Positions 1 to 64,000 of a DNA stretch of 64,000 nucleotides are shown here, in pieces. A program made the position numbers and the translations under genes. How positions within the stretch are numbered: the first letter of the stretch is position 1; the number at the start of each line of letters is the position of its first letter. The notes beneath the pieces were generated by a model. The model was not told the DNA's origin, made no database searches, and saw only the letters and a program-made list of their open reading frames with translations. The stretch covers positions 1 through 64,000 of the forward strand of contig JAESPQ010000054.1 of the NCBI GenBank assembly GCA_016765535.1, in the 5' to 3' direction. The DNA is from Alteromonadaceae bacterium (lineage in GTDB: Bacteria; Pseudomonadota; Gammaproteobacteria; Enterobacterales; Alteromonadaceae).

Positions 1-80
1 TCAGGTATATCGCTTAAGTTAATTTCATCATCTTTCATTGCGGCTATTTGTTGCCAATCAGTATTTGAAGCTTTGCTCAT
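1..80 (-). CDS. brnA: BrnA-type antitoxin, N-terminal part (runs off left edge)
   Basis: Reading leftward from the ATG at 80, the translation begins MSKASNTDWQQIAAMKDDE and continues INLSDIP to the window edge. The pattern TDW, then an acidic run, then S-D-I-P is the start of BrnA antitoxins, the DNA-binding partners of BrnT ribonuclease toxins. Only about 26 codons are visible, so the DNA-binding domain cannot be checked. Its start overlaps the end of the brnT remnant, the usual toxin-first arrangement. Because the toxin is broken, this may be an orphan antitoxin. The call rests on a short motif. Confidence 0.6.
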   Translation of the reverse strand, partial: MSKASNTDWQQIAAMKDDEINLSDIP

Positions 81-170
81 ATCTTTTTACCTCATATTTT
101 GTTGCTTTTCGTGCCGAAATAATTCTGATAGTACCACCCTCAACCTCAGAATAAACCGCGCATTGCCAAA
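58..170 (-). pseudogene. brnT: BrnT-type toxin, 3' remnant
   Basis: A leftward frame ending at the TGA at 58-60 reads CAVYSEVEGGTIRIISARKATKYEVKRYEQSFKY. The segment IRIISARKATKYE..RYE is the conserved C-terminus of BrnT ribonuclease toxins. The N-terminal half or more of the roughly 90-residue protein is missing, because sequence to the right changes into an IS66 transposase remnant on the other strand. The exact junction lies between about 160 and 180. The toxin should be inactive. Confidence 0.6.
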
Positions 171-552
171 GATAGTTTAACCAGCAAAGCAATGACGTAT
201 TTGCACAATCAGTGGGATAAACTTACCGTATATTGCACGGATGGGCAATTGCGCATCAGTAATATTATGGCCGAAAATGCCATTCGTCCATTTGCTGTCG
301 GAAGACGGGCGTGGTTATTTGCTGACACACCAGCGGGTGCTAATGCCAGCGCTGTGCATTTTAGTTTAATTGAAACGGCTAAGTTGCATGGACTCGAAGC
401 ATACCAATACCTTAACTCAATATTTAAAGCATTACCTTATGCTGAAACTGTTGAAACTGTTGAAACTGTTGAAAATATTGAAGCACTATTGCCGTGGAAT
501 TTTAAAACGAATAAGATGGAAAATTAAGCACGTAGGTTCATTGAGCGCTTAC
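168..552 (+). mobile_element. tnpC: IS66-family element, 3' remnant (tnpC end plus right terminal repeat)
   Basis: The frame through the 111-aa ORF reads NQWDKLTVYCTDGQL, then AENAIRPFAVGRRAWLFADT and SLIETAKLHGLEAYQYL. This is the C-terminal end of the IS66 TnpC DDE transposase, including the last acidic residue region (AENAIRPF). The frame stays open upstream of the ATG at 192 (DSLTSKA), so that ATG is internal and not a true start. The rest of tnpC, tnpA, tnpB and the left end are absent. At 529-552, cacgtaggttcattgagcgc followed by ttac ends in CGCTTAC, matching the usual IS66 terminus (GTAAGCG inward), so this is the probable right inverted repeat. The copy is immobile. Confidence 0.8.
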
Positions 553-918
553 AACAAAACTAACGTTAAGCCACAAGCTTAAATCCTAATAAAATAAACA
601 ATCATCAAATCCAGACAGAATAACTGATTGAATATTAGGATAAAATATTTTTATTGTTCAACATTATTAATGTCGATTTAGGTCAGTTAAGATCAAGTTA
701 AGTCACAAAATTTCTGTGACCTAAAAAACTTTTTAATAAAATAGCCCTAAGGTCAACAATTGCATATTTATGCTACTTTTTGCTGATTTAAGCACTAATA
801 AAAAAGAGCAAAACGAGAGGGAAAGTCACAGTGAGGTCACAAAGCTAAAAAGTTAACTATTTTGATGAAAATCAATAGATAGGTTTATTTTAACTTGTTG
901 AATTGTATAGTATGAAAT
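553..918. other. Gene-free stretch between IS66 remnant and tRNA genes
   Basis: No credible coding frame is seen in this AT-rich spacer. The only structure is a small hairpin at 702-720 (gtcaca, 7-nt loop, tgtgac) followed on the plus strand by an A/T tract. The half-sites gtcac recur at 825-840. A strong terminator for the leftward tRNA unit is not evident. Confidence 0.5.
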
Positions 919-995
<77 letters not shown>

Positions 996-1041
996 ACAGG
1001 AATTGTTGTACTTTTGGTATTAGATTTTCTAATCTAAAAAT

Positions 1042-1118
<77 letters not shown>

Positions 1119-1181
1119 TCCGAATGGTTTAAGTGAAATACTTAAACAAGCTTTAGTTGTTTTAATTCTACTAAAAGAATA

Positions 1182-1270
1182 GTTCGAAAGCAGGATTTGA
1201 ATCTACGACCTTCGTCAATCCATAAGAGCTGAGTCCGACGATGAGTCTTTTTAAGCTGCTTCATCCCGCG
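1182..1270 (-). pseudogene. Decayed tRNA-fMet copy
   Basis: The plus strand gcaggatttgaatctacgac (1189 on) and ctgcttcatcccgcg (1256-1270) match the ends of the two intact copies, but the middle carries substitutions and an insertion around the anticodon arm. The acceptor 3' strand is altered to gaaag and no longer pairs with CGCGGGA, and the CCA is lost. The flanking cgcgtccgaatggttt is shared with copy 2. It is best read as the promoter-proximal copy of a tandem array that has decayed. A functional class-II-length tRNA is unlikely because the acceptor stem fails. Confidence 0.8.
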
Positions 1271-1395
1271 TCCGAATGGTTTTATCTTTCAACTATTATT
1301 TTAATAAAAGAAGATAAAATAAGCTAATAATCATTTTGATTCAGTTATTAGAGAATGTTTTCTAGTTAACTTTCGTCTCCCTGAAAACGAGGCGT

Positions 1396-1424
1396 ATCAT
1401 AAGGAGTGTCGTATAAAATTGCAA
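1396..1424 (-). promoter_or_regulatory. Stable-RNA promoter for the tRNA-fMet array
   Basis: On the minus strand TTGCAA (1419-1424) and TATGAT (1396-1401) are separated by exactly 17 nt. They are followed at once by ACGCCTCG, a GC-rich discriminator of the kind found in stringently controlled rRNA and tRNA promoters. It points leftward to the tRNA copies. Confidence 0.75.
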
Positions 1425-1520
1425 GTAAGTTTTCATAAAAAAGTGATTTTTTTATCTTTGGTAAGTTTTTTGCTTTATTTACGAACTAATTGTTGGAATT
1501 AACAGCAATAGGTTATTTTT

Positions 1521-1551
1521 TTTCAAATCTTTGTTTAAAAAAGGGTATAAT
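1521..1551 (+). promoter_or_regulatory. Probable rlmKL promoter
   Basis: A perfect TATAAT lies at 1546-1551, 42 bp before the rlmKL ATG. Candidate -35 matches (TTTCAA/TTCAAA near 1521-1527) are weak with 18-19 nt spacing, so the -10 element carries the call. Confidence 0.45.
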
Positions 1552-1592
1552 CTGCCCGTCAAAAATCACCGTATTTTCTTTGGAATATAACC

Positions 1593-3722
1593 ATGTATCA
1601 ATTTTTAGCGCTCACCTCTATTGGTGTTGAAGTTTTACTTAGTGACGAAATAAAAGCGTTAGGCGCAGAGCAGGTCGTGCAAAAGCCTGATGGTGTGCAC
1701 TTTACTGCCTCATTAGAGCTGGGCTACCGCATTTGTTTATGGAGTCGATTTGCAACACGCATTATGCTTAAACTTGCCCCCGAAGTTACTGCTGAATCTA
1801 AAGAAGCGCTTTATGATGCCGCAAAAGAAATTAATTGGACTGAACATTTTACTAACGAAAGTACCTTTGCTGTAGATTTTGTTGGTAAAAGCCAAGCCAT
1901 TCGTAATACCCAATTTGGGGGTTTAACCGTTAAAGATGCCATTGTTGATGGTTTTCGTGAACAAGGTTTAGAACGCCCCTCAGTGACTAAAGACTATCCG
2001 GATATTCGTATTCAAGCGCGACTATTAAAACTCAAAGTGACTTTTTATCTCGACTTTTCAGGTCGTAGTTTATTTCAACGTGGTTATCGTCAACATAGTG
2101 GTGCGGCTCCCTTAAAAGAGCATTTAGCCGCAGCGTTAGTCAAACGATCTGGTTGGTTAAACGATATTAGCAAGCCGTTGGTTGATCCAATGTGTGGTTC
2201 AGGTACTTTATTAATTGAAGCAGTGAGTATGGCTGCGAAAGTAGCCCCGGCTTTAGAACGGATTAATTGGGGCTTTAATGCGTGGTTGCTGCATGATGAA
2301 ACGTTATGGCTGCAAGTATTAACGCAAGCTCAAGAAGATTCACAGCAAGGTTTAGCTACACTAAAATGCAAAGTACATGGTGTCGATATAGATTCGCGCG
2401 TATTAAAAACGGCTGAGCAAAATGTTCGTCATGCTGGTTTTGGTCAGTATATTGATTTTAAATGTCGAGACATTAATAAATTAACTAATACCTTTGAACA
2501 CTCTGGAACCATTTTATTTAATCCTCCGTATGGAGAACGTATTGGTGAATTACCTGAACTTGTTGAAAACTTTGTGCTGTTAGGACAAATTTTAAAAGCA
2601 CAATTTATCGATTGGCGGGTTGCTATTTTTACCGCCAATGTTGAGCTATTAACGTTATTGAAATTAGCGACGAGTAAACGTTACAAACTTAAAAATGGCC
2701 CACTAGATTGTCAATTAGCCCTTTATGATATAAGCGAAAAGCAAGCACAATCAAGTAATGAAAAGAGTGAATTTGCAGAACAACATTCAGATTTTGCTAA
2801 TCGTCTTAAAAAGAATATTAAAAACTTAAAAGGCTGGTTAAAGGCCGAAAATATTGAATGCTATCGTGTTTATGATGCTGACATTCCTGAATTTAATGTC
2901 GCGGTTGATGTTTATGGTGAGTATGTTGTTATTCAAGAATATGCGGCACCTAAAAATATTGAAGAAGAAAAAACCGTAAAACGCTTACAAGAAGTGATTT
3001 ATTGGACACCGAAAATATTAAATATTACGCCTGATAAAGTATCGCTTAAAACGCGTGCTAAGAAAAAAGGTAAAGATCAATATCAACGACTTAATCAATC
3101 TCGCCAAGCGTTAATTGTGCATGAGCATGGAGCAAAATTAAAAGTGAATTTGTGGGATTACCTTGATACGGGATTATTTTTAGATCATCGTAAAACCCGC
3201 CAAATTGTTGCCAAAAAAGCGAAAAACAAAACGTTACTTAATTTGTTTGCTTATACTGGCAGTGTTTCACTGCAAGCCGCATTACATGGCGCTAGCTCTG
3301 TCGTTACGGTTGATATGTCAAAAACCTATTTAGAATGGACGCAAGACAATTTTGAACTCAATAATTTACGTGGTCATCAGTATCAATTTGTTCAAGCTGA
3401 CTGTTTAACTTGGCTAAAAAGAAATAGAACCCAATATGATGTGGTTTTTATTGATCCACCCACGTTTTCAAACTCTAAACGTATGGAAGATAGTTTTGAT
3501 GTACAGCGCGATCATGTTGTGTTAATTACCGATGCACTGCCTTCAGTTGCTGAACAAGGTGAATTAATTTTTACTAATAACAAGCGTGGTTTTAAAATGG
3601 ATTTTGAGGCGATGGAGCAGTTAGGTTTGCAGGTTAAAGAGTTAACCGCCATGACTAAAGATAAAGATTTTGCCCGTAATAAACATATTCATAATAGCTG
3701 GCAAATTACGCGTAAGCTATAA
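1593..3722 (+). CDS. rlmKL: 23S rRNA methyltransferase RlmKL (bifunctional G2445/G2069)
   Basis: This 709-aa protein is the length of the fused gammaproteobacterial enzyme. The N-terminal THUMP/RlmL half carries DPMCGSGTLLIEA and the catalytic FNPPYGERIG. The C-terminal RlmK half carries LNLFAYTGSVSLQAA (SAM binding) and FIDPPTFSNSKR. The L half makes m2G2445 and the K half m7G2069 in 23S rRNA during large-subunit assembly, in the cytoplasm. It is the first gene of a rightward run with the glutaredoxin-like gene (35 bp gap) and uup. The Shine-Dalgarno is weak. No frameshift or missing motif is seen. Confidence 0.96.
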   Translation: MYQFLALTSIGVEVLLSDEIKALGAEQVVQKPDGVHFTASLELGYRICLWSRFATRIMLKLAPEVTAESKEALYDAAKEINWTEHFTNESTFAVDFVGKSQAIRNTQFGGLTVKDAIVDGFREQGLERPSVTKDYPDIRIQARLLKLKVTFYLDFSGRSLFQRGYRQHSGAAPLKEHLAAALVKRSGWLNDISKPLVDPMCGSGTLLIEAVSMAAKVAPALERINWGFNAWLLHDETLWLQVLTQAQEDSQQGLATLKCKVHGVDIDSRVLKTAEQNVRHAGFGQYIDFKCRDINKLTNTFEHSGTILFNPPYGERIGELPELVENFVLLGQILKAQFIDWRVAIFTANVELLTLLKLATSKRYKLKNGPLDCQLALYDISEKQAQSSNEKSEFAEQHSDFANRLKKNIKNLKGWLKAENIECYRVYDADIPEFNVAVDVYGEYVVIQEYAAPKNIEEEKTVKRLQEVIYWTPKILNITPDKVSLKTRAKKKGKDQYQRLNQSRQALIVHEHGAKLKVNLWDYLDTGLFLDHRKTRQIVAKKAKNKTLLNLFAYTGSVSLQAALHGASSVVTVDMSKTYLEWTQDNFELNNLRGHQYQFVQADCLTWLKRNRTQYDVVFIDPPTFSNSKRMEDSFDVQRDHVVLITDALPSVAEQGELIFTNNKRGFKMDFEAMEQLGLQVKELTAMTKDKDFARNKHIHNSWQITRKL

Positions 3723-3757
3723 CCGTTAATAATTAACGAATAAAAGCGGAACAACGG

Positions 3758-3991
3758 ATGAAATATAAATTATATAGTAGCGAAGGCTGTCATTTATGCG
3801 AACAAGCGTTTGCTTTGTGTCAACAAGCCAATATTGACAGCCAAGTAGCGGTTATTGATATTGTTGAAGATGAAAATTTAGTGACCTTATACGGTATTAG
3901 TATTCCGGTATTAGAAAATACTGAAACGAGTGAAAAACTGTTTTGGCCATTTAGCCTAGAACAAATAAAAATAAACAATAAAACAAATTGA
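3758..3991 (+). CDS. Glutaredoxin-like protein (DUF836 type)
   Basis: The 77-aa product begins MKYKLYSSEGCHLCEQAFAL, with a thioredoxin-fold first strand followed by a CxxC (CHLC) at residues 11-14. The cis-Pro region is SIPVLE. This is the small Glrx-like family that commonly sits between rlmKL and uup in Shewanella-type genomes. It is probably a cytoplasmic thiol-disulfide protein of unknown partner. It lies 35 bp after rlmKL and 16 bp before uup, so co-transcription is likely. The family fit is good but the substrate is unknown. Confidence 0.85.
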   Translation: MKYKLYSSEGCHLCEQAFALCQQANIDSQVAVIDIVEDENLVTLYGISIPVLENTETSEKLFWPFSLEQIKINNKTN

Positions 3992-4007
3992 GAATTTTAA
4001 ATAATTT

Positions 4008-5942
4008 ATGGAATTAATAAGATTAACTTCAGCAGAGCTTGCTTTTGGTGATGGAAAAATACTCGACAATACTGAATTTCGCCTTAAACAAGGTGAACGA
4101 GTTTGTTTAGTCGGCCGTAATGGTGCAGGTAAGTCGTCATTAATGCGTATATTAATGGGACAACAAAACCTCGATGATGGACAATTGGTTTTTTCTAATA
4201 ATATTCGGTTGGGAATGTTAGAGCAAGATCCACCAGAATCGTGTGATTTATCTGTATTTGATTATGTTTCTCAAGGTTTAGCTGAAAATGCCAAACTATT
4301 GCAACAATACCATCACCTTATTCATCAAGTTACTGAAACGCCTGATGAAAAAACGTTAAACAAATTAGCCGATGTGCAACAACAACTTGAACAAGCTAAT
4401 GCGTGGGAAGACGAGCAACGCATTGAACAGGTGCTAAGCACATTAAAATTATCACCCGATGATAATATCGCTGATTTATCAGGTGGCTGGCTGCGTAAAG
4501 TAGCGTTAGCTAAAGCATTGGTTACTGCCCCAGATGTTTTATTACTTGATGAGCCAACCAACCATTTAGATATTACCAGCGTTTTATGGTTAGAAAAATT
4601 TCTTAAAAACTTCACGGGAAGTATTGTTTTTATAAGTCATGATAGAGCTTTTATTCGTGCGATGGCAACACGTATTGTTGATTTAGACCGAGGTATACTT
4701 AAAAATTACCCAGGTAGTTATGATCAATATATTGAGCAAAAACAACATGATTTACAAGTTGAAGAACAACAAAATGCACTTTTTGACAAACGCCTTGCTG
4801 AAGAAGAAGTATGGATACGCCAAGGTATTAAAGCGCGTCGTACCCGCAATGAAGGCAGAGTACGAGCTTTAGAAAAACTGCGTGATGTACGCCAACAACG
4901 TCGTGAAGTTAAAAACCAAACAGATGCCAAAATTACCGAAGGTGATCGTTCAGGTAAGTTGGTATTTGAAGCAGAAGACTTATCAATAGCCTTTAATGAT
5001 GGTGCTGGCAACAACAATACCATTATAAAAAACCTTGATTTATTGATCTCTCGAGGTGATCGTTTAGCGTTAATTGGTGCCAATGGTACGGGTAAGTCAA
5101 CGTTATTAAAATTATTGATGGAAGAATACCAGCCAACGTCAGGTAAAATGCGTGTTGGTGTAAATTTAGATATTGCTTATTTTGATCAACATCGCGACCA
5201 GCTTGATCTTAATATGACCGTACAAGACAGTGTTGCTGAAGGTAAGCAAGAAGTGACCGTAAATGGTCGAACTCGCCATGTATTAGGCTACTTGCAAGAC
5301 TTTTTGTTTAGTCCAAAACGAGCACGCACCCCCATTAGGGCGTTATCGGGTGGTGAAAAAAATCGCTTGTTATTAGCACGTTTGTTTTTACGCCCCAGTA
5401 ACTTATTAATTTTAGATGAACCGACGAATGACTTAGATATTGAAACCTTAGAATTACTTGAAGAAGTCGTCGCTAATTATGCGGGTACTGTTATTGTGGT
5501 GAGTCATGACCGTGATTTTGTAAATAATACCGTGAATAGCTGTTTATATTTTGATGGTTCTGGCAGTATTAATCAAATTGTTGGTGGTTATGATGATGTT
5601 GATGCTTATCTTGCGTTAAAAGCATCGCAGCAGCAAATGGCGAAAGAACAAGATGAAAAAATTCGTCAACAGCAGCACAAAGAAAGTAAAACGGTTGAAG
5701 TCGCGGTAAAAGCAATACCTAAGAAAAAATTGTCATATAAAGAGTCGCGAGAGCTTGAAGCTTTGCCTGAACAAATAGATAATCTAGAAAACTTAATTAA
5801 TGAATTACAAGAACAAGTAAATAGTGCTGATTTTTTTAATCAATCTTCTGAAAAAACCAACGCAGTATTGAACCAGTTACAAGAATCAGAGTCCAAGCTC
5901 GAAGCTACTTATTCAAGATGGCAAGAATTAGACGAATTTTAA
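4008..5942 (+). CDS. uup: ABC-F ATPase Uup
   Basis: This 644-aa protein has two ABC ATPase domains and no membrane segments. Walker A is GRNGAGKSS then GANGTGKST, signatures are LSGGW and LSGGE, and each half has DEPTNHLD or DEPTNDLD. A charged linker (EEEVWIRQGIKARRTRNEGR) joins the halves and a C-terminal coiled coil of about 80 residues follows, as in E. coli Uup (635 aa). ABC-F proteins act on the ribosome, and Uup has also been linked to transposon precise excision and DNA binding through its C-terminus. The first signature reads LSGGW rather than LSGGE/Q, which is normal for this branch. Confidence 0.95.
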   Translation: MELIRLTSAELAFGDGKILDNTEFRLKQGERVCLVGRNGAGKSSLMRILMGQQNLDDGQLVFSNNIRLGMLEQDPPESCDLSVFDYVSQGLAENAKLLQQYHHLIHQVTETPDEKTLNKLADVQQQLEQANAWEDEQRIEQVLSTLKLSPDDNIADLSGGWLRKVALAKALVTAPDVLLLDEPTNHLDITSVLWLEKFLKNFTGSIVFISHDRAFIRAMATRIVDLDRGILKNYPGSYDQYIEQKQHDLQVEEQQNALFDKRLAEEEVWIRQGIKARRTRNEGRVRALEKLRDVRQQRREVKNQTDAKITEGDRSGKLVFEAEDLSIAFNDGAGNNNTIIKNLDLLISRGDRLALIGANGTGKSTLLKLLMEEYQPTSGKMRVGVNLDIAYFDQHRDQLDLNMTVQDSVAEGKQEVTVNGRTRHVLGYLQDFLFSPKRARTPIRALSGGEKNRLLLARLFLRPSNLLILDEPTNDLDIETLELLEEVVANYAGTVIVVSHDRDFVNNTVNSCLYFDGSGSINQIVGGYDDVDAYLALKASQQQMAKEQDEKIRQQQHKESKTVEVAVKAIPKKKLSYKESRELEALPEQIDNLENLINELQEQVNSADFFNQSSEKTNAVLNQLQESESKLEATYSRWQELDEF

Positions 5943-6014
5943 GCGTATTTTAATTGTATAAGCACAAATAAAATATAAAAAGTAAAAATACATTAAAAAA
6001 GAGCATAGTTGTAA

Positions 6015-7793
6015 ATGAACAAATTTTTAAAATCAGTAATTGCCATAGGAATAGCCAGTAGTATTACTAGTTTTACTAGTCAAAGCGCAACATATCAAGT
6101 TGTTGATACTAATAGTTTAACAACTCATAAATACAGTAATGCTAAAGCTCATAATGCGAGTGGTGTTATGGCGTTTTCAGCAAGCAGTGTATATAACTTT
6201 CCTGTGCAGTTTGACTTGTTAACTGAAAATGATTTTCAAGGCATTGAAAATTTAGCTTTTACTGGTAGTAAAACCAATACGCTATTAAATAGTATCGAAG
6301 ACCGCGTAGCATTGCGAGCAGGAACACCGACCGGAAATGATTTCGCTTGGGTGGTTAAATACTTGCAACAAAGCAATCAAGTAAAGAATAGTCGCTATCA
6401 AAAAGTAGGTGATAGCAATATTTTCCTTAATCAAGGTGATGTAAATACTGAAATCACTGTGTTTGATCAAGTATTAGCGAATGGCATTTTGTCGCGTTCA
6501 ACCTTTGATTTTGCTTACGGAATTACCAATGATAATTGGTTGTATGGTCGTGCTTCTGCTCCTTATTTACCCATAAATTTTACTGATAGTAATGGTGTTG
6601 ACGTTACTTATTGGAGTCGTGAATTTATCTCACGTGGTTTTTTAACACTAGATAATGGTAATACTATAAAAGAGGTACTGCCTCCAGAAAGTAATTATGG
6701 TGGTGAATCAGCACTATTAAAAGTTAATAATAACCATATTGGTGTTGGTTATGTTAGTACTAGTATAAAGCAAAGTGTACTTGATTTTTTCTTGTCTGAT
6801 ACTGGTGGCTGCGCAGATCCTACTGTATTAAAAGATATTCCTTTTGAAATTTGTATTGACCGAGCTAAAAAAGTTGAAAATGCAGGGATTTATTCATTAG
6901 AAGCCGCTAAGTTTACTTTTGACGGACAAGGAAATGTTACCAATACTGAACTATTAGGAAACTTAGTTACTCCTCATGTAGACGATATCCGTGTTTATAA
7001 AAGTTATGCCTTAGCGGTAAATAACCATGGTGTTGCCGTTGGTTATGCTACTGGTTGGACCAAAAATGACATAACGGAACCAAAAACTAATCAAACCCGA
7101 AATTTATATGCGGTAATGTATAAAGAGGGTAAGGCTATTTCGTTTACTAAAAATCCAGATAAAGAATTTGATTCTCGAGCCTTTGATATTAATGATGCTG
7201 GCATAGCGGTTGGTCATGTAACTAAATCGGTTAATGGTAGCGCTAGGACTAAATTTTATTATGTCGATACTAATAATGCTGATTTGACAATGGTATTTCC
7301 GAGTGATTTTTTTACAGGCTCGGCGAGTACCGCAACAGCCATTAATGAACAAGGCATGATTGTTGGTGAGGGGGAAGTTGAAACCCATAATGATAATATC
7401 AGAAATGGAACAACCAATAATCCTCGCCGCCGTCATGGTTTTTTATACGATATTAATAGCGATAAATTTAGTGATTTAAATGATTTTTTAAGCTGTAATT
7501 CTGATTATACTATTATTAGTGCTAGCGATATTAATGAAAATAATGAAATTTCAGCAACGGCAGTATTTAAAGTTGATCGCCATGATGCTTATGGTGAATT
7601 AGTTAAAGATAGTAGTGGCACACAATTAACGGAAGATGTATACCGAGCGGTAATGTTAACCCCCATTGCTGGTGAGATAGAAGATTGCTCAAAAGTTGAA
7701 AAAAAAGTAAAACGTCAAGGAGCTAGTTTTGGCTTATTTTCTTTATTACTGTTGCCGTTAGCTATGCTTAGACGCCGACAATATAAAAAATAA
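6015..7793 (+). CDS. Secreted DUF3466/HAF-repeat protein with C-terminal membrane anchor
   Basis: The 592-aa product has an N-terminal signal peptide (MNKFLKSVIAIGIASSITSF, cleavage near QSA). The body contains several degenerate HAF-type repeats of the form N-x-x-G-x-x-V-G: VNNHGVAVGYAT, INDAGIAVGHVT and INEQGMIVGEGE. The C-terminus is GASFGLFSLLLLPLAMLRRR, a Gly/Ser patch, one hydrophobic helix and an Arg cluster. This resembles a GlyGly-CTERM tail handled by rhombosortase, though its glycines are reduced. DUF3466 proteins often follow uup in related genomes. It is envelope-located or surface-exposed; its function is unknown. Confidence 0.8.
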   Translation: MNKFLKSVIAIGIASSITSFTSQSATYQVVDTNSLTTHKYSNAKAHNASGVMAFSASSVYNFPVQFDLLTENDFQGIENLAFTGSKTNTLLNSIEDRVALRAGTPTGNDFAWVVKYLQQSNQVKNSRYQKVGDSNIFLNQGDVNTEITVFDQVLANGILSRSTFDFAYGITNDNWLYGRASAPYLPINFTDSNGVDVTYWSREFISRGFLTLDNGNTIKEVLPPESNYGGESALLKVNNNHIGVGYVSTSIKQSVLDFFLSDTGGCADPTVLKDIPFEICIDRAKKVENAGIYSLEAAKFTFDGQGNVTNTELLGNLVTPHVDDIRVYKSYALAVNNHGVAVGYATGWTKNDITEPKTNQTRNLYAVMYKEGKAISFTKNPDKEFDSRAFDINDAGIAVGHVTKSVNGSARTKFYYVDTNNADLTMVFPSDFFTGSASTATAINEQGMIVGEGEVETHNDNIRNGTTNNPRRRHGFLYDINSDKFSDLNDFLSCNSDYTIISASDINENNEISATAVFKVDRHDAYGELVKDSSGTQLTEDVYRAVMLTPIAGEIEDCSKVEKKVKRQGASFGLFSLLLLPLAMLRRRQYKK

Positions 7794-7835
7794 AAAACGG
7801 GTAAATAAAGTTAAACTTTTAGTTTAAGACAGACG

Positions 7836-7872
7836 CTAACACTCTTTTTAAAAACACTAAAAAGAATGTTAG
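7836..7872. terminator. Bidirectional terminator between DUF3466 gene and pfkA
   Basis: ctaacactcttttta and taaaaagaatgttag form a 15-bp stem with one mismatch and a 7-nt loop. T and A runs on both arms suit both convergent genes. Confidence 0.75.
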
Positions 7873-7887
7873 TCATACTGCGATTTT

Positions 7888-8913
7888 TTAAACGCTACTT
7901 TGTGCCGACATCGCTAAAATGTTTTTTTGTGCGTCAATTAAATTTTGGCTTACTTGTTTTTGATGTTGAATAGCGGTAGATAAACTTACTGTGGTTATCG
8001 TGTTATTTTGTTCGGCGATCATTAGGCCTGTTTTATTGTCATTAAGGGCTTTAATGGCGGCAACGCCCATTTTAGTGGCTAAAATTCTATCTTCTGCTAC
8101 TGGTGAGCCGCCGCGTTGTATATAACCTAAAATACAAGCAGTGCAATCGGTTTGGGTATATTGTTTTAAGTCGATAGCTAATTGGTGCGCACCACCACGC
8201 CATAAATTTTCAGCAATAACAATAATATAACTTGATTGTGTTGTCGTTTGCGCTTTTTTTATGTGCTCTGCTATTTCATTTAAACGCGCTGATCTATCTT
8301 TTTCAGTATTAACAAAAAAATTTTCAAACGACAATACTTGTTCAGCAGCACAAGCAACGCCAACATTAAAGGTTATTTGACCGCTATGTCGCCCCATTAA
8401 TTCAACGATAAACACCCGCTCAAAAGCATCGGCAGTATCTCTAATTTTATCTATCGCTTCTATGGCGGTATTTACGGCGGTGGTAAATCCTATGGTATGA
8501 TCGGTGCCATCAATATCATTATCTATAGTGCCAGGAATACCAATAACTTGTCCTGACCAATGTTGTTGTAGTTTAAGTAAACCGTTAAATGAACCGTCAC
8601 CACCAATAACAATAAGCGCATCAATTTTTTCTTTTATTAAGGTATTAGCTGCCTGTTTTAATCCATCTTGATGATGAAATTCTTTGCAGCGTGCGCTTTT
8701 TAATAAAGTGCCACCTTGGTTGATCAAACCATGTACTTGCTTATGATCAAGTATAAAAAAATCTTGGTTAATTAAACCGTTATAACCATGTTTAAAACCT
8801 ATTATTTCAATTTTATAATGATGTGCAGCTAAGACCACGGCGCGAATAGCTGCATTCATACCGGGCGCATCACCGCCACTGGTTAATAGTGCCACTTTTT
8901 TAATTTTTTGCAT
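7888..8913 (-). CDS. pfkA: ATP-dependent 6-phosphofructokinase
   Basis: The 341-aa product catalyses fructose-6-phosphate plus ATP to fructose-1,6-bisphosphate. Visible motifs are LTSGGDAPGMNAAIR, IGGDGSFNG, the catalytic PGTIDNDI and MGRHSGQI. Glycine in GGDGS, rather than Asp, indicates ATP and not pyrophosphate as donor. Length is slightly above E. coli PfkA (320 aa). It is downstream of and co-oriented with pykA, but a strong terminator separates them, so it probably has its own promoter in the 60-bp gap. Its presence beside a full Entner-Doudoroff operon is notable, since Shewanella relatives are known to lack this enzyme. Confidence 0.93.
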   Translation of the reverse strand: MQKIKKVALLTSGGDAPGMNAAIRAVVLAAHHYKIEIIGFKHGYNGLINQDFFILDHKQVHGLINQGGTLLKSARCKEFHHQDGLKQAANTLIKEKIDALIVIGGDGSFNGLLKLQQHWSGQVIGIPGTIDNDIDGTDHTIGFTTAVNTAIEAIDKIRDTADAFERVFIVELMGRHSGQITFNVGVACAAEQVLSFENFFVNTEKDRSARLNEIAEHIKKAQTTTQSSYIIVIAENLWRGGAHQLAIDLKQYTQTDCTACILGYIQRGGSPVAEDRILATKMGVAAIKALNDNKTGLMIAEQNNTITTVSLSTAIQHQKQVSQNLIDAQKNILAMSAQSSV

Positions 8914-8973
8914 GCTTGAATTTTTTCGACTATTTAATTAATAGAGCAATAATAGAGTGTTTAATTTTAAAAG

Positions 8974-8998
8974 TAAAAAGGCAGCCGAGGCTGCCTTA
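8974..8998 (-). terminator. Rho-independent terminator of pykA
   Basis: aaggcagcc / ggctgcctt form a GC-rich stem with a 2-nt spacer centre (ga). On the minus strand the stem is followed by TTTTTAC. It ends the hexR-pykA unit before pfkA. Confidence 0.85.
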
Positions 8999-9030
8999 TT
9001 TATTACAAAATAAACATTTTAGTTTTTTGC

Positions 9031-10485
9031 TTAGCCTTGTAAATGTGCTTTAGTGACTTTTAATATTTTTAACGTATTCGTTGCACCAACAGTTTCCATT
9101 AAATCACCGTGAGTAAAGATCACCGTATCGTTTACTTTTAAATCTGCACTTTTTAATACTTCTTTTAGTACTAAATCAGATAGTTTTGCATGATCCGTTG
9201 TTGATGAATCAAATAACACTGGATATACTCCACGGTAAATTGCCGTTTTATTCAATGTTTTAGCATGACGAGATAAAGAATAAATAGGTAATCCAGAAGT
9301 AATGCGTGACATAATTTTACTGGTGTGTCCCGACTCTGTTAGCGCAATAATTGCTTTTACACCATCTAAATGATTCGCCGCATACATAGCTGAAAGGGCA
9401 ATAGTTTCAGATACTTCTGAAAACATCATTTCAATACGGTGGTTGGAAGTATTCACTGAACTATGTTTTTCAGCGCCTATACAAACTTCAGCCATCGCTT
9501 TTACCGTTTCTACTGGATATTTACCTGCGGCTGTTTCAGCACTTAGCATTACCGCATCGGTACCATCTAATACCGCATTGGCAACATCCATAACCTCGGC
9601 GCGTGTTGGCATAGGTTGTTCGATCATGGTTTCCATCATTTGTGTCGCGGTAATGACAACACGGTTTAATTGACGACAACGAGCAATAATGTGCTTTTGA
9701 TGTCCAACTAAAGCGGCATCACCCACTTCAACACCCAAATCGCCACGGGCAACCATACAAACATCAGAGGCAAGAATAATCCCATCAAGTACTTTTTTAT
9801 CATTAACCGCTTCAGCACGTTCAATTTTAGCAACCAAACGCGCGTTACAACCTGCTTCTTGTGCTAATAAGCGCGCTTCACGCATATCGCTAGCATCACG
9901 CGGAAATGAAACGGCTAAAAAGTCAACGCCAATTTTTGCGGCAGTTTTAATGTCTTCTTTATCTTTAGTCGTTAGTGCCGGAGCCGTTAAGCCACCCCCT
10001 TGACGATTAATACCTTTATTGTTTGATAAAGGGCCGCCAACGGTTACTTCGGTAAATACTGAAGAACCTTTGGTTTCTAATACGCGCAATTGCACACGAC
10101 CATCGTCAAGCAGTAAAATATCACCAGCATGAACATCATTAGGGAGTGCTTTATAATCAATACCAACTTTTTCTTGGCAACCTTCACCTTTGGCTAAATT
10201 CGCATCTAATTCAAATTTCTCACCAATGACTAAACGAATAGGACCATCTTTAAAGGTAGACACACGAATTTTAGGCCCTTGTAAATCACCTAAAATACCG
10301 ACATAAATGCCTAACTCTTTAGCCAGTTCTCTTACTAGTGTGGCTCTGTCTATATGATCTTGCGCGCAACCATGAGAAAAATTCAGTCGGACAACATTAA
10401 CGCCTGCTGCTAGTACATCTTTTAATATCTTTCTATCGTCGGTTGCTGGCCCTAAGGTGGCAACTATTTTCGTTCTTCTAGGCAT
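9031..10485 (-). CDS. pykA: Pyruvate kinase (PykA type)
   Basis: This 484-aa enzyme converts phosphoenolpyruvate plus ADP to pyruvate plus ATP. It begins [17 protein letters not shown]. Further motifs are [32 protein letters not shown], the catalytic lysine region [10 protein letters not shown] and [11 protein letters not shown]. It resembles E. coli PykA (AMP-activated type) more than PykF in the [18 protein letters not shown] stretch. It lies 45 bp downstream of hexR in the same direction, so the regulator and pykA probably share a transcript. PykA is a known HexR-regulated step in Shewanella-type genomes. Confidence 0.96.
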
Positions 10486-10530
10486 GGGGATCCTTAATTT
10501 TTAATCTAACTAAATATAATAACTGTTATT

Positions 10531-11379
10531 TCAGTCTTTACGTTCGAATCGAGAACTGCGTAAGCTATCTTTTACTTTCTTTAAATTATCTCTAAATTTT
10601 GCGCCGCGACGCAAGGTAAAACCTGTGGCCAAAATATCAATGAGTACTAATTGCGCAATTCGTGATGACATTGGCATATATAAATCAGTATCTTCTGCAA
10701 CTTCAATAGAGAGTACAATATGGCATTCTTTTGCTAAATGGGTACCATTTTGGGTGATACCAATAACGGTAGCGTCATTTTCTTTCGCTAAATGAGCGAC
10801 TTCTACTAATGATTTTGTTCGTCCAGTATGAGAAATAACAATAACCACATCACCTTGACGACTATTAATAGCACTCATTCGTTGCATTAATATGTCATCA
10901 AAATAAACCACAGGCACATTAAAACGAAAAAATTTATTTTGTGCATCATGAGCAACAACCGCAGAGGCACCGAGACCAAAAAATGAAATTTTATTGGCTT
11001 GTGTTAATAAGTCGACAGCACGATTAATATAATTTCCTGATAAACTTTTACGGGCTAAATCAAGATTAGCCATGGTTGATTCAAAGATTTTTTTAGTATA
11101 TTCATCAGCGCTATCGTTTTCATCAACATTGCGATTAACATAGGGTGTTCCTGTGGCTAAACTTTGCGCTAAATGCAATTTAAAATCAGGGTAACCTTTG
11201 GTATCTAAACGTCGGCAAAACCTATTAACGGTAGGTTCGCTGATGTTTGCTTGTTTTGCTAATGCCGCAATGCTGGCATGTATTACGGTACTTGGAGAAG
11301 CTAAAATAACCTCGGCAACTTTACGTTCAGACTTGCTAAACGTGTCTATTTCATTGGTGATCTTTTCTAATATGTTCAT
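10531..11379 (-). CDS. hexR: HexR, RpiR-family regulator of central carbon metabolism
   Basis: The 282-aa protein has an N-terminal HTH_6 domain (residues about 1-77; SEPTVNRFCRRLDTKGYPDF is the recognition region). A C-terminal SIS sugar-phosphate domain follows (about 125-255; FFGLGASAVVAHDAQNKFFR and VIVISHTGRTKSLVEVAHLA). HexR binds DNA as a dimer and is released by KDPG in studied gammaproteobacteria. It is divergent from zwf. Two HexR-type palindromes in the 367-bp gap suggest autoregulation and control of zwf. It probably leads an operon with pykA. Confidence 0.94.
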   Translation of the reverse strand: MNILEKITNEIDTFSKSERKVAEVILASPSTVIHASIAALAKQANISEPTVNRFCRRLDTKGYPDFKLHLAQSLATGTPYVNRNVDENDSADEYTKKIFESTMANLDLARKSLSGNYINRAVDLLTQANKISFFGLGASAVVAHDAQNKFFRFNVPVVYFDDILMQRMSAINSRQGDVVIVISHTGRTKSLVEVAHLAKENDATVIGITQNGTHLAKECHIVLSIEVAEDTDLYMPMSSRIAQLVLIDILATGFTLRRGAKFRDNLKKVKDSLRSSRFERKD

Positions 11380-11435
11380 TTATACGACCCCAGATTTTTG
11401 AATGATTGTAATGTTTTTTCTAGTTGAGTAACAGA

Positions 11436-11460
11436 AATTATGAAATTTTATTTCATAATT
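11436..11460. promoter_or_regulatory. Candidate HexR operator (hexR-proximal)
   Basis: aattatgaaa-tttta-tttcataatt is a perfect palindrome with 10-bp arms. Its core tgaaattttatttca matches 13 of 15 positions of the HexR consensus TGTAATTAAATTACA, allowing W in the centre. It lies about 60-80 bp upstream of the hexR ATG. Confidence 0.6.
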
Positions 11461-11584
11461 TGCAGCTAATATACTTCATTTTGATGAAAATTTGCAAATG
11501 TTTAATTAATAATCATCAATATTGATTGCTTTATGAGAGTAAACAGAAGGGTTTTAGCGTTTTAAAAGGTTATTTTAAATAATT

Positions 11585-11599
11585 CGTAATAAAATTACA
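11585..11599. promoter_or_regulatory. HexR operator upstream of zwf
   Basis: cGTAATaaaATTACa is a perfect inverted repeat matching the known HexR box apart from the first base. It is 147 bp upstream of the zwf ATG in the hexR-zwf gap. Confidence 0.75.
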
Positions 11600-11686
11600 A
11601 AAAGTTCTTTACTGAAAGCCTAACTCAGGATAAATTAGTCTAAAATGTAGTTAAGTTACATATTGTTTCTGCTACTTAGTTTTTTA

Positions 11687-11726
11687 TTTTTGTTTTTTCT
11701 ATTATATTTTTGTTTTTTCTATTATA
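11687..11726 (+). repeat. 20-bp perfect tandem duplication in the zwf leader
   Basis: tttttgttttttctattata occurs twice head to tail with no mismatch. It ends 20 bp before the zwf ATG. Each unit ends in TATTATA, one base from a -10 hexamer. The first unit begins inside the over-extended ORF called at 11663, whose N-terminus is poly-Phe/Leu and not credible as protein. Confidence 0.9.
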
Positions 11727-11746
11727 AGAGTTACGTTGAGATCCTT

Positions 11747-13219
11747 ATGAATAAATTAGATTGTCAGTTAGCGAGTGATATTGTTATTTTTGGTGCCGCA
11801 GGAGATCTGTCGCGTAGAAAGCTACTTCCTGCTTTATATCAATTAGAGCTTTCAGGTTTATTACACGACGATAGCCGCATTATTGGCGTTGCTCGTACCG
11901 ATCATGATGATCAATCTTTTAGCAAACTTATTGTTGAGAACTTAACTGAATTTGTAAAAGAAGGTTTAGACGAACACATTGTCGCTAAATTAGTACAACG
12001 TTTGAATTATCAAAAATTAGACTTTTCAACCACCGACGGTTTTAAAAATTTAGCAAAAATACTGGCTAAAGGTAATGATACGCGAGTTTATTATTTTTCT
12101 ACACCTCCTGCTATTTATGGCGCTATTTGTGATGGTTTATCCGCAAGTGATCTTATTACGGATAAAGACCGTGTGGTGATGGAAAAACCAATCGGTCATT
12201 GTTTAGAGTCTTCTAAAGAAATTAACGACCAAGTTTCTCGCTTTTTTAAAGAAAACCAAATTTATCGTATTGATCATTATTTAGGTAAAGAAACCGTACT
12301 GAATTTATTAGTTTTGCGTTTTGCTAATTCATTATTTACCACCAATTGGGATCATAACTGCATTGATCATGTGCAAATCACCATTGCTGAAAGCGTTGGT
12401 ATAGAAGGTCGTTGGGGCTTTTATGATGATGCAGGGCAAATGCGCGATATGATGCAAAATCATTTATTGCAAATTTTATCGTTAGTGGCAATGGAGCCAC
12501 CAGCTGATTTAAGTGCTGACAGTATTCGAGATGAAAAACTAAAAGTATTAAAAGCATTACGTCCGATTAATCGAGCCAATGTCAAAGAAAAAACAGTTCG
12601 TGGTCAATACAATGATGGCTTTTTAGCGGGAAAAGCAGTACCAGGTTATTTAAACGAAGAAGGTGCTAACGAAAATAGCCGCACTGAAACCTTTGTCGCT
12701 ATAAAAGCCGAAATAGATAACTGGCGTTGGGCTGGTGTGCCATTTTATTTACGTACGGGTAAACGTATGGCACAAAAACACAGTGAAATTGTTATTTACT
12801 TTAAAGAACAACCACACAACATCTTTAAAGATAGTTATACAGAATTACCAGCAAACAAACTTACTATTCGTTTACAGCCTGATGAAGGTATGGAATTACG
12901 GGTAATGAATAAGATCCCTGGTATCGCTTCACAAATGAATATTCAAGAAAATAAATTAGATTTGAGTTTTTCAAAAACCTATGCAGATACACGAGTGGTT
13001 GACGCTTATGAGCGTTTAATGCTGGAAGTATTAAATGGAAATCAATCATTATTTGTTCGTCGTGATGAAGTTGAACAGGCATGGCATTGGATTGACAGCA
13101 TTATAGATGCATGGCAAGCCAGTAATGAAAAACCAAAATCTTATGCGGCTGGTTCTTGGGGGCCAGTAGCATCAATTTCGTTAATTGCCCGTGATGATCG
13201 TCAATGGGATGAATCATGA
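11747..13219 (+). CDS. zwf: Glucose-6-phosphate 1-dehydrogenase
   Basis: I place the start at the ATG at 11747 (MNKLDCQLASDIVIFGAAGD), giving 490 aa, against 491 in E. coli. The 28 extra residues in the ORF track are T-rich leader. Motifs are FGAAGDLSRRKLLPAL (nucleotide binding), RIDHYLGKET (substrate/catalytic, His) and EKPIGH. It oxidises glucose-6-phosphate to 6-phosphogluconolactone with NADP. It heads the zwf-pgl-edd-glk-eda operon: the pgl start overlaps its stop by 4 bp. Expression is expected to be HexR-repressed through the upstream box. Confidence 0.96.
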   Translation: MNKLDCQLASDIVIFGAAGDLSRRKLLPALYQLELSGLLHDDSRIIGVARTDHDDQSFSKLIVENLTEFVKEGLDEHIVAKLVQRLNYQKLDFSTTDGFKNLAKILAKGNDTRVYYFSTPPAIYGAICDGLSASDLITDKDRVVMEKPIGHCLESSKEINDQVSRFFKENQIYRIDHYLGKETVLNLLVLRFANSLFTTNWDHNCIDHVQITIAESVGIEGRWGFYDDAGQMRDMMQNHLLQILSLVAMEPPADLSADSIRDEKLKVLKALRPINRANVKEKTVRGQYNDGFLAGKAVPGYLNEEGANENSRTETFVAIKAEIDNWRWAGVPFYLRTGKRMAQKHSEIVIYFKEQPHNIFKDSYTELPANKLTIRLQPDEGMELRVMNKIPGIASQMNIQENKLDLSFSKTYADTRVVDAYERLMLEVLNGNQSLFVRRDEVEQAWHWIDSIIDAWQASNEKPKSYAAGSWGPVASISLIARDDRQWDES

Positions 13220-13911
13220 TAGCCATAAATGAATTTTCGTCAAAAACAGCATTAGATAGCACTTTTGCTGAACAAGTGGCACAACTATTAACGAGTGCCA
13301 TTAATAAAAAAGGGCGTGCCAGTATTGCGGTTTCAGGTGGTTCAACCCCAAAAGGCTTTTTTGCTGCATTATCGCAAAAAGATATTGCTTGGCACAAAGT
13401 TACCATAACGCTTGCTGATGAACGTTGGGTAGATGAAGACAGTGTTGCCAGTAATACTCGTTTAGTCAAAGAAAATTTATTACAAAATAAAGCCACACAA
13501 GCACAATTTTTTGAGTTGAAAATTGCCGAACAGTTAAATGTTGCTGCGTTAAAACAGCTTAATCAACAGGCTAAAGAACAAGTATTGCCATTTGATGTAC
13601 TCATTCTTGGTATGGGCGAAGACGGCCACACCGCCTCGTTATTTCCTTGTAGTGATGAAATAAATACTGCGTTATCAATAGAAAACAGCAATGCAGTAAT
13701 GAGTGTACAGCCTAAAACAGCACCACATTTACGTATTACTTTTACGCTAGCGGCACTATTGAAATCATCAGCAATATTCCTTCATATTTGCGGTAAAAAC
13801 AAACAGCAAGTATTACAGCAGGCATTAGCAAGTGATGATATTTTGGCTATGCCAATAAGAGCATTTTTACACGATAAAAATAGCACAACTAAGGTTATGT
13901 TTGCACAATAG
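13216..13911 (+). CDS. pgl: 6-phosphogluconolactonase
   Basis: The 231-aa product of the DevB/NagB-like type hydrolyses 6-phosphogluconolactone to 6-phosphogluconate. Motifs are IAVSGGSTPKGFFAAL, LADERWV and ILGMGEDGHTASLFP. The ATG overlaps the zwf TGA (ATGA), so translational coupling is likely. Length and order match Shewanella/Pseudomonas operons. Confidence 0.95.
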   Translation: MIAINEFSSKTALDSTFAEQVAQLLTSAINKKGRASIAVSGGSTPKGFFAALSQKDIAWHKVTITLADERWVDEDSVASNTRLVKENLLQNKATQAQFFELKIAEQLNVAALKQLNQQAKEQVLPFDVLILGMGEDGHTASLFPCSDEINTALSIENSNAVMSVQPKTAPHLRITFTLAALLKSSAIFLHICGKNKQQVLQQALASDDILAMPIRAFLHDKNSTTKVMFAQ

Positions 13912-13951
13912 CAAGCCTTATAAACTTAATTTAAGCAATAAAGAAGTTATG

Positions 13952-15790
13952 ATGAAAAATATAATGAAAGCAGAAATAGTAAAAATTACTCAGCGTATTA
14001 TTGAACGTAGTAAAGTTACCCGTCAAGCGTATTTAGCTAAAATTGCCGCCGCTAAATCAACCACGGTACACCGTGCCAGTTTATCTTGTGGTAACTTAGC
14101 GCATGGTGTTGCCGCTTGTGGGCAAGGCGATAAAAATAAATTACGTGGTTTAACTCATACTGACATTGCCATTATTTCATCATATAACGATATGCTCAGC
14201 GCACATCAACCTTATCAAACCTATCCAGATGTAATTAAAAAAGCCGTTGCCGATGCAGGTGGTGTTGCACAGTTTGCTGGTGGTGTGCCAGCGATGTGTG
14301 ACGGTGTTACTCAAGGTCAACCGGGCATGGAATTAAGCCTAATGAGCCGTGATGTTATTGCTATGGCAACCGCTGTTGGCTTATCTCATAACATGTTTGA
14401 TGGTGCAGTAATGTTGGGTATTTGCGATAAAATTGTCCCTGGTTTACTTATTGGTAGCTTAACCTTTGGTCATTTACCCACAGTGTTTATTCCTGCAGGA
14501 CCAATGCCATCAGGTATTCCTAATAAAGAAAAAGCACGTGTTCGCCAGCAATATGCTAAAGGAGAAGTTGACGAAAATGCCTTGTTTGAAGCAGAATCTG
14601 CCTCTTATCATAGTGCGGGTACTTGTACGTTTTTTGGTACGGCTAATTCAAATCAATTAGTAGTTGAAGTCATGGGTTTACATTTACCTGGCGCTTCGTT
14701 TGTTGCCCCTAATACCCCATTACGTGAAGCATTAACGCGAGCGGCAGCACGGCAAGTAACGCGTTTAACTGAACAAGCAGGTAACTATAAACCTGTGGGT
14801 AAAATAATTGATGAGCGCTCTATTGTTAATGCTATTGTAGCTTTATTAGCAACGGGCGGTTCAACTAATTTAACCATGCATATTATCGCTTTTGCAAAAG
14901 CGGCTGGCATTATCGTTAACTTTCAAGATTTTAATGATTTATCTGCTGCCGTACCACTATTAACTAAAATTTATCCAAATGGTCAAGCCGATATTAACCA
15001 CTTTCAACAAGCGGGTGGCATGGCGTTATTATTTAAAGAATTAATTAAAGCTGGTTTAGTCCATCAAGATGTTGAAACTATTTGTGGTACTGGTTTAGAG
15101 GCATACACTAAACAACCAGAACTTGATGATAACGGTGATGTGATATGGGTGGACAGTGTTGATGTTTCTGGAGATAGCGATGTAATTACTACCGCAGCAC
15201 AACCTTTTAAAGCTGATGGCGGTTTAAAAGTATTAAAAGGTAATTTAGGTATATCGGTATTAAAAACCTCTTCATTACGTGAAGGCAGTTTTGTTATTAA
15301 AGCGCCCGCTGTCGTGTTTGAAGACCAACATGAATTACAAGTTGCGTTTGATAACGGTGAACTTGAAAAAGATTTTGTTGCGGTTGTACGTTTTCAAGGA
15401 CCGAAAGCACGTGGTATGCCTGAATTACATAAATTAACACCACTACTTGGCGTATTACAAGATAAAGGTTTTAAAGTGGCGTTAGTAACTGATGGTCGTA
15501 TGTCGGGTGCTTCTGGTAAAGTCCCTGCGGCTATTCATTTATGCCCAGAAGCACTTGATGGTGGTTTGATCGCAAAAGTACAAACAGGTGACATGATCAA
15601 TGTTGATGGTGAAAGTGGTGAACTAACACTACTCGTTACTGATGACGAATTGGCGAGTAGAACGACGGCTAAATTTAATTTAAATGGTCATCATCAAGGC
15701 ATGGGACGCGAGTTATTTGGCTTTATGCGTCAAAATTTAAGTACTGCTGAAACCGGTGCCTGTTCATTATTTGCCGACAGTGACAGCTAA
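13952..15790 (+). CDS. edd: 6-phosphogluconate dehydratase
   Basis: The enzyme dehydrates 6-phosphogluconate to KDPG, the first committed Entner-Doudoroff step. It is an IlvD/Edd-family [4Fe-4S] enzyme with [35 protein letters not shown] and [20 protein letters not shown]. The track start at 13901 lies inside pgl. aagaag at 13941 is best spaced from the second of two adjacent ATGs (13952), giving 612 aa against 603 in E. coli. The ATG at 13949 is possible. Its stop and the glk start overlap (TAATG). Confidence 0.95.
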
Positions 15791-16809
15791 TGACTAAAAT
15801 AATCCAAGTTAAAATCGAACAAGTTGTTAATATTGTTGCGGATATTGGCGGAACTAACATTCGTCTTGCCATTATAGATAACGCACAACAATTAACGAAA
15901 ATAGCTAGTTTTCAGTGTCGTGACTTTGATTCATTAGCCGCGGTTTTAGCACATTATTTTGCTGAGCAAAAATTGAGTAATAAAACCATTAATGCTTGTT
16001 TAGCCATTGCTTGTCCTGTTGAAAATGATCAAGTCGTGATGACTAATATGTCATGGAGCTTTTCAAAGCAGGCATTAAAAGACACTCTTAAGTTAAATAA
16101 TTTATGGTTGATCAACGATTATACCGCGATTGCTCATGCTATTCCGCAATTAACTCATGAACAAAAAATACAAATTGGCGGTGGTAATACCGTTGTTAAC
16201 AAACCTATTGCGGTTTGTGGTCCTGGTACTGGTTTAGGTGTTGCTAATTTAGTTAATATTGATGATAAATGGGTTTGTTTAAGTGGCGAGGGCGGCCATG
16301 CTGATTTTGCGCCTGTTAATGAAGAACAAGTACAACTATTACAATTTTTATTTACTAAATATCATCATGTTTCGACTGAACAATTATTGTCTGGTTTAGG
16401 TTTAGAGCAAATATTTCAAGCATTAATCGCCATTAATAGTCTTGATATAAAGCCCTTGTCAGCAACCGAGATATCACAAAATGCAATTAACAATAGCTGT
16501 GAGACTTCACTACTCGCGTTACAACATTTTTGTAAAATTCTCGGTAGTTTTGCGGGTAACTTAGCGTTAACTGGTGGTAGTTTCGGCGGTGTTTATATTG
16601 CTGGCGGCATAGTACCAAGATTTATTGAGTTTTTTAAAAATAGTGGTTTTAGAAAGTGTTTTGAGCAAAAAGGGCGTTTTTCTAATTACAACCAAAATAT
16701 ACCAACGTTTGTGATCACCGAATCACAACCGGGCTTGTTAGGCGCTTGTGCCTATCTTTGCCAACAATTATCAATTACGCGTCAAGTTTCGCAACCAATA
16801 ATGAAATAA
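15790..16809 (+). CDS. glk: Glucokinase (Glk, ROK-unlike bacterial type)
   Basis: The 339-aa protein phosphorylates glucose with ATP. Visible are VADIGGTNIRLAI (phosphate 1 motif), WLINDYTAIAHAIP (catalytic Asp region), CGPGTGLGVANLV and SGEGGHADFAP. It starts on the last base of the edd stop (TAATG), so it is coupled to edd. A glucokinase inside the ED operon implies free glucose enters and is phosphorylated internally instead of by a PTS. The N-terminus has about 10 residues more than E. coli Glk. Confidence 0.93.
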   Translation: MTKIIQVKIEQVVNIVADIGGTNIRLAIIDNAQQLTKIASFQCRDFDSLAAVLAHYFAEQKLSNKTINACLAIACPVENDQVVMTNMSWSFSKQALKDTLKLNNLWLINDYTAIAHAIPQLTHEQKIQIGGGNTVVNKPIAVCGPGTGLGVANLVNIDDKWVCLSGEGGHADFAPVNEEQVQLLQFLFTKYHHVSTEQLLSGLGLEQIFQALIAINSLDIKPLSATEISQNAINNSCETSLLALQHFCKILGSFAGNLALTGGSFGGVYIAGGIVPRFIEFFKNSGFRKCFEQKGRFSNYNQNIPTFVITESQPGLLGACAYLCQQLSITRQVSQPIMK

Positions 16810-16820
16810 ATAGAGGATTT

Positions 16821-17492
16821 ATGAGTTTACCTAATCAATCAACTAACCCAATAGCTAACCAATGGCAAATATCATCTAAAGATTTATTTGCACTGGGAAA
16901 AATTGTTCCCGTGTTAGTTATTAAAGACGTTGCGGACGCACTACCGATTGCAGAAGCTATTTTACAATCGGGTATAAAGATACTTGAAGTAACCTTGCGT
17001 ACACCGTCTGCATTAGCCGTCATTAAAGAAATCGCCACCCATTTACCACAAGCGATTATTGGTGCTGGTACGGTGACTAATGCGCAAATGCTACAACAAG
17101 CGAGTGATGCGGGCGCTAAATTTGCGATAAGTCCAGGGCTAACTAAAGACTTATTAAAAGCTGGGCAAGAAGGTGATATTGCCTTGATCCCTGGGATCTC
17201 TTCAATCTCTGAGTTAATGGATGGTATTGATTATGGTTATGATCATTTAAAATTTTTCCCTGCAGAGGCATCAGGTGGTGTAAAAGCAATTAAATCTATT
17301 GGTGGTCCATTTCCAGACATTAAATTTTGTCCAACGGGTGGCATTAACATCAATAATATTAATGATTATTTAGCGTTATCGAATGTTGCTTGCTGTGGTG
17401 GTTCTTGGTTAGTGACCGATGAATTAGTAAAAAATAAAGATTGGGCAGGAATTACCACGTTGTGTAATGAGGCATTATTAAAAATAAAATAA
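16821..17492 (+). CDS. eda: KDPG aldolase (2-dehydro-3-deoxyphosphogluconate aldolase)
   Basis: The start is the ATG at 16821 with agagga 4-9 bp upstream, giving 223 aa. The earlier track start lies inside glk. The class I aldolase cleaves KDPG to pyruvate and glyceraldehyde-3-phosphate. Motifs are KIVPVLVIKD, EVTLRTPSAL (catalytic Glu), IGAGTV and KFFPAEASGG with the Schiff-base lysine, then FCPTGGI. It is last in the zwf-pgl-edd-glk-eda operon and is followed by a terminator. Confidence 0.95.
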   Translation: MSLPNQSTNPIANQWQISSKDLFALGKIVPVLVIKDVADALPIAEAILQSGIKILEVTLRTPSALAVIKEIATHLPQAIIGAGTVTNAQMLQQASDAGAKFAISPGLTKDLLKAGQEGDIALIPGISSISELMDGIDYGYDHLKFFPAEASGGVKAIKSIGGPFPDIKFCPTGGININNINDYLALSNVACCGGSWLVTDELVKNKDWAGITTLCNEALLKIK

Positions 17493-17555
17493 TAACGTAT
17501 TTACTTGATTAAAAACTTTTTGCGCTAATATTTACTATTCGAATAGCTAAAGTAC

Positions 17556-17586
17556 AAAAGCCAAATGAACACTCATTTGGCTTTTT
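17556..17586 (+). terminator. Rho-independent terminator of the zwf-eda operon
   Basis: aaaagccaaatga and tcatttggctttt form a 13-bp perfect stem with a 4-nt loop, followed by T residues. Confidence 0.88.
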
Positions 17587-17649
17587 GCTTTATAATGCTT
17601 TAATTTATAGCACTTTAATTTCAACGTTATAATTTTAAGGAAAAATATT

Positions 17650-18108
17650 TTGATAAATACATGGTTAGTAAATCGTTTACTTATTACTACTGGCTGCATC
17701 GCCATACTGACAGCTCTATGGCATTTATTGTGTATTTTTGGAGGCTTGAATTGGTTTGTTTTTGCACGTGCGCCTAGTATTGTTATTCAATCGGTGCAGC
17801 AAGGAACATTATTAGCGCCAATTTTGACAATAATTATTGCTTTGTTAATGTTTATTAGTGCTCTGTATGCGTTTTCTTGTGCAGGTATCATAAGAAAATT
17901 ACCTTGGCTAAAAACTGCAACTATAACCATTTCATTCTTATGTTTATTACGTGTTATTTTGGTAGTTCCTCTGTTATGGGTAAATCATTTTAATGATCTG
18001 TGGCAAGTTATAGCAACAACACTATGGTTATTTGTTGGAATGAGTTTTTTATTCGCTGTTATTAACTTATTTAGTGAAAGTAGCTTTATTAATAACAGAA
18101 TGCTGTAA
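17650..18108 (+). CDS. Hypothetical four-helix membrane protein
   Basis: The 152-aa protein is not assigned to a family I recognise. It starts at TTG (17650) after an AAGGA, with no in-frame ATG nearby. Hydrophobic segments lie at about residues 9-31, 55-78, 86-112 and 120-142. One Cys pair is in or near the membrane (CLL, CAG). It stands alone between the eda terminator and the convergent gapA terminator. Its position inside the HexR block may be coincidental. Confidence 0.7.
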   Translation: MINTWLVNRLLITTGCIAILTALWHLLCIFGGLNWFVFARAPSIVIQSVQQGTLLAPILTIIIALLMFISALYAFSCAGIIRKLPWLKTATITISFLCLLRVILVVPLLWVNHFNDLWQVIATTLWLFVGMSFLFAVINLFSESSFINNRML

Positions 18109-18110
18109 GC

Positions 18111-18139
18111 AAAAAGCCAATCATAATGATTAGCTTTTT
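18111..18139. terminator. Bidirectional terminator between membrane protein gene and gapA
   Basis: aaaaagccaatcat and atgattagcttttt form a stem with one internal mismatch and A/T runs on both sides, suited to the convergent genes. Confidence 0.75.
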
Positions 18140-18166
18140 AGTCAATTATTTAATTAAAATGAGCAA

Positions 18167-19216
<1,050 letters not shown>

Positions 19217-19254
19217 TTATCTGAAAATAGTATTTTTGAAAAGACAAAACATTA

Positions 19255-19269
19255 TGTTGTAAAATTACA
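19255..19269. promoter_or_regulatory. Candidate HexR operator upstream of gapA
   Basis: tgttgtaaaattaca matches 13 of 15 positions of the HexR consensus TGTAATWWWATTACA, with a perfect right half-site. gapA is a known HexR target in related genera. Confidence 0.6.
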
Positions 19270-19417
19270 CCAAAATAGCGAAATATCAAGCTTTTTCTGT
19301 AATTTTTAGTCACTTTGGTGTGTTTTTGAAATAATTATTTAGAATGTTTACGTAAATTTTGCTGATTTTCTTTGTTTTTTTTGCAAACTGGCATGCTTTG
19401 TCTTAAGTGTCGTGATA

Positions 19418-19445
19418 AAATGATCATAACGCATCCTGATCATTT
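19418..19445. promoter_or_regulatory. Inverted repeat upstream of gnd, possible operator
   Basis: aaatgatca - 10 nt - tgatcattt are perfect 9-bp arms, about 100-130 bp before the gnd ATG. There is no T tract, so it is not a terminator. A dimeric regulator site is an inference; I do not recognise the motif. Confidence 0.4.
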
Positions 19446-19547
19446 AAATATTACCGTACCTTAATTGAACTTTAGTTTTGCATTATGGTTTTGTTTTAGT
19501 GCTTTGTTTATTTAAACGATACAACTATAAAAATACAGAATAAATTT

Positions 19548-21089
19548 ATGAATAATGACTCAACTTTATGTGATATAGGCTTTATCGGCCTAGGTGTTAT
19601 GGGCAAAAATTTAGTGTTAAATCTTGCTGATAATGGTTATAGCATCGCCGCTTTTGATTTAGATAATGAAAAAGTGTCAGCAATTATCAAGCAAGATGCT
19701 TTGGAAAATACCACAGCTACAGCACGTGTGGTTGCCTGTTCTTCTTACACTGAATTACTCTCTAAATTAAAAACACCACATTTAATTGTGTTATCAGTGC
19801 CTGCTGGTAGCCCCGTAGATCAAGTGTGTGAAAGTTTGATCGCTGCGGGTATTCAAGGCGATGATATTGTGATTGATACTGGTAATAGTTTATGGGTTGA
19901 TACCGTTGCCCGAGAAAAAAGCTATAAAAATAATTTTATCTTTTTTTCTTCTGCTGTTTCTGGTGGTGAAGTGGGCGCACGTTTTGGCCCATCATTAATG
20001 CCAAGCGGCTCTCCTTATGCGTGGACGCGTATCAAACCAATTTGGCAAGCCATTGCGGCAAAAGTTGATGCAAAAACAGGTAAACCGTTAGAGCGCACTA
20101 AAGCAGGAGAAGTGATTAATGAAGGTGAGCCTTGTGCTACTTATATTGGTCCTGCAGGCGCAGGGCATTATGTAAAAATGGTGCACAATGGTATTGAATA
20201 TGCTGATATGCAAATTATTTGTGAAGCCTATCATATGCTGCGCGTCGGCTTAAAGATGTCACCTGCGCAAATTGCTGATATTTTTGCACAATGGAATAAA
20301 GGCGTATTAGATAGTTATTTAATGGAGATATCGGTAGAGGTATTGCGTCATAAAGCACCTGATAGCGAAATTCCTTTAGTCGATCTTATTTTAGATAAAG
20401 CAGGGCAAAAAGGTACCGGATTATGGACAGCAATGAGTAGCCTTGAAGTAGGCTGCCCTGCACCTACTATTGCACAAGCAGTATACGCACGTTCTATTTC
20501 ATCATTTAAGTCATTACGTATCGAAGCCGCAAGTATTTATACCGACACTAATAAGATAGAAATGTCAGCGGAGCAACAAAAAACGTTTATTGATAATTTA
20601 CATGACGCCATTTATTGCGCCAAAATTTGTGCTTACGCACAAGGTTTTCAATTAATGAAACTTGCGGGCAAAGAACATGGTTGGACACTTGATTTTGCGG
20701 GTATTGCTAAAATTTGGCGTGCGGGTTGTATTATTCGTGCGGTATTTTTGCAATCGATCACCGCCGCATATGAGCGTAATGAAAATTTAGAAAACTTACT
20801 GCTTGATGACTATTTTGCTGAGCAGCTTAATAAATATCAACAAAATTGGCGTCAATCGGTTGCTAATGCTACTTTAATGGGCATACCTATTGCGGCTATT
20901 TCATCTTCATTAGCTTATTTTGATACGATGCGAACAGCCGTTTTACCGGCTAATTTATTGCAAGGTCAACGTGATTATTTTGGCGCACATACCTTTGAAC
21001 GTATTGATAAACCTCAGGGTAAAAAATACCATGTAGAATGGTCAAGCGAGCAACGTAAAATTATTGCTATTGAGTCAAACCCAAGTTAA
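19548..21089 (+). CDS. gnd: 6-phosphogluconate dehydrogenase, decarboxylating
   Basis: The 513-aa protein oxidatively decarboxylates 6-phosphogluconate to ribulose-5-phosphate. N-terminal GFIGLGVMGKNLVLNLADNG binds the dinucleotide. The substrate loop is SGGEVGARFGPSLMPSG and the catalytic lysine lies in HYVKMVHNGIEYADMQ. Family members usually read SGGEEGAR and MPGG, so V for E and S for G are small departures. It is longer than E. coli Gnd (468 aa), like the Shewanella form. It competes with Edd for the same substrate. It is transcribed divergently from gapA. Confidence 0.93.
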   Translation: MNNDSTLCDIGFIGLGVMGKNLVLNLADNGYSIAAFDLDNEKVSAIIKQDALENTTATARVVACSSYTELLSKLKTPHLIVLSVPAGSPVDQVCESLIAAGIQGDDIVIDTGNSLWVDTVAREKSYKNNFIFFSSAVSGGEVGARFGPSLMPSGSPYAWTRIKPIWQAIAAKVDAKTGKPLERTKAGEVINEGEPCATYIGPAGAGHYVKMVHNGIEYADMQIICEAYHMLRVGLKMSPAQIADIFAQWNKGVLDSYLMEISVEVLRHKAPDSEIPLVDLILDKAGQKGTGLWTAMSSLEVGCPAPTIAQAVYARSISSFKSLRIEAASIYTDTNKIEMSAEQQKTFIDNLHDAIYCAKICAYAQGFQLMKLAGKEHGWTLDFAGIAKIWRAGCIIRAVFLQSITAAYERNENLENLLLDDYFAEQLNKYQQNWRQSVANATLMGIPIAAISSSLAYFDTMRTAVLPANLLQGQRDYFGAHTFERIDKPQGKKYHVEWSSEQRKIIAIESNPS

Positions 21090-21130
21090 TTTACCAATAT
21101 ATTAAGGTATTAATATTGATAAATTAACAA

Positions 21131-21183
21131 GGTGGGCATTCGTTCCTCATGCTCCACCCTACAGTAGGGTGTATATGCCCACC
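21131..21183. repeat. REP-like nested palindrome downstream of gnd
   Basis: Outer arms ggtgggcat and atgcccacc (9 bp) enclose a second palindrome caccctac-a-gtagggtg. The intervening cgttcctcatgct is unpaired, so the element folds as a two-tier cruciform. GC content is far above the flanks. It resembles REP elements in design. Confidence 0.65.
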
Positions 21184-21217
21184 TCATTAAATTAATACTT
21201 ATTTAGGGATGATAACT

Positions 21218-21592
21218 ATGACCGATCATTATAAACAAACACTGTCACTTGAAGCGTACAAAGTATGCCGTTTAGCGGCAACAGAGCAACCATTTTCAGG
21301 AAAATATAATGATCACTGGCTAACAGGCACTTACCACTGTGCCTGCTGCCAGCAAGCTTTATTTTTATCTAGTACTAAGTTTAATGCCGGTTGTGGTTGG
21401 CCCAGTTTTTATGCAGGTATAGATAAACAAATCAAAGAAATCTCCGATACTGCTCATGGTATGCAACGTGTTGAAATACAATGTATTCATTGCCAGTCTC
21501 ATTTAGGTCATGTTTTTGACGATGGCCCTGCACCAACAGGTAAACGCCACTGTGTTAATTCATTAAGTTTGCAGTTTATTAGCGACAAATAG
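21218..21592 (+). CDS. msrB: Peptide methionine-R-sulfoxide reductase
   Basis: The start is placed at the second ATG (21218, MTDHYKQ), because the Shine-Dalgarno aggga overlaps the first. The product is 124 aa. It reduces methionine-R-sulfoxide residues. Two CxxC pairs (CACC and CIHC) bind zinc. The catalytic Cys lies in RHCVNSLSLQF. GCGWPSFY and GHVFDDGP are family motifs. It has no signal peptide and is cytoplasmic. Confidence 0.95.
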   Translation: MTDHYKQTLSLEAYKVCRLAATEQPFSGKYNDHWLTGTYHCACCQQALFLSSTKFNAGCGWPSFYAGIDKQIKEISDTAHGMQRVEIQCIHCQSHLGHVFDDGPAPTGKRHCVNSLSLQFISDK

Positions 21593-21815
21593 AATTTCAA
21601 ACTACTTTAGTCGAATTTCTATAAATTTATTTTTATTATAAAGTTTGTAAGTGGTGGTGAATTATTACAACTTGCATTACAATATGCGCCGACTATTTCA
21701 TCAAGCATTATTTTATTCATGCTGATTTTAGCAGTACCTTCTTTCTATCGACTGCTGTAAAAATGGATAAAAAATGACTTAACTGTTTAACCCAATTATA
21801 TAAAAGGTTTACTTT

Positions 21816-23267
21816 ATGACTTCTCATCTTGAGAAAAAATATCAAGCTAGCTGGCAAGAACGTCAAACATTTGCTGAAAATATGCAACCGCTTATTGGTC
21901 AACTGTTTAGAAATAAAGGTATCGAAATTGCTATTTATGGTCGTCCATTAGTAAATGCTGATGCTATTGATATTATTAAAGCGCACAAATCAGTGGCTTT
22001 GCATGAAGAAAGTAAATTGCGTTTACGTGAAAGTTTTCCTTTTGTTGAAGCCTTAAGCAAAATGCCATTATCACCTGCACGTATTGATGTGGGTAAACTT
22101 GCTTATCGTTATTTGTTTTTAGGTGGCGCTAATGGTTTATCTATTGAGCAATATTTAGAAAAAGAATTAACTGATATTAGTAAAAATGCTCATCCACAAG
22201 AAGCGCAAGATGTGGTTTTATATGGTTTTGGTCGTATTGGTCGTTTATTAGCTCGTTTATTAATTGAACGTGCAGGCCCTAGCTGTAAATTAAACTTACG
22301 CGCTATTGTATTGCGTCCTAGTAAAGGTGAAGATGATTTAGAAAAACGCGCTAGTTTATTACGTCGTGATTCTGTTCATGGTGCGTTTAACGGTAGTATT
22401 ACTGTAGATAAAGAACATAACGTGATTAAAGCCAATGGCGCTTTTATTCAAGTTATTTATGCTAATTCGCCCAGTGAAATTGATTATACCGCTTATGGTA
22501 TTGAAAATGCGTTAGTCGTTGATAATACTGGTATTTGGACTGACGAAGAGAGTTTAAGTCAACATTTAAAATCTAAAGGTGTTGATAAAGTATTATTAAC
22601 CGCACCAGCTAAAGGTGACATTAAAAATATCGTTTACGGTGTTAATCAAGACATGATTTTAGCGACGGATAAAATCATTTCGGCGGCAAGTTGTACTACT
22701 AATGCCATTACACCAGTGCTTAAAGCATTAAATGATAAATTTGGTATTCGCAATGGTCATGTAGAAACTATTCACTCTTATACTAATGATCAAAACTTAA
22801 TTGATAATTACCATAAATCTCCGCGTCGAGGTCGTAGTGCGCCATTAAATATGGTTATTAGTACCACAGGGGCGGCAAAAGCGGTTGCTAAAGCCTTGCC
22901 TGAATTAAAAGGGTTATTAACGGGCAATGCCATTCGTGTACCAACGCCTAATGTTTCTATGGCGATCATGAACTTAAACTTAAAAGAATCAACGTCAAAA
23001 GAAGAGTTAAATAACTATTTACGCCAAGTATCGTTAGACTCTGATTTACAAAACCAAGTTGATTATACCGCGTCTACAGAAATTGTTTCTACTGACTTAG
23101 TTGGTTCTCGTTATGCTGGTGTAGTTGACTCGCAAGCAACGATTGTTGAGGGCGACCGAGCGGTTTTATACGTATGGTACGATAACGAATTTGGTTATAG
23201 CTGTCAGGTAGTGCGCGTTATGTTAGAAATGGCGGGTATTAACGTACCTACATTACCATTACACTAA
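21816..23267 (+). CDS. Long-form glyceraldehyde-3-phosphate dehydrogenase with N-terminal extension
   Basis: The 483-aa protein has about 125 residues before the GAPDH core. The core starts at VVLYGFGRIGRLLARLLIE and contains the catalytic AASCTTNAITPVLKAL, ISTTGAAKAVAKALPEL and WYDNEFGYSCQVVRVM. The extension (MTSHLEKKYQASWQERQTFA onward) is charged and helical, with no domain I recognise. Such long GAPDHs occur beside the ordinary GapA in Vibrio and Shewanella and are often labelled GapB or Gap2. A gluconeogenic or regulated role is an inference. It is followed by a terminator. Confidence 0.88.
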   Translation: MTSHLEKKYQASWQERQTFAENMQPLIGQLFRNKGIEIAIYGRPLVNADAIDIIKAHKSVALHEESKLRLRESFPFVEALSKMPLSPARIDVGKLAYRYLFLGGANGLSIEQYLEKELTDISKNAHPQEAQDVVLYGFGRIGRLLARLLIERAGPSCKLNLRAIVLRPSKGEDDLEKRASLLRRDSVHGAFNGSITVDKEHNVIKANGAFIQVIYANSPSEIDYTAYGIENALVVDNTGIWTDEESLSQHLKSKGVDKVLLTAPAKGDIKNIVYGVNQDMILATDKIISAASCTTNAITPVLKALNDKFGIRNGHVETIHSYTNDQNLIDNYHKSPRRGRSAPLNMVISTTGAAKAVAKALPELKGLLTGNAIRVPTPNVSMAIMNLNLKESTSKEELNNYLRQVSLDSDLQNQVDYTASTEIVSTDLVGSRYAGVVDSQATIVEGDRAVLYVWYDNEFGYSCQVVRVMLEMAGINVPTLPLH

Positions 23268-23302
23268 TATTTTTCTAATAGCGCATATAAATTTATATTT
23301 TG

Positions 23303-23332
23303 AAAACACGCTACTTTTAGTGTGTTTTTTTT
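23303..23332 (+). terminator. Rho-independent terminator after long-form gap
   Basis: aaaacacgcta-ctt-ttagtgtgtttt forms a stem with a minor internal mismatch, followed by a run of T. Confidence 0.8.
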
Positions 23333-23434
23333 CGCTTAAACTTAGCATAAATTATAGCGTAAAAATTTATCAGTTAAGTAGGGCTGCGTGGTATACTTTG
23401 TGCCTTGTAGAATTTTACTCTTTAACTTACCGCT

Positions 23435-26400
23435 ATGTTACCTCGTTTAGATCATCAAGAATTAGTTACACCGTTATATCAAAAATTTGCCCAACAATTA
23501 AAACAGCAAATACAACCGCAACGCTTTACTGGCGATATAAATATGCAGTACAGCGCGCGTTTAGCGGTGGCTACCGATAACAGTATTTATCAGCAATTAC
23601 CGCAATTAGTATTGCATCCGCGTAGTAAACAAGACATTCAACTTATTACCAAACTCAGTAATGAAGCACAATTTAATGACATTAAATTTAGTGCTCGTGG
23701 TGGCGGTACAGGGACTAATGGACAAAGTTTAACACCCGGTATAGTGGTTGATTTATCTAAATATATGAACCGTATTTTAGAGATCAACGTCGAAGAAAAC
23801 TGGGTTAGAGTTGAAGCTGGGGTGATAAAAGATCAGTTAAATGATTATTTACGTCCTTACGGTTTCTTTTTTTCGCCTGATTTATCTACCAGTAATCGCG
23901 CTACGTTAGGTGGCATGATCAACACCGATGCTTCGGGTCAAGGTTCTTTAGTTTATGGAAAAACCTCAGATCATGTTTTAGCGCTTGAGTCTGTATTAGC
24001 CAATGGTGATTTACTTGCTACGGCAAAAATGACCATAGATGAAGCCAAACAATTGGCTGAGCAAAACACTAGCTATGGCAAAATAGTTAAACAAGTTTTA
24101 AACAGTTGCGCAGATAACCGTGAGTTGATTTTAGCTAAATTTCCCCGTTTAAATCGCTTTTTAACGGGGTACGATCTTGAACATGTGTTTAATGATGACT
24201 TAACTGAGTTTAATTTATCGCGTTTAATTACGGGCTCAGAAGGATCGCTCGCCATTGTGTGTGAAGCCAAGCTTAATTTAACGCCAATCGCCAAAGCAAA
24301 AACCTTGATCAACATTAAATATGATAGTTTTGATTCAGCGTTACGCCATTCTCCCGCATTAGTACAAGCTAAAGCAACCTCAGTAGAAACTATTGATTCT
24401 AAAGTATTAAACCTAGCCCGTGAAGATATTATTTGGCATTCTGTGAGTGACTTAATTACCGATGTTGCTAATAAAACCATGGATGGTATTAACATGGTTG
24501 AATATAACGGTGACAGTGTTACCGTTTTGGCAGAGCAGGTGAGTCAATTAACGGCTCAATTAGATGAAGAAATAGCTACTGAAAAAAATGGCGTTATTGG
24601 TTATCAAGTAACCTCAGACTTAGCCAGTATTGGTCTACTCTATGCTATGCGTAAAAAAGCAGTCGGCTTATTAGGTAATGTTGAAGGTAATAAAAAACCA
24701 TTAGCTTTTGCCGAAGACACTGCGGTGCCACCTGAGCATTTAGCCGACTACATTGGTGAGTTTCGCCGTTTACTCGACAGTTATCATTTAGATTACGGTA
24801 TGTTTGGTCATGTTGATGCGGGGGTTTTACATGTTCGGCCTGCACTTGATATGTGTGATCCCAATCAAGAGAAAATATTACGACAAGTTTCTGACAAAGT
24901 AGTGGCATTAACCGCTAAATATGGCGGTTTAATGTGGGGTGAACATGGTAAAGGTTATCGTAGTGAATATAGTCCTGAATTTTTTGGTGAGACATTATTT
25001 ACTGAATTAAGAAAAATAAAAACTGTCTTTGATCCTTTAAATAAAATGAACCCAGGTAAAATTTGTACACCACTGGTTTTAGATGAAGATGGACAAGACG
25101 TCCAAACAGAAAATTTAGTCTCGGTTGATGATACCAAACGCGGTTTTTATGATCGGCAAATTCCCGTAAAAGTTAAAGACTCTTTTACTGCAGCACTTGA
25201 CTGTAATGGTAATGGCTTGTGCTTTAATTATGATGTTGATAGCCCGATGTGTCCATCAAGTAAGGTTACGCGTGACCGAAGGCAGTCTCCTAAAGGTAGA
25301 GCTAGCTTGATGCGTGAGTGGTTGCGCTTATTAGAACAACGCGGTGTTGATGTACTCACTTTAGAAGAAAAAGTGAGCCATTGGTCGATAAAACGCTTAC
25401 TTGATAAAGTAAAAAACAGTTTAAGTGAACACAATAAAGATGATTTTTCTCATGAAGTGATGGATGCGATGGCGGGTTGTTTAGCCTGTAAAGCTTGTGC
25501 CAGTCAATGTCCTATAAAAGTAGACGTACCTGATTTTAGAGCGCGTTTTCTTAATTTATATTATTCTCGTTATAATCGCCCGTTAAAAGATCACTTAGTG
25601 GCTCATGTAGAAACACTAGCACCCATGATGGCGCTCACCCCAAGCTTAACTAATGCGGTATTGAAAACAGGACTTTATAAAAGTTTTGCTAAAAAAGTAC
25701 TGGGTTATGTCGATACACCGTTATTATCAATACCCACGTTAAAGCAGCAGGTTAATCAGCAAATTAAACAGAAAAATTATCCTGAATTTGATTTAATACA
25801 ACTGCAAAATTTGAGTGATGAAGAACGTCAACAGCAGGTGTTAATTATACAAGATCCCTTTACTACTTATTATGATGCGAACTCAGTCAGTAGCTTAATG
25901 GGCTTAGTTAAAGTGTTAGGTTTTACGCCAATATTAGTGCCGTTTAAACCTAATGGTAAAGCGCAACATGTAAAAGGCTTTTTAACTAAATTTGCTAAAA
26001 CGGCGCAATCGGCTGCTGATTTTTTAAATCAATTACATGCCTTAAATATTCCTATGGTTGGTACCGATGCTTCATTAGTATTGTGTTATCGTGATGAATA
26101 TAAACAAGTATTAGCAGAAAAACGTGGTGATTTTAGCGTGCTATTGGCACATGAATGGTTAGTTAGTGTATTACCGCTGATCAGCATTAAAGCACAGCAA
26201 AAACAAACCATTGATTATCAATTATTTGCCCATTGTACTGAAAAAACCGCCTTGCCTAAAAGTGAAGATCAATGGGTAGAAATCTTTGCTCATTTGGGTT
26301 TATCGTTAACTAAAGTTGCCGTAGGGTGTTGCGGCATGGCAGGAACGTATGGTCATGAAGCGGTAAATTATGATAATTCTAAGCAATTATTTGAAATGAG

Positions 26401-26536
26401 CTGGCAAGCTAAACTAGATAAATTAGCGGCTGAACAAGTGCTGGCAACGGGATTTTCTTGTCGTAGTCAAAGTAAACGCTTTGCGGGCTTACAAGCGCGC
26501 CATCCTGTGGAAGCCTTGCTTGCGGCGTTAAGCTAG
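23435..26536 (+). CDS. ydiJ: YdiJ-type FAD/Fe-S dehydrogenase (D-2-hydroxyglutarate dehydrogenase family)
   Basis: The 1033-aa protein matches E. coli YdiJ (1018 aa). An N-terminal FAD-binding PCMH domain (ARGGGTGTNGQSLTPGIVVD, LGGMINTDASGQGS) is followed by an FAD-oxidase C domain (FGHVDAGVLHVRPAL). Next comes a 4Fe-4S segment, CLACKACASQCPIKVDVPDF. A C-terminal CCG-type domain contains VGCCGMAGTYGHE. YdiJ has been reported as a D-2-hydroxyglutarate dehydrogenase; a related D-2-hydroxyacid substrate is possible. It is a single gene with its own terminator. Confidence 0.9.
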   Translation: MLPRLDHQELVTPLYQKFAQQLKQQIQPQRFTGDINMQYSARLAVATDNSIYQQLPQLVLHPRSKQDIQLITKLSNEAQFNDIKFSARGGGTGTNGQSLTPGIVVDLSKYMNRILEINVEENWVRVEAGVIKDQLNDYLRPYGFFFSPDLSTSNRATLGGMINTDASGQGSLVYGKTSDHVLALESVLANGDLLATAKMTIDEAKQLAEQNTSYGKIVKQVLNSCADNRELILAKFPRLNRFLTGYDLEHVFNDDLTEFNLSRLITGSEGSLAIVCEAKLNLTPIAKAKTLINIKYDSFDSALRHSPALVQAKATSVETIDSKVLNLAREDIIWHSVSDLITDVANKTMDGINMVEYNGDSVTVLAEQVSQLTAQLDEEIATEKNGVIGYQVTSDLASIGLLYAMRKKAVGLLGNVEGNKKPLAFAEDTAVPPEHLADYIGEFRRLLDSYHLDYGMFGHVDAGVLHVRPALDMCDPNQEKILRQVSDKVVALTAKYGGLMWGEHGKGYRSEYSPEFFGETLFTELRKIKTVFDPLNKMNPGKICTPLVLDEDGQDVQTENLVSVDDTKRGFYDRQIPVKVKDSFTAALDCNGNGLCFNYDVDSPMCPSSKVTRDRRQSPKGRASLMREWLRLLEQRGVDVLTLEEKVSHWSIKRLLDKVKNSLSEHNKDDFSHEVMDAMAGCLACKACASQCPIKVDVPDFRARFLNLYYSRYNRPLKDHLVAHVETLAPMMALTPSLTNAVLKTGLYKSFAKKVLGYVDTPLLSIPTLKQQVNQQIKQKNYPEFDLIQLQNLSDEERQQQVLIIQDPFTTYYDANSVSSLMGLVKVLGFTPILVPFKPNGKAQHVKGFLTKFAKTAQSAADFLNQLHALNIPMVGTDASLVLCYRDEYKQVLAEKRGDFSVLLAHEWLVSVLPLISIKAQQKQTIDYQLFAHCTEKTALPKSEDQWVEIFAHLGLSLTKVAVGCCGMAGTYGHEAVNYDNSKQLFEMSWQAKLDKLAAEQVLATGFSCRSQSKRFAGLQARHPVEALLAALS

Positions 26537-26565
26537 CGGGAATAAATAAGCCAATTGATTAAGAC

Positions 26566-26599
26566 AAAAACGGTGAGTTTTACTCGCTCACCGTTTTTA
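26566..26599 (+). terminator. Rho-independent terminator of ydiJ
   Basis: aaaaacggtgag and ctcaccgttttt form a perfect 12-bp stem with a 9-nt loop, ending in T. Confidence 0.88.
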
Positions 26600-26615
26600 T
26601 TGTTACTTATTTTAT

Positions 26616-26805
26616 CATGCCTATGCAGATAACTCAGGAGTCCTTATTTAAGTCGGTAATTCTTCTGTAGGTCGACATTTATGTCGTCAAAGGCAGAATA
26701 AATGACATGAATTGATGGGCTACGTTACATGGATGTAACTTATTCGACAATGCAGGAGATGTCCTGAAGCCCAACAAGTTTACCTGAACCAAGTACATAG
26801 GCATG
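26616..26805. repeat. 190-bp multiply branched palindromic element of unknown function
   Basis: The ends catgcctatg and cataggcatg are perfect 10-bp inverted repeats. Inside, tcagg (26634) can pair with cctga (26783), and ttctg (26663) with cagaa (26694) around the hairpin cgacat-tt-atgtcg. ttgatgggct pairs with agcccaacaa (9 of 10) around two further hairpins, gttacat-gg-atgtaac and cagga-gatg-tcctg. It has no ORF. It lies between the ydiJ terminator and the convergent leucine dehydrogenase gene. The 10-mer gttacttatt occurs on both flanks (26602 and 26814), a possible target duplication. It could be a miniature mobile element or a structured RNA. Confidence 0.6.
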
Positions 26806-26838
26806 TATTTTATAGTTACTTATTAAGTTTTTTAGACG

Positions 26839-27873
26839 CTATTTTCCACCATTAGCGATAATGGCACGTGCCATTTTATCGGCCACTGATCCTGTTGGTT
26901 TATTTTCTTTATCAGCGGTGGTGAAAATAGTCATTAACGTATCATAAATTTCTTCAACTTTTTTGGTTGCCTTATCGACACTGTAGTTTTCTTCAAAGGC
27001 AATATTAATAATGCCACCAGCGTTAATAACATAGTCAGGACAATATAAAATACCTTTTTCAAGTACTGCTTGTCCATGATGTGGTGCGGCTAACTGATTA
27101 TTAGCACAACCCGCAATAATTTTAGCTTTTAAACGCGTTAAAGTATTATCATTAATAGTGGCACCTAATGCACAAGGGGCATAAATATCAACGTCTTGGT
27201 CATATATTTCATCTAAACCAACCACCGTTGCGCCAAGCTCTTTTTCTGCTCTAGTTAAGCTATCTTGATTAATGTCGGTAACAATCAATTGCGCGCCTGC
27301 TTTATGTAGCAATTCACATAAACCATAGCCAACACTACCTAACCCTTGCACCGATACTTTTAGATTAGTTAAATCATCACGATCAAACTTATATTTTACT
27401 GCGGCTTTTATACCTAAAAAGGTGCCTAATGCGGTAAATGGTGAGGGATCGCCACTTTTACCTTCGGTGCCAGTTACAAAAGGCGTTACCGTATTCACAA
27501 TAGCGATATCACCCGTATTAATATTAACGTCTTCAGCGCTAATATAACGGCCATTAACATTGTTAAGTGCTTGGCCAAAGGCTTTAAATAGTGCCTCAGA
27601 TTTAATGGTTTTAGCATCGCCAATGATCACCGACTTACCACCGCCCATCGATAAACCAGCCATCGCATTTTTATAGGTCATACCTTTAGATAAACGTAAA
27701 GCGTCTATTACTGCTTCTTCGTCTGAAGCATAATCCCATAGACGACAACCACCGACGGCAGGACCTAATTTGGTGCTATGTATTGCAATAATTGCTTTTA
27801 AACCTGAGGCTTTATCACTACAAAATACCACTTGTTCATGATCGTCAAAATCTACTAAATCAAACAATGCCAC
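26839..27873 (-). CDS. Leucine dehydrogenase (Glu/Leu/Phe/Val family)
   Basis: The 344-aa protein fits NAD-dependent branched-chain amino acid dehydrogenases, which deaminate leucine, valine and isoleucine to 2-oxo acids. N-terminal LGPAVGGCRLWDYASDEEAV and the catalytic lysine motif MSKGMTYKNAMAG-type region (SKGMTYKNAMAGLSMGGGKS) are present. A Rossmann domain starts at VSVQGLGSVGYGLCELL, and GCANNQLA follows. It is a monocistronic leftward gene; the 515-bp upstream gap gives no obvious operator. Confidence 0.9.
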   Translation of the reverse strand: MALFDLVDFDDHEQVVFCSDKASGLKAIIAIHSTKLGPAVGGCRLWDYASDEEAVIDALRLSKGMTYKNAMAGLSMGGGKSVIIGDAKTIKSEALFKAFGQALNNVNGRYISAEDVNINTGDIAIVNTVTPFVTGTEGKSGDPSPFTALGTFLGIKAAVKYKFDRDDLTNLKVSVQGLGSVGYGLCELLHKAGAQLIVTDINQDSLTRAEKELGATVVGLDEIYDQDVDIYAPCALGATINDNTLTRLKAKIIAGCANNQLAAPHHGQAVLEKGILYCPDYVINAGGIINIAFEENYSVDKATKKVEEIYDTLMTIFTTADKENKPTGSVADKMARAIIANGGK

Positions 27874-28388
27874 TTTAATATCTCCACAAATTGAAGGTAA
27901 ATTTAACGCTTTCGTTATTAAATACGAATTAGCTTAAATTCAGTTGTTGTAAAATTGCCCGCACCATAGCATTAAGCGTATAGTCGAGCTAGTTATTGAT
28001 AAAAATTAACTTGGATAATATTGTGTTTTTTTGTGAACTAAAAAGTACATTGTAAGTATCTAAAAATACTCTTACCATAAAATGATTAACAGTTTTAAAT
28101 TAAAACGTTAGTTAATAATAATTGTTGTTAATATAAAGTCATAAAAATATTACTCGTCATGGTGCTGCAGATGAGTCGCAAAAAAATTTTGCGCAATTAT
28201 TAATTAGTCGCGCAGAAGGCTTGTATGAGTTATCTAACGATAATCGATTATGGGCAAATAGCTAAATCTTATTTGAATGATATAAATCTGACTACATGGT
28301 CAAATTTATTTCATAAATATTTAAGAGCGGTTATAATAGTTTGATACCTTAAAAACTATGTGACCGTTTATATTATTAGGAACGTCCA
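27874..28388. other. 515-bp gap between leucine dehydrogenase and phosphoribosyltransferase genes
   Basis: It must hold the two divergent promoters. The only other content I can support is the short coding remnant at 28137-28265. The rest is AT-rich without clear hairpins. Confidence 0.5.
28137..28265 (+). pseudogene. C-terminal remnant of an unidentified gene
   Basis: An open frame without a usable start reads RHGAADESQKNFAQLLISRA then EGLYELSNDNRLWANS and a TAA. The composition is protein-like (amphipathic, charged), unlike the surrounding AT-rich spacer, and a stop closes the frame just upstream. I do not recognise the parent family. It could be chance, but a decayed gene end is more likely. 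Confidence 0.35.
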
Positions 28389-28946
28389 ATGACTAAACAT
28401 TTTATTACCGCTCAAGAATTACTTGAAGACTCTTTTCGTGTTGCTGCCAAAGTTTATGAAGATGGTTTTCGACCAGATTTTATTATTGGTATTTGGCGAG
28501 GTGGTGCTCCTATTGGTATTGCTGTGCAAGAGTATTTTGATTTTAAAGAAGTAAAAACAGATCATATTGCGGTAAGAACATCGTCTTATTACGGTATTAA
28601 CCAGCAAAGTAAAGAAATTACCGTACATGGTTTACATTATATTATTGAGAATGCTAACGCAGATGATAAATTATTAATTGTTGACGATGTTTTTGATTCT
28701 GGTCGCAGCATTGAAGCGTTAATTGCACAAATAAAAAAACAAACACGTTTAAATATGCCAACTGATGTGCGTATTGCTTGTCCTTGGTATAAACCGACAA
28801 ACTCCAAAGTAGATTTTGCACCTGACTATTATGTGCATGAGTCTGACGAGTGGTTGGTTTTTCCACATGAACTTTCAGGCTTAACAAGTGATGAAATTAA
28901 AGCCGGTAAAAAAGATTTAACTAATATATTAGACTTATTAGTTTAA
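28389..28946 (+). CDS. Phosphoribosyltransferase domain protein (hypoxanthine/purine type)
   Basis: The 185-aa protein carries the PRPP-binding loop LLIVDDVFDSGRS and an N-terminal GIWRGGAPIGIAVQEYF substrate/pyrophosphate loop. This is a type I PRTase of the COG2236 branch, often annotated as hypoxanthine or xanthine phosphoribosyltransferase. It would salvage purine bases to nucleotides. It lies 39 bp before a secreted nucleotide phosphodiesterase and near cdd-deoA, which gives a nucleoside-scavenging context. The exact base is not predictable. Confidence 0.85.
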   Translation: MTKHFITAQELLEDSFRVAAKVYEDGFRPDFIIGIWRGGAPIGIAVQEYFDFKEVKTDHIAVRTSSYYGINQQSKEITVHGLHYIIENANADDKLLIVDDVFDSGRSIEALIAQIKKQTRLNMPTDVRIACPWYKPTNSKVDFAPDYYVHESDEWLVFPHELSGLTSDEIKAGKKDLTNILDLLV

Positions 28947-28985
28947 ACGCTAACCTAATTAATTTAAATAGAGGCTATTTAACCA

Positions 28986-30236
28986 ATGATGACATTACGA
29001 TTGGCGAAGAGCCTTTTTTTTATAAACATATTTTTTAGTACTTTTACTTTTAGCGTATTTGCACAAACTAGTCATAGTGAATTAACTCAACAACCAATAA
29101 AAACTCCTGTTATTTTAATTTCACTTGATGGTTTTGCGCAAAACTATTTAACGCAATATCCAACGCCTAATTTACACCAATTAATGCAAAAAAGCTTAGT
29201 GGCAAAAGCGTTATTGCCCATTTATCCGAGTAAAACCTTTCCTAATCATTTATCTATTGTTACCGGTGTTTACCCTAATAAACACGGCATTATTCATAAC
29301 AAGTTTTATGATCGAACATTAAATGAATTTTATCATTTAGGTGCTGGAAAAGATCAGCCTAAATGGTTAAAAGCTAAACCTATTTGGACACGAGCAGAGC
29401 AACATAATATTAAGTCGGCTATTTATTTTTGGCCAGAATCAGAAGCAAAAATTGAGGGCGTTTTACCTAGTTTGTTCATGCCTTATAATAAAAAAACACC
29501 TAATTTAACCCGAGTTAATAAAATAATAAACTGGTTAAGCTTACCTCTTAAGCAAAGACCGCAGTTTGTGGCTGGCTATTTCTCACTTGTTGATAGCGCA
29601 GGTCATCATTTTGGTCGTGGCTCTGCCGAACTAGCAAGCGCGATTAAAAAAACAGACCATTTAATGGGCGTTTTAGTCGCTAAATTAAAACAACAGCTAG
29701 GAAATAATTTTGATCTGATCATAGTGTCAGATCATGGCATGGTACAAATACCTACTAATGCCGTCATTAATTGGCAAGATCAATTAACTAAAAATACCGA
29801 GGCAATTATTGTCAACGGAGAAACGCAATTATTAATTTATGCTAAAAGCACCAAGAGTATTGAGATATTAAAACAACACTTTATTGCTAAAGCTAAGGGA
29901 CAATATAACGTTTTTAGCCAAGCAAATTTTCCTAAACATTGGCATTGGCAAACCATGACGGCACGCACCCCAGATTTAATTATTGATGCTAATGTTCCGT
30001 ATGTATTTAAACCCCAAAAAGGCGATATAAATAAAGCAACGCATGGTTATGACGTAACGAAAAGTAGCGATCTTAATGCTATTTTTATTGCGTATGGTAA
30101 ACATTTTAAAGCAGGGCAACACATTAACGCTTTTGAAAACATTAATATTGCTCCGCTAATATTGCATTTACTGAATATTAATGATGCAAAACACCTTGAC
30201 GGCTCATTCTCACTATTTTTACCCTATTTACAATAA
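28986..30236 (+). CDS. Secreted nucleotide pyrophosphatase/phosphodiesterase (alkaline phosphatase superfamily)
   Basis: The 416-aa protein has an N-terminal signal peptide (to about residue 26, VFAQ). Metal and catalytic residues of NPP enzymes are visible: ISLDGF (Asp), PSKTFPNHLSIVTG (catalytic Thr), SLVDSAGHHFG (Asp, His), VSDHGM (Asp-His) and a late THGYD (His). It hydrolyses phosphodiester or pyrophosphate bonds of nucleotides or nucleotide sugars in the periplasm or outside. The preceding PRTase and following cdd-deoA suggest scavenging of extracellular nucleotides. Confidence 0.88.
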   Translation: MMTLRLAKSLFFINIFFSTFTFSVFAQTSHSELTQQPIKTPVILISLDGFAQNYLTQYPTPNLHQLMQKSLVAKALLPIYPSKTFPNHLSIVTGVYPNKHGIIHNKFYDRTLNEFYHLGAGKDQPKWLKAKPIWTRAEQHNIKSAIYFWPESEAKIEGVLPSLFMPYNKKTPNLTRVNKIINWLSLPLKQRPQFVAGYFSLVDSAGHHFGRGSAELASAIKKTDHLMGVLVAKLKQQLGNNFDLIIVSDHGMVQIPTNAVINWQDQLTKNTEAIIVNGETQLLIYAKSTKSIEILKQHFIAKAKGQYNVFSQANFPKHWHWQTMTARTPDLIIDANVPYVFKPQKGDINKATHGYDVTKSSDLNAIFIAYGKHFKAGQHINAFENINIAPLILHLLNINDAKHLDGSFSLFLPYLQ

Positions 30237-30346
30237 ATTACCCTGCGATTGCGACATTTTATAGGTTTTAAACTTGTAGGGTACGAAATGCTTACATTAT
30301 AAATTCAGTTATTTTTAGTTTTATTGATATAACTGTTATTATTTAC

Positions 30347-30362
30347 TTGACCATGCGGTCAA
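30347..30362. promoter_or_regulatory. Palindrome upstream of cdd, possible operator
   Basis: ttgacc-atgc-ggtcaa is a perfect 6-bp inverted repeat in the gap before cdd-deoA, 52 bp from the cdd ATG. There is no T tract. The spacing suits a TetR- or LysR-like dimer, but no such regulator is nearby. Confidence 0.4.
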
Positions 30363-30413
30363 CTTTAGTGTAAAAATAACATATCTACTAAATAAGTTAT
30401 TTTGAGTGAGCTG

Positions 30414-30887
30414 ATGTCAGCAGAAAATAATATAGAAACTAGCGACAAGAAAGCAAGTGATTCGATAGATTGGCAAAATTTACACAAAAAAGCGCAACAG
30501 GTAAGCGAATGTGCTTATGCACCCTATAGTAATTTTAAAGTAGGGGCTGCTTTATTGTCTGAACAAGGACAAGTATTTACGGGCTGTAATGTTGAAAATG
30601 CTTCTTATGGCTTAACAGTTTGTGCTGAACGAAATTGTATTGCCACAGCCGTTGCACAGGGTACAACACAAGTTTCAGCCTTAGTAGTTTATACCGCGCA
30701 GCAACAGTTAACTTCACCTTGTGGCGCATGTCGACAAGTGATCGCTGAATTTATGGCTCCAGAGGCTATTGTTAGCTTGGTTAATCATTTGGGCGACAGC
30801 CAACAATGGCGTGTAGCTGATTTATTGCCCGCTGCCTTTACTCCACAAAATTTAAAAAATTCTGCTGATAATTCGTCAGTTACCTAA
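30414..30887 (+). CDS. cdd: Cytidine deaminase (short tetrameric type)
   Basis: The start is placed at ATG 30414 rather than TTG 30402, since gagtgag precedes the ATG. The product is 157 aa. Zinc ligands and the catalytic Glu are in TVCAERNCIATAV and SPCGACRQVIAEF. CAYAPYSNFKVGAALL is the N-terminal signature. It deaminates cytidine and deoxycytidine. It is the short one-domain form and not the 294-aa E. coli type. deoA follows 41 bp later, in one catabolic operon. Confidence 0.93.
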   Translation: MSAENNIETSDKKASDSIDWQNLHKKAQQVSECAYAPYSNFKVGAALLSEQGQVFTGCNVENASYGLTVCAERNCIATAVAQGTTQVSALVVYTAQQQLTSPCGACRQVIAEFMAPEAIVSLVNHLGDSQQWRVADLLPAAFTPQNLKNSADNSSVT

Positions 30888-30928
30888 CTTAATTTTAATT
30901 CTTAATTCCTAACAAGGAAGATTTATTT

Positions 30929-32245
30929 ATGTATATTCCACAAGATATTATTCGTACTAAACGTGATAAAAAAGCATTAACCGAAACACAAATAAATAAC
31001 TTTGTAGATGGTTTAGTGACACAAAAATTTACCGATGCACAAGTTGGTGCAATGGCGATGGCTATTTTTCAAAATGGTATGCAAAATCAAGAAAAAGTCG
31101 CTTTTACACTCGCTATGATGAATTCTGGTACTGTGCTTAATTGGCAAAACTTTATTGATGGTCCTATTGTAGATAAACATTCTACTGGTGGTGTTGGTGA
31201 CAAAGTAAGCTTAATGTTAGCGCCTATTGTTGCGGCATGTGGAGCTTATGTGCCGATGATCTCTGGACGTGGCTTAGGTCATACTGGCGGTACATCAGAT
31301 AAACTAGAATCTATTCCAGGTTTTAATATTCACCCTTCACTTGATCATTTTCGCAACACCGTAAAATCCATTGGTACTGCCATTATTTCACAAACAGATG
31401 ATTTAGCACCAGCGGACAAACGTTTATATTCTATTCGTGATGTTACCAGTACGGTTGAGTCTATCGAACTTATTACTGCGTCAATATTATCGAAAAAATT
31501 AGCAACAGGTTTAGACTCATTAGTGATGGATGTTAAAATTGGTAACGGCGCGATGATGACCTCATTAACCGATGCACAAGCACTAGCACAAAGTATTGTT
31601 GATGTTGCCTGCGGTGCAGGGGTAACTACTAGTGCTTTAATTACCGATATGAATCAAGTGTTAGGGCAAACAGCGGGTAATGCAGTAGAAATAATCGAAA
31701 CGGTTGATTATTTAACTGGAGAATATCGAGAAGCACGTTTACATCAAGTGGTGATGGCATTAGCAGCACAAATGTTGGTTGCGGCAAAAATAGCGATAAA
31801 CAGCCAGCAAGGACGTGATTTAGCACAAAGTGCTTTAGATAGTGGTAAAGCGGCAGAAATATTTGAAAAAATGATCGCGGCCTTAGGCGGTAGTAATAAC
31901 TTTTTAACTACTTATAAAGAAGAACTCACCAGCGCCAAGGTAATAAAAAATATTCATGCCAAGCAAGCTGGCTTTATTACCGCAGTACAAACCCGTGATA
32001 TTGGTATGGCTGTGGTTACTCTAGGTGGTGGGCGTTTAGATCATCATCAAAGTGTCGATCATAGTGTTGGTTTTACTAATATATTACCCAAAGGTACGCA
32101 AGTTAATGTTGGTGATGTTATTGCTAAAGTTCATGCTAAAAGTGAAGATGATGCTGATAAAGCAATCGAACAATATTTGCAGGCAACTGAAATATCGGCA
32201 AAAATTGTAGAAATAGAGCCTGTTATTTATCAATCAATTACCTAA
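30929..32245 (+). CDS. deoA: Thymidine phosphorylase
   Basis: The 438-aa protein releases thymine from thymidine to give 2-deoxyribose-1-phosphate. The family signature is DGPIVDKHSTGGVGDKVSLM, followed by SGRGLGHTGGTSDKLES. It has a good Shine-Dalgarno (aagga) and follows cdd directly, a common pyrimidine deoxynucleoside catabolic pair. deoC and deoB are not in the window. Confidence 0.96.
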   Translation: MYIPQDIIRTKRDKKALTETQINNFVDGLVTQKFTDAQVGAMAMAIFQNGMQNQEKVAFTLAMMNSGTVLNWQNFIDGPIVDKHSTGGVGDKVSLMLAPIVAACGAYVPMISGRGLGHTGGTSDKLESIPGFNIHPSLDHFRNTVKSIGTAIISQTDDLAPADKRLYSIRDVTSTVESIELITASILSKKLATGLDSLVMDVKIGNGAMMTSLTDAQALAQSIVDVACGAGVTTSALITDMNQVLGQTAGNAVEIIETVDYLTGEYREARLHQVVMALAAQMLVAAKIAINSQQGRDLAQSALDSGKAAEIFEKMIAALGGSNNFLTTYKEELTSAKVIKNIHAKQAGFITAVQTRDIGMAVVTLGGGRLDHHQSVDHSVGFTNILPKGTQVNVGDVIAKVHAKSEDDADKAIEQYLQATEISAKIVEIEPVIYQSIT

Positions 32246-32429
32246 TTGACTGTTGATGTTTAGGATGATTTTTATAATGGTCATAAAGTTGTCATAAAGT
32301 AAAAATTTATTTTAATCGTTTTCAACTGCTTAGCTAGTTAATGCGTTTTTTTATTAAAACAGCGTTGCTAAAATCATTATTTTTGACTATTTATTATAGT
32401 GTACTTAAAAAGTACATACATACTCATTC

Positions 32430-32462
32430 AACTTGAAGATGTAGGAACCTTATATCTTCAAG
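32430..32462 (+). promoter_or_regulatory. Hairpin in the rmf leader
   Basis: acttgaagat and atcttcaagc can pair over 9 bp with a 13-nt loop, ending 36 bp before the rmf start. Upstream gtactt-aaa-aagtac makes a second small hairpin. A structured leader affecting rmf translation or stability is inferred. Confidence 0.4.
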
Positions 32463-32498
32463 CCGAATAGGTATAAAATAAATTCAGGAGAAAAATGA

Positions 32499-32675
32499 AT
32501 GATGAAACGGCAAAAGCGTGATCGTCAAAGTCGGGCGTTTTCACGAGGTTATCAAGCGGGTATAGCAGGGCGTTCTAAAGAAATTTGTCCATATCAAAAC
32601 ACAGAAATAAAATCAGAATGGTTAGGTGGTTGGCGCGAGGCCATTACCGATAAACAACAAGGTCTTTTCAAGTAA
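32499..32675 (+). CDS. rmf: Ribosome modulation factor (missed by the ORF track)
   Basis: This 58-aa frame reads MMKRQKRDRQSRAFSRGYQA, then GIAGRSKEICPYQ and SEWLGGWREAITDK. It is nearly collinear with E. coli RMF (MKRQKRD, RGYQAGIAGRSKE, CPYQ, WLGGWREA). RMF binds 70S ribosomes in stationary phase and dimerises them into inactive 100S particles. caggag lies 8 bp before the first of two ATGs. It is monocistronic with its own terminator, and the long upstream leader suggests growth-phase control. Confidence 0.95.
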   Translation: MMKRQKRDRQSRAFSRGYQAGIAGRSKEICPYQNTEIKSEWLGGWREAITDKQQGLFK

Positions 32676-32706
32676 CATCATTATATTGCGACACAGTAAA
32701 TTAATA

Positions 32707-32738
32707 ATACCAAGTCAGTTTTGTCTTGGTATTTTTTT
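32707..32738 (+). terminator. Rho-independent terminator of rmf
   Basis: ataccaag - 10 nt - cttggtat followed by seven T. Confidence 0.85.
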
Positions 32739-32886
32739 GCCTGAAATTTCAATTTGTAACAAGGATTGTCGTATGTAAGCTTTTGTAAAGCTACTTGTGT
32801 ATTTAGGGACTTCACTCGTAAAATAATTATTAAATTATATTAAGTCATATAAATTTTTTAATTTAAGCTGCAAATTCGGATTAAAA

Positions 32887-34341
32887 GTGCCAATAAAACA
32901 CAATAAAATACTAACATTTAATAACTCATTAAAAATAAGCTTAGCGACTAGCATACTTATTTTACTTTCTGCTTGTGCGACTAAGCTTGATCAAAATAAT
33001 AAGCTAGAGAGTAAACCAACACAGGGGATCAGTGGTGAGCTAATCGTTAAAGCAAGTGAATTAGTGGTTCCTCAACAGTGGTCAAATTTATTAAAACAGC
33101 TTGATGCTAGTGATAACTGGTTACAAAACTTTAATGATCCATTATTAATTAATACCGTTAAACAAGCGCTAAACCATAATTTTGAATTAAAACAGCAAGC
33201 ACTTTCGGTCGATATTAAAAAACGACAACTATTGAATGCAGGCAGTCAATTTTGGCCTGATTTATCTGCTTCATTGTCAACTGGACGACGAAAAAGCGAA
33301 CAAGTAAGTAATAGTGCTTCGCTTTCATTAAAGAGTAGTGTTGAGTTTGATCTTTGGGGAAAGTTATCGGCAAATGAGCAAAAAGCTAATGCTGAATGGT
33401 TAGCACAACAAGCTAATTTTGAACAAGCACAGCAACAACTCGTTGTTAATACCGTCAATGCTTGGTATAACGCAGTAGCTGCCGAAAAACAATTACAATT
33501 AAATCAACAGCGTAGTAAAAATACCCGACAAAATTTAGCGATAATTGAGTCAGGTTATAAACAAGGAATTAATAGTTCACTTGATGTTTACTTAACCCGT
33601 AATGAATTAAATAGCGCACTAGCGCGAGTGGCACAATTAAAACAAAATTTATTGTTAGCTAAGCGTCAATTAGAATCATTATTAGGAAAATATCCTGATG
33701 CCAGTATTATCTTATCAGCAAAGCTAGTTGATATTTCTGCTGAAATATCATTAGAAACGCCGTCTAAAATTATTCAACAAAAACCAAATTTACGCGCAAG
33801 TTGGTATCAGTTGTTAGCGAGTGATGCTCAATTAGCTTTTACCCATAAACAACGTTTTCCTAGTTTTACCCTTTCTGCCTCACTTAGCGATAGTCAACAA
33901 AACTTAACTGATTTGCTTTCTGGTTCGTCATTGGCTTGGTCATTATTAGGAAATATTTCAGCTCCCTTGTTTCAAGCGGGGCGATTAAAAAATAATGAAG
34001 ACATTGCACGCTTAACCTTACGTCAACAAGAGCAAAATTATTTAGCAGTGGTTTACCAAGCTTTTAGTGAGGTAGAAAATGCTATTACAGCAGAAATTTC
34101 ATTACAACAGCAAGCAATATTACAAGAGCGAGCAGGTAAAAATGCACAAGCGGCTTATAAATTATCGTTTGAACAATACCAGCAAGGATTGATTGATTAC
34201 AGTACGGTGTTAGATGCGCAAAATCGCTGGTTTGATGCGCAAAGTAGCGTTATAGATATTAAAAATAAATTAATTACTAATCGCGTTAATTTAAATTTAG
34301 CTCTGGGTGGTCGTTTCTCTAATTCGCTCAGTCAATCGTAA
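32887..34341 (+). CDS. Outer-membrane efflux lipoprotein, NodT/TolC-type
   Basis: The 484-aa protein starts at GTG. It has a lipoprotein signal with lipobox LLSAC at about residue 30. Two OEP repeats follow, giving long coiled-coil helices (SVDIKKRQLLNAGSQFWPDL; LRQQEQNYLAVVYQAFSEVE). It forms the outer-membrane channel of a tripartite RND pump. The adaptor and permease genes follow in the same direction with 65-bp and overlapping junctions. The substrate is unknown. Confidence 0.9.
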   Translation: MPIKHNKILTFNNSLKISLATSILILLSACATKLDQNNKLESKPTQGISGELIVKASELVVPQQWSNLLKQLDASDNWLQNFNDPLLINTVKQALNHNFELKQQALSVDIKKRQLLNAGSQFWPDLSASLSTGRRKSEQVSNSASLSLKSSVEFDLWGKLSANEQKANAEWLAQQANFEQAQQQLVVNTVNAWYNAVAAEKQLQLNQQRSKNTRQNLAIIESGYKQGINSSLDVYLTRNELNSALARVAQLKQNLLLAKRQLESLLGKYPDASIILSAKLVDISAEISLETPSKIIQQKPNLRASWYQLLASDAQLAFTHKQRFPSFTLSASLSDSQQNLTDLLSGSSLAWSLLGNISAPLFQAGRLKNNEDIARLTLRQQEQNYLAVVYQAFSEVENAITAEISLQQQAILQERAGKNAQAAYKLSFEQYQQGLIDYSTVLDAQNRWFDAQSSVIDIKNKLITNRVNLNLALGGRFSNSLSQS

Positions 34342-34406
34342 TTCATGCAAGCTAGAGTTAACACACAACATATTTCTGAAACATTGATCATAAAAGTAGT
34401 TATTTA

Positions 34407-35702
34407 ATGAAATTTATTAGTAAAAAACACCTTAAATCTGGGATTATTATTGTTATTACCATTATTTTGGTAAAACTTATCATGGTAAATCCGCCTAAAA
34501 ACCATCGCGGTCGTCCAGCTCAAGTGGCGAAAATGGCAGTGCAAATAAAAAATTTAGCACCACAAAATTATCAAATTAAAATAGCTAGCTTTGGTACGGT
34601 TAAACCACGTACCCAAAGTGCCTTGGTAGCACAAGTTTCGGGACAAATTACCAGTATTAGTGATCACTTTCGTGAAGGAGGATTTTTTGAAAAAGGTGAA
34701 ATATTAGTCACAATTGATGCGCGAGATTATCAAGCGGAATTAAAAATAGCGCAAGCAGAAATTTTAAAAGCACAGCAAAATTTATTCGAAGAAAAAGCAC
34801 GAGTAAGCCAAGCAAAACAAGATTGGCAACGTTTAGGCAATGGTGAAAAGGCGAGTATATTAGTGTTGAGAAAACCACAATTAGCGGCGGCTGAGGCGCA
34901 GGTATTGTCGGCACAAGCTAAATTTGATAAAGCACAATTATCGCTTGAGCGTACAAATATTGTTGCCCCGTACTCTGGGCGAATATTAACGAAGCAGGTA
35001 GATATTGGTCAGGTGGTGTCAATGAATAGTAAATTAGCAGAAGTTTTTGCCACCGACAGCGTAGAAATTCGCTTACCTATTCATAATAGTGATTTGCGTT
35101 TTATTAATTTACCAGAACAATATAGTCAAGCCCATTTAAATAGAGAAAAATTAAATGAAGATCAAGTCGCAGTACGTCGTGAAAGTAAAGTAGCTTTTCG
35201 TTCTGACCTTGCTCCAAATCAACGTTGGCAAGGAAAACTAGTACGCACTGAGGGTTCTATTGATAGTAACGCACAGCAACTTTATGTTGTCGCTAAAATT
35301 GCCGATCCTTTTAAACGTAGGACTAAAAGCGTAAATAATAGTGAAATTAGCATAAAAATAGGACAATATCTTGAAGCTAAAATATCAGGAAAACTATTAA
35401 AGCAAGTATTGGTTATTCCTAATACCAGTATTTATCAAGGCAGCTATGTTTATATTGTTGAAAAGGGCGTGTTAAAACGTCAAGAGATTGAAATATCTTG
35501 GCAAAATGATAAAAACGCCTTAATTGCTAGTGGTTTAACTTTTGGACAACAGTTGCTTACAACATCGCTTGGACAAGTAAGCTCTGGTACGGCGGTGAAA
35601 ATACTGTCGGAACAAGCCACTAAAAAACGTGCGCGTAATAAAAAAATCAGCAACAAAATTTCAACCCTAAAAAATAATCAAAAATCAGGTAAACAATTAT
35701 GA
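34407..35702 (+). CDS. RND periplasmic adaptor (membrane fusion protein)
   Basis: The 431-aa protein has an N-terminal membrane anchor (residues about 10-28). The lipoyl/barrel-sandwich halves are ALVAQVSGQITSISDHFREG and RTNIVAPYSGRILTKQVDIG, flanking a helical hairpin of about 70 residues. The beta-barrel and membrane-proximal domains follow, and the tail is Lys/Asn rich. It links the inner permease to the outer channel. Its stop overlaps the permease ATG by 4 bp (ATGA), so they are coupled. Confidence 0.91.
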   Translation: MKFISKKHLKSGIIIVITIILVKLIMVNPPKNHRGRPAQVAKMAVQIKNLAPQNYQIKIASFGTVKPRTQSALVAQVSGQITSISDHFREGGFFEKGEILVTIDARDYQAELKIAQAEILKAQQNLFEEKARVSQAKQDWQRLGNGEKASILVLRKPQLAAAEAQVLSAQAKFDKAQLSLERTNIVAPYSGRILTKQVDIGQVVSMNSKLAEVFATDSVEIRLPIHNSDLRFINLPEQYSQAHLNREKLNEDQVAVRRESKVAFRSDLAPNQRWQGKLVRTEGSIDSNAQQLYVVAKIADPFKRRTKSVNNSEISIKIGQYLEAKISGKLLKQVLVIPNTSIYQGSYVYIVEKGVLKRQEIEISWQNDKNALIASGLTFGQQLLTTSLGQVSSGTAVKILSEQATKKRARNKKISNKISTLKNNQKSGKQL

Positions 35703-38700
35703 TCGCTTGGTTTGTAAAAAATACGGTTGCTGCTAATTTATTAATGATCACCATAGTTTTAGCGGGTTTATTTAGCTTATCAACCAAAATACCGTTAGAA
35801 GTTTTTCCTTCATTTACCACCGATCGTATTAGCGTGAAGGTGTTGTTGCGTGGCGCTACTCCCGAAGATGTTGAACAAGGCGTTACTATTCGCATTGAAG
35901 AAGCGGTACAAGACTTAGACGGTGTTGAAAAAATTACCAGCAGTTCAACCGAAGGTTTTGCGTCGGTTATTATTGAAGTAACCTCAGGCTATGATGAACG
36001 CGATATGCTGGCGGATATTAAAAGTCGTGTTGATGCCATTAATACCTTTCCTGTTGATGCTGAAAAACCTATTGTTGCGTTAGCACAACGCAAACAAAAT
36101 GTGATTTCAGTCACTTTAGCTAGTGAGCATGGTGAAAAAGAAATTCGTGAATATTCGCAACAAATTAGTGATGATTTATTAAATATTTCGGGCATTACGC
36201 AACTGTCGCTAAGTGGTATTCGTAATTATGAAATTGCCATTGAAGTTTCGCAAGACAAGTTACAGCAGTATCATTTATCACTACAGCAAATCAGTCAAGC
36301 TATTGCTAATTCAAGTGTTGATATTTCTGCAGGTAATATTAAAACCCGTGGTGGTGATGTGTTAATTCGCTCAAAAGGGCAGGCATATCGTAAAAATGAT
36401 TTTGCTAATATTGCAGTAACACAAAATGCTGATGGTTCTATTTTACGTTTACAAGACATTGCTATTATTAATGACGGTTTTGAAGAAACACCAGTTCGCA
36501 CTCGTTTTAACGGTAAGCCTGCGGCATTTATTGACGTTTACCGCATTGGTAAACAAAGCGCGATAGAAGTTGCTGATAAAGTAAAAGAGTATATCGAACA
36601 AAAACAGCAAAGTTTACCGCAAGGTTTTGAGCTTAGCTATTGGGATGACGACTCACGTATTGTTAAAAATCGTATTGCCACATTAACCTCTAATGCTTTT
36701 CAAGGGGGAATTTTAGTACTCGCGCTACTAACACTTTTTTTACGCCCCGCCATTGCCTTTTGGGTGTTTTTAGGGATACCCGTTGCTTTTTTAGGTACAT
36801 TTATCGTTATGCCATTTTTTGGCATTACCTTGAATATAATTAGCCTATTTGGTTTTATATTAGTGCTTGGTATTGTGGTAGATGATGCGATAGTGACAGG
36901 AGAAAATGTTTACACACATTTACTTCATGCTGAATCAGGCGAGCAAGCCGCGATAAATGGCACGTTAGAAGTAGCAACTCCAGTAACCTTTGGGGTATTA
37001 ACGACTGTTGCTGCTTTTATGCCATTAGCCTTTATCGATGGTGCCCGTGGTGCTATTTTTGCGCAAATTCCTATTGTGGTTATTCCCGTGTTAATTTTTT
37101 CATTAATCGAGTCTAAATTTGTGTTACCCGCGCATTTAAAACATATTAAACTACGTCATGAAAAAGGCACAAAACCCTCTAAATTTGAACAATTTCAACA
37201 CCGTTTCGCAGATGGCTTTGAGCAGGCGATATTAAAATATTATCAACCGATATTAAAACTCTCACTCAATAATAAATTAACCACATTAAGTATTTTTATC
37301 TCTATGTTTGTGCTGATCATTGCTTTATTAATGAGTGGTTGGTCTAAATTTGTATTTTTCCCGCGTGTCCCTAGTGAAACCGTACGTGCAAACTTAACTT
37401 TACCTGCTGGGACACCGTTTGAAGTAACCAATAAATACATTATTGCGATGTCAGATAAAGCTGAGCAGTTAAAAGAGAAATATACCGATGCTGAAACGCA
37501 AAAAAGTATTATTTTAAATATATTAGCCATTACTGGTGGTCGTGGCGGACAAGCGAATAAAGGTGGAGTGCGTTTTGAACTGATCCCACCGGAGCAACGT
37601 CATACTAAAATAAGCTCGCAAAAACTGGTGCGTGAATGGCGTAATATGATCGGTGTTATTCCGGGTGCGGAAAGCTTAACGTTTCGTGCTGAAATAGGAC
37701 GCTCGTCTGATCCTATTGATGTGCAATTAAGTGCGACCTCATTGATCACTTTAAAAGAAGTGGCAAATAAGGTTAAACAGCGTTTAGCCACTTATCCTGC
37801 GGTGTTTGATATTGCCGATAGTTTATCTGACGGTAAACAAGAACTGCAAATTGAGTTAACTAAACAAGGTTTAGCGTTAGGATTAACTCGTGTTGAAATT
37901 TCAAGACAAGTGCGTAGTGCTTATTTTGGCGCGCAAGCGCAACGTATTCAACGGGGTCGGGATGATGTTCGCGTTATGGTGCGTTTACCACTAAATGAGC
38001 GCAATTCAGTTGCACAATTAAAACAAATGCTTATTCGTACACCAGACGGTGGTCAAGTACCACTAGCGCATGTGGCAATATTAAAAGCAGGACAATCGCC
38101 TTCAGCGATCAACCGTATTGATCGCTATCGCACCGTTAATGTGAGTGCAGATGTTGATAAAAAGAATGCCAATATGACGATATTACAAGCTGATTTAAAA
38201 CAATATTTAGATGAACTTATAGGCCAATATCCAGGCGTGAGTCATTCGTTAGAAGGTGAAGCAAAAGAACAACGTCAATCTTTTAGTTCGCTACAATGGG
38301 GTTTACTTATTGTTTTGTTTGTTATTTACGCGTTATTAGCGATCCCATTTAAATCATTTTTACAGCCATTGATTGTGATGAGTATTATTCCTTTTGGTTT
38401 TATTGGCGCGATGTTAGGGCATTGGATCATGGGAATGAATTTAACCATAATGAGTTTACTGGGTATGTTAGCGCTCGTCGGTGTTGTCGTTAACGACTCA
38501 CTAGTGCTGGTTGATTATATTAACAAAAAAAGACAGCAAGGCATGGAGCTAATGAGTGCCGTTACTTTGGCAGGTACCGCGCGTTTTCGCCCAGTAATGC
38601 TGACTAGTTTAACCACTTTTATTGGTTTAATGCCGCTGTTATTTGAAAAGTCTACCCAAGCGCAATTTTTAATTCCAATGGCGGTATCATTAGGTTTCGG

Positions 38701-38791
38701 TATTATTTTTGCCACTTTTATCACCCTTTTATTAGTACCCATTAATTATGTTTTAATGGATAAAGTTACGGTGTGGTTTAAAAATAATTAG
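35699..38791 (+). CDS. RND efflux permease, HAE1/AcrB-like
   Basis: The 1030-aa protein has the RND layout: one N-terminal helix, a large periplasmic domain, helices 2-6, a second domain and helices 8-12. The proton-relay helix reads GIVVDDAIVTGENVYTH. GFGIIFATFITLLLVPINY ends the last helix. It exports substrates by proton antiport with the two preceding gene products. No TetR or MarR regulator is adjacent. Substrate range cannot be read from sequence alone. Confidence 0.93.
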   Translation: MIAWFVKNTVAANLLMITIVLAGLFSLSTKIPLEVFPSFTTDRISVKVLLRGATPEDVEQGVTIRIEEAVQDLDGVEKITSSSTEGFASVIIEVTSGYDERDMLADIKSRVDAINTFPVDAEKPIVALAQRKQNVISVTLASEHGEKEIREYSQQISDDLLNISGITQLSLSGIRNYEIAIEVSQDKLQQYHLSLQQISQAIANSSVDISAGNIKTRGGDVLIRSKGQAYRKNDFANIAVTQNADGSILRLQDIAIINDGFEETPVRTRFNGKPAAFIDVYRIGKQSAIEVADKVKEYIEQKQQSLPQGFELSYWDDDSRIVKNRIATLTSNAFQGGILVLALLTLFLRPAIAFWVFLGIPVAFLGTFIVMPFFGITLNIISLFGFILVLGIVVDDAIVTGENVYTHLLHAESGEQAAINGTLEVATPVTFGVLTTVAAFMPLAFIDGARGAIFAQIPIVVIPVLIFSLIESKFVLPAHLKHIKLRHEKGTKPSKFEQFQHRFADGFEQAILKYYQPILKLSLNNKLTTLSIFISMFVLIIALLMSGWSKFVFFPRVPSETVRANLTLPAGTPFEVTNKYIIAMSDKAEQLKEKYTDAETQKSIILNILAITGGRGGQANKGGVRFELIPPEQRHTKISSQKLVREWRNMIGVIPGAESLTFRAEIGRSSDPIDVQLSATSLITLKEVANKVKQRLATYPAVFDIADSLSDGKQELQIELTKQGLALGLTRVEISRQVRSAYFGAQAQRIQRGRDDVRVMVRLPLNERNSVAQLKQMLIRTPDGGQVPLAHVAILKAGQSPSAINRIDRYRTVNVSADVDKKNANMTILQADLKQYLDELIGQYPGVSHSLEGEAKEQRQSFSSLQWGLLIVLFVIYALLAIPFKSFLQPLIVMSIIPFGFIGAMLGHWIMGMNLTIMSLLGMLALVGVVVNDSLVLVDYINKKRQQGMELMSAVTLAGTARFRPVMLTSLTTFIGLMPLLFEKSTQAQFLIPMAVSLGFGIIFATFITLLLVPINYVLMDKVTVWFKNN

Positions 38792-38988
38792 TTTGATATA
38801 TCTAAAAGAGTTTTATTGTATAAAATATACTATAATTTTTAAAGCAGTGGAGGCTTAAATTTTTGTAAATATAACGAATAGCATAAACAAAATAATTAAT
38901 GATTTATTAACATAAGTAACTAAGGTAGGATATTTTTTACAATACATATTTTTATTGTGCATATATCATTTATTCAAGGAGACAAGGA

Positions 38989-41943
38989 TTGAAGAAGCTA
39001 ACCTCATCTAAATTAAAATCACCTAAACTAATCGTGAATAAAGTGAATAAAAATATTAGACTTGCACTTTACGTTGCTGTAATTGCTACCTTAACAGCAT
39101 GTTTAGGAAGTAAACAATATTCTAATACAGCCGAAGTAATAAATAACCATTTAGCTAATACGCCGATAAAACCAAATAAAATAGTGACTAGTGTTACCGA
39201 TAAACGTCAATATTTGTCGATTATTTTACCTAATCAATTACAAGTGATATTAATCTCAGATCCAACGGTAAAAAAATCAGCGGCAGCATTAAGTGTGGCG
39301 GTAGGCTCTTATCAAGAGCCTAATGGGTTTGGTGGTTTAGCGCATTACTTAGAACACATGCTTTTTTTAGGCACAAAAAGTTACCCAAAAGTAGGGGATT
39401 ACAGTGTTTTTTTAAGTCGTAACGGCGGTTTTGATAATGCCTATACGCAAGTCGATCATACCAATTATATGATGACGGTAAATAATAATGCTTACCCTGA
39501 AGCATTGCATCGTTTTAGTGGTTTTTTCTATGAACCCTTATTAAGCGTTAAATATGCTGATAAAGAACGTAATTCAGTTAATTCAGAATGGACGATGAAA
39601 AGCCCTGATGATGAGGTTATTTTAGAGCAATTAAATGGTACTACACTCAATCCTAATCACCCTATCTCACAATTTAACTGGGGGAATTTAGAGACGCTTA
39701 GCGATCATGGTGAGCGTAAATTGCAAACGCAATTGGTTAATTTTTATAATAAATATTATTCCGCTAACATTATGAAAGCAGTGCTTATTAGTAATTTGCC
39801 CATAAGCGAATTAAAAAAATTAGCAAACACCTATTTTGCGGTCATTCCGAATAAAAATATCGCTAAACCGCAAGTAATGGTAAGCGCGGCCACACCAGCA
39901 CAATTGAAAAAAATTATTCATTACTTACCACAAACAGATATGAAGGCATTGTCTTTAAAATTTGTTATTACTGATAATAGCGATCAATTTGCGCTTAAAC
40001 CCAATAAATATGTGAGCTATTTATTAAATAATGAAATGCCGGGAGCGCTTGCACCAACCTTACGTAATATGGGACTAATTGAAAATTTATCTTCTTATGT
40101 GCATCCAACTGAATATGGTAATTCAGGTAATTTTTCTATTGAAGTTAAATTGACTGAACAGGGGGTTAAAAACAAAGATAAAATTATCGGTGTAATTTTT
40201 AAATATATTGATTTGATCAAAAACAAAGGGATTGATCAAAAATACTTTACCGAAATTAAACAAAGCTTAAATAATAGCTTTCGCTTTAAAGAAAAAATTG
40301 CTGATTATGCTTATGCGTGGGATATTGCGGCAGAATTACAATTTAAGCCAACTAATTATGTGCTAAGTGGTGATTATGAGTATCAACACTTTGATAGCAA
40401 GGCTATTAGTAATGTCTTGGCACAATTAACTATTGATAACGTGCGTATTTTTTATATTGATAAAAAACAACCTGTTAATAAAAAAATGCACTTTTTTAAA
40501 GGGCAGTACAGTGTTGAAGATATTACGGTCAATAAAATAGCTTCTTGGCAGCAAGCCGCTGCTAAGGTTGAGTTAAACTTGCCAGCAACAAATAGCTTAA
40601 TGCCCAAAAACTTTGCTTTAGTAACGGCTAAATATACAAATAAACCTAAAGCTTTAATTAATGAAGCTGGTTTAAATTTATATTTAGGGCATTCACGTTA
40701 TTTTAAACAACCTAAAGGCTCCTTTATTGCTAATTTTAATAGTAGTTTAAATGATAAATCGCCTCGTAATGCGGTTATGGCCGCTTTATTAGCTAAAGGA
40801 CTTGATTTGGCGTTAATGCCTTTAAAAACAGAAGCCTTAGCGGCAGGAATGAGGTTAGATTTTTACAATAGCAAAGGGGTGACGTTAGTCGTTGATGGCT
40901 TTACCGATCAACAAGAAAATTTGCTTGCTAGAACTTACAATATTATCCGCAGCTATCAACTTTCAGAAAATGAATTAGCTAATTTAAAAGCGGCTTACCT
41001 TTCAGAAAAAGCCAGCGCGAAGAAAAAAATGTTACTGCGTCAGTTGTTCCCTAATTTATCTTTGCTGATGAATTTAAGTTCTTTTGGCGATAAGTCGTTA
41101 TTGGCCGAAGTAAAAGGGATCAGTATAAAAGAAATAACAGCATTTCGTGATCAATTATTACAACGTACACACTTAAATATTTTTGCTTTTGGTAATTATA
41201 GTGAACAGCAAGCAATAAAAAATGCTCGTTTATTAAAAAGTTTATTACCGAAAAACCGTCAATATGCGAAGTTGTATCAAGAAGCACTATTTCATCCGCA
41301 AGCCGGTACGGTAGTTAATTGGCAACAAGAAGCTGATTTAACTGATATGGCTTTTGTTGATGTGCTTTTACAGCCGTTATCGGTAAAGCAACATGCTAGT
41401 GTTAAAGTGTTGAGCCAAATACTCAGCCCAGCTTTATATAACCAAATACGCACAGAGGAACAACTGGCTTACGCGGTTGGCTTTTTTAATCGAGTATTGC
41501 CTGATCAATTAATGATGGGCTTTTATATTCAATCATCAGTCAAAGGACCTGCCGCCGTAGCAAAGCGTATTGAATTATTTAAGCAAGGTTTTGTAAAAAC
41601 ATTAGCACAAATGACACCAAAAGAATTCTCGACTATAAAACAAAGTACTTTGGTAACATTAACGCAGCCACCTAAAAATTTAAATGAAGAGTCGTCTTCA
41701 TTCTATCAAGACTGGCGTCAACAAAAGTTTGTGTTTGATAGTAAAATAAAACTGATTGCAGCGGTAAAAAATGTAACATTAGCCGATATTAATGGGCTTT
41801 ATCAGTCATCAGTCTCCGCAAATAATTATGGTCGTGTGGTGGTACAAATGCGCGGTACTAACTTTAAAGACAAACCTTTTACTGATTTTGAAAAGGTAGA
41901 GCAAGTTGTTAATATAGATGCTTTTCATAGCAAAAGTTTATAA
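38989..41943 (+). CDS. Lipoprotein M16 metallopeptidase (pitrilysin/insulinase type)
   Basis: The 984-aa protein starts at TTG after aaggagacaagga. A lipobox LTAC lies at about residue 38. The inverted zinc motif HYLEH (GGLAHYLEHMLFLGTKSYP) and the downstream Glu region (ERNSVNSEW) show an active M16 N-terminal domain. Middle and C-terminal M16 domains follow (EEQLAYAVGFF is the conserved C-domain arginine/tyrosine region in weak form). It resembles protease III in length. It probably degrades peptides in the periplasm. It is monocistronic, 197 bp after the RND operon. Confidence 0.88.
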   Translation: MKKLTSSKLKSPKLIVNKVNKNIRLALYVAVIATLTACLGSKQYSNTAEVINNHLANTPIKPNKIVTSVTDKRQYLSIILPNQLQVILISDPTVKKSAAALSVAVGSYQEPNGFGGLAHYLEHMLFLGTKSYPKVGDYSVFLSRNGGFDNAYTQVDHTNYMMTVNNNAYPEALHRFSGFFYEPLLSVKYADKERNSVNSEWTMKSPDDEVILEQLNGTTLNPNHPISQFNWGNLETLSDHGERKLQTQLVNFYNKYYSANIMKAVLISNLPISELKKLANTYFAVIPNKNIAKPQVMVSAATPAQLKKIIHYLPQTDMKALSLKFVITDNSDQFALKPNKYVSYLLNNEMPGALAPTLRNMGLIENLSSYVHPTEYGNSGNFSIEVKLTEQGVKNKDKIIGVIFKYIDLIKNKGIDQKYFTEIKQSLNNSFRFKEKIADYAYAWDIAAELQFKPTNYVLSGDYEYQHFDSKAISNVLAQLTIDNVRIFYIDKKQPVNKKMHFFKGQYSVEDITVNKIASWQQAAAKVELNLPATNSLMPKNFALVTAKYTNKPKALINEAGLNLYLGHSRYFKQPKGSFIANFNSSLNDKSPRNAVMAALLAKGLDLALMPLKTEALAAGMRLDFYNSKGVTLVVDGFTDQQENLLARTYNIIRSYQLSENELANLKAAYLSEKASAKKKMLLRQLFPNLSLLMNLSSFGDKSLLAEVKGISIKEITAFRDQLLQRTHLNIFAFGNYSEQQAIKNARLLKSLLPKNRQYAKLYQEALFHPQAGTVVNWQQEADLTDMAFVDVLLQPLSVKQHASVKVLSQILSPALYNQIRTEEQLAYAVGFFNRVLPDQLMMGFYIQSSVKGPAAVAKRIELFKQGFVKTLAQMTPKEFSTIKQSTLVTLTQPPKNLNEESSSFYQDWRQQKFVFDSKIKLIAAVKNVTLADINGLYQSSVSANNYGRVVVQMRGTNFKDKPFTDFEKVEQVVNIDAFHSKSL

Positions 41944-41963
41944 TACTTACACTTTAGAGGTAT

Positions 41964-41996
41964 AAAAAACCGATGATTACAATCATCGGTTTTTTG
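41964..41996. terminator. Bidirectional terminator between M16 peptidase and zinc operon
   Basis: aaaaaaccgatgatt and aatcatcggtttttt form a perfect 15-bp stem with a 2-nt centre. It serves both convergent units. Confidence 0.9.
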
Positions 41997-42030
41997 TCTA
42001 ACTTACGAACAAATAACTTAAATTCTATCG

Positions 42031-42864
42031 TTAAACTTCATCTTTAACTGCTACTTCCTGTGCAATATTTTTATTTATTGCCGTTTGATAGGTGATTTTT
42101 TCACTAGTCGAATTTTTGAGTAATATCGATGTTATAACACCACATACCGCTAAGCTCCATACTATTACTGCGCCGGAGGGTAAATCAAACAGTGCTGAAG
42201 CGGCGAGTCCTAGTGCATAAGCACAAGCCCCTAATATAAATGCATACACTAGTTGCTTTTTACCGCTTAATTTTCGCATTACTAGCGCTGGAACTATTAA
42301 ACTAGTAAACACTAAATAGACGCCAACTAATTGTACTGAAACCGTTACAGCGACGGCAAATATTAGATAAAAAGCACTCGGGAATTTATCCCCTATTTTT
42401 AGACCAAACCAGCTAAATAATAATACGGTATAAATAATTGCCGCAGGAATTAATTGCTCGTAAGATACCCATAAAATTTGTCCTACCAATAAGTCTTTTA
42501 AATGTTCACCACCATGCGGATTATTGGCAAGCAATAATAATGACATGGTTGCTGCCAACACAAAAAGCACACCAATTAATGCTTCTTGAATATCGCCAAA
42601 GCGTTTCTCTGTCCACCGTAATAACATCGCTCCTAAAATGGCCGTTGATACAGCCGCTATTTGTACTTGCCATGGAGAGCTATCCCAGCCAAATTGATCA
42701 GCAGCAATAACACCAATCCCTGCAATTTGAGCAACAGCTAAATCAATAAATATAATTCCCCGTTTTAGGACTAATCGTCCTAAAGGTACATGGGTTGAAA
42801 GTACTAATAATCCTGCGACAAAAGCAGGGCCGAGTATGGATAAGTCTAATGCTTGCCAATTCAT
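42031..42864 (-). CDS. Metal ABC transporter permease (ZnuB-like, ABC-3 family)
   Basis: The 277-aa protein has about eight hydrophobic segments and the ABC-3 signature region GIIFIDLAVAQIAGIGVIAAD, followed by LTSLIVPALVMRKLSGKK-type residues (FTSLIVPALVM). It would move zinc or another divalent metal across the inner membrane. Its ATG overlaps the stop of the ZnuA-like gene. No ATPase gene follows: the operon ends 35 bp later at a strong terminator, so ZnuC must be supplied from elsewhere. Confidence 0.9.
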   Translation of the reverse strand: MNWQALDLSILGPAFVAGLLVLSTHVPLGRLVLKRGIIFIDLAVAQIAGIGVIAADQFGWDSSPWQVQIAAVSTAILGAMLLRWTEKRFGDIQEALIGVLFVLAATMSLLLLANNPHGGEHLKDLLVGQILWVSYEQLIPAAIIYTVLLFSWFGLKIGDKFPSAFYLIFAVAVTVSVQLVGVYLVFTSLIVPALVMRKLSGKKQLVYAFILGACAYALGLAASALFDLPSGAVIVWSLAVCGVITSILLKNSTSEKITYQTAINKNIAQEVAVKDEV

Positions 42865-43802
42865 TGTTTATCCTTATTATTGTTATTTTTTAAGGTGTTA
42901 GTCAGTAAATCAAAGGTGTTATCAAAAAGACTAAATAAATCTGTCGCCTTATCTGTACCGCCTATTGTAAAGGGTAATGTTACCGATGGGATCCCTGTGC
43001 GTTGTGATAACCACTGTGATGCCTTTTTAGATTGATAACCAGCATGAATAATAATGTCTGCGGGATTGTTTTTGAATGTTTTAACTAAATCAACCAAATG
43101 ACCACTAGTTGGCGGTATTCCTGGTTTATCTTCAATGGTTGCGACTTCATTAAAGCGACCAAAGTCCATTAAGTAAGCCCAACTTTTATGTTGCACAATA
43201 ATACGAATACCTTTAAGTTGTCGAGCTTGCTTTTTCCATTTACGCAGTGCTTTTTTCCAGCGAGTTAAAAACTTATCTGCTCTATCTTGATAAAAATTGG
43301 CATTATCTGGATCAATGATTTTCATGCGTTCCACCATGGCTTTTGCGACTAAAGCTATGTTTTTAGGGTTAGTTTGTATGTGCGGATTACCCGCTGCATG
43401 CACATCGCCTTGACTGCGGTCGATTACTTTAGGAATATCGAGTAATTTGACATAATTGGCGGCAAAAAAGTAACCTGGTTTGCCAATCGTTAATTTAGCA
43501 TTACCGGCACGACGAACCAATAACGGTAGCCAACCTACTTCTAAATCAGCACCTGAACAGACTAATAAATCGGCATTGCGCATTTTAGCAATTAAGCTTG
43601 GTCGAGCTTGAATATGATGAGGGTCTTGCATGCCATTGGTGGCAGAAAAGGTAGTAACTTTATCACCGCCTAGTTCTTGGGCGAGTGCCTGCCATGAGGG
43701 TTCACAAGAGAACACATTAATATTAGCCGAAACAGTCGATGCTTGTACCCATAAACAGCTAGCGGCAAAAATGCTGGCAATAAATTTATATTTTGATTTC
43801 AT
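42861..43802 (-). CDS. Periplasmic metal-binding protein (ZnuA/TroA-like)
   Basis: The 313-aa protein has a signal peptide ending near VSA-N. Likely metal ligands are the His in QDPHHIQARPSLI, the His in AAGNPHIQTNP and the His in IIVQHKSWAYL, plus a late Asp/Glu or His (IIIHAGYQSKK). This is the cluster A-I binding fold for Zn or Mn. It lacks the long His-rich loop of E. coli ZnuA. It sits third in the operon, between the porin and the permease. Zinc is favoured by the Zur-type site upstream. Confidence 0.88.
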   Translation of the reverse strand: MKSKYKFIASIFAASCLWVQASTVSANINVFSCEPSWQALAQELGGDKVTTFSATNGMQDPHHIQARPSLIAKMRNADLLVCSGADLEVGWLPLLVRRAGNAKLTIGKPGYFFAANYVKLLDIPKVIDRSQGDVHAAGNPHIQTNPKNIALVAKAMVERMKIIDPDNANFYQDRADKFLTRWKKALRKWKKQARQLKGIRIIVQHKSWAYLMDFGRFNEVATIEDKPGIPPTSGHLVDLVKTFKNNPADIIIHAGYQSKKASQWLSQRTGIPSVTLPFTIGGTDKATDLFSLFDNTFDLLTNTLKNNNNKDKQ

Positions 43803-43857
43803 TTTAATTATTCCTAAATTTTATTTAACGAGATAAATTATGTTGTTAAAGCATTAA

Positions 43858-45207
43858 TTAATAAGCATGTGCACCATGCGCACCAAATGCGGCAATATAT
43901 TGCAAAATAAAAACATTTTCTTTTTTACCGTTAAAATTGTTATTGTCCATTTGAAAACGTACATGACTAAATTCGCTATTGTTCCATTCGACCATGAGTG
44001 AATGTTGGATAGGGGAGTGATTAAGGTCGTCTAAGACAGAGCCTGCAAACTTGTTAGCTAAATTAGCGGATGACAAACGAGATGTTCGTATGCCAGCGCT
44101 CCATAAACGTGAAAAATGATAAACGCCTTCTAAATACCAACCATTTTGATTATGATCAATGCTGCTATTAGTTAAATTAAGATCACTAAATAAACCTTGT
44201 TCATTGCGAGCTAGATACTCACCTTGTAACTTAAATTCGTTATCAACACGGTTACCATTAGGCGCCCAGCGATAAATAAAATCGGCTATCCATAATTTAC
44301 TAATACCAGTAAACGTATCACTAGCAGATGATTGTCTGTCTTTAACATCTGCATGCAAATAAGAAAGACCCGCGCGCCAACTTTGTGAAATACCAATATC
44401 GCCACCAACATGAGAAAATGCAGTCCATGTTCCTATCCCCGAATTTCCAGCACCTACCGCAGGGAAGCTGTCACCACGATAAAGCTCTATTCCTGATTCC
44501 CAAAAGACATCAGTCGGTGCTAGCCAAGTGGTTTGTATGCCATCATCACCAAACTGACCGCCTAAAAAGGCTTCATAAGGTAAAGGTCTATTAGCAAAAT
44601 CATCGGTATGAGTATGTTTACTGGCTAAATAGCCAATATTGGAAAAGAAACGGCCAAACTTAACATTAAAACCATTACCCATATTTAAGGTTTGTAAATA
44701 GGCTTCTTCAATATTTGCGCCATCAGCGCCAAATGATATGGTTGTCCATGCGTAAAATTTATCATCTACATTGGTACTGATATTGAGTTCAGATTCGTCT
44801 AATTGTAGTCCTTGATTTCCTGGGCCAGCATCAGTACTTAAGTTATAACCAGGAAGTGCATAGTTGAATTTGTCGTTATAACTAACAAAACGACCATTTA
44901 ATATCATCCATAAACCGGGGTTAAAGGTATTAGCCGCTTTTTTATTACCTTGTTGTGATACATCAATAGCAAGCTGTTCAATATTTTCTTGAGTATCATC
45001 ATTATTATCTTCTATATCACTTAAACGTGATTCAAGTTCTGTTATTTTATCTTGGTAGTTTTGTTGGAGTTGCTGTAGCTCTTGTTTTAATTTTTTAACT
45101 GATGCCGCATCCGTTTGTTTTGCTGTTTTTTGATCAGCGAATGCTAAATTACAGGTAGCCGACCCTAATACTGCACAAAGCAGCAGGGTGATTTTATTAA
45201 ATTTCAT
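43858..45207 (-). CDS. Outer-membrane beta-barrel protein with N-terminal coiled coil, probable zinc-stress porin
   Basis: The 449-aa protein has a signal peptide to about LAFA-D. A 60-residue coiled coil follows (VKKLKQELQQLQQNYQDKIT ELESRLSDIE). The rest alternates like a porin barrel (WMILNGRFVSYNDKFNY, VKFGRFFSNIGYLASKHTHT) and ends GAFGAHGAHAY-like with two His. The coiled coil may reach peptidoglycan or trimerise the barrel. It lies between a small protein and the ZnuA-like gene, 55 bp from the latter. Its role in metal entry is inferred from operon position. I do not know a named homologue. Confidence 0.75.
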   Translation of the reverse strand: MKFNKITLLLCAVLGSATCNLAFADQKTAKQTDAASVKKLKQELQQLQQNYQDKITELESRLSDIEDNNDDTQENIEQLAIDVSQQGNKKAANTFNPGLWMILNGRFVSYNDKFNYALPGYNLSTDAGPGNQGLQLDESELNISTNVDDKFYAWTTISFGADGANIEEAYLQTLNMGNGFNVKFGRFFSNIGYLASKHTHTDDFANRPLPYEAFLGGQFGDDGIQTTWLAPTDVFWESGIELYRGDSFPAVGAGNSGIGTWTAFSHVGGDIGISQSWRAGLSYLHADVKDRQSSASDTFTGISKLWIADFIYRWAPNGNRVDNEFKLQGEYLARNEQGLFSDLNLTNSSIDHNQNGWYLEGVYHFSRLWSAGIRTSRLSSANLANKFAGSVLDDLNHSPIQHSLMVEWNNSEFSHVRFQMDNNNFNGKKENVFILQYIAAFGAHGAHAY

Positions 45208-45323
45208 GGGATAACTTCTTAATTCATTTTATATAAGCCAACACAGTACAACTAACTTTAGTTAACGTGCTAAAAGTGTTTGTTACTGTACTTGTTTGAG
45301 TGAGAAATATTTTCAAATAGAAG

Positions 45324-45641
45324 TTATGTACGTGGTGGGCCGCGATTATAAAGGGTTAATTGATGAACTCTAATAATACCTTGCACATGTTGTTTAAAAA
45401 CAATACTGGTTTGTATTAAAGGTGTAATAAAAACACTATCATTGAGTACAAAAGGGGTATGATTAAAATTAGTTAAACAAAGCTGACATTGATAGTCAGT
45501 GCTAATACCTTTGCTTAAATTATGTTGCTGAGTATGAACGATTGATGCATTAACAAAGAATAACCAAATGGCCAGCACAACAATCCACAATAAACGCTGC
45601 TGCGCTAATTGTTTTATTTTATGATGAGTAAGGTTGGTCAT
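45324..45641 (-). CDS. Small membrane-anchored protein with CxxC and C-terminal RGPP tail
   Basis: The 105-aa product has one hydrophobic helix (LLWIVVLAIWLFFVNASIVH) followed by a His-containing stretch and CQLCLTNF. It ends in NRGPPRT. Short proteins with an N-terminal helix, a Cys pair and a C-terminal RxPP motif (DUF2946-like) are found with metal-related genes, but the match here is only partial. It is the first gene of the zinc operon behind the Zur-type palindrome. It may bind metal in the periplasm. Confidence 0.6.
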   Translation of the reverse strand: MTNLTHHKIKQLAQQRLLWIVVLAIWLFFVNASIVHTQQHNLSKGISTDYQCQLCLTNFNHTPFVLNDSVFITPLIQTSIVFKQHVQGIIRVHQLTLYNRGPPRT

Positions 45642-45666
45642 TTTATTAGTGATAATCTTAGTTTAA

Positions 45667-45698
45667 AATTTTTGGTTAATTTTTGGTTAATTTTTGTT
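45667..45698. repeat. 11-bp tandem repeat next to the Zur-type site
   Basis: aatttttggtt occurs twice exactly and a third time as aatttttgtt. The last unit runs into the palindrome, between it and the first gene of the leftward operon. Confidence 0.85.
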
Positions 45699-45717
45699 AT
45701 GTTATGTTATAACGTTT
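45697..45717. promoter_or_regulatory. Zur-type operator of the zinc operon
   Basis: atgttat-gtt-ataacgt is an inverted repeat with one mismatch. It matches the gammaproteobacterial Zur consensus AATGTTATANTATAACATTT closely. It lies 56-76 bp upstream of the small RGPP-tail gene, in its promoter region. Confidence 0.7.
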
Positions 45718-45863
45718 AGGCTTGAGTATAATAAAAAAACTTCTTTCATTTTGCAATATAAAAATATAACTCGTTTTTAAAAAATTGTTATCATTTGTAA
45801 ATAACTTAAATGTAACCCTCTTAAATCATAATAAATCCAATCTAAAAAGGTAAATCTAAAAAT

Positions 45864-47177
45864 ATGAATGATGCGACAAAACAAGTCGGTTTATTAGGCG
45901 CAATAGCTATTGGTATTGGCGGCATGGTCGGCGGTGGTATTTTTGCCGTACTTGGTGAGGCAGTATCACTTGCACATGGCGCGACTGCCATTGCTTTTAT
46001 CGTTGCGGGTTTTGTCGCATTGTTAACTGCATATTCGTATGCAAAACTATCGGTAGCTTATCAACAAAGTGGTGGCACGGTAGTATTTATTGATAATGCC
46101 TTTGGCCATAACCTGTTGTCTGGCAGCATTAATGTGATGTTATGGCTCAGCTATTTGGTCACTATTTCACTATATGCCACTGCTTTTGCTTCGTATGGTG
46201 AAACTTTTTTTGCAGCCAATTCTCCATGGTGGTTAAAACACGTTTTGATCTCTGTCGCCATTATTTTACCCACCATTATTAATTTAATTAGCGCGTCATT
46301 TGTCAGTAAATCTGAAACCTTTATTGTGGTGATTAAAGTTGTTTTGCTTGTCCTTATTATCGTCTCGGGGCTTTTTTATGTTGATCCTGAAAAGTTAGCA
46401 CCGAATAAATGGGGTGAACCCTTTACCATTATTGCTGCGGGTATGATCATTTTTGTCGCTTATGAAGGTTTTGAATTAATTGCTAATGCGGCTAGTGATA
46501 TTAAAGATCCTAACGTAAACTTACCTCGTGCTTTTTATGGCTCTGTTATTATTGTTATTTTACTTTATGTATTAATATCAATTGTTACTGTGGGTACTGT
46601 TCCCGAAGCGCAATTATTACAAGCTAAAGATTATGCGTTAGCCGTCGCTGCCGAACCTGCATTAGGCAAAATTGGTTTTACTATTGTTGCTATTGCCGCT
46701 TTGTTATCCACTTTTTCAGCAATTAACGCGACTATTTATGGTAATGCACGTTTAGGGTATGCGCTGGCGGTATCGGGAGAGTTACCAAGTTCATTAAAAA
46801 AATTAAAACATAATATTCCTGTCGACGGTATTTTAGCGACTACCATATTTAGTTTATTTATTGCTAATTCGATAGATTTAACTGAAATTGCTATTATTGG
46901 TAGTGCTGGTTTTTTACTTATTTTTGCACTCGTTAATATTAGTGCGTTTAAATTAAGAAAAAATATAAAAGCGAACAGTATTATTACCTTAATTGCATCG
47001 CTAATAAGTATTGCCGCCTTAACCACATTATTGCTGCATACCTATCATAGTAATCCTCGTGCTATTGCGGTATTTTTTGCTTTTATAGCCATTTCTATCA
47101 TATTTGAAATGATTTATGGCATTTTGATCCGTAAGCATTTATTTAAACGAAAATACTTCTGTTCTTGTAATGAATAA
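45864..47177 (+). CDS. APC-family amino acid permease
   Basis: The 437-aa protein has about 12 hydrophobic helices. The first carries GIGGMVGGGIFAVLGEA, the glycine-rich substrate loop of APC transporters. FVAYEGFELIANAASDIKDP is the conserved helix 6 region. It imports or exchanges an amino acid or amine; the substrate is not predictable. It diverges from the zinc operon but has no Zur-like site of its own. The C-terminus has a CSC pair (FCSCNE). Confidence 0.88.
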   Translation: MNDATKQVGLLGAIAIGIGGMVGGGIFAVLGEAVSLAHGATAIAFIVAGFVALLTAYSYAKLSVAYQQSGGTVVFIDNAFGHNLLSGSINVMLWLSYLVTISLYATAFASYGETFFAANSPWWLKHVLISVAIILPTIINLISASFVSKSETFIVVIKVVLLVLIIVSGLFYVDPEKLAPNKWGEPFTIIAAGMIIFVAYEGFELIANAASDIKDPNVNLPRAFYGSVIIVILLYVLISIVTVGTVPEAQLLQAKDYALAVAAEPALGKIGFTIVAIAALLSTFSAINATIYGNARLGYALAVSGELPSSLKKLKHNIPVDGILATTIFSLFIANSIDLTEIAIIGSAGFLLIFALVNISAFKLRKNIKANSIITLIASLISIAALTTLLLHTYHSNPRAIAVFFAFIAISIIFEMIYGILIRKHLFKRKYFCSCNE

Positions 47178-47282
47178 AGCTGTACTAACGAACGTTGCCT
47201 GATAAAATAGCGCCAATTTTTTGAATAAACAAAAGTACGGTGCTGCTAAATATCGTATTTTATACCCATAGAGTGAAATTTT

Positions 47283-48695
47283 ATGACTTTAACAACTCGA
47301 TTTGCACCAAGCCCAACGGGCTACCTACATGTTGGTGGCGCTCGTACTGCCTTGTATAGTTGGTTATACGCTAAAAAAAATGGCGGTGATTTTATTCTTC
47401 GTATTGAAGATACTGATTTAGAACGTTCTACCCAAGAATCAGTAGATGCCATTATGGATGGTATGAATTGGTTAAATCTTGAATGGACACATGGTCCTTA
47501 CTTTCAAACAAAACGTTTTGATCGTTATAAAGAAGTCATTGAACAATTGCTTGAGTCAGGTAATGCTTATCGGTGTTATTGTACTAGTGACGAAGTAGAA
47601 GCAATGCGCGAGGAAGCGAAGGCCAAAGGCGAAATAGAAAAATATAATGGTTTATGGCGTGATAGAACAGATTATCTTGAAGATAAACCCTATGTTATTC
47701 GTTTTAAAAATCCGCTTGACGGTGATGTTGTTATTAACGATATGGTTAAAGGTGATATTACCATTAGCAACAAACAGCTTGACGATTTAATTATTGCTCG
47801 CAGTGATGGCAGCCCAACTTATAATTTAACTGTGGTGGTTGATGATTGGGATATGAAAGTAACGCACGTAGTACGTGGTGATGATCATGTGAGTAATACG
47901 CCAAAACAAATTAATATTTTAGTGGCATTAGGCGCAGATATTCCACAATACGCCCATATTCCGATGATTTTAGGTGACGACGGTAAACGTTTGTCAAAAC
48001 GTCATGGTGCTGTTGGTGTTATGCAATATCGTGATGATGGCTATTTACCCGAAGCGCTACTAAACTATTTAGTACGGTTAGGTTGGTCTCATGGTGATCA
48101 AGAAATTTTTTCTCGTGAAGAAATGATCGAATTATTTGACTTGAAAGATTGTAACCGAGCACCATCTGGTTTTAATACCGATAAGCTTATTTGGGTAAAC
48201 CAACATTACATGAAAACGCTTGCACCTGACTATGTTGCTGAACATCTTAAATGGCACATGGCTGATCAAGCCATTAATACTGATAATGGCCCAAGCTTAA
48301 GTGACATTGTTAAAGTACAAGCAGAACGCGTGAAAACTTTAAAAGAAATGGCGCAAATCAGTCGTTATTTTTATCAAGATTTTACTGAATTTGATGCTAA
48401 AGCTGCGAAAAAACATCTACGACCAGTGGCTAAAGATGCCTTGCTATTAGCGAAAGCTAAATTAGCTGAAGTGACTGATTGGCAAGCAGAAACCTTGCAT
48501 CAAATTATTGATGCAACCGCCGAAGAATTGAACGTAGGCATGGGTAAAGTAGGTATGCCATTACGTGTTGCCGTAACTGGTGCGGGTAATTCACCTGCAC
48601 TTGATCTAACATTATCCTTACTCTCTAAAGATAAAGTATTAGCACGTATTGATTTAGCCTTAGCGTTTATTGCTGAGCGTGAAGCGCAGGCTTAA
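47283..48695 (+). CDS. gltX: Glutamyl-tRNA synthetase
   Basis: The 470-aa class I synthetase charges tRNA-Glu. The HIGH-equivalent motif is [17 protein letters not shown] and KMSKS is [33 protein letters not shown] matches the E. coli enzyme almost throughout. In E. coli a zinc is held by Cys98, Cys100, Cys125 and His127. Here CYC is kept ([10 protein letters not shown]) but the second pair is replaced ([14 protein letters not shown]), so the zinc site appears half lost. Confidence 0.97.
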
Positions 48696-48702
48696 TATAA
48701 CT

Positions 48703-48726
48703 TAGGGTCTTATAACCTAGACCCTA
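48703..48726 (+). promoter_or_regulatory. Hairpin between gltX and the helicase gene
   Basis: tagggtct - 8 nt - agacccta, perfect 8-bp stem without a T tract. It lies just before the helicase Shine-Dalgarno (aggaaaag) and TTG start. It may process or attenuate the transcript. Confidence 0.4.
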
Positions 48727-48749
48727 GCCAAAATAGGAAAAGAAACCTT

Positions 48750-50102
48750 TTGCAATTTACCGATTTAAATTTAGACAAACGCTTACTAGCCACTATTGAA
48801 CATTTAGGTTTTGATAAGCCGACAGAAATTCAACAACAGGCAATACCTGCAGCGATGAGTGGCCATGATTTAATCGCCTCATCAAAAACAGGCTCAGGTA
48901 AAACGTTAGCGTTTTTACTACCTGCGATGCAGCGCTTAATGAACAATCGTGCGTTAAGTAAACGTGATCCGCGAGTAGTTATTTTAACACCGACGCGAGA
49001 ATTGGCGAAACAAGTATTTGGTCAGTTACGTTTGTTAATTGCAAATACGCAGTTTAAATCGGTATTAATATTAGGGGGAGAAAACTTTAATGATCAAGCA
49101 AAAACCCTCGCTAAAGATCCGCATTTTGTCGTCGCAACACCGGGGCGATTGGCCGATCACTTAACTCATCGGCATTTATATTTACAAGGTTTAGAGCTAC
49201 TTATTTTAGATGAAGCAGACCGTATGCTCGATTTAGGTTTTAGCAAACAATTAGCCCAAATAAATATGGCGGCCGATCATCGAAAACGACAAACATTAAT
49301 GTTTTCAGCAACTTTAGATCATGCACAGGTTAATGAATTTGCTAGTGAATTATTAACTAAACCGAAACGTATTGCTATTGATCATGGTCATAGTGAGCAT
49401 AAAGATATTAATAAGCGTTTTTATTTTGTCGATAACCTAGCGCATAAAGAAAAGCTTCTTAATCACTTTTTAAACAATGAAACTCATCAGCAGGTTATTA
49501 TTTTTACCGCCACACGTAGTGATACTGAACGCTTAGCACAACTATTAAACGAGCAAGGGTTTAATAGTGCCGCATTAAGTGGTGAATTAATGCAAAATCA
49601 GCGTAATCAAATAATGGAAAGCTTTACTAAAGGCCAACTGAAAATACTAGTGACCACAGATTTAGCCTCTCGCGGTTTAGATTTATTAAATGTGTCGCAT
49701 GTGATCAATTTTGATATGCCAAAGCATACCGAAGAATTTATTCATCGTATTGGTCGTACGGGGCGTGCAGGTTCAAGTGGGGAAGCACTTTCGTTTGTTG
49801 GTCCTAAAGATTGGTTAAGTTTTAAAAATGTTGAAGGTTTTTTACAGCAAAAAATTAGTTTTGATGTGGTGGCAACTTTAAAAGCTAAATTTAATGGTAT
49901 TAAAAAGAAAAAACCAGTGAAAGCCAAAAAAGTTAGTGATAAAAAAGCGCAAACTAAAAAACAAGACAAAAAACCTAAACAGCAAATTAAACAAAAAGTT
50001 AATTTTGTTAGTGACAGTGCAGGGGATTTACCGGTAATGCGCCGTAAGACAAAAATTGCTCCGCAAGATATTGAAAAACAGGATCATGGTTTAGAAGACT
50101 AG
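48750..50102 (+). CDS. DEAD-box ATP-dependent RNA helicase
   Basis: The 450-aa protein starts at TTG. It contains the Q motif (GFDKPTEIQQQAIP), SSKTGSGKT (I), PTRELAKQ (Ia), TPGR (Ib), DEAD (II), SAT (III), TTDLASRGLDL (V) and HRIGRTGRAG (VI). A Lys-rich basic tail of about 80 residues (KKKKPVKAKKVSDKKAQTKK) probably binds RNA. Size and tail resemble SrmB, which helps 50S assembly, but I do not assign the name. It follows gltX by 54 bp. Confidence 0.92.
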   Translation: MQFTDLNLDKRLLATIEHLGFDKPTEIQQQAIPAAMSGHDLIASSKTGSGKTLAFLLPAMQRLMNNRALSKRDPRVVILTPTRELAKQVFGQLRLLIANTQFKSVLILGGENFNDQAKTLAKDPHFVVATPGRLADHLTHRHLYLQGLELLILDEADRMLDLGFSKQLAQINMAADHRKRQTLMFSATLDHAQVNEFASELLTKPKRIAIDHGHSEHKDINKRFYFVDNLAHKEKLLNHFLNNETHQQVIIFTATRSDTERLAQLLNEQGFNSAALSGELMQNQRNQIMESFTKGQLKILVTTDLASRGLDLLNVSHVINFDMPKHTEEFIHRIGRTGRAGSSGEALSFVGPKDWLSFKNVEGFLQQKISFDVVATLKAKFNGIKKKKPVKAKKVSDKKAQTKKQDKKPKQQIKQKVNFVSDSAGDLPVMRRKTKIAPQDIEKQDHGLED

Positions 50103-50123
50103 TTATGGAGAAAAGCATTAGTT

Positions 50124-50288
50124 ATGAATTCAACGACTAGTTCAAAGAAACATACTAATGCTCAAAGGCATCTAAACAATGGCAGTTGTTTGTGTAAAAA
50201 AATAACCTTTACGGTTAAAGAATTTTTACCACGCATAGGGCATTGTCGTTGCACAGCAGGTAAATTATTCTTTAATCAGTTGTGTTAA
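50124..50288 (+). pseudogene. Truncated GFA/CENP-V-domain protein
   Basis: This 54-codon frame reads HLNNGSCLCKKITFTVKEFL then PRIGHCRCTAGKLF and stops. GSCLCGxxxF and IGHCxCxxC are the first zinc-binding part of GFA-family proteins (usually about 130 aa), so only the N-terminal third is present. The second pair reads CRCTAG and lacks its last Cys. Its end overlaps the 3' end of rlmJ on the other strand. Probably a degraded gene. Confidence 0.6.
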
Positions 50289-51116
50289 GGTGAATGTCGT
50301 TTGTTGAGAGCCTAACTTGTTTTTTAAATACGGTAGTATGATTTCTAATTGACTGGCCAATTGCCAAGGTGGGTTAACAATAAATAATCCTGACCCTGTC
50401 ATACCATATTCTTCACTGTCGGGTGTTAAACAAAACTCAACCTGTAGTACATTTTTAACATTGCTGTTGGTGAAGTCTTGCGCCATTTTATCAATTAAAG
50501 CGCGTTGTACCACGGGATACCATAAAATATAAGTACCCGTCGCGAATTTTTGATAAGCTTTAACAATCGTTTTTATTGCTTTTATGTGATCTTCTTTTAA
50601 CTCATAAGGTGGGTCAATTAACACCACGGCACGTCTTGATGGTGGCGGCACTACCGCCAATACACCTTGATAACCATCTGATTGCTTTACAAAAGATTTT
50701 TTCCAACGCTGGGTAAATTCTGCCAACAAAGTAAAGTCAGTGGGGTGTAAATCAAATAAATGCGCGTTGTCTTGACGGCGTAAAATTTGTTTGGCAATGC
50801 CGGGAGAACCGGGATATAAAGAGAGTTGCTCGCTGCCAGTTTCTTTTTGATTAATGGCTTTAATTAATTCAATATAATCAATAAGGGCTTCGGGAATGTC
50901 ATTAGCATTAATCAGTTTTTCAATGCCATTTTTATACTCCCCCGTTTTTTGTGCATAATCATCACTAAGCTGATACATACCAGCACCTGCATGGCTGTCG
51001 ATATAACTAAAACCTTTTTCTTTACGGGTCATATAATCAAGCGTGAGCGTTAATACCGAATGTTTAAGCACATCGGCAAAATTACCCGCATGAAAGGCGT
51101 GACGATAACTGAGCAT
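50265..51116 (-). CDS. rlmJ: 23S rRNA (adenine-2030-N6)-methyltransferase
   Basis: The 283-aa protein starts MLSYRHAFHAGNFADVLKHS, the RlmJ N-terminal signature. SYIDSHAGAGMY is the SAM-binding region and VVLIDPPYELKEDH is the catalytic DPPY. The E. coli enzyme has 280 aa and acts on protein-free 23S rRNA. It lies downstream of ybiT in the same direction, across a palindromic spacer. Confidence 0.95.
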   Translation of the reverse strand: MLSYRHAFHAGNFADVLKHSVLTLTLDYMTRKEKGFSYIDSHAGAGMYQLSDDYAQKTGEYKNGIEKLINANDIPEALIDYIELIKAINQKETGSEQLSLYPGSPGIAKQILRRQDNAHLFDLHPTDFTLLAEFTQRWKKSFVKQSDGYQGVLAVVPPPSRRAVVLIDPPYELKEDHIKAIKTIVKAYQKFATGTYILWYPVVQRALIDKMAQDFTNSNVKNVLQVEFCLTPDSEEYGMTGSGLFIVNPPWQLASQLEIILPYLKNKLGSQQTTFTLTQLIKE

Positions 51117-51142
51117 GAAAATTCCTTTATTTAAAAGATATA

Positions 51143-51243
51143 TGTAGGAACGGTTAACCGTGAAATATTCATTTTTAAGGCTATTATAAATAACAGAACA
51201 ACATAATTTTAAAAATAAAATTGGGGATAAATCCCCACCTACA
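51143..51243. repeat. Palindrome-rich spacer between ybiT and rlmJ
   Basis: The outer ends tgtagg and cctaca are inverted. Inside are the perfect palindrome acggttaaccgt (51150-51161) and the hairpin ggggat-aa-atcccc (51223-51236). There is no ORF. The end motif TGTAGG also begins the modules at 26666 and 58002. Confidence 0.5.
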
Positions 51244-51263
51244 ATATAACGGCATTACTTAAC

Positions 51264-52856
51264 TTACGCTTTGCTGGCTAAATATTCTTCATAAGTACCT
51301 GCGAAATCAGTAAAACCGTCTTTGGTTAGTTCAATGATACGGGTTGCTATGCTTGAAACAAATTCACGGTCGTGACTTACAAAAATCAAGGTACCTTCAT
51401 AAGATTCTAGCGCCATATTTAAGGATTCAATTGATTCCATATCCATGTGATTAGTGGGTTCATCTAGCATTAGAATATTAGGTTTTTGCATCATTAATTT
51501 ACCAAAAAGCATACGACCTTTTTCACCACCAGAAAGTATTTTTACTGATTTATTAATATCGTCAGCAGAAAATAATAAACGACCTAAATAACCACGAACG
51601 GCTTGTTCGTCATCCTCGGGTTGACGCCACTGACTCATCCAGTCAAACAAGGTCATGTCGTTTTCAAATTCGTATTCGTGATCTTGTCCATAATAGCCAA
51701 TATTAACATTTTCAGACCAATTAAATTCGCCTGAGCTTGCTTCATAGCCAACATCATTCATTAAAGTTCGCAATAGGGTGGTTTTACCAATACCGTTTTC
51801 ACCAATTATTGCAATACGTTCACCCACTTCGATTAAGGCTGAAATGTTTTTAAGTACAGGTGTACCATCAAAGCTTTTACTTAATTTTTCAATCACTAAA
51901 GCATTGCGAAAGAGTTTTTTCTCTTGTTGAAAACGAATAAACGGATTAACACGGCTTGATGCTTTTACATCTTCAAGTTGAATTTTATCTATTCGTTTTG
52001 CTCGTGAAGTTGCTTGTTTAGCTTTTGAAGCATTAGCAGAAAAACGGGCAACAAAGGCTTGTAATTCACCTATTTGTGCTTTTTTCTTGGCATTGTCAGA
52101 TAATAAACGGGCGCGAGCTTGGGTAGCAGCCAACATATATTCATCGTAATTACCCGGATAAACACGTAATTCGCCGTAATCTAAATCAGCCATGTGAGTA
52201 CAAACACTATTTAAAAAGTGTCTGTCATGCGAGATGATGATCATGGTTGAATCACGTTCGTTTAATATTTCTTCAAGCCATTGAATTGTATGAATATCTA
52301 AGTTGTTGGTTGGTTCGTCAAGCAGCAAAATATCGGGATCAGAAAATAGCGCTTGTGCTAATAATATTCGTAATTTAAAGCCCGGTGCAATTTCGCTCAT
52401 TAAACCATAATGTTGCTCAACCGGAATACCGACCCCCATTAATAATTCGCCCGCACGAGATTCTGCACTGTAACCGTCCATTTCGGCATATTCAGATTCA
52501 AGATCGCCAACTTTCATGCCATCTGCTTCACTCATTTCGGGTAAAGCATAAATACGGTCACGTTCTTCTTTTACTGCCCAAAGTTCGGTATGACCCATAA
52601 TCACGGTATCAATAACCGTATTACTTTCAAAGGCGAATTGATCTTGATGTAATTTACCTAAACGTTCGCCGCTATCAAGGGTGACATTGCCTGAGGTTTG
52701 CTCTAAATCATCACCTAAAATTTTCATAAAGGTTGATTTACCACAACCATTCGCGCCAATTAGACCATAACGGTTGCCACCACCAAATTTTTGTGAAATG
52801 TTTTCAAATAGTGGCTTAGCGCCAAATTGTTGAGTTATATTATTTGCTGTGAGCAC
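51264..52856 (-). CDS. ybiT: ABC-F ATPase YbiT
   Basis: The 530-aa protein has exactly the E. coli YbiT length and high visible identity ([39 protein letters not shown]-type linker). Walker A sequences are GANGCGKST and GENGIGKTT, with DEPTNNLD and DEPTNHMD. The first signature is degenerate ([10 protein letters not shown]) as in the family; the second is LSGGEKGRM. There are no membrane helices. It is a ribosome-associated translation factor of the ABC-F class. Confidence 0.95.
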
Positions 52857-52942
52857 TTTTTTATCCTATTATTTCTCGAGGCTGAACTTGTTTTAGTATC
52901 AGTATGACAATATTAATGACGTATCTAGTTAGTCGTCACGCC

Positions 52943-52961
52943 ATCCTGACGTAGGTCAGGA
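52943..52961. repeat. Palindrome downstream of ygiQ
   Basis: atcctgacgtaggtcagga: arms cctgac and gtcagg around 4 nt. There is no T tract. A close copy lies upstream of the same gene at 55272. Confidence 0.7.
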
Positions 52962-52974
52962 GCTTGTTTATCAA

Positions 52975-55254
52975 TTATTTACGTTGTTTTTTATTCTTTA
53001 ACTTGGGATTATTATTTAGATCATCAAACTGATCTGAACTAAAGCGTGTTAACCCACGTTTTGCTTTACTATGTTTGTTAGCGCTATGTTTGTTAGCGCT
53101 ATGTTTGTTAGTGCTAGAATTGTTAGCGCTATTATTGTTTTTGTTTCTATAGCCTTGTTGCTCGGCACGGCTTTCTGGTGGTACCAAACACTCAGGTTTA
53201 TTACCAATTAATTTAGCTAAACCCATTTTTGTCAATGCTTGGCGAATGCTCGGCCAGTTATTGCTGTCGTGATAACGCAATATTGCCTTATGTAATCGTC
53301 GTTGAATAGCTCCTTTGGGTACTATTACGGTTTCGTTATTTTTATGAATATTTTTTAACGAATTGATTTCAGTGTGATACAAGGTGGTTGCATTGGCTAA
53401 TGGTGATGGATAAAAATTTTGTACTTGATCTAATTTGAAATTATTTTCTTTAAGCCATAGCGCTAAATTCACCATATCTAAATCGGTTGTTCCTGGATGT
53501 GCGGAGATAAAGTAGGGGATCAAATACTGTTTTTTGCCCGCTAGCTTTGAATAATGATCAAACATTTCTTTAAATTCATTATAACTGCCCATCCCCGGTT
53601 TCATCATGTTATTTAAGGGCCCTTCTTCGGTATGCTCGGGCGCTATTTTTAAATAACCGCCAACATGATGTTGGGCTAATTCTTTGACATATTCAGGATC
53701 TTGCACTGCTAAATCGTAACGTACACCTGAAGCAATTAGCACCTTTTTAATACCTTTAATTTTACGTGCTTTTCTGTATAAATTAATGGTTGGGGTGTGA
53801 TCGGTATCTAAATGACCACAAATAGTCGGCCAGACACAAGACGGTTTACGGCAAGTTGCTTCAGCTTTGGGCGATTTACAATTAAGTTTATACATATTCG
53901 CCGTTGGGCCGCCTAAATCGGAAATTACGCCAGTAAAGTTAGGCACTTTGGCTTTTATATCTTCAATTTCGTTTAAAATAGACTCTTCTGATCGACTTTG
54001 AATTATGCGTCCCTCATGCTCTGTAATTGAACAAAAAGTACAACCACCAAAACAACCACGCATAATATTAATTGAGGTTTTGATCATGTCATAAGCAGGA
54101 ATTTTAGCTTTACCATAGCTAGGGTGTGGCACGCGTTGATAGGGTAAATCAAAAACACTATCCATTTCTTCGGTGCTTAGTGGATAAGCAGGTGGATTTA
54201 ACCAAATACTGCGATCGCCATGATTTTGCATTAACGGTTTAGCCGAACCTGGGTTTACTTCTTGGTGAAAAATGCGCGAGGCATGCGCATACAGCACTTT
54301 ATTGTTTTTAACTTGCTCGAACGTGGGTAAATTTATATAAGTGTATAACCACGGCTTTTTTTTATCTTGCCAGCTTTTGTTACGTAGTGAAGCAGGGTTA
54401 AAATCAGTAATATTGACTATTTGTGCTGTTTGAGTGACATCAGTAGCAAGATCTATTTGTTCTTCAGTTTGGCTATCACAAGTGTTTGGGGTGATCTCTT
54501 GATAAGGGCTAATAATAGGTTCTATTTTACCCGGCCTGTCAACATCGCGAGAATCAATACCATGCCAGCCTACTAATGCTTGTTTCGTTAAAAAGGCACT
54601 GCCGCGTACATCGGTAATGGTTTTAACATCGTCACCACGGGCAATGCGGTGCGCTATTTCAACTAAAGGACGTTCAGCATTACCATAAATTAACAAATCG
54701 GCTTTTGAATCAAACAAGACTGAACGGCGTACTTTATCTGACCAATAGTCATAATGAGCAATACGGCGAAGGCTAGCTTCTATGCCGCCAATAATAATAG
54801 GCACGCCTTTATAAGCTTCTTTACAGCGTTGGGTATAAGCAGTTACAGCTCTGTCTGGGCGTTTACCGCCCTCATCATTGGGAGTATAAGCATCATCATG
54901 ACGCATACGGCGCTCGGCAGTATAGCGGTTGATCATTGAGTCCATATTGCCCGCAGTAACACCAAAAAATAAATTGGGTTTACCTAATTGCATAAAAGCA
55001 TCTTTAGAATGCCAATCAGGTTGAGCAATAATACCAACCCTAAAACCTTGTGCTTCAAGCATTCTACCAATAATCGCCATACCAAAGCTGGGATGATCAA
55101 CATAAGCATCACCCGTAACAATAATTATATCGCAGCTATCCCAACCCAATTCGTCCATTTCAGCACGAGACATAGGTAAAAATGGTGCAACACCATAACA
55201 TTCAGCCCAATATTTAGGGTAGTCGTATAGCTTTTGCTCGGGTAATGGGATCAT
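52975..55254 (-). CDS. ygiQ: YgiQ-family radical SAM protein
   Basis: The 759-aa protein has an N-terminal B12-binding-like/YgiQ domain ([20 protein letters not shown]). The radical SAM core carries the cluster motif [16 protein letters not shown], and a Cys-containing insert is present ([20 protein letters not shown]). The enzyme's substrate is not established. The C-terminus is a low-complexity SANKH repeat and a basic end (KNKKQRK). It is a single leftward gene with palindromes on both sides. Confidence 0.93.
53070..53134 (-). repeat. 15-bp in-frame minisatellite in ygiQ 3' end
   Basis: tatgtttgttagcgc repeats two to four times with decay toward the right. On the coding strand it encodes SANKH units ([16 protein letters not shown], then related STN/SSAN copies). 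The unit is a multiple of three, so copy changes keep the frame. Confidence 0.85.
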
Positions 55255-55271
55255 CTACTCTCTTCACATCA

Positions 55272-55291
55272 ATCCTGATGAAGATCAGGAT
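55272..55291. repeat. Palindrome upstream of ygiQ
   Basis: atcctgat-gaag-atcaggat has perfect 8-bp arms, 18 bp before the ygiQ ATG. It differs from the 52943 copy mainly by paired changes that keep the stem (g:c for a:t). Confidence 0.7.
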
Positions 55292-55502
55292 ATATCATAA
55301 AATTAGGCGCGCGATTATAACAGTAATCCCAATAAGGTGCGAATGAATTATTTTACCGTAGCTATTCGTTTATTGGTCGAAAAAGCTTACACCTAAAGGT
55401 TAATTAAATGTAGACTAAATTTGCCAAAACTAAATAGCCTTAGTATAAAAGGGCGTAATAAAAATTCTCCCAACCTAAATTTAGATAATAAAGACTTAAC
55501 TT

Positions 55503-57998
55503 ATGAAATTAAAAATTATTGCCGCTGCGATAAGTTTTTCGCTAGTCGCGTGTGCATCGACCACAACTGCACTTAACACTAATAACAGTGAAAATATTAA
55601 TACACCGCCAGCTAAAGTAGCCACTATGCCTGCACTTCATAGTAATGCTAGTGAGGTGATCACCTTAGAACAAATTATGGCAAATCCTGATTGGATGGGG
55701 CGTTCACCACAAGCTTGGTATTGGGGTGATGATAATGAAACGGTGTTTTACCAACAAAAACGTGTAGGCAACCCCTTACGTGATCTTTATCGTTTATCAA
55801 CCAATGGTGTTAGCGAAAAAGTTGCTTTGGCTAAGCTACATATTGCGGCTGATCGTAACGCTGTTGATAATAGCGACCATAGTAAGCAAGTTTATTTATT
55901 TAAAAACAATGTTTTTGTTAAAAATTTAGTTTCGGGTAATGTTCAACAACTAACCAATACATCGGCAGCTAAAAGTGATGTGATGTTTTTAACCAATGGT
56001 AATGTTGCTTACCGTATTGGTGATGTTTTTTATGCTCAAGATATTAAAAGTAATGAAATAATTGAGCTTTTTAATTTAAAAATGACTGCAAAACCACAAG
56101 GTTTTAAAGCGCCAGAGACCTATATAGCTAAAGAACAAGCCAAGCTAATTAATTATATCGCTCTTAATGCGCGCAATACAAAATTACGCGAGCAACAAGA
56201 TCAACAATTAATGACTCAAAATGAGTCACTTACCCATAAAGCGTTTTACTTTGGTAAAGGTAAACAAGTGGTTTATGCTAGTTTATCGCCAACAGGTAAA
56301 CATTTATTAGTCAGTATTAGTGATGCCAAACCAAGTCGTAACGATAGTGATATTATACCTAAATATATCGCTAAAAATGGTCATATAATTACGGCAAAAG
56401 TACGTTCACGAGTCAGTGATAACCGTCAATACAGTGAACAGTTATTTATGCTTGATGCACAAGCAGGTAAAAAAACAGCCTTAGATTACAGCGTATTACC
56501 TGACTTTGATAAAGATGTATTAGCTAGTGTTAAAACAGAAAATTATCAACGTGAAGGCAAAAAATACACGAGTAAAAAACAACCCCGCAATATTGCCGTG
56601 ATTGAAAGTTGGGATCCTATTCAATGGAATGCAAAAGGTGATACCGTCGCGGTAATGCTAGAAGCGTGGGATAATAAAGATCGATGGCTTTCTACGGTAT
56701 CGGTAAATACACCTAAATTAATTAACCAACATCAGTTACATGATGATGCATGGATCAACTGGAATTTTAATGAATACGGTTGGTTAAATAATAGCAATAG
56801 TTTATATTTTTTGTCTGAACAAAGAGGCTACTCACAGCTTTATACAAAATCGCTTAACGGTAAGGTGAAGCAATTGACACATGGCAACTTTGAGATAAGT
56901 GATGTTACTTTAGGCAATAAAGCACAAAAACTATTCTTTAAAGCGAATAAAAAACATCCTGGTATTTATGAAATTTATCAAGCTGATGTCAATACAGGAA
57001 AAATCACCGCGTTAACCAATTTAGGTGGTATGAATGATTATGCGTTAAGCCCCGACAATTCAAAATTGTTAATTCAACATTCAACCATTACTATGCCGCC
57101 AGAGCTTTATGTGCAAGCCACGCAAAAGGGCGCAACGGCTAAACAATTAACCCATACAGTATCGAAAAAATTCTTGTCTTATCCTTGGGTAGCTCCGACG
57201 GTAGTTGCTATTGCATCAACGCATAAACAAGAGCATCAAAATCAACCTATTTATTCAAAAGTGTATTTACCAAAAAACTTCGATACTAAGGTTGATAATA
57301 CAGGGCAGCAAACTAAAAATCGTGCCGTGATGTTTAGTCATGGTGCGGGTTATTTACAAAATTCTCATTTGGGTTGGTCTGGTTATTTTCGTGAGTACAT
57401 GTTTCATAGCATGTTAGTACAACAAGGTTATGTTGTTATAGATATGGATTATCGTGCGAGTGCGGGTTATGGGCGCGATTGGCGTACTGCTATTTATCGC
57501 CACATGGGTAAACCTGAAGTAGAAGATATGCGTGATGGGGTTAATTGGTTAGTAAAAAATGCCAATGTTGATAGAAACCGTATTGGCACTTATGGCGGCT
57601 CGTATGGTGGATATTTAACGCTAATGAGTATGTTTACCGCGCCAGATTTATTTCAGTCAGGTTCAGCATTACGTTTAGTTTCTGATTGGGCTTATTATAA
57701 TCATGGTTATACCTCAAATATTTTAAATACACCTAAAGATGATGCCATTGCTTATGAACGTAGCTCACCTATTTATTTTGCTCAAGGGTTAGAAAAACCA
57801 TTACTGATCAACGCGCCAATGGTGGATGACAATGTGTTTTTTCAAGATACCGTGCGCTTAGTGCAACGTTTAATTGAGCTAGAAAAGCAAGACTTTGAAA
57901 CGGCAATTTATCCCGTTGAACGTCATGGTTTTGTTCAACCGAGTTCTTGGTTGAATGAGTATCGTCGTATTTATAAATTGTTTGAAAATACGCTTTAG
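55503..57998 (+). CDS. S9-family prolyl oligopeptidase-like lipoprotein
   Basis: The 831-aa protein has a lipobox LVAC at residues 14-17 (MKLKIIAAAISFSLVACAST). A DPP-IV-like beta-propeller occupies about residues 60-560 and the alpha/beta hydrolase domain the C-terminus. The catalytic triad is visible: Ser in GTYGGSYGGYLTLMSM, Asp in APMVDDNVFFQD and His in VERHGFVQPSSW. It cleaves dipeptides or short peptides, probably from a membrane-anchored periplasmic position. It is monocistronic and followed by the repeat at 58001. Confidence 0.9.
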   Translation: MKLKIIAAAISFSLVACASTTTALNTNNSENINTPPAKVATMPALHSNASEVITLEQIMANPDWMGRSPQAWYWGDDNETVFYQQKRVGNPLRDLYRLSTNGVSEKVALAKLHIAADRNAVDNSDHSKQVYLFKNNVFVKNLVSGNVQQLTNTSAAKSDVMFLTNGNVAYRIGDVFYAQDIKSNEIIELFNLKMTAKPQGFKAPETYIAKEQAKLINYIALNARNTKLREQQDQQLMTQNESLTHKAFYFGKGKQVVYASLSPTGKHLLVSISDAKPSRNDSDIIPKYIAKNGHIITAKVRSRVSDNRQYSEQLFMLDAQAGKKTALDYSVLPDFDKDVLASVKTENYQREGKKYTSKKQPRNIAVIESWDPIQWNAKGDTVAVMLEAWDNKDRWLSTVSVNTPKLINQHQLHDDAWINWNFNEYGWLNNSNSLYFLSEQRGYSQLYTKSLNGKVKQLTHGNFEISDVTLGNKAQKLFFKANKKHPGIYEIYQADVNTGKITALTNLGGMNDYALSPDNSKLLIQHSTITMPPELYVQATQKGATAKQLTHTVSKKFLSYPWVAPTVVAIASTHKQEHQNQPIYSKVYLPKNFDTKVDNTGQQTKNRAVMFSHGAGYLQNSHLGWSGYFREYMFHSMLVQQGYVVIDMDYRASAGYGRDWRTAIYRHMGKPEVEDMRDGVNWLVKNANVDRNRIGTYGGSYGGYLTLMSMFTAPDLFQSGSALRLVSDWAYYNHGYTSNILNTPKDDAIAYERSSPIYFAQGLEKPLLINAPMVDDNVFFQDTVRLVQRLIELEKQDFETAIYPVERHGFVQPSSWLNEYRRIYKLFENTL

Positions 57999-58000
57999 TT

Positions 58001-58057
58001 TTGTAGGTCGCCGCTTGCCGCGACAAAATGCCGCTGACATCACATGGATGTGATTTT
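58001..58057. repeat. Two-hairpin repeat after the S9 peptidase gene
   Basis: ttgtaggtcgccgcttgccg then cgacaaaa forms the stem gtcgc/gcgac. atcacat-gg-atgtgat forms a 7-bp stem followed by TTTTTAG, so the second hairpin could terminate transcription. Both modules have counterparts in the 26616-26805 element (tgtaggtcgacat...gtcgtcaaa; gttacat-gg-atgtaac). Confidence 0.65.
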
Positions 58058-58069
58058 TAGAATATATCA

Positions 58070-58885
58070 CTATTGTAAATGCGGCATTTTATTTTTCCAT
58101 CGTGCTAAAATTTTTATGTAAGTACCATCACGGTGAATTTCACTCAGTTTATCTTGTAATGTGTGGAGCATTGTCTTATTGCTTTGTTTATTGCAAGCAA
58201 GATAAAAATTTAAAGGTATACTTTTTATTTCTAAAACTCGCTGTAATAAATTGATATTAATACCTGCTAATTTTGCTCGATAACTAATACTTATATCATC
58301 AGCAACAATAAAATCAATTTCGGGACGAGTAACTAGTAAGTTGATCAATGATTTGGTATACCCTAATACATAGAGGTGTTTACCTGCCACAAAACCATTT
58401 TCAATCATACCTAAATGAGCTACCCCATCTTTATTAACCGCAGTAATATAATTTTTAATATCGCTAAGTTGTTTAATATGTTGAGTGTGATTATTACTTT
58501 TTAACCCCCAAATAACGGCATTATTTTCTTTTGTTATTTGACCAACCCAAGCAAATTTGTTTTCTCGTATTGGAATGCGAACTATAGAAAAAAGACAAGT
58601 ATTAGGATTTTTTAAAGTAAGGTTATAACTTCTAACCCAAGGATACGAGGCTATTGAATATTCAATATTACTACGTTTAAATGTTTCTAGAACAACGTCG
58701 GTAGCAAATCCCGTAACGTTATGATTATCTTCACCGACTATTTGATAAGGTGGTAAGTATTCGGTAACTAACGTTATTTGTGTTGCAATAGCATTAGAAT
58801 TTACACCATACATTATGCTTAATATGATATATCGTTTTATAAATAGTATATTTTGAATCATAAACGATAGTTTCTGCCTAATCAC
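58070..58885 (-). CDS. Periplasmic substrate-binding-like protein (SBP_bac_3), second of tandem pair
   Basis: The 271-aa protein has a hydrophobic N-terminal signal and then ITLVTEYLPPYQIVGEDNHN and GFATDVVLETF, the start of the SBP_bac_3 (PBP2) fold. It is paralogous to the next upstream gene over its whole length (TEYLPP, GFATDVV, HPW/YPW, NTC, FYLACN). No ABC permease or ATPase is adjacent, so it may be a sensor-type or orphan binding protein. Its start overlaps the end of the upstream paralogue by 8 bp. Confidence 0.8.
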   Translation of the reverse strand: MIRQKLSFMIQNILFIKRYIILSIMYGVNSNAIATQITLVTEYLPPYQIVGEDNHNVTGFATDVVLETFKRSNIEYSIASYPWVRSYNLTLKNPNTCLFSIVRIPIRENKFAWVGQITKENNAVIWGLKSNNHTQHIKQLSDIKNYITAVNKDGVAHLGMIENGFVAGKHLYVLGYTKSLINLLVTRPEIDFIVADDISISYRAKLAGININLLQRVLEIKSIPLNFYLACNKQSNKTMLHTLQDKLSEIHRDGTYIKILARWKNKMPHLQ

Positions 58886-59699
58886 GCAGCACTCCGATAT
58901 TTTTTTGCATCCATGTGGCCATTATTCTTTGCTTTTCACCATTTTGTTCTATTGTTTTGAATGCCTTTTTAAGTGTATCAATAATCGATTTTTCGGTGGT
59001 ATTACTACAAGCTAAATAAAACCTTAATGGTTGTTGGTTTAATTTTACATAGGTTACAAATAATTTAGGATCAAAACCATTGTTCATAATACGATAATTC
59101 ATGGTGAGACTATCAATTAAAACCAAGTCAATGTTTCGTCTACTGATCAGTAATTGTAGTAATGAATCTGAATTGTTGATCACGTAATAATTTTTGTCTC
59201 GAATAAAACCATTATGTATTAATGCTTGATGAGTAAAGTCATTTTTTATAACTGCCGTCATATAATGTTTTGCATCATCAATAGAATTTATTTTTAACTG
59301 CTTATTTGACTTTAGACTAACAAAATAAGTATTTGTCGTGGCAATTTGACCTATCCATTGAAATGATTGCTCTCTATAATTTTCTCTAGCGATAGAATAA
59401 ATACAGGTGTTTTTATTCTTTTGCGCCATTTCATAAGATTGAGACCAAGGGTGCACTCTAATATTGAACTGATAAGGTGTTTTATTTAATACCGCTTTAA
59501 CCACATCGGTGGCAAAACCTGTGATTTTTTTATTTGAGTCCAGTAATTGAAAGGGCGGTAAATATTCGGTAACTAAGGTTAATATTTTTGTATTCGCTAA
59601 AACAGAGGGGGAATTGAGTAATAAACAGAATAATCCCCCCGTAATAAATAAATATTGACTTAAAAGGTGACTTTTATTCTGTTTAAAACGCTTTTTCAT
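58878..59699 (-). CDS. Periplasmic substrate-binding-like protein (SBP_bac_3), first of tandem pair
   Basis: I place the start at the internal ATG at 59699 (MKKRFKQNKSHLLSQYLF). It gives a normal signal peptide ending SVLA-N, while the track start adds 12 unlikely residues; no strong Shine-Dalgarno decides it. The mature part begins ILTLVTEYLPPFQLL and continues ITGFATDVV, the PBP2/SBP_bac_3 fold. It is duplicated in the following gene. The ligand is unknown; amino acids are usual for the family. Confidence 0.78.
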   Translation of the reverse strand: MKKRFKQNKSHLLSQYLFITGGLFCLLLNSPSVLANTKILTLVTEYLPPFQLLDSNKKITGFATDVVKAVLNKTPYQFNIRVHPWSQSYEMAQKNKNTCIYSIARENYREQSFQWIGQIATTNTYFVSLKSNKQLKINSIDDAKHYMTAVIKNDFTHQALIHNGFIRDKNYYVINNSDSLLQLLISRRNIDLVLIDSLTMNYRIMNNGFDPKLFVTYVKLNQQPLRFYLACSNTTEKSIIDTLKKAFKTIEQNGEKQRIMATWMQKNIGVLRD

Positions 59700-59769
59700 G
59701 CAAACAACAATATATAGTGTGAACTCTAATGTCATTTTAGCTTGCTAACTTGCAGACGTCTAACTTTTA

Positions 59770-61398
59770 CTATTGGATTATTGCTTTAGCCATTGCTTCC
59801 GCTATTTTTATACCATCAATACCTGCCGATAATATACCGCCAGCATAACCAGCACCTTCACCTGCAGGGTATAAACCTTGAGTGTTAATACTTTGTAAGT
59901 TTTCTTTGTCGCGTGTAATTTGAATGGGTGATGAAGTTCGAGTTTCTACTGCGGTTAAAGTCGCATCATTGTTGGCAAAACCTTTTATTTTACGATCAAA
60001 GGCTGGAATAGCTTCTCGAATGGCATCAATGGCGTATTGCGGTAAACTTTGGCTTAAATCACAATAAGTTACACCGGGTTTGTATGACGGAATAACATCG
60101 CCATGCTCACCCGAGGCACGTTTAGCCAGAAAATCTCCTACCAACTGTACTGGTGCGTCATAACTACTGCCTCCTAATGTAAAGGCTTGTGCTTCTAATT
60201 GGCGTTGTAATTCAATTCCCGCAAGTACATCTTCTTTCCCATCAATTAATGGAAAATCTTCAGGTGAAATACCGACTACTATCGCACTATTTGCATTGCG
60301 TTCGTGGCGAGAATATTGACTCATGCCATTGGTGACTAAGTGACCTTCTTCTGAAGCGGCGGCAACCACAGTGCCGCCAGGACACATGCAAAAGCTATAA
60401 ACAGAACGGCCATTTTTACAATGATGTACTAGTTTATAATCGGCAGAGCCTAAAATAGGATGGCCTGCACTTTTGCCAAAACGAGCTTCATCAATAACCG
60501 CTTGCTCATGCTCAATTCTAAAACCGACAGAAAATGGCTTGGCTTTAATAAAAACGCCTTTTTCATGTAACATTTTAAAGGTATCTCGGGCGCTATGACC
60601 TATAGCTAAGGCAATGTGGTTGGTTTTTATGGTTTCGCCACTAGTAAGCGTCACCCCTTGTACCTGCCCTTTTTCTCCGTCAGTATTAATAATAATATCG
60701 TCAACGCGTTGTTCAAAACGAATTTCGCCACCTAGCTCAATGATGGTATTGCGCATTTTTTCAACCATAGTAACGAGCTTAAAGGTGCCTATATGTGGCT
60801 TACTCACATACATTATTTCTTCTGGCGCACCAGCACTAACAAATTCAGTTAATACTTTACGACCATAATGTTTAGGATCTTTAACTTGACTATAGAGTTT
60901 ACCATCAGAAAAAGTGCCTGCACCGCCTTCGCCAAATTGTACGTTAGACTCTGGATTTAATATTTTTTTGCGCCAAAAGCCAAAGGTATCTTTGGTGCGT
61001 TCACGTACTTCTTTGCCACGTTCTAAAATAATGGGTTTAAAGCCCATTTGTGCTAACAATAATCCTGTAAATAATCCACAAGGACCCATACCGATAACAA
61101 CAGGGCGTTCAGTCATATTTTCTGGTGCTTGAGCAACAAATTGATAACGAGTGTCAGGGCTTGGTTTTATGTGTTGCTCTTTAGAAAACTTACTCAATAA
61201 AGCTTGTTCGTTAGAGGTTTTAACATCTAAGGTATAAATTAAATGAATATTATTTTTTTGTCTCGCGTCATAGCCACGTTTAAATATTGTAAAATCAATT
61301 AGTTGATCTGAGTTTACGGTGAGTTTTTTGAGAATAGCTTGTTTAAGTTCGTCATCGGTATGATCAAGCGGTAATTTAAAATTAGTTAAACGTATCAT
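59770..61398 (-). CDS. FAD-dependent oxidoreductase, COG2509 type
   Basis: The 542-aa protein has an N-terminal domain of about 95 residues (MIRLTNFKLPLDHTDDELKQ). An FAD-binding Rossmann motif VVIGMGPCGLFTGLLLAQMG follows, then FGEGGAGTFSDGKL and YPAGEGAGYAGGILSAGIDG near the C-terminus. This group is annotated as uncharacterised FAD-utilising dehydrogenase in many bacteria. CMCPGG (residues near 345) is typical. The reaction is not known. It is divergent from fdxA, so an electron-transfer link is possible but not shown. Confidence 0.85.
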   Translation of the reverse strand: MIRLTNFKLPLDHTDDELKQAILKKLTVNSDQLIDFTIFKRGYDARQKNNIHLIYTLDVKTSNEQALLSKFSKEQHIKPSPDTRYQFVAQAPENMTERPVVIGMGPCGLFTGLLLAQMGFKPIILERGKEVRERTKDTFGFWRKKILNPESNVQFGEGGAGTFSDGKLYSQVKDPKHYGRKVLTEFVSAGAPEEIMYVSKPHIGTFKLVTMVEKMRNTIIELGGEIRFEQRVDDIIINTDGEKGQVQGVTLTSGETIKTNHIALAIGHSARDTFKMLHEKGVFIKAKPFSVGFRIEHEQAVIDEARFGKSAGHPILGSADYKLVHHCKNGRSVYSFCMCPGGTVVAAASEEGHLVTNGMSQYSRHERNANSAIVVGISPEDFPLIDGKEDVLAGIELQRQLEAQAFTLGGSSYDAPVQLVGDFLAKRASGEHGDVIPSYKPGVTYCDLSQSLPQYAIDAIREAIPAFDRKIKGFANNDATLTAVETRTSSPIQITRDKENLQSINTQGLYPAGEGAGYAGGILSAGIDGIKIAEAMAKAIIQ

Positions 61399-61480
61399 TG
61401 AGTGCTTTCCACAAGGCTATAATGTTTTATATTTATAGTGGGTTATTTTACCTGAACAGTGCGTCTAGACAAACAACAGA

Positions 61481-61508
61481 TTGAAATTAATAATTAGCAG
61501 GGTATGAT
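61481..61508 (+). promoter_or_regulatory. fdxA promoter
   Basis: TTGAAA (61481-61486) and TATGAT (61503-61508) with 16-nt spacing, 34 bp before the fdxA ATG. Confidence 0.6.
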
Positions 61509-61542
61509 CGCGCCTATATTTTAAAAATGAATAAACTTTATT

Positions 61543-61869
61543 ATGGCTTTTGTAGTAACGGATAATTGTATTCGTTGTAAATATACTGATTGTGTTGCGG
61601 TGTGTCCTGTGGATGCTTTTTTTGAAGGACCTAATTTTTTAGTGATCAGCCCTGATGATTGTATTGATTGTGATCTTTGTCCGGTTGAATGCCCTGCGGG
61701 AGCTATTTTTCAAGAAGATGATGTACCCGAAGAACAACGTGAATTTATTCAGTTAAATGCTGAATTAGCAAAAATTTGGCCGCGTATCACAGAAGTTAAA
61801 GAACCGCCCAAAGATGCAGAAAAGTGGGATGGGGTGGCGGATAAAATTAAGCATCTCATTGTTGATTAG
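61543..61869 (+). CDS. fdxA: 7Fe ferredoxin FdxA
   Basis: The 108-aa cytoplasmic electron carrier has the N-terminal [3Fe-4S]/[4Fe-4S] arrangement ([20 protein letters not shown], then [18 protein letters not shown]). The acidic C-terminal tail is typical of FdxA in Azotobacter and gammaproteobacteria. The stop region is tandemly repeated (gttgattagctt twice), so the 3' end has a small duplication. It has its own promoter. Confidence 0.96.
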
Positions 61870-61936
61870 CTTTGTTGATTAGCTTTTTATAATATTTTTA
61901 TTAACAAACACTAGCATTATTTGCTAGTATGCGCGT

Positions 61937-62041
61937 CGAGCCAAGGGGTGTGTAAATTTTTAAATAATTTTAGAAATTTCACTGAGACGTATTACGAACC
62001 CTTTGAACCTGAACCGGATAATACCGGCGTAGGGATGGCAT
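61937..62041 (+). ncRNA. TPP riboswitch (THI element)
   Basis: The core ccaaggggtg, ctgagacgtatt, acgaaccctttgaacctgaa and ccggataataccggcgtagg then gatggc is the classic thiamine pyrophosphate aptamer. It precedes the TonB-dependent receptor by about 110 nt. In the expression platform, ggatc (62121-62125) and gatcc (62145-62149) can pair next to the start codon at 62153. This suggests translational control by hiding the initiation region; no strong terminator is seen. Confidence 0.95.
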
Positions 62042-62152
62042 TGAAGAATAGTTTTATGTTGACAATAAATGTCAGTAAATTAACTTTATCCTTAGACTGT
62101 TTTTTAAACCTCCGTGTGCCGGATCCCATAATATAATTTAATGAGATCCTAA

Positions 62153-64000
62153 ATGTTTTTGTTAGAAAAAAGCTTATCTAAAACCACTCTTTCTTTAGCT
62201 ATAACAGCAAGCCTTGCTTGTTTTTCTACTTTAGCTACTGCTGAAAATACCCAAGACCAACATAAAACTAATCTTAATGATATAGAAGTGATCACGGTAA
62301 GAGGTGATTTTCGTGAGCATAATTTACAAAAAACGGCTTCGTCGTTATCAGTATTAACCGATCAAGATATTGCTCAACGTAATGCGCAAAATCTTGAAGA
62401 ATTAGTTGCTATAGCCCCTAATGTTAATTTTGCCAGTGGTTCGCAACGGGCGCGTTATTATCAAATTCGTGGTATTGGTGAGCGAAGTCAATTTCAAGAG
62501 CCAATTAATCCATCGGTGGGGTTGATCATTGATGATATTGAGTTTTCGGGAGTTGGTAGCATAGCGTCTACTTTTGATGTCAGCCAAACTGAAATATTTA
62601 GAGGACCACAAGGTACGCGTTTTGGCGCTAGTGCAATGGCAGGTTTGATTAATATAACGACTAATGCGCCTACTGATGAATTTGAAGGGAAATTGCAACT
62701 TAAAGCAGGTAATTATAATAGTTATGGTGCAGGATTAGTATTATCAGGACCTATTAGCGAACAAGTAAAATACCGCTTAGGTGTTGAGCAGTATAATAGC
62801 GATGGTTTTATTGAAAATACTTTTTTAAATCGAAAAGATACCAATAATCGTGATGAACTCACCGCCCGCGGTAAATTAGCTATTAGCGCAACAGCTGATT
62901 TAACGATTGATTTAACCGCATTTTATTTTAATTTTGATGATGGTTATGATGCCTTTTCATTAGATAACAATAGAAAAACCATGTCTGACCAACCTGGTTT
63001 TGATACCCAAAAAACTACTGCGTTAGCCAGTAAATTTACTTACACGGGCATTAGTATTCATGATTTGATCATTACCTTAACTTATGCTGATTCTAATTTG
63101 GGCTACGGTTATGATGAAGATTGGGCGTATGTAGGCATTTCAGCTCCTGAAAACATTAAAAATCAAGAATTTGCTTATTGGGAATATTCATCAACCGATC
63201 AATATCTTAGAAATAAAACTACTTTTACCAGTGATATACGCGCGGTGTCTAAGCAAGGCGCGGAAATATTTAAGGGGACAACGGCATGGGTTGCAGGTCT
63301 TTATTATAAAAATGATAATGCTGATTTAGCTCGCCAATACACCTATTTAGACAGTGATTTCTCATCAAACTTTAATACTGACACTTATGCTATTTATACT
63401 CAATTTGATAGCCAACTAACAAATAAATTAATGCTAACCTCAGGGTTGCGTTTTGAACGACGTAATGCAAGTTATCAAAATAGCGATCTTTTTGATGACA
63501 ACTTTACCGATAATATGCTGGGCGGAAAATTAGTATTAGCCTACCAGCAAGATAATAATACGTTATGGTATGGGCAAGTTAACCGTGGTTATAAAGCAGG
63601 GGGTGCTAATACTGATGGTTTTTTAGATAATGATTTAAGAACCTTTGCACCTGAATATGTATGGAATTATGAAGCGGGTTATAAAGTTAATATACTCGAT
63701 AACCAAGCCTATATCCGTGCAGCTATTTTTTATATGGATAGAAGTAATGTTCAAGCGAAAATATCAAAAACCAATATCCATGATGATGGTAGTAGTGAAT
63801 TTATTATTTATATAGATAATGCGACTAGTGGTATTAATAAAGGTATTGAATTTGAAAGTGCATGGCAAGTTAATGATGTGGTAGAAATTTATGGTGCTGT
63901 AGGGCTGTTAAATACCAAATTTGGTCATTTTATTAATGCCGAAGGTGAAAATTTATCGGGACGAGCACAAGCACATGCACCTAATTATCAGCTAAATTTT
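62153..64000 (+). CDS. TonB-dependent outer-membrane receptor, thiamine-regulated (runs off right edge)
   Basis: The frame from ATG 62153 stays open for 616 codons to the window end and is absent from the track. The signal peptide is MFLLEKSLSKTTLSLAITAS with cleavage near ATA-E. A TonB-box-like IEVITVRG follows. The plug domain shows NLEELVAIAPNVNFASGSQR, YYQIRGIGER and IFRGPQGTRFGASAMAGLIN. The barrel continues with VNRGYKAGGANTDGF. The TPP riboswitch in its leader implies uptake of thiamine or a thiamine precursor, repressed when TPP is plentiful. The C-terminal strands are outside the window. Confidence 0.9.
   Translation, partial: MFLLEKSLSKTTLSLAITASLACFSTLATAENTQDQHKTNLNDIEVITVRGDFREHNLQKTASSLSVLTDQDIAQRNAQNLEELVAIAPNVNFASGSQRARYYQIRGIGERSQFQEPINPSVGLIIDDIEFSGVGSIASTFDVSQTEIFRGPQGTRFGASAMAGLINITTNAPTDEFEGKLQLKAGNYNSYGAGLVLSGPISEQVKYRLGVEQYNSDGFIENTFLNRKDTNNRDELTARGKLAISATADLTIDLTAFYFNFDDGYDAFSLDNNRKTMSDQPGFDTQKTTALASKFTYTGISIHDLIITLTYADSNLGYGYDEDWAYVGISAPENIKNQEFAYWEYSSTDQYLRNKTTFTSDIRAVSKQGAEIFKGTTAWVAGLYYKNDNADLARQYTYLDSDFSSNFNTDTYAIYTQFDSQLTNKLMLTSGLRFERRNASYQNSDLFDDNFTDNMLGGKLVLAYQQDNNTLWYGQVNRGYKAGGANTDGFLDNDLRTFAPEYVWNYEAGYKVNILDNQAYIRAAIFYMDRSNVQAKISKTNIHDDGSSEFIIYIDNATSGINKGIEFESAWQVNDVVEIYGAVGLLNTKFGHFINAEGENLSGRAQAHAPNYQLNF

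Follow-up and report, generated by a model that had tools for sequence, protein, structure and literature searches.

A probable IS1595-type MITE with REP palindromes and a twin-hairpin module as cargo in an Alteromonadaceae bacterium

Introduction

What kind of element is a 190-bp, multiply branched palindrome that lies between the ends of two convergent genes? The question arises in the stretch of DNA analysed here, hereafter the window (64,000 nucleotides, positions 1 to 64,000 of contig JAESPQ010000054.1), in which the palindrome occupies positions 26616-26805. A ydiJ-like FAD-linked oxidase gene (23435-26536, + strand; PF02913, PF01565) points toward it from the left and a Leu/Glu/Phe/Val dehydrogenase gene (26839-27873, - strand; PF02812, PF00208) from the right. 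The initial annotation proposed either a non-autonomous mobile element or a new structured RNA. Our comparison of copies within and between genomes argues strongly that the element is of the first kind, very probably a MITE moved in trans by an IS1595-family transposase and loaded with REPIN-like cargo and a further hairpin module. Elsewhere in the window, Rfam models mark a TPP riboswitch (61934-62052, + strand) and a tandem of two equally scoring tRNA genes (922-1118, - strand).

Results

The layered architecture initially described for the locus is present in full. Perfect 10-bp terminal inverted repeats (CATGCCTATG/CATAGGCATG) are followed inward by a tcagg/cctga stem, a cgacat-tt-atgtcg hairpin within ttctg/cagaa, and a ttgatgggct/agcccaacaa pairing that encloses two hairpins. 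The separate terminator noted just upstream was also recovered: a terminator scan places an intrinsic terminator at 26566-26598 (+ strand), outside the MITE, and it belongs to ydiJ. The list of open reading frames holds none of 60 aa or more within the 190 bp, and the element is small and non-coding, as the definition of a MITE asks.

In the host genome (G000; 86% complete, 3.6 Mb spread over 128 contigs) BLAST finds 59 pieces related to the MITE, which fall at about 40 places, so the element is multi-copy and not the single copy that the initial annotation had named as counter-evidence. TIR-like ends number 65 in this genome, versus 0 for a reversed control pattern, and complete copies are about 140 to 202 bp long. 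In the window the 8-mer TATTTTAT adjoins both ends of the MITE (26608-26615 and 26806-26813, without strand); in other copies the duplication in this position is likewise 8 bp long but differs in sequence. We counted duplications in the 24 complete copies with both flanks, using flanks swapped between copies as control. Perfect 8-bp duplications abut the ends of 16 of the 24 copies (1 of 552 mispaired flanks), and at least 7 of 8 bases match in 20 of 24, versus 20 of 552 in the control. The duplicated bases are 96% A+T, versus 75% in adjacent sequence. Four of the 24 copies are missing a clear duplication, as expected from decay or rearrangement. The 10-mer gttacttatt does occur on both sides of the MITE, as had been remarked, but it cannot serve as a signal of mobility: it lies beyond the true 8-mer, was rejected as the target duplication, and seems to be a repeat that the target already contained. 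Furthermore, a congener (G003) has ydiJ and the leucine dehydrogenase gene in convergent order with the terminator present and the MITE missing at the junction. These results bear out the proposal of a non-autonomous mobile element.

A candidate partner emerged from a search for the MITE end pattern across 299 genomes of the family. In relatives, pairs of such ends lie about 960-985 bp apart and bound ISs with one transposase gene. The reading frame of the IS (about 974 bp) is open over 294-298 aa at L209, L214, L215 and L216, the last of these from the genus of the host, in which genome G001 holds the gene intact. Its product matches PF12762 (DDE_Tnp_IS1595; 6.5e-22) and PF12760 (zinc ribbon; 1e-17), both above cut-offs, and several IS copies in relatives are flanked by perfect 8-bp duplications. 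Likewise, 8-bp A/T-rich repeats have been reported for ISApl4 of the IS1595 family (PMC12561309). Compared with the 974-bp IS in L209, the left terminal repeat of the MITE (CATGCCTATGCAGATAACTCAGGA; 26616-26639, + strand) is identical at 24 of 24 bases and the right one (26782-26805, - strand) at 22 of 24. Homology ends after about 24 bp, indicating that the MITE is not a simple internal-deletion derivative of the IS. The pairing of the outer stem is interrupted alike in the MITE and the parent IS, indicating that this stem reflects transposase sites. No IS1595-type transposase gene was found in the host assembly, which its incompleteness (86% complete, 128 contigs) could explain. We also considered carriage on plasmids and rejected it, as the MITE has no plasmid match and the IS just one weak partial match.

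Between these ends lies an inverted pair of GTAG-tagged REP palindromes. The first, GTAGGT-CGACAT-TT-ATGTCG-TCAA (26667-26690, + strand), is intact. It belongs to 12 related GTAGGT hairpins, each verified in its own locus and together forming a gap-free alignment; they are 100% paired, with a covariation score of 0.826 versus 0.257 after shuffling, and the covariation collapses when the alignment is slid by one column. The second REP hairpin (26712-26777, - strand; arms 26712-26721 and 26766-26777), delimited by copy comparison and alignment, has lost its GTAG tag in the window through a 4-nt deletion; the tag is intact in sister copies (GTAGGTTGGGCTTCAGCCCATCAA). In short MITE copies this hairpin is present in an empty, module-free form.

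The host carries two RAYT genes (PF01797), at C51 and C114. One of the two, the C114 gene (L071), is bordered by REP pairs with a layout like that of the MITE core; RAYTs presumably provided the REP cargo. All sampled hosts together yield at least 110 elements with MITE ends. Of these 110, 102 have a core of GTAG and/or CGTC type, and a perfect duplication flanks 71. The type of core follows the host: mostly CGTC in the NORP105 isolate and in C. marinimaniae (Colwellia), mostly GTAG in the host of the window. What disperses in the host copies is not the REP pair by itself but the whole segment between the IS1595 ends, which 8-bp duplications border. At L168:4790-4855 these ends enclose no core at all; this 66-bp element, flanked by a perfect 8-bp duplication (TTTGTTAA), is perhaps close to the minimal mobile form.

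Long MITE copies carry an extra ACGT...CCT segment of 43-51 bp in the second REP hairpin, which we call the twin-hairpin module; about half of the copies are without it. In the window it occupies 26722-26765 (+ strand; cmsearch E=2e-10), with hairpins at 26724-26739 and 26746-26763, the second shortened here. Across copies both stems are paired in 100% of cells, and double changes number 21, versus 4.8 in shuffled data. The module also occurs in CGTC REPs, at several positions, and in a third palindrome (GTTATTGATTTCGACAAGG^GACAACCATTC), so that its hosts, GTAG REPs included, are otherwise unrelated families. Comparison of filled and empty sites shows exact or near-exact empty counterparts for many of them, with zero bases duplicated. 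At the L070 RAYT, for instance, the REP on one side is filled with the module and its twin on the opposite side is empty. Nearly every module is followed directly by a G, and two by an A.

A covariance model of the module finds 38 copies in G000, 75 in G001, 18 in G003, 69 in G273 and 17 in G189, and none in G002 or G311. A weak match to the same model in the window (58037-58072, + strand; 22.7 bits, E=0.0013) is perhaps a decayed copy. Among the 299 genomes, MITE ends occur in 23, the module in 36 and both in 14, counts that rest on differing thresholds, the overlap being a comparison of two tables. G003 has modules without MITE ends and G311 MITE ends without modules. Outside the family, few sampled genomes of the class match the module, and these weakly. 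In G092 and G285 the module copies lie inside the third palindrome and probably spread as part of it. There, L313-L332 are many near-identical copies of a long imperfect palindrome (GCGAGTTTAAAAGGCTTA...AAGCCTTTTAATTCTCGC) with the module near its apex; empty forms of the third palindrome were seen at L138, L051, L176 and L017.

We offer as a tentative reading, somewhat less likely than not, that the module is a distinct minimal mobile element. It would insert without target duplication into palindromes already in place, at their 3' arm, loop or base and almost always with a G directly following; its mover would be a putative single-strand or hairpin-recognising enzyme, and recognition would depend on the two structure-conserved hairpins (loops ATGGAT and AGGA) and not on stem sequence. 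We infer that the module inserts by itself, the alternative being that it is handed on and precisely lost. On the copy tree the presence of the module switches 7 times, which speaks against long and short copies as two lineages, but support is poor for 18 of the 21 inner branches, and the tree does not separate gain, loss and gene conversion.

Several other accounts of the module were set aside. RAYT as its mobiliser finds no general link, the module being near just 1 of 28 RAYT loci. In L134 the linker of the module is split by an IS110-type gene (PF01548), which raised IS110 as an autonomous form; on a simpler reading the module would be an IS110 target. The few lone module halves, considered as ends of a larger element, are IS110 splits, decay or chance. 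IS110-like transposase genes lie inside MITE copies at L134:2878-5010 (PF01548, 1.9e-20) and at L109:1709-3215, the latter judged by eye only. Separately, 13-bp tandem expansions occur inside four MITE copies of the host (L019, L022, L018, L024), solely in module-less copies: GAATTGATGGGCT is repeated 2-5 times, and ATGTCATTTATTC 4 times in L024. They likely stem from slippage at hairpins, assembly error being the alternative.

Discussion

Our favoured explanation can be stated as a mechanism. An IS1595-family transposase, acting in trans, would recognise the ends of about 24 bp and duplicate 8 bp of an A/T-rich target; that such an enzyme performed the moving we infer from the ends shared with the IS. 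The interior is cargo of smaller repeats and not an IS remnant: an inverted, REPIN-like pair of GTAG-tagged REPs, such as are ascribed to RAYT transposases. The 44-50-bp module opens one of the two REPs and would have entered it with no duplication of the target. Three nested repeat layers, namely IS1595 ends, REP pair and module, then explain the cloverleaf fold.

The fold had also suggested a new structured RNA, an sRNA or cis-regulatory element retained for its cloverleaf. It does beat dinucleotide shuffles (200 per strand) on both strands, with z=-3.0 on the + strand, where 2 of 200 shuffles are as good, and z=-4.4 on the - strand, where none of 200 is, and the REP and module stems covary. 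Those stems, however, belong to repeats that are also found apart from this element, and their covariation is therefore no evidence of an RNA function at this locus. The fold is pieced together from parts that occur independently, as in G003, and its outer stem consists of transposase end sequences; both strands fold well, genomic contexts vary, the module is missing from about half of the copies, and many copies have target duplications. Rfam models gave no match to the element at the gathering cut-off or at E<=1. We therefore regard a structured RNA as highly improbable. Scarcely any weight, likewise, falls on a REPIN or BIME moved whole by a RAYT (a Y1 HUH transposase), with the outer repeat merely part of a REP cluster. 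The genome does have two RAYT genes, one flanked by similar REP pairs, but the 8-bp duplications adjoin the outer ends, unlike movement of the IS200/IS605 type, and the same ends bound an IS1595 gene and hold CGTC-type cores in other hosts.

A MITE by origin could also have been retained as a 3'-end element, a transcript terminator or stabiliser of convergent genes. Among the 22 host copies with enough flank, none interrupts an ORF of at least 100 aa, and of the 20 classifiable ones 10 lie between convergent genes, 8 in tandem and 2 in divergent contexts. Purged insertions in genes and promoters would yield the same pattern, though; the syntenic site in G003 does without the element, and ydiJ has a terminator of its own. 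We thus consider such retention unlikely. The placement of the copies fits a mobile repeat tolerated at gene ends, and they may have a role at transcript ends.

MITEs as such are known. As far as the literature searched shows, with most subscription journals outside it, what is new is the layered build, in which REP cores are exchanged while the IS1595 ends stay fixed, together with a module whose distribution is independent. The locus displays a layered nesting of small bacterial repeats, in which DDE-transposase ends enclose HUH-type REP palindromes and these a third hairpin module. Fixed ends with host-varying cores suggest that palindromic cargo is tolerated or favoured regardless of its sequence. 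How hairpin repeats without target duplications spread is described as central but unresolved for REPINs (PMC3116915), and the module, which covaries strongly and offers many filled sites with an empty counterpart, is a tractable system for this question.

Among known systems, the element resembles IS1595-family ISs and MITEs, such as ISApl4 (PMC12561309), in its partner with a zinc ribbon and a DDE_Tnp_IS1595 transposase, its A/T-rich 8-bp duplications, its short terminal repeats and its non-coding nature. It differs in its interior, which is not IS-derived: constant ends enclose a REP pair that is of GTAG or CGTC type, varying with the host. The core shares with REPINs and with the GTAG- and CGTC-tagged REPs of RAYT systems (PMC3116915, PMC3733652) the GTAG tag, the perfect short palindromes, the inverted pairs and the similar REP pairs beside a RAYT gene of its own genome. 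Unlike REPINs, the REP pair here is enclosed by transposase-type ends with 8-bp duplications. REP pairs within MITE ends echo a passage of PMC3733652 on A. variabilis and H. neapolitanus, where some REP dimers lie within long palindromes; the passage assigns these to no transposase family. Finally, REPs are described as targets of IS insertion (PMC1525189), and here too palindromes are interrupted by other elements, with IS110-type genes splitting or entering them in L134 and L109; the twin-hairpin module differs in having no gene and no known partner.
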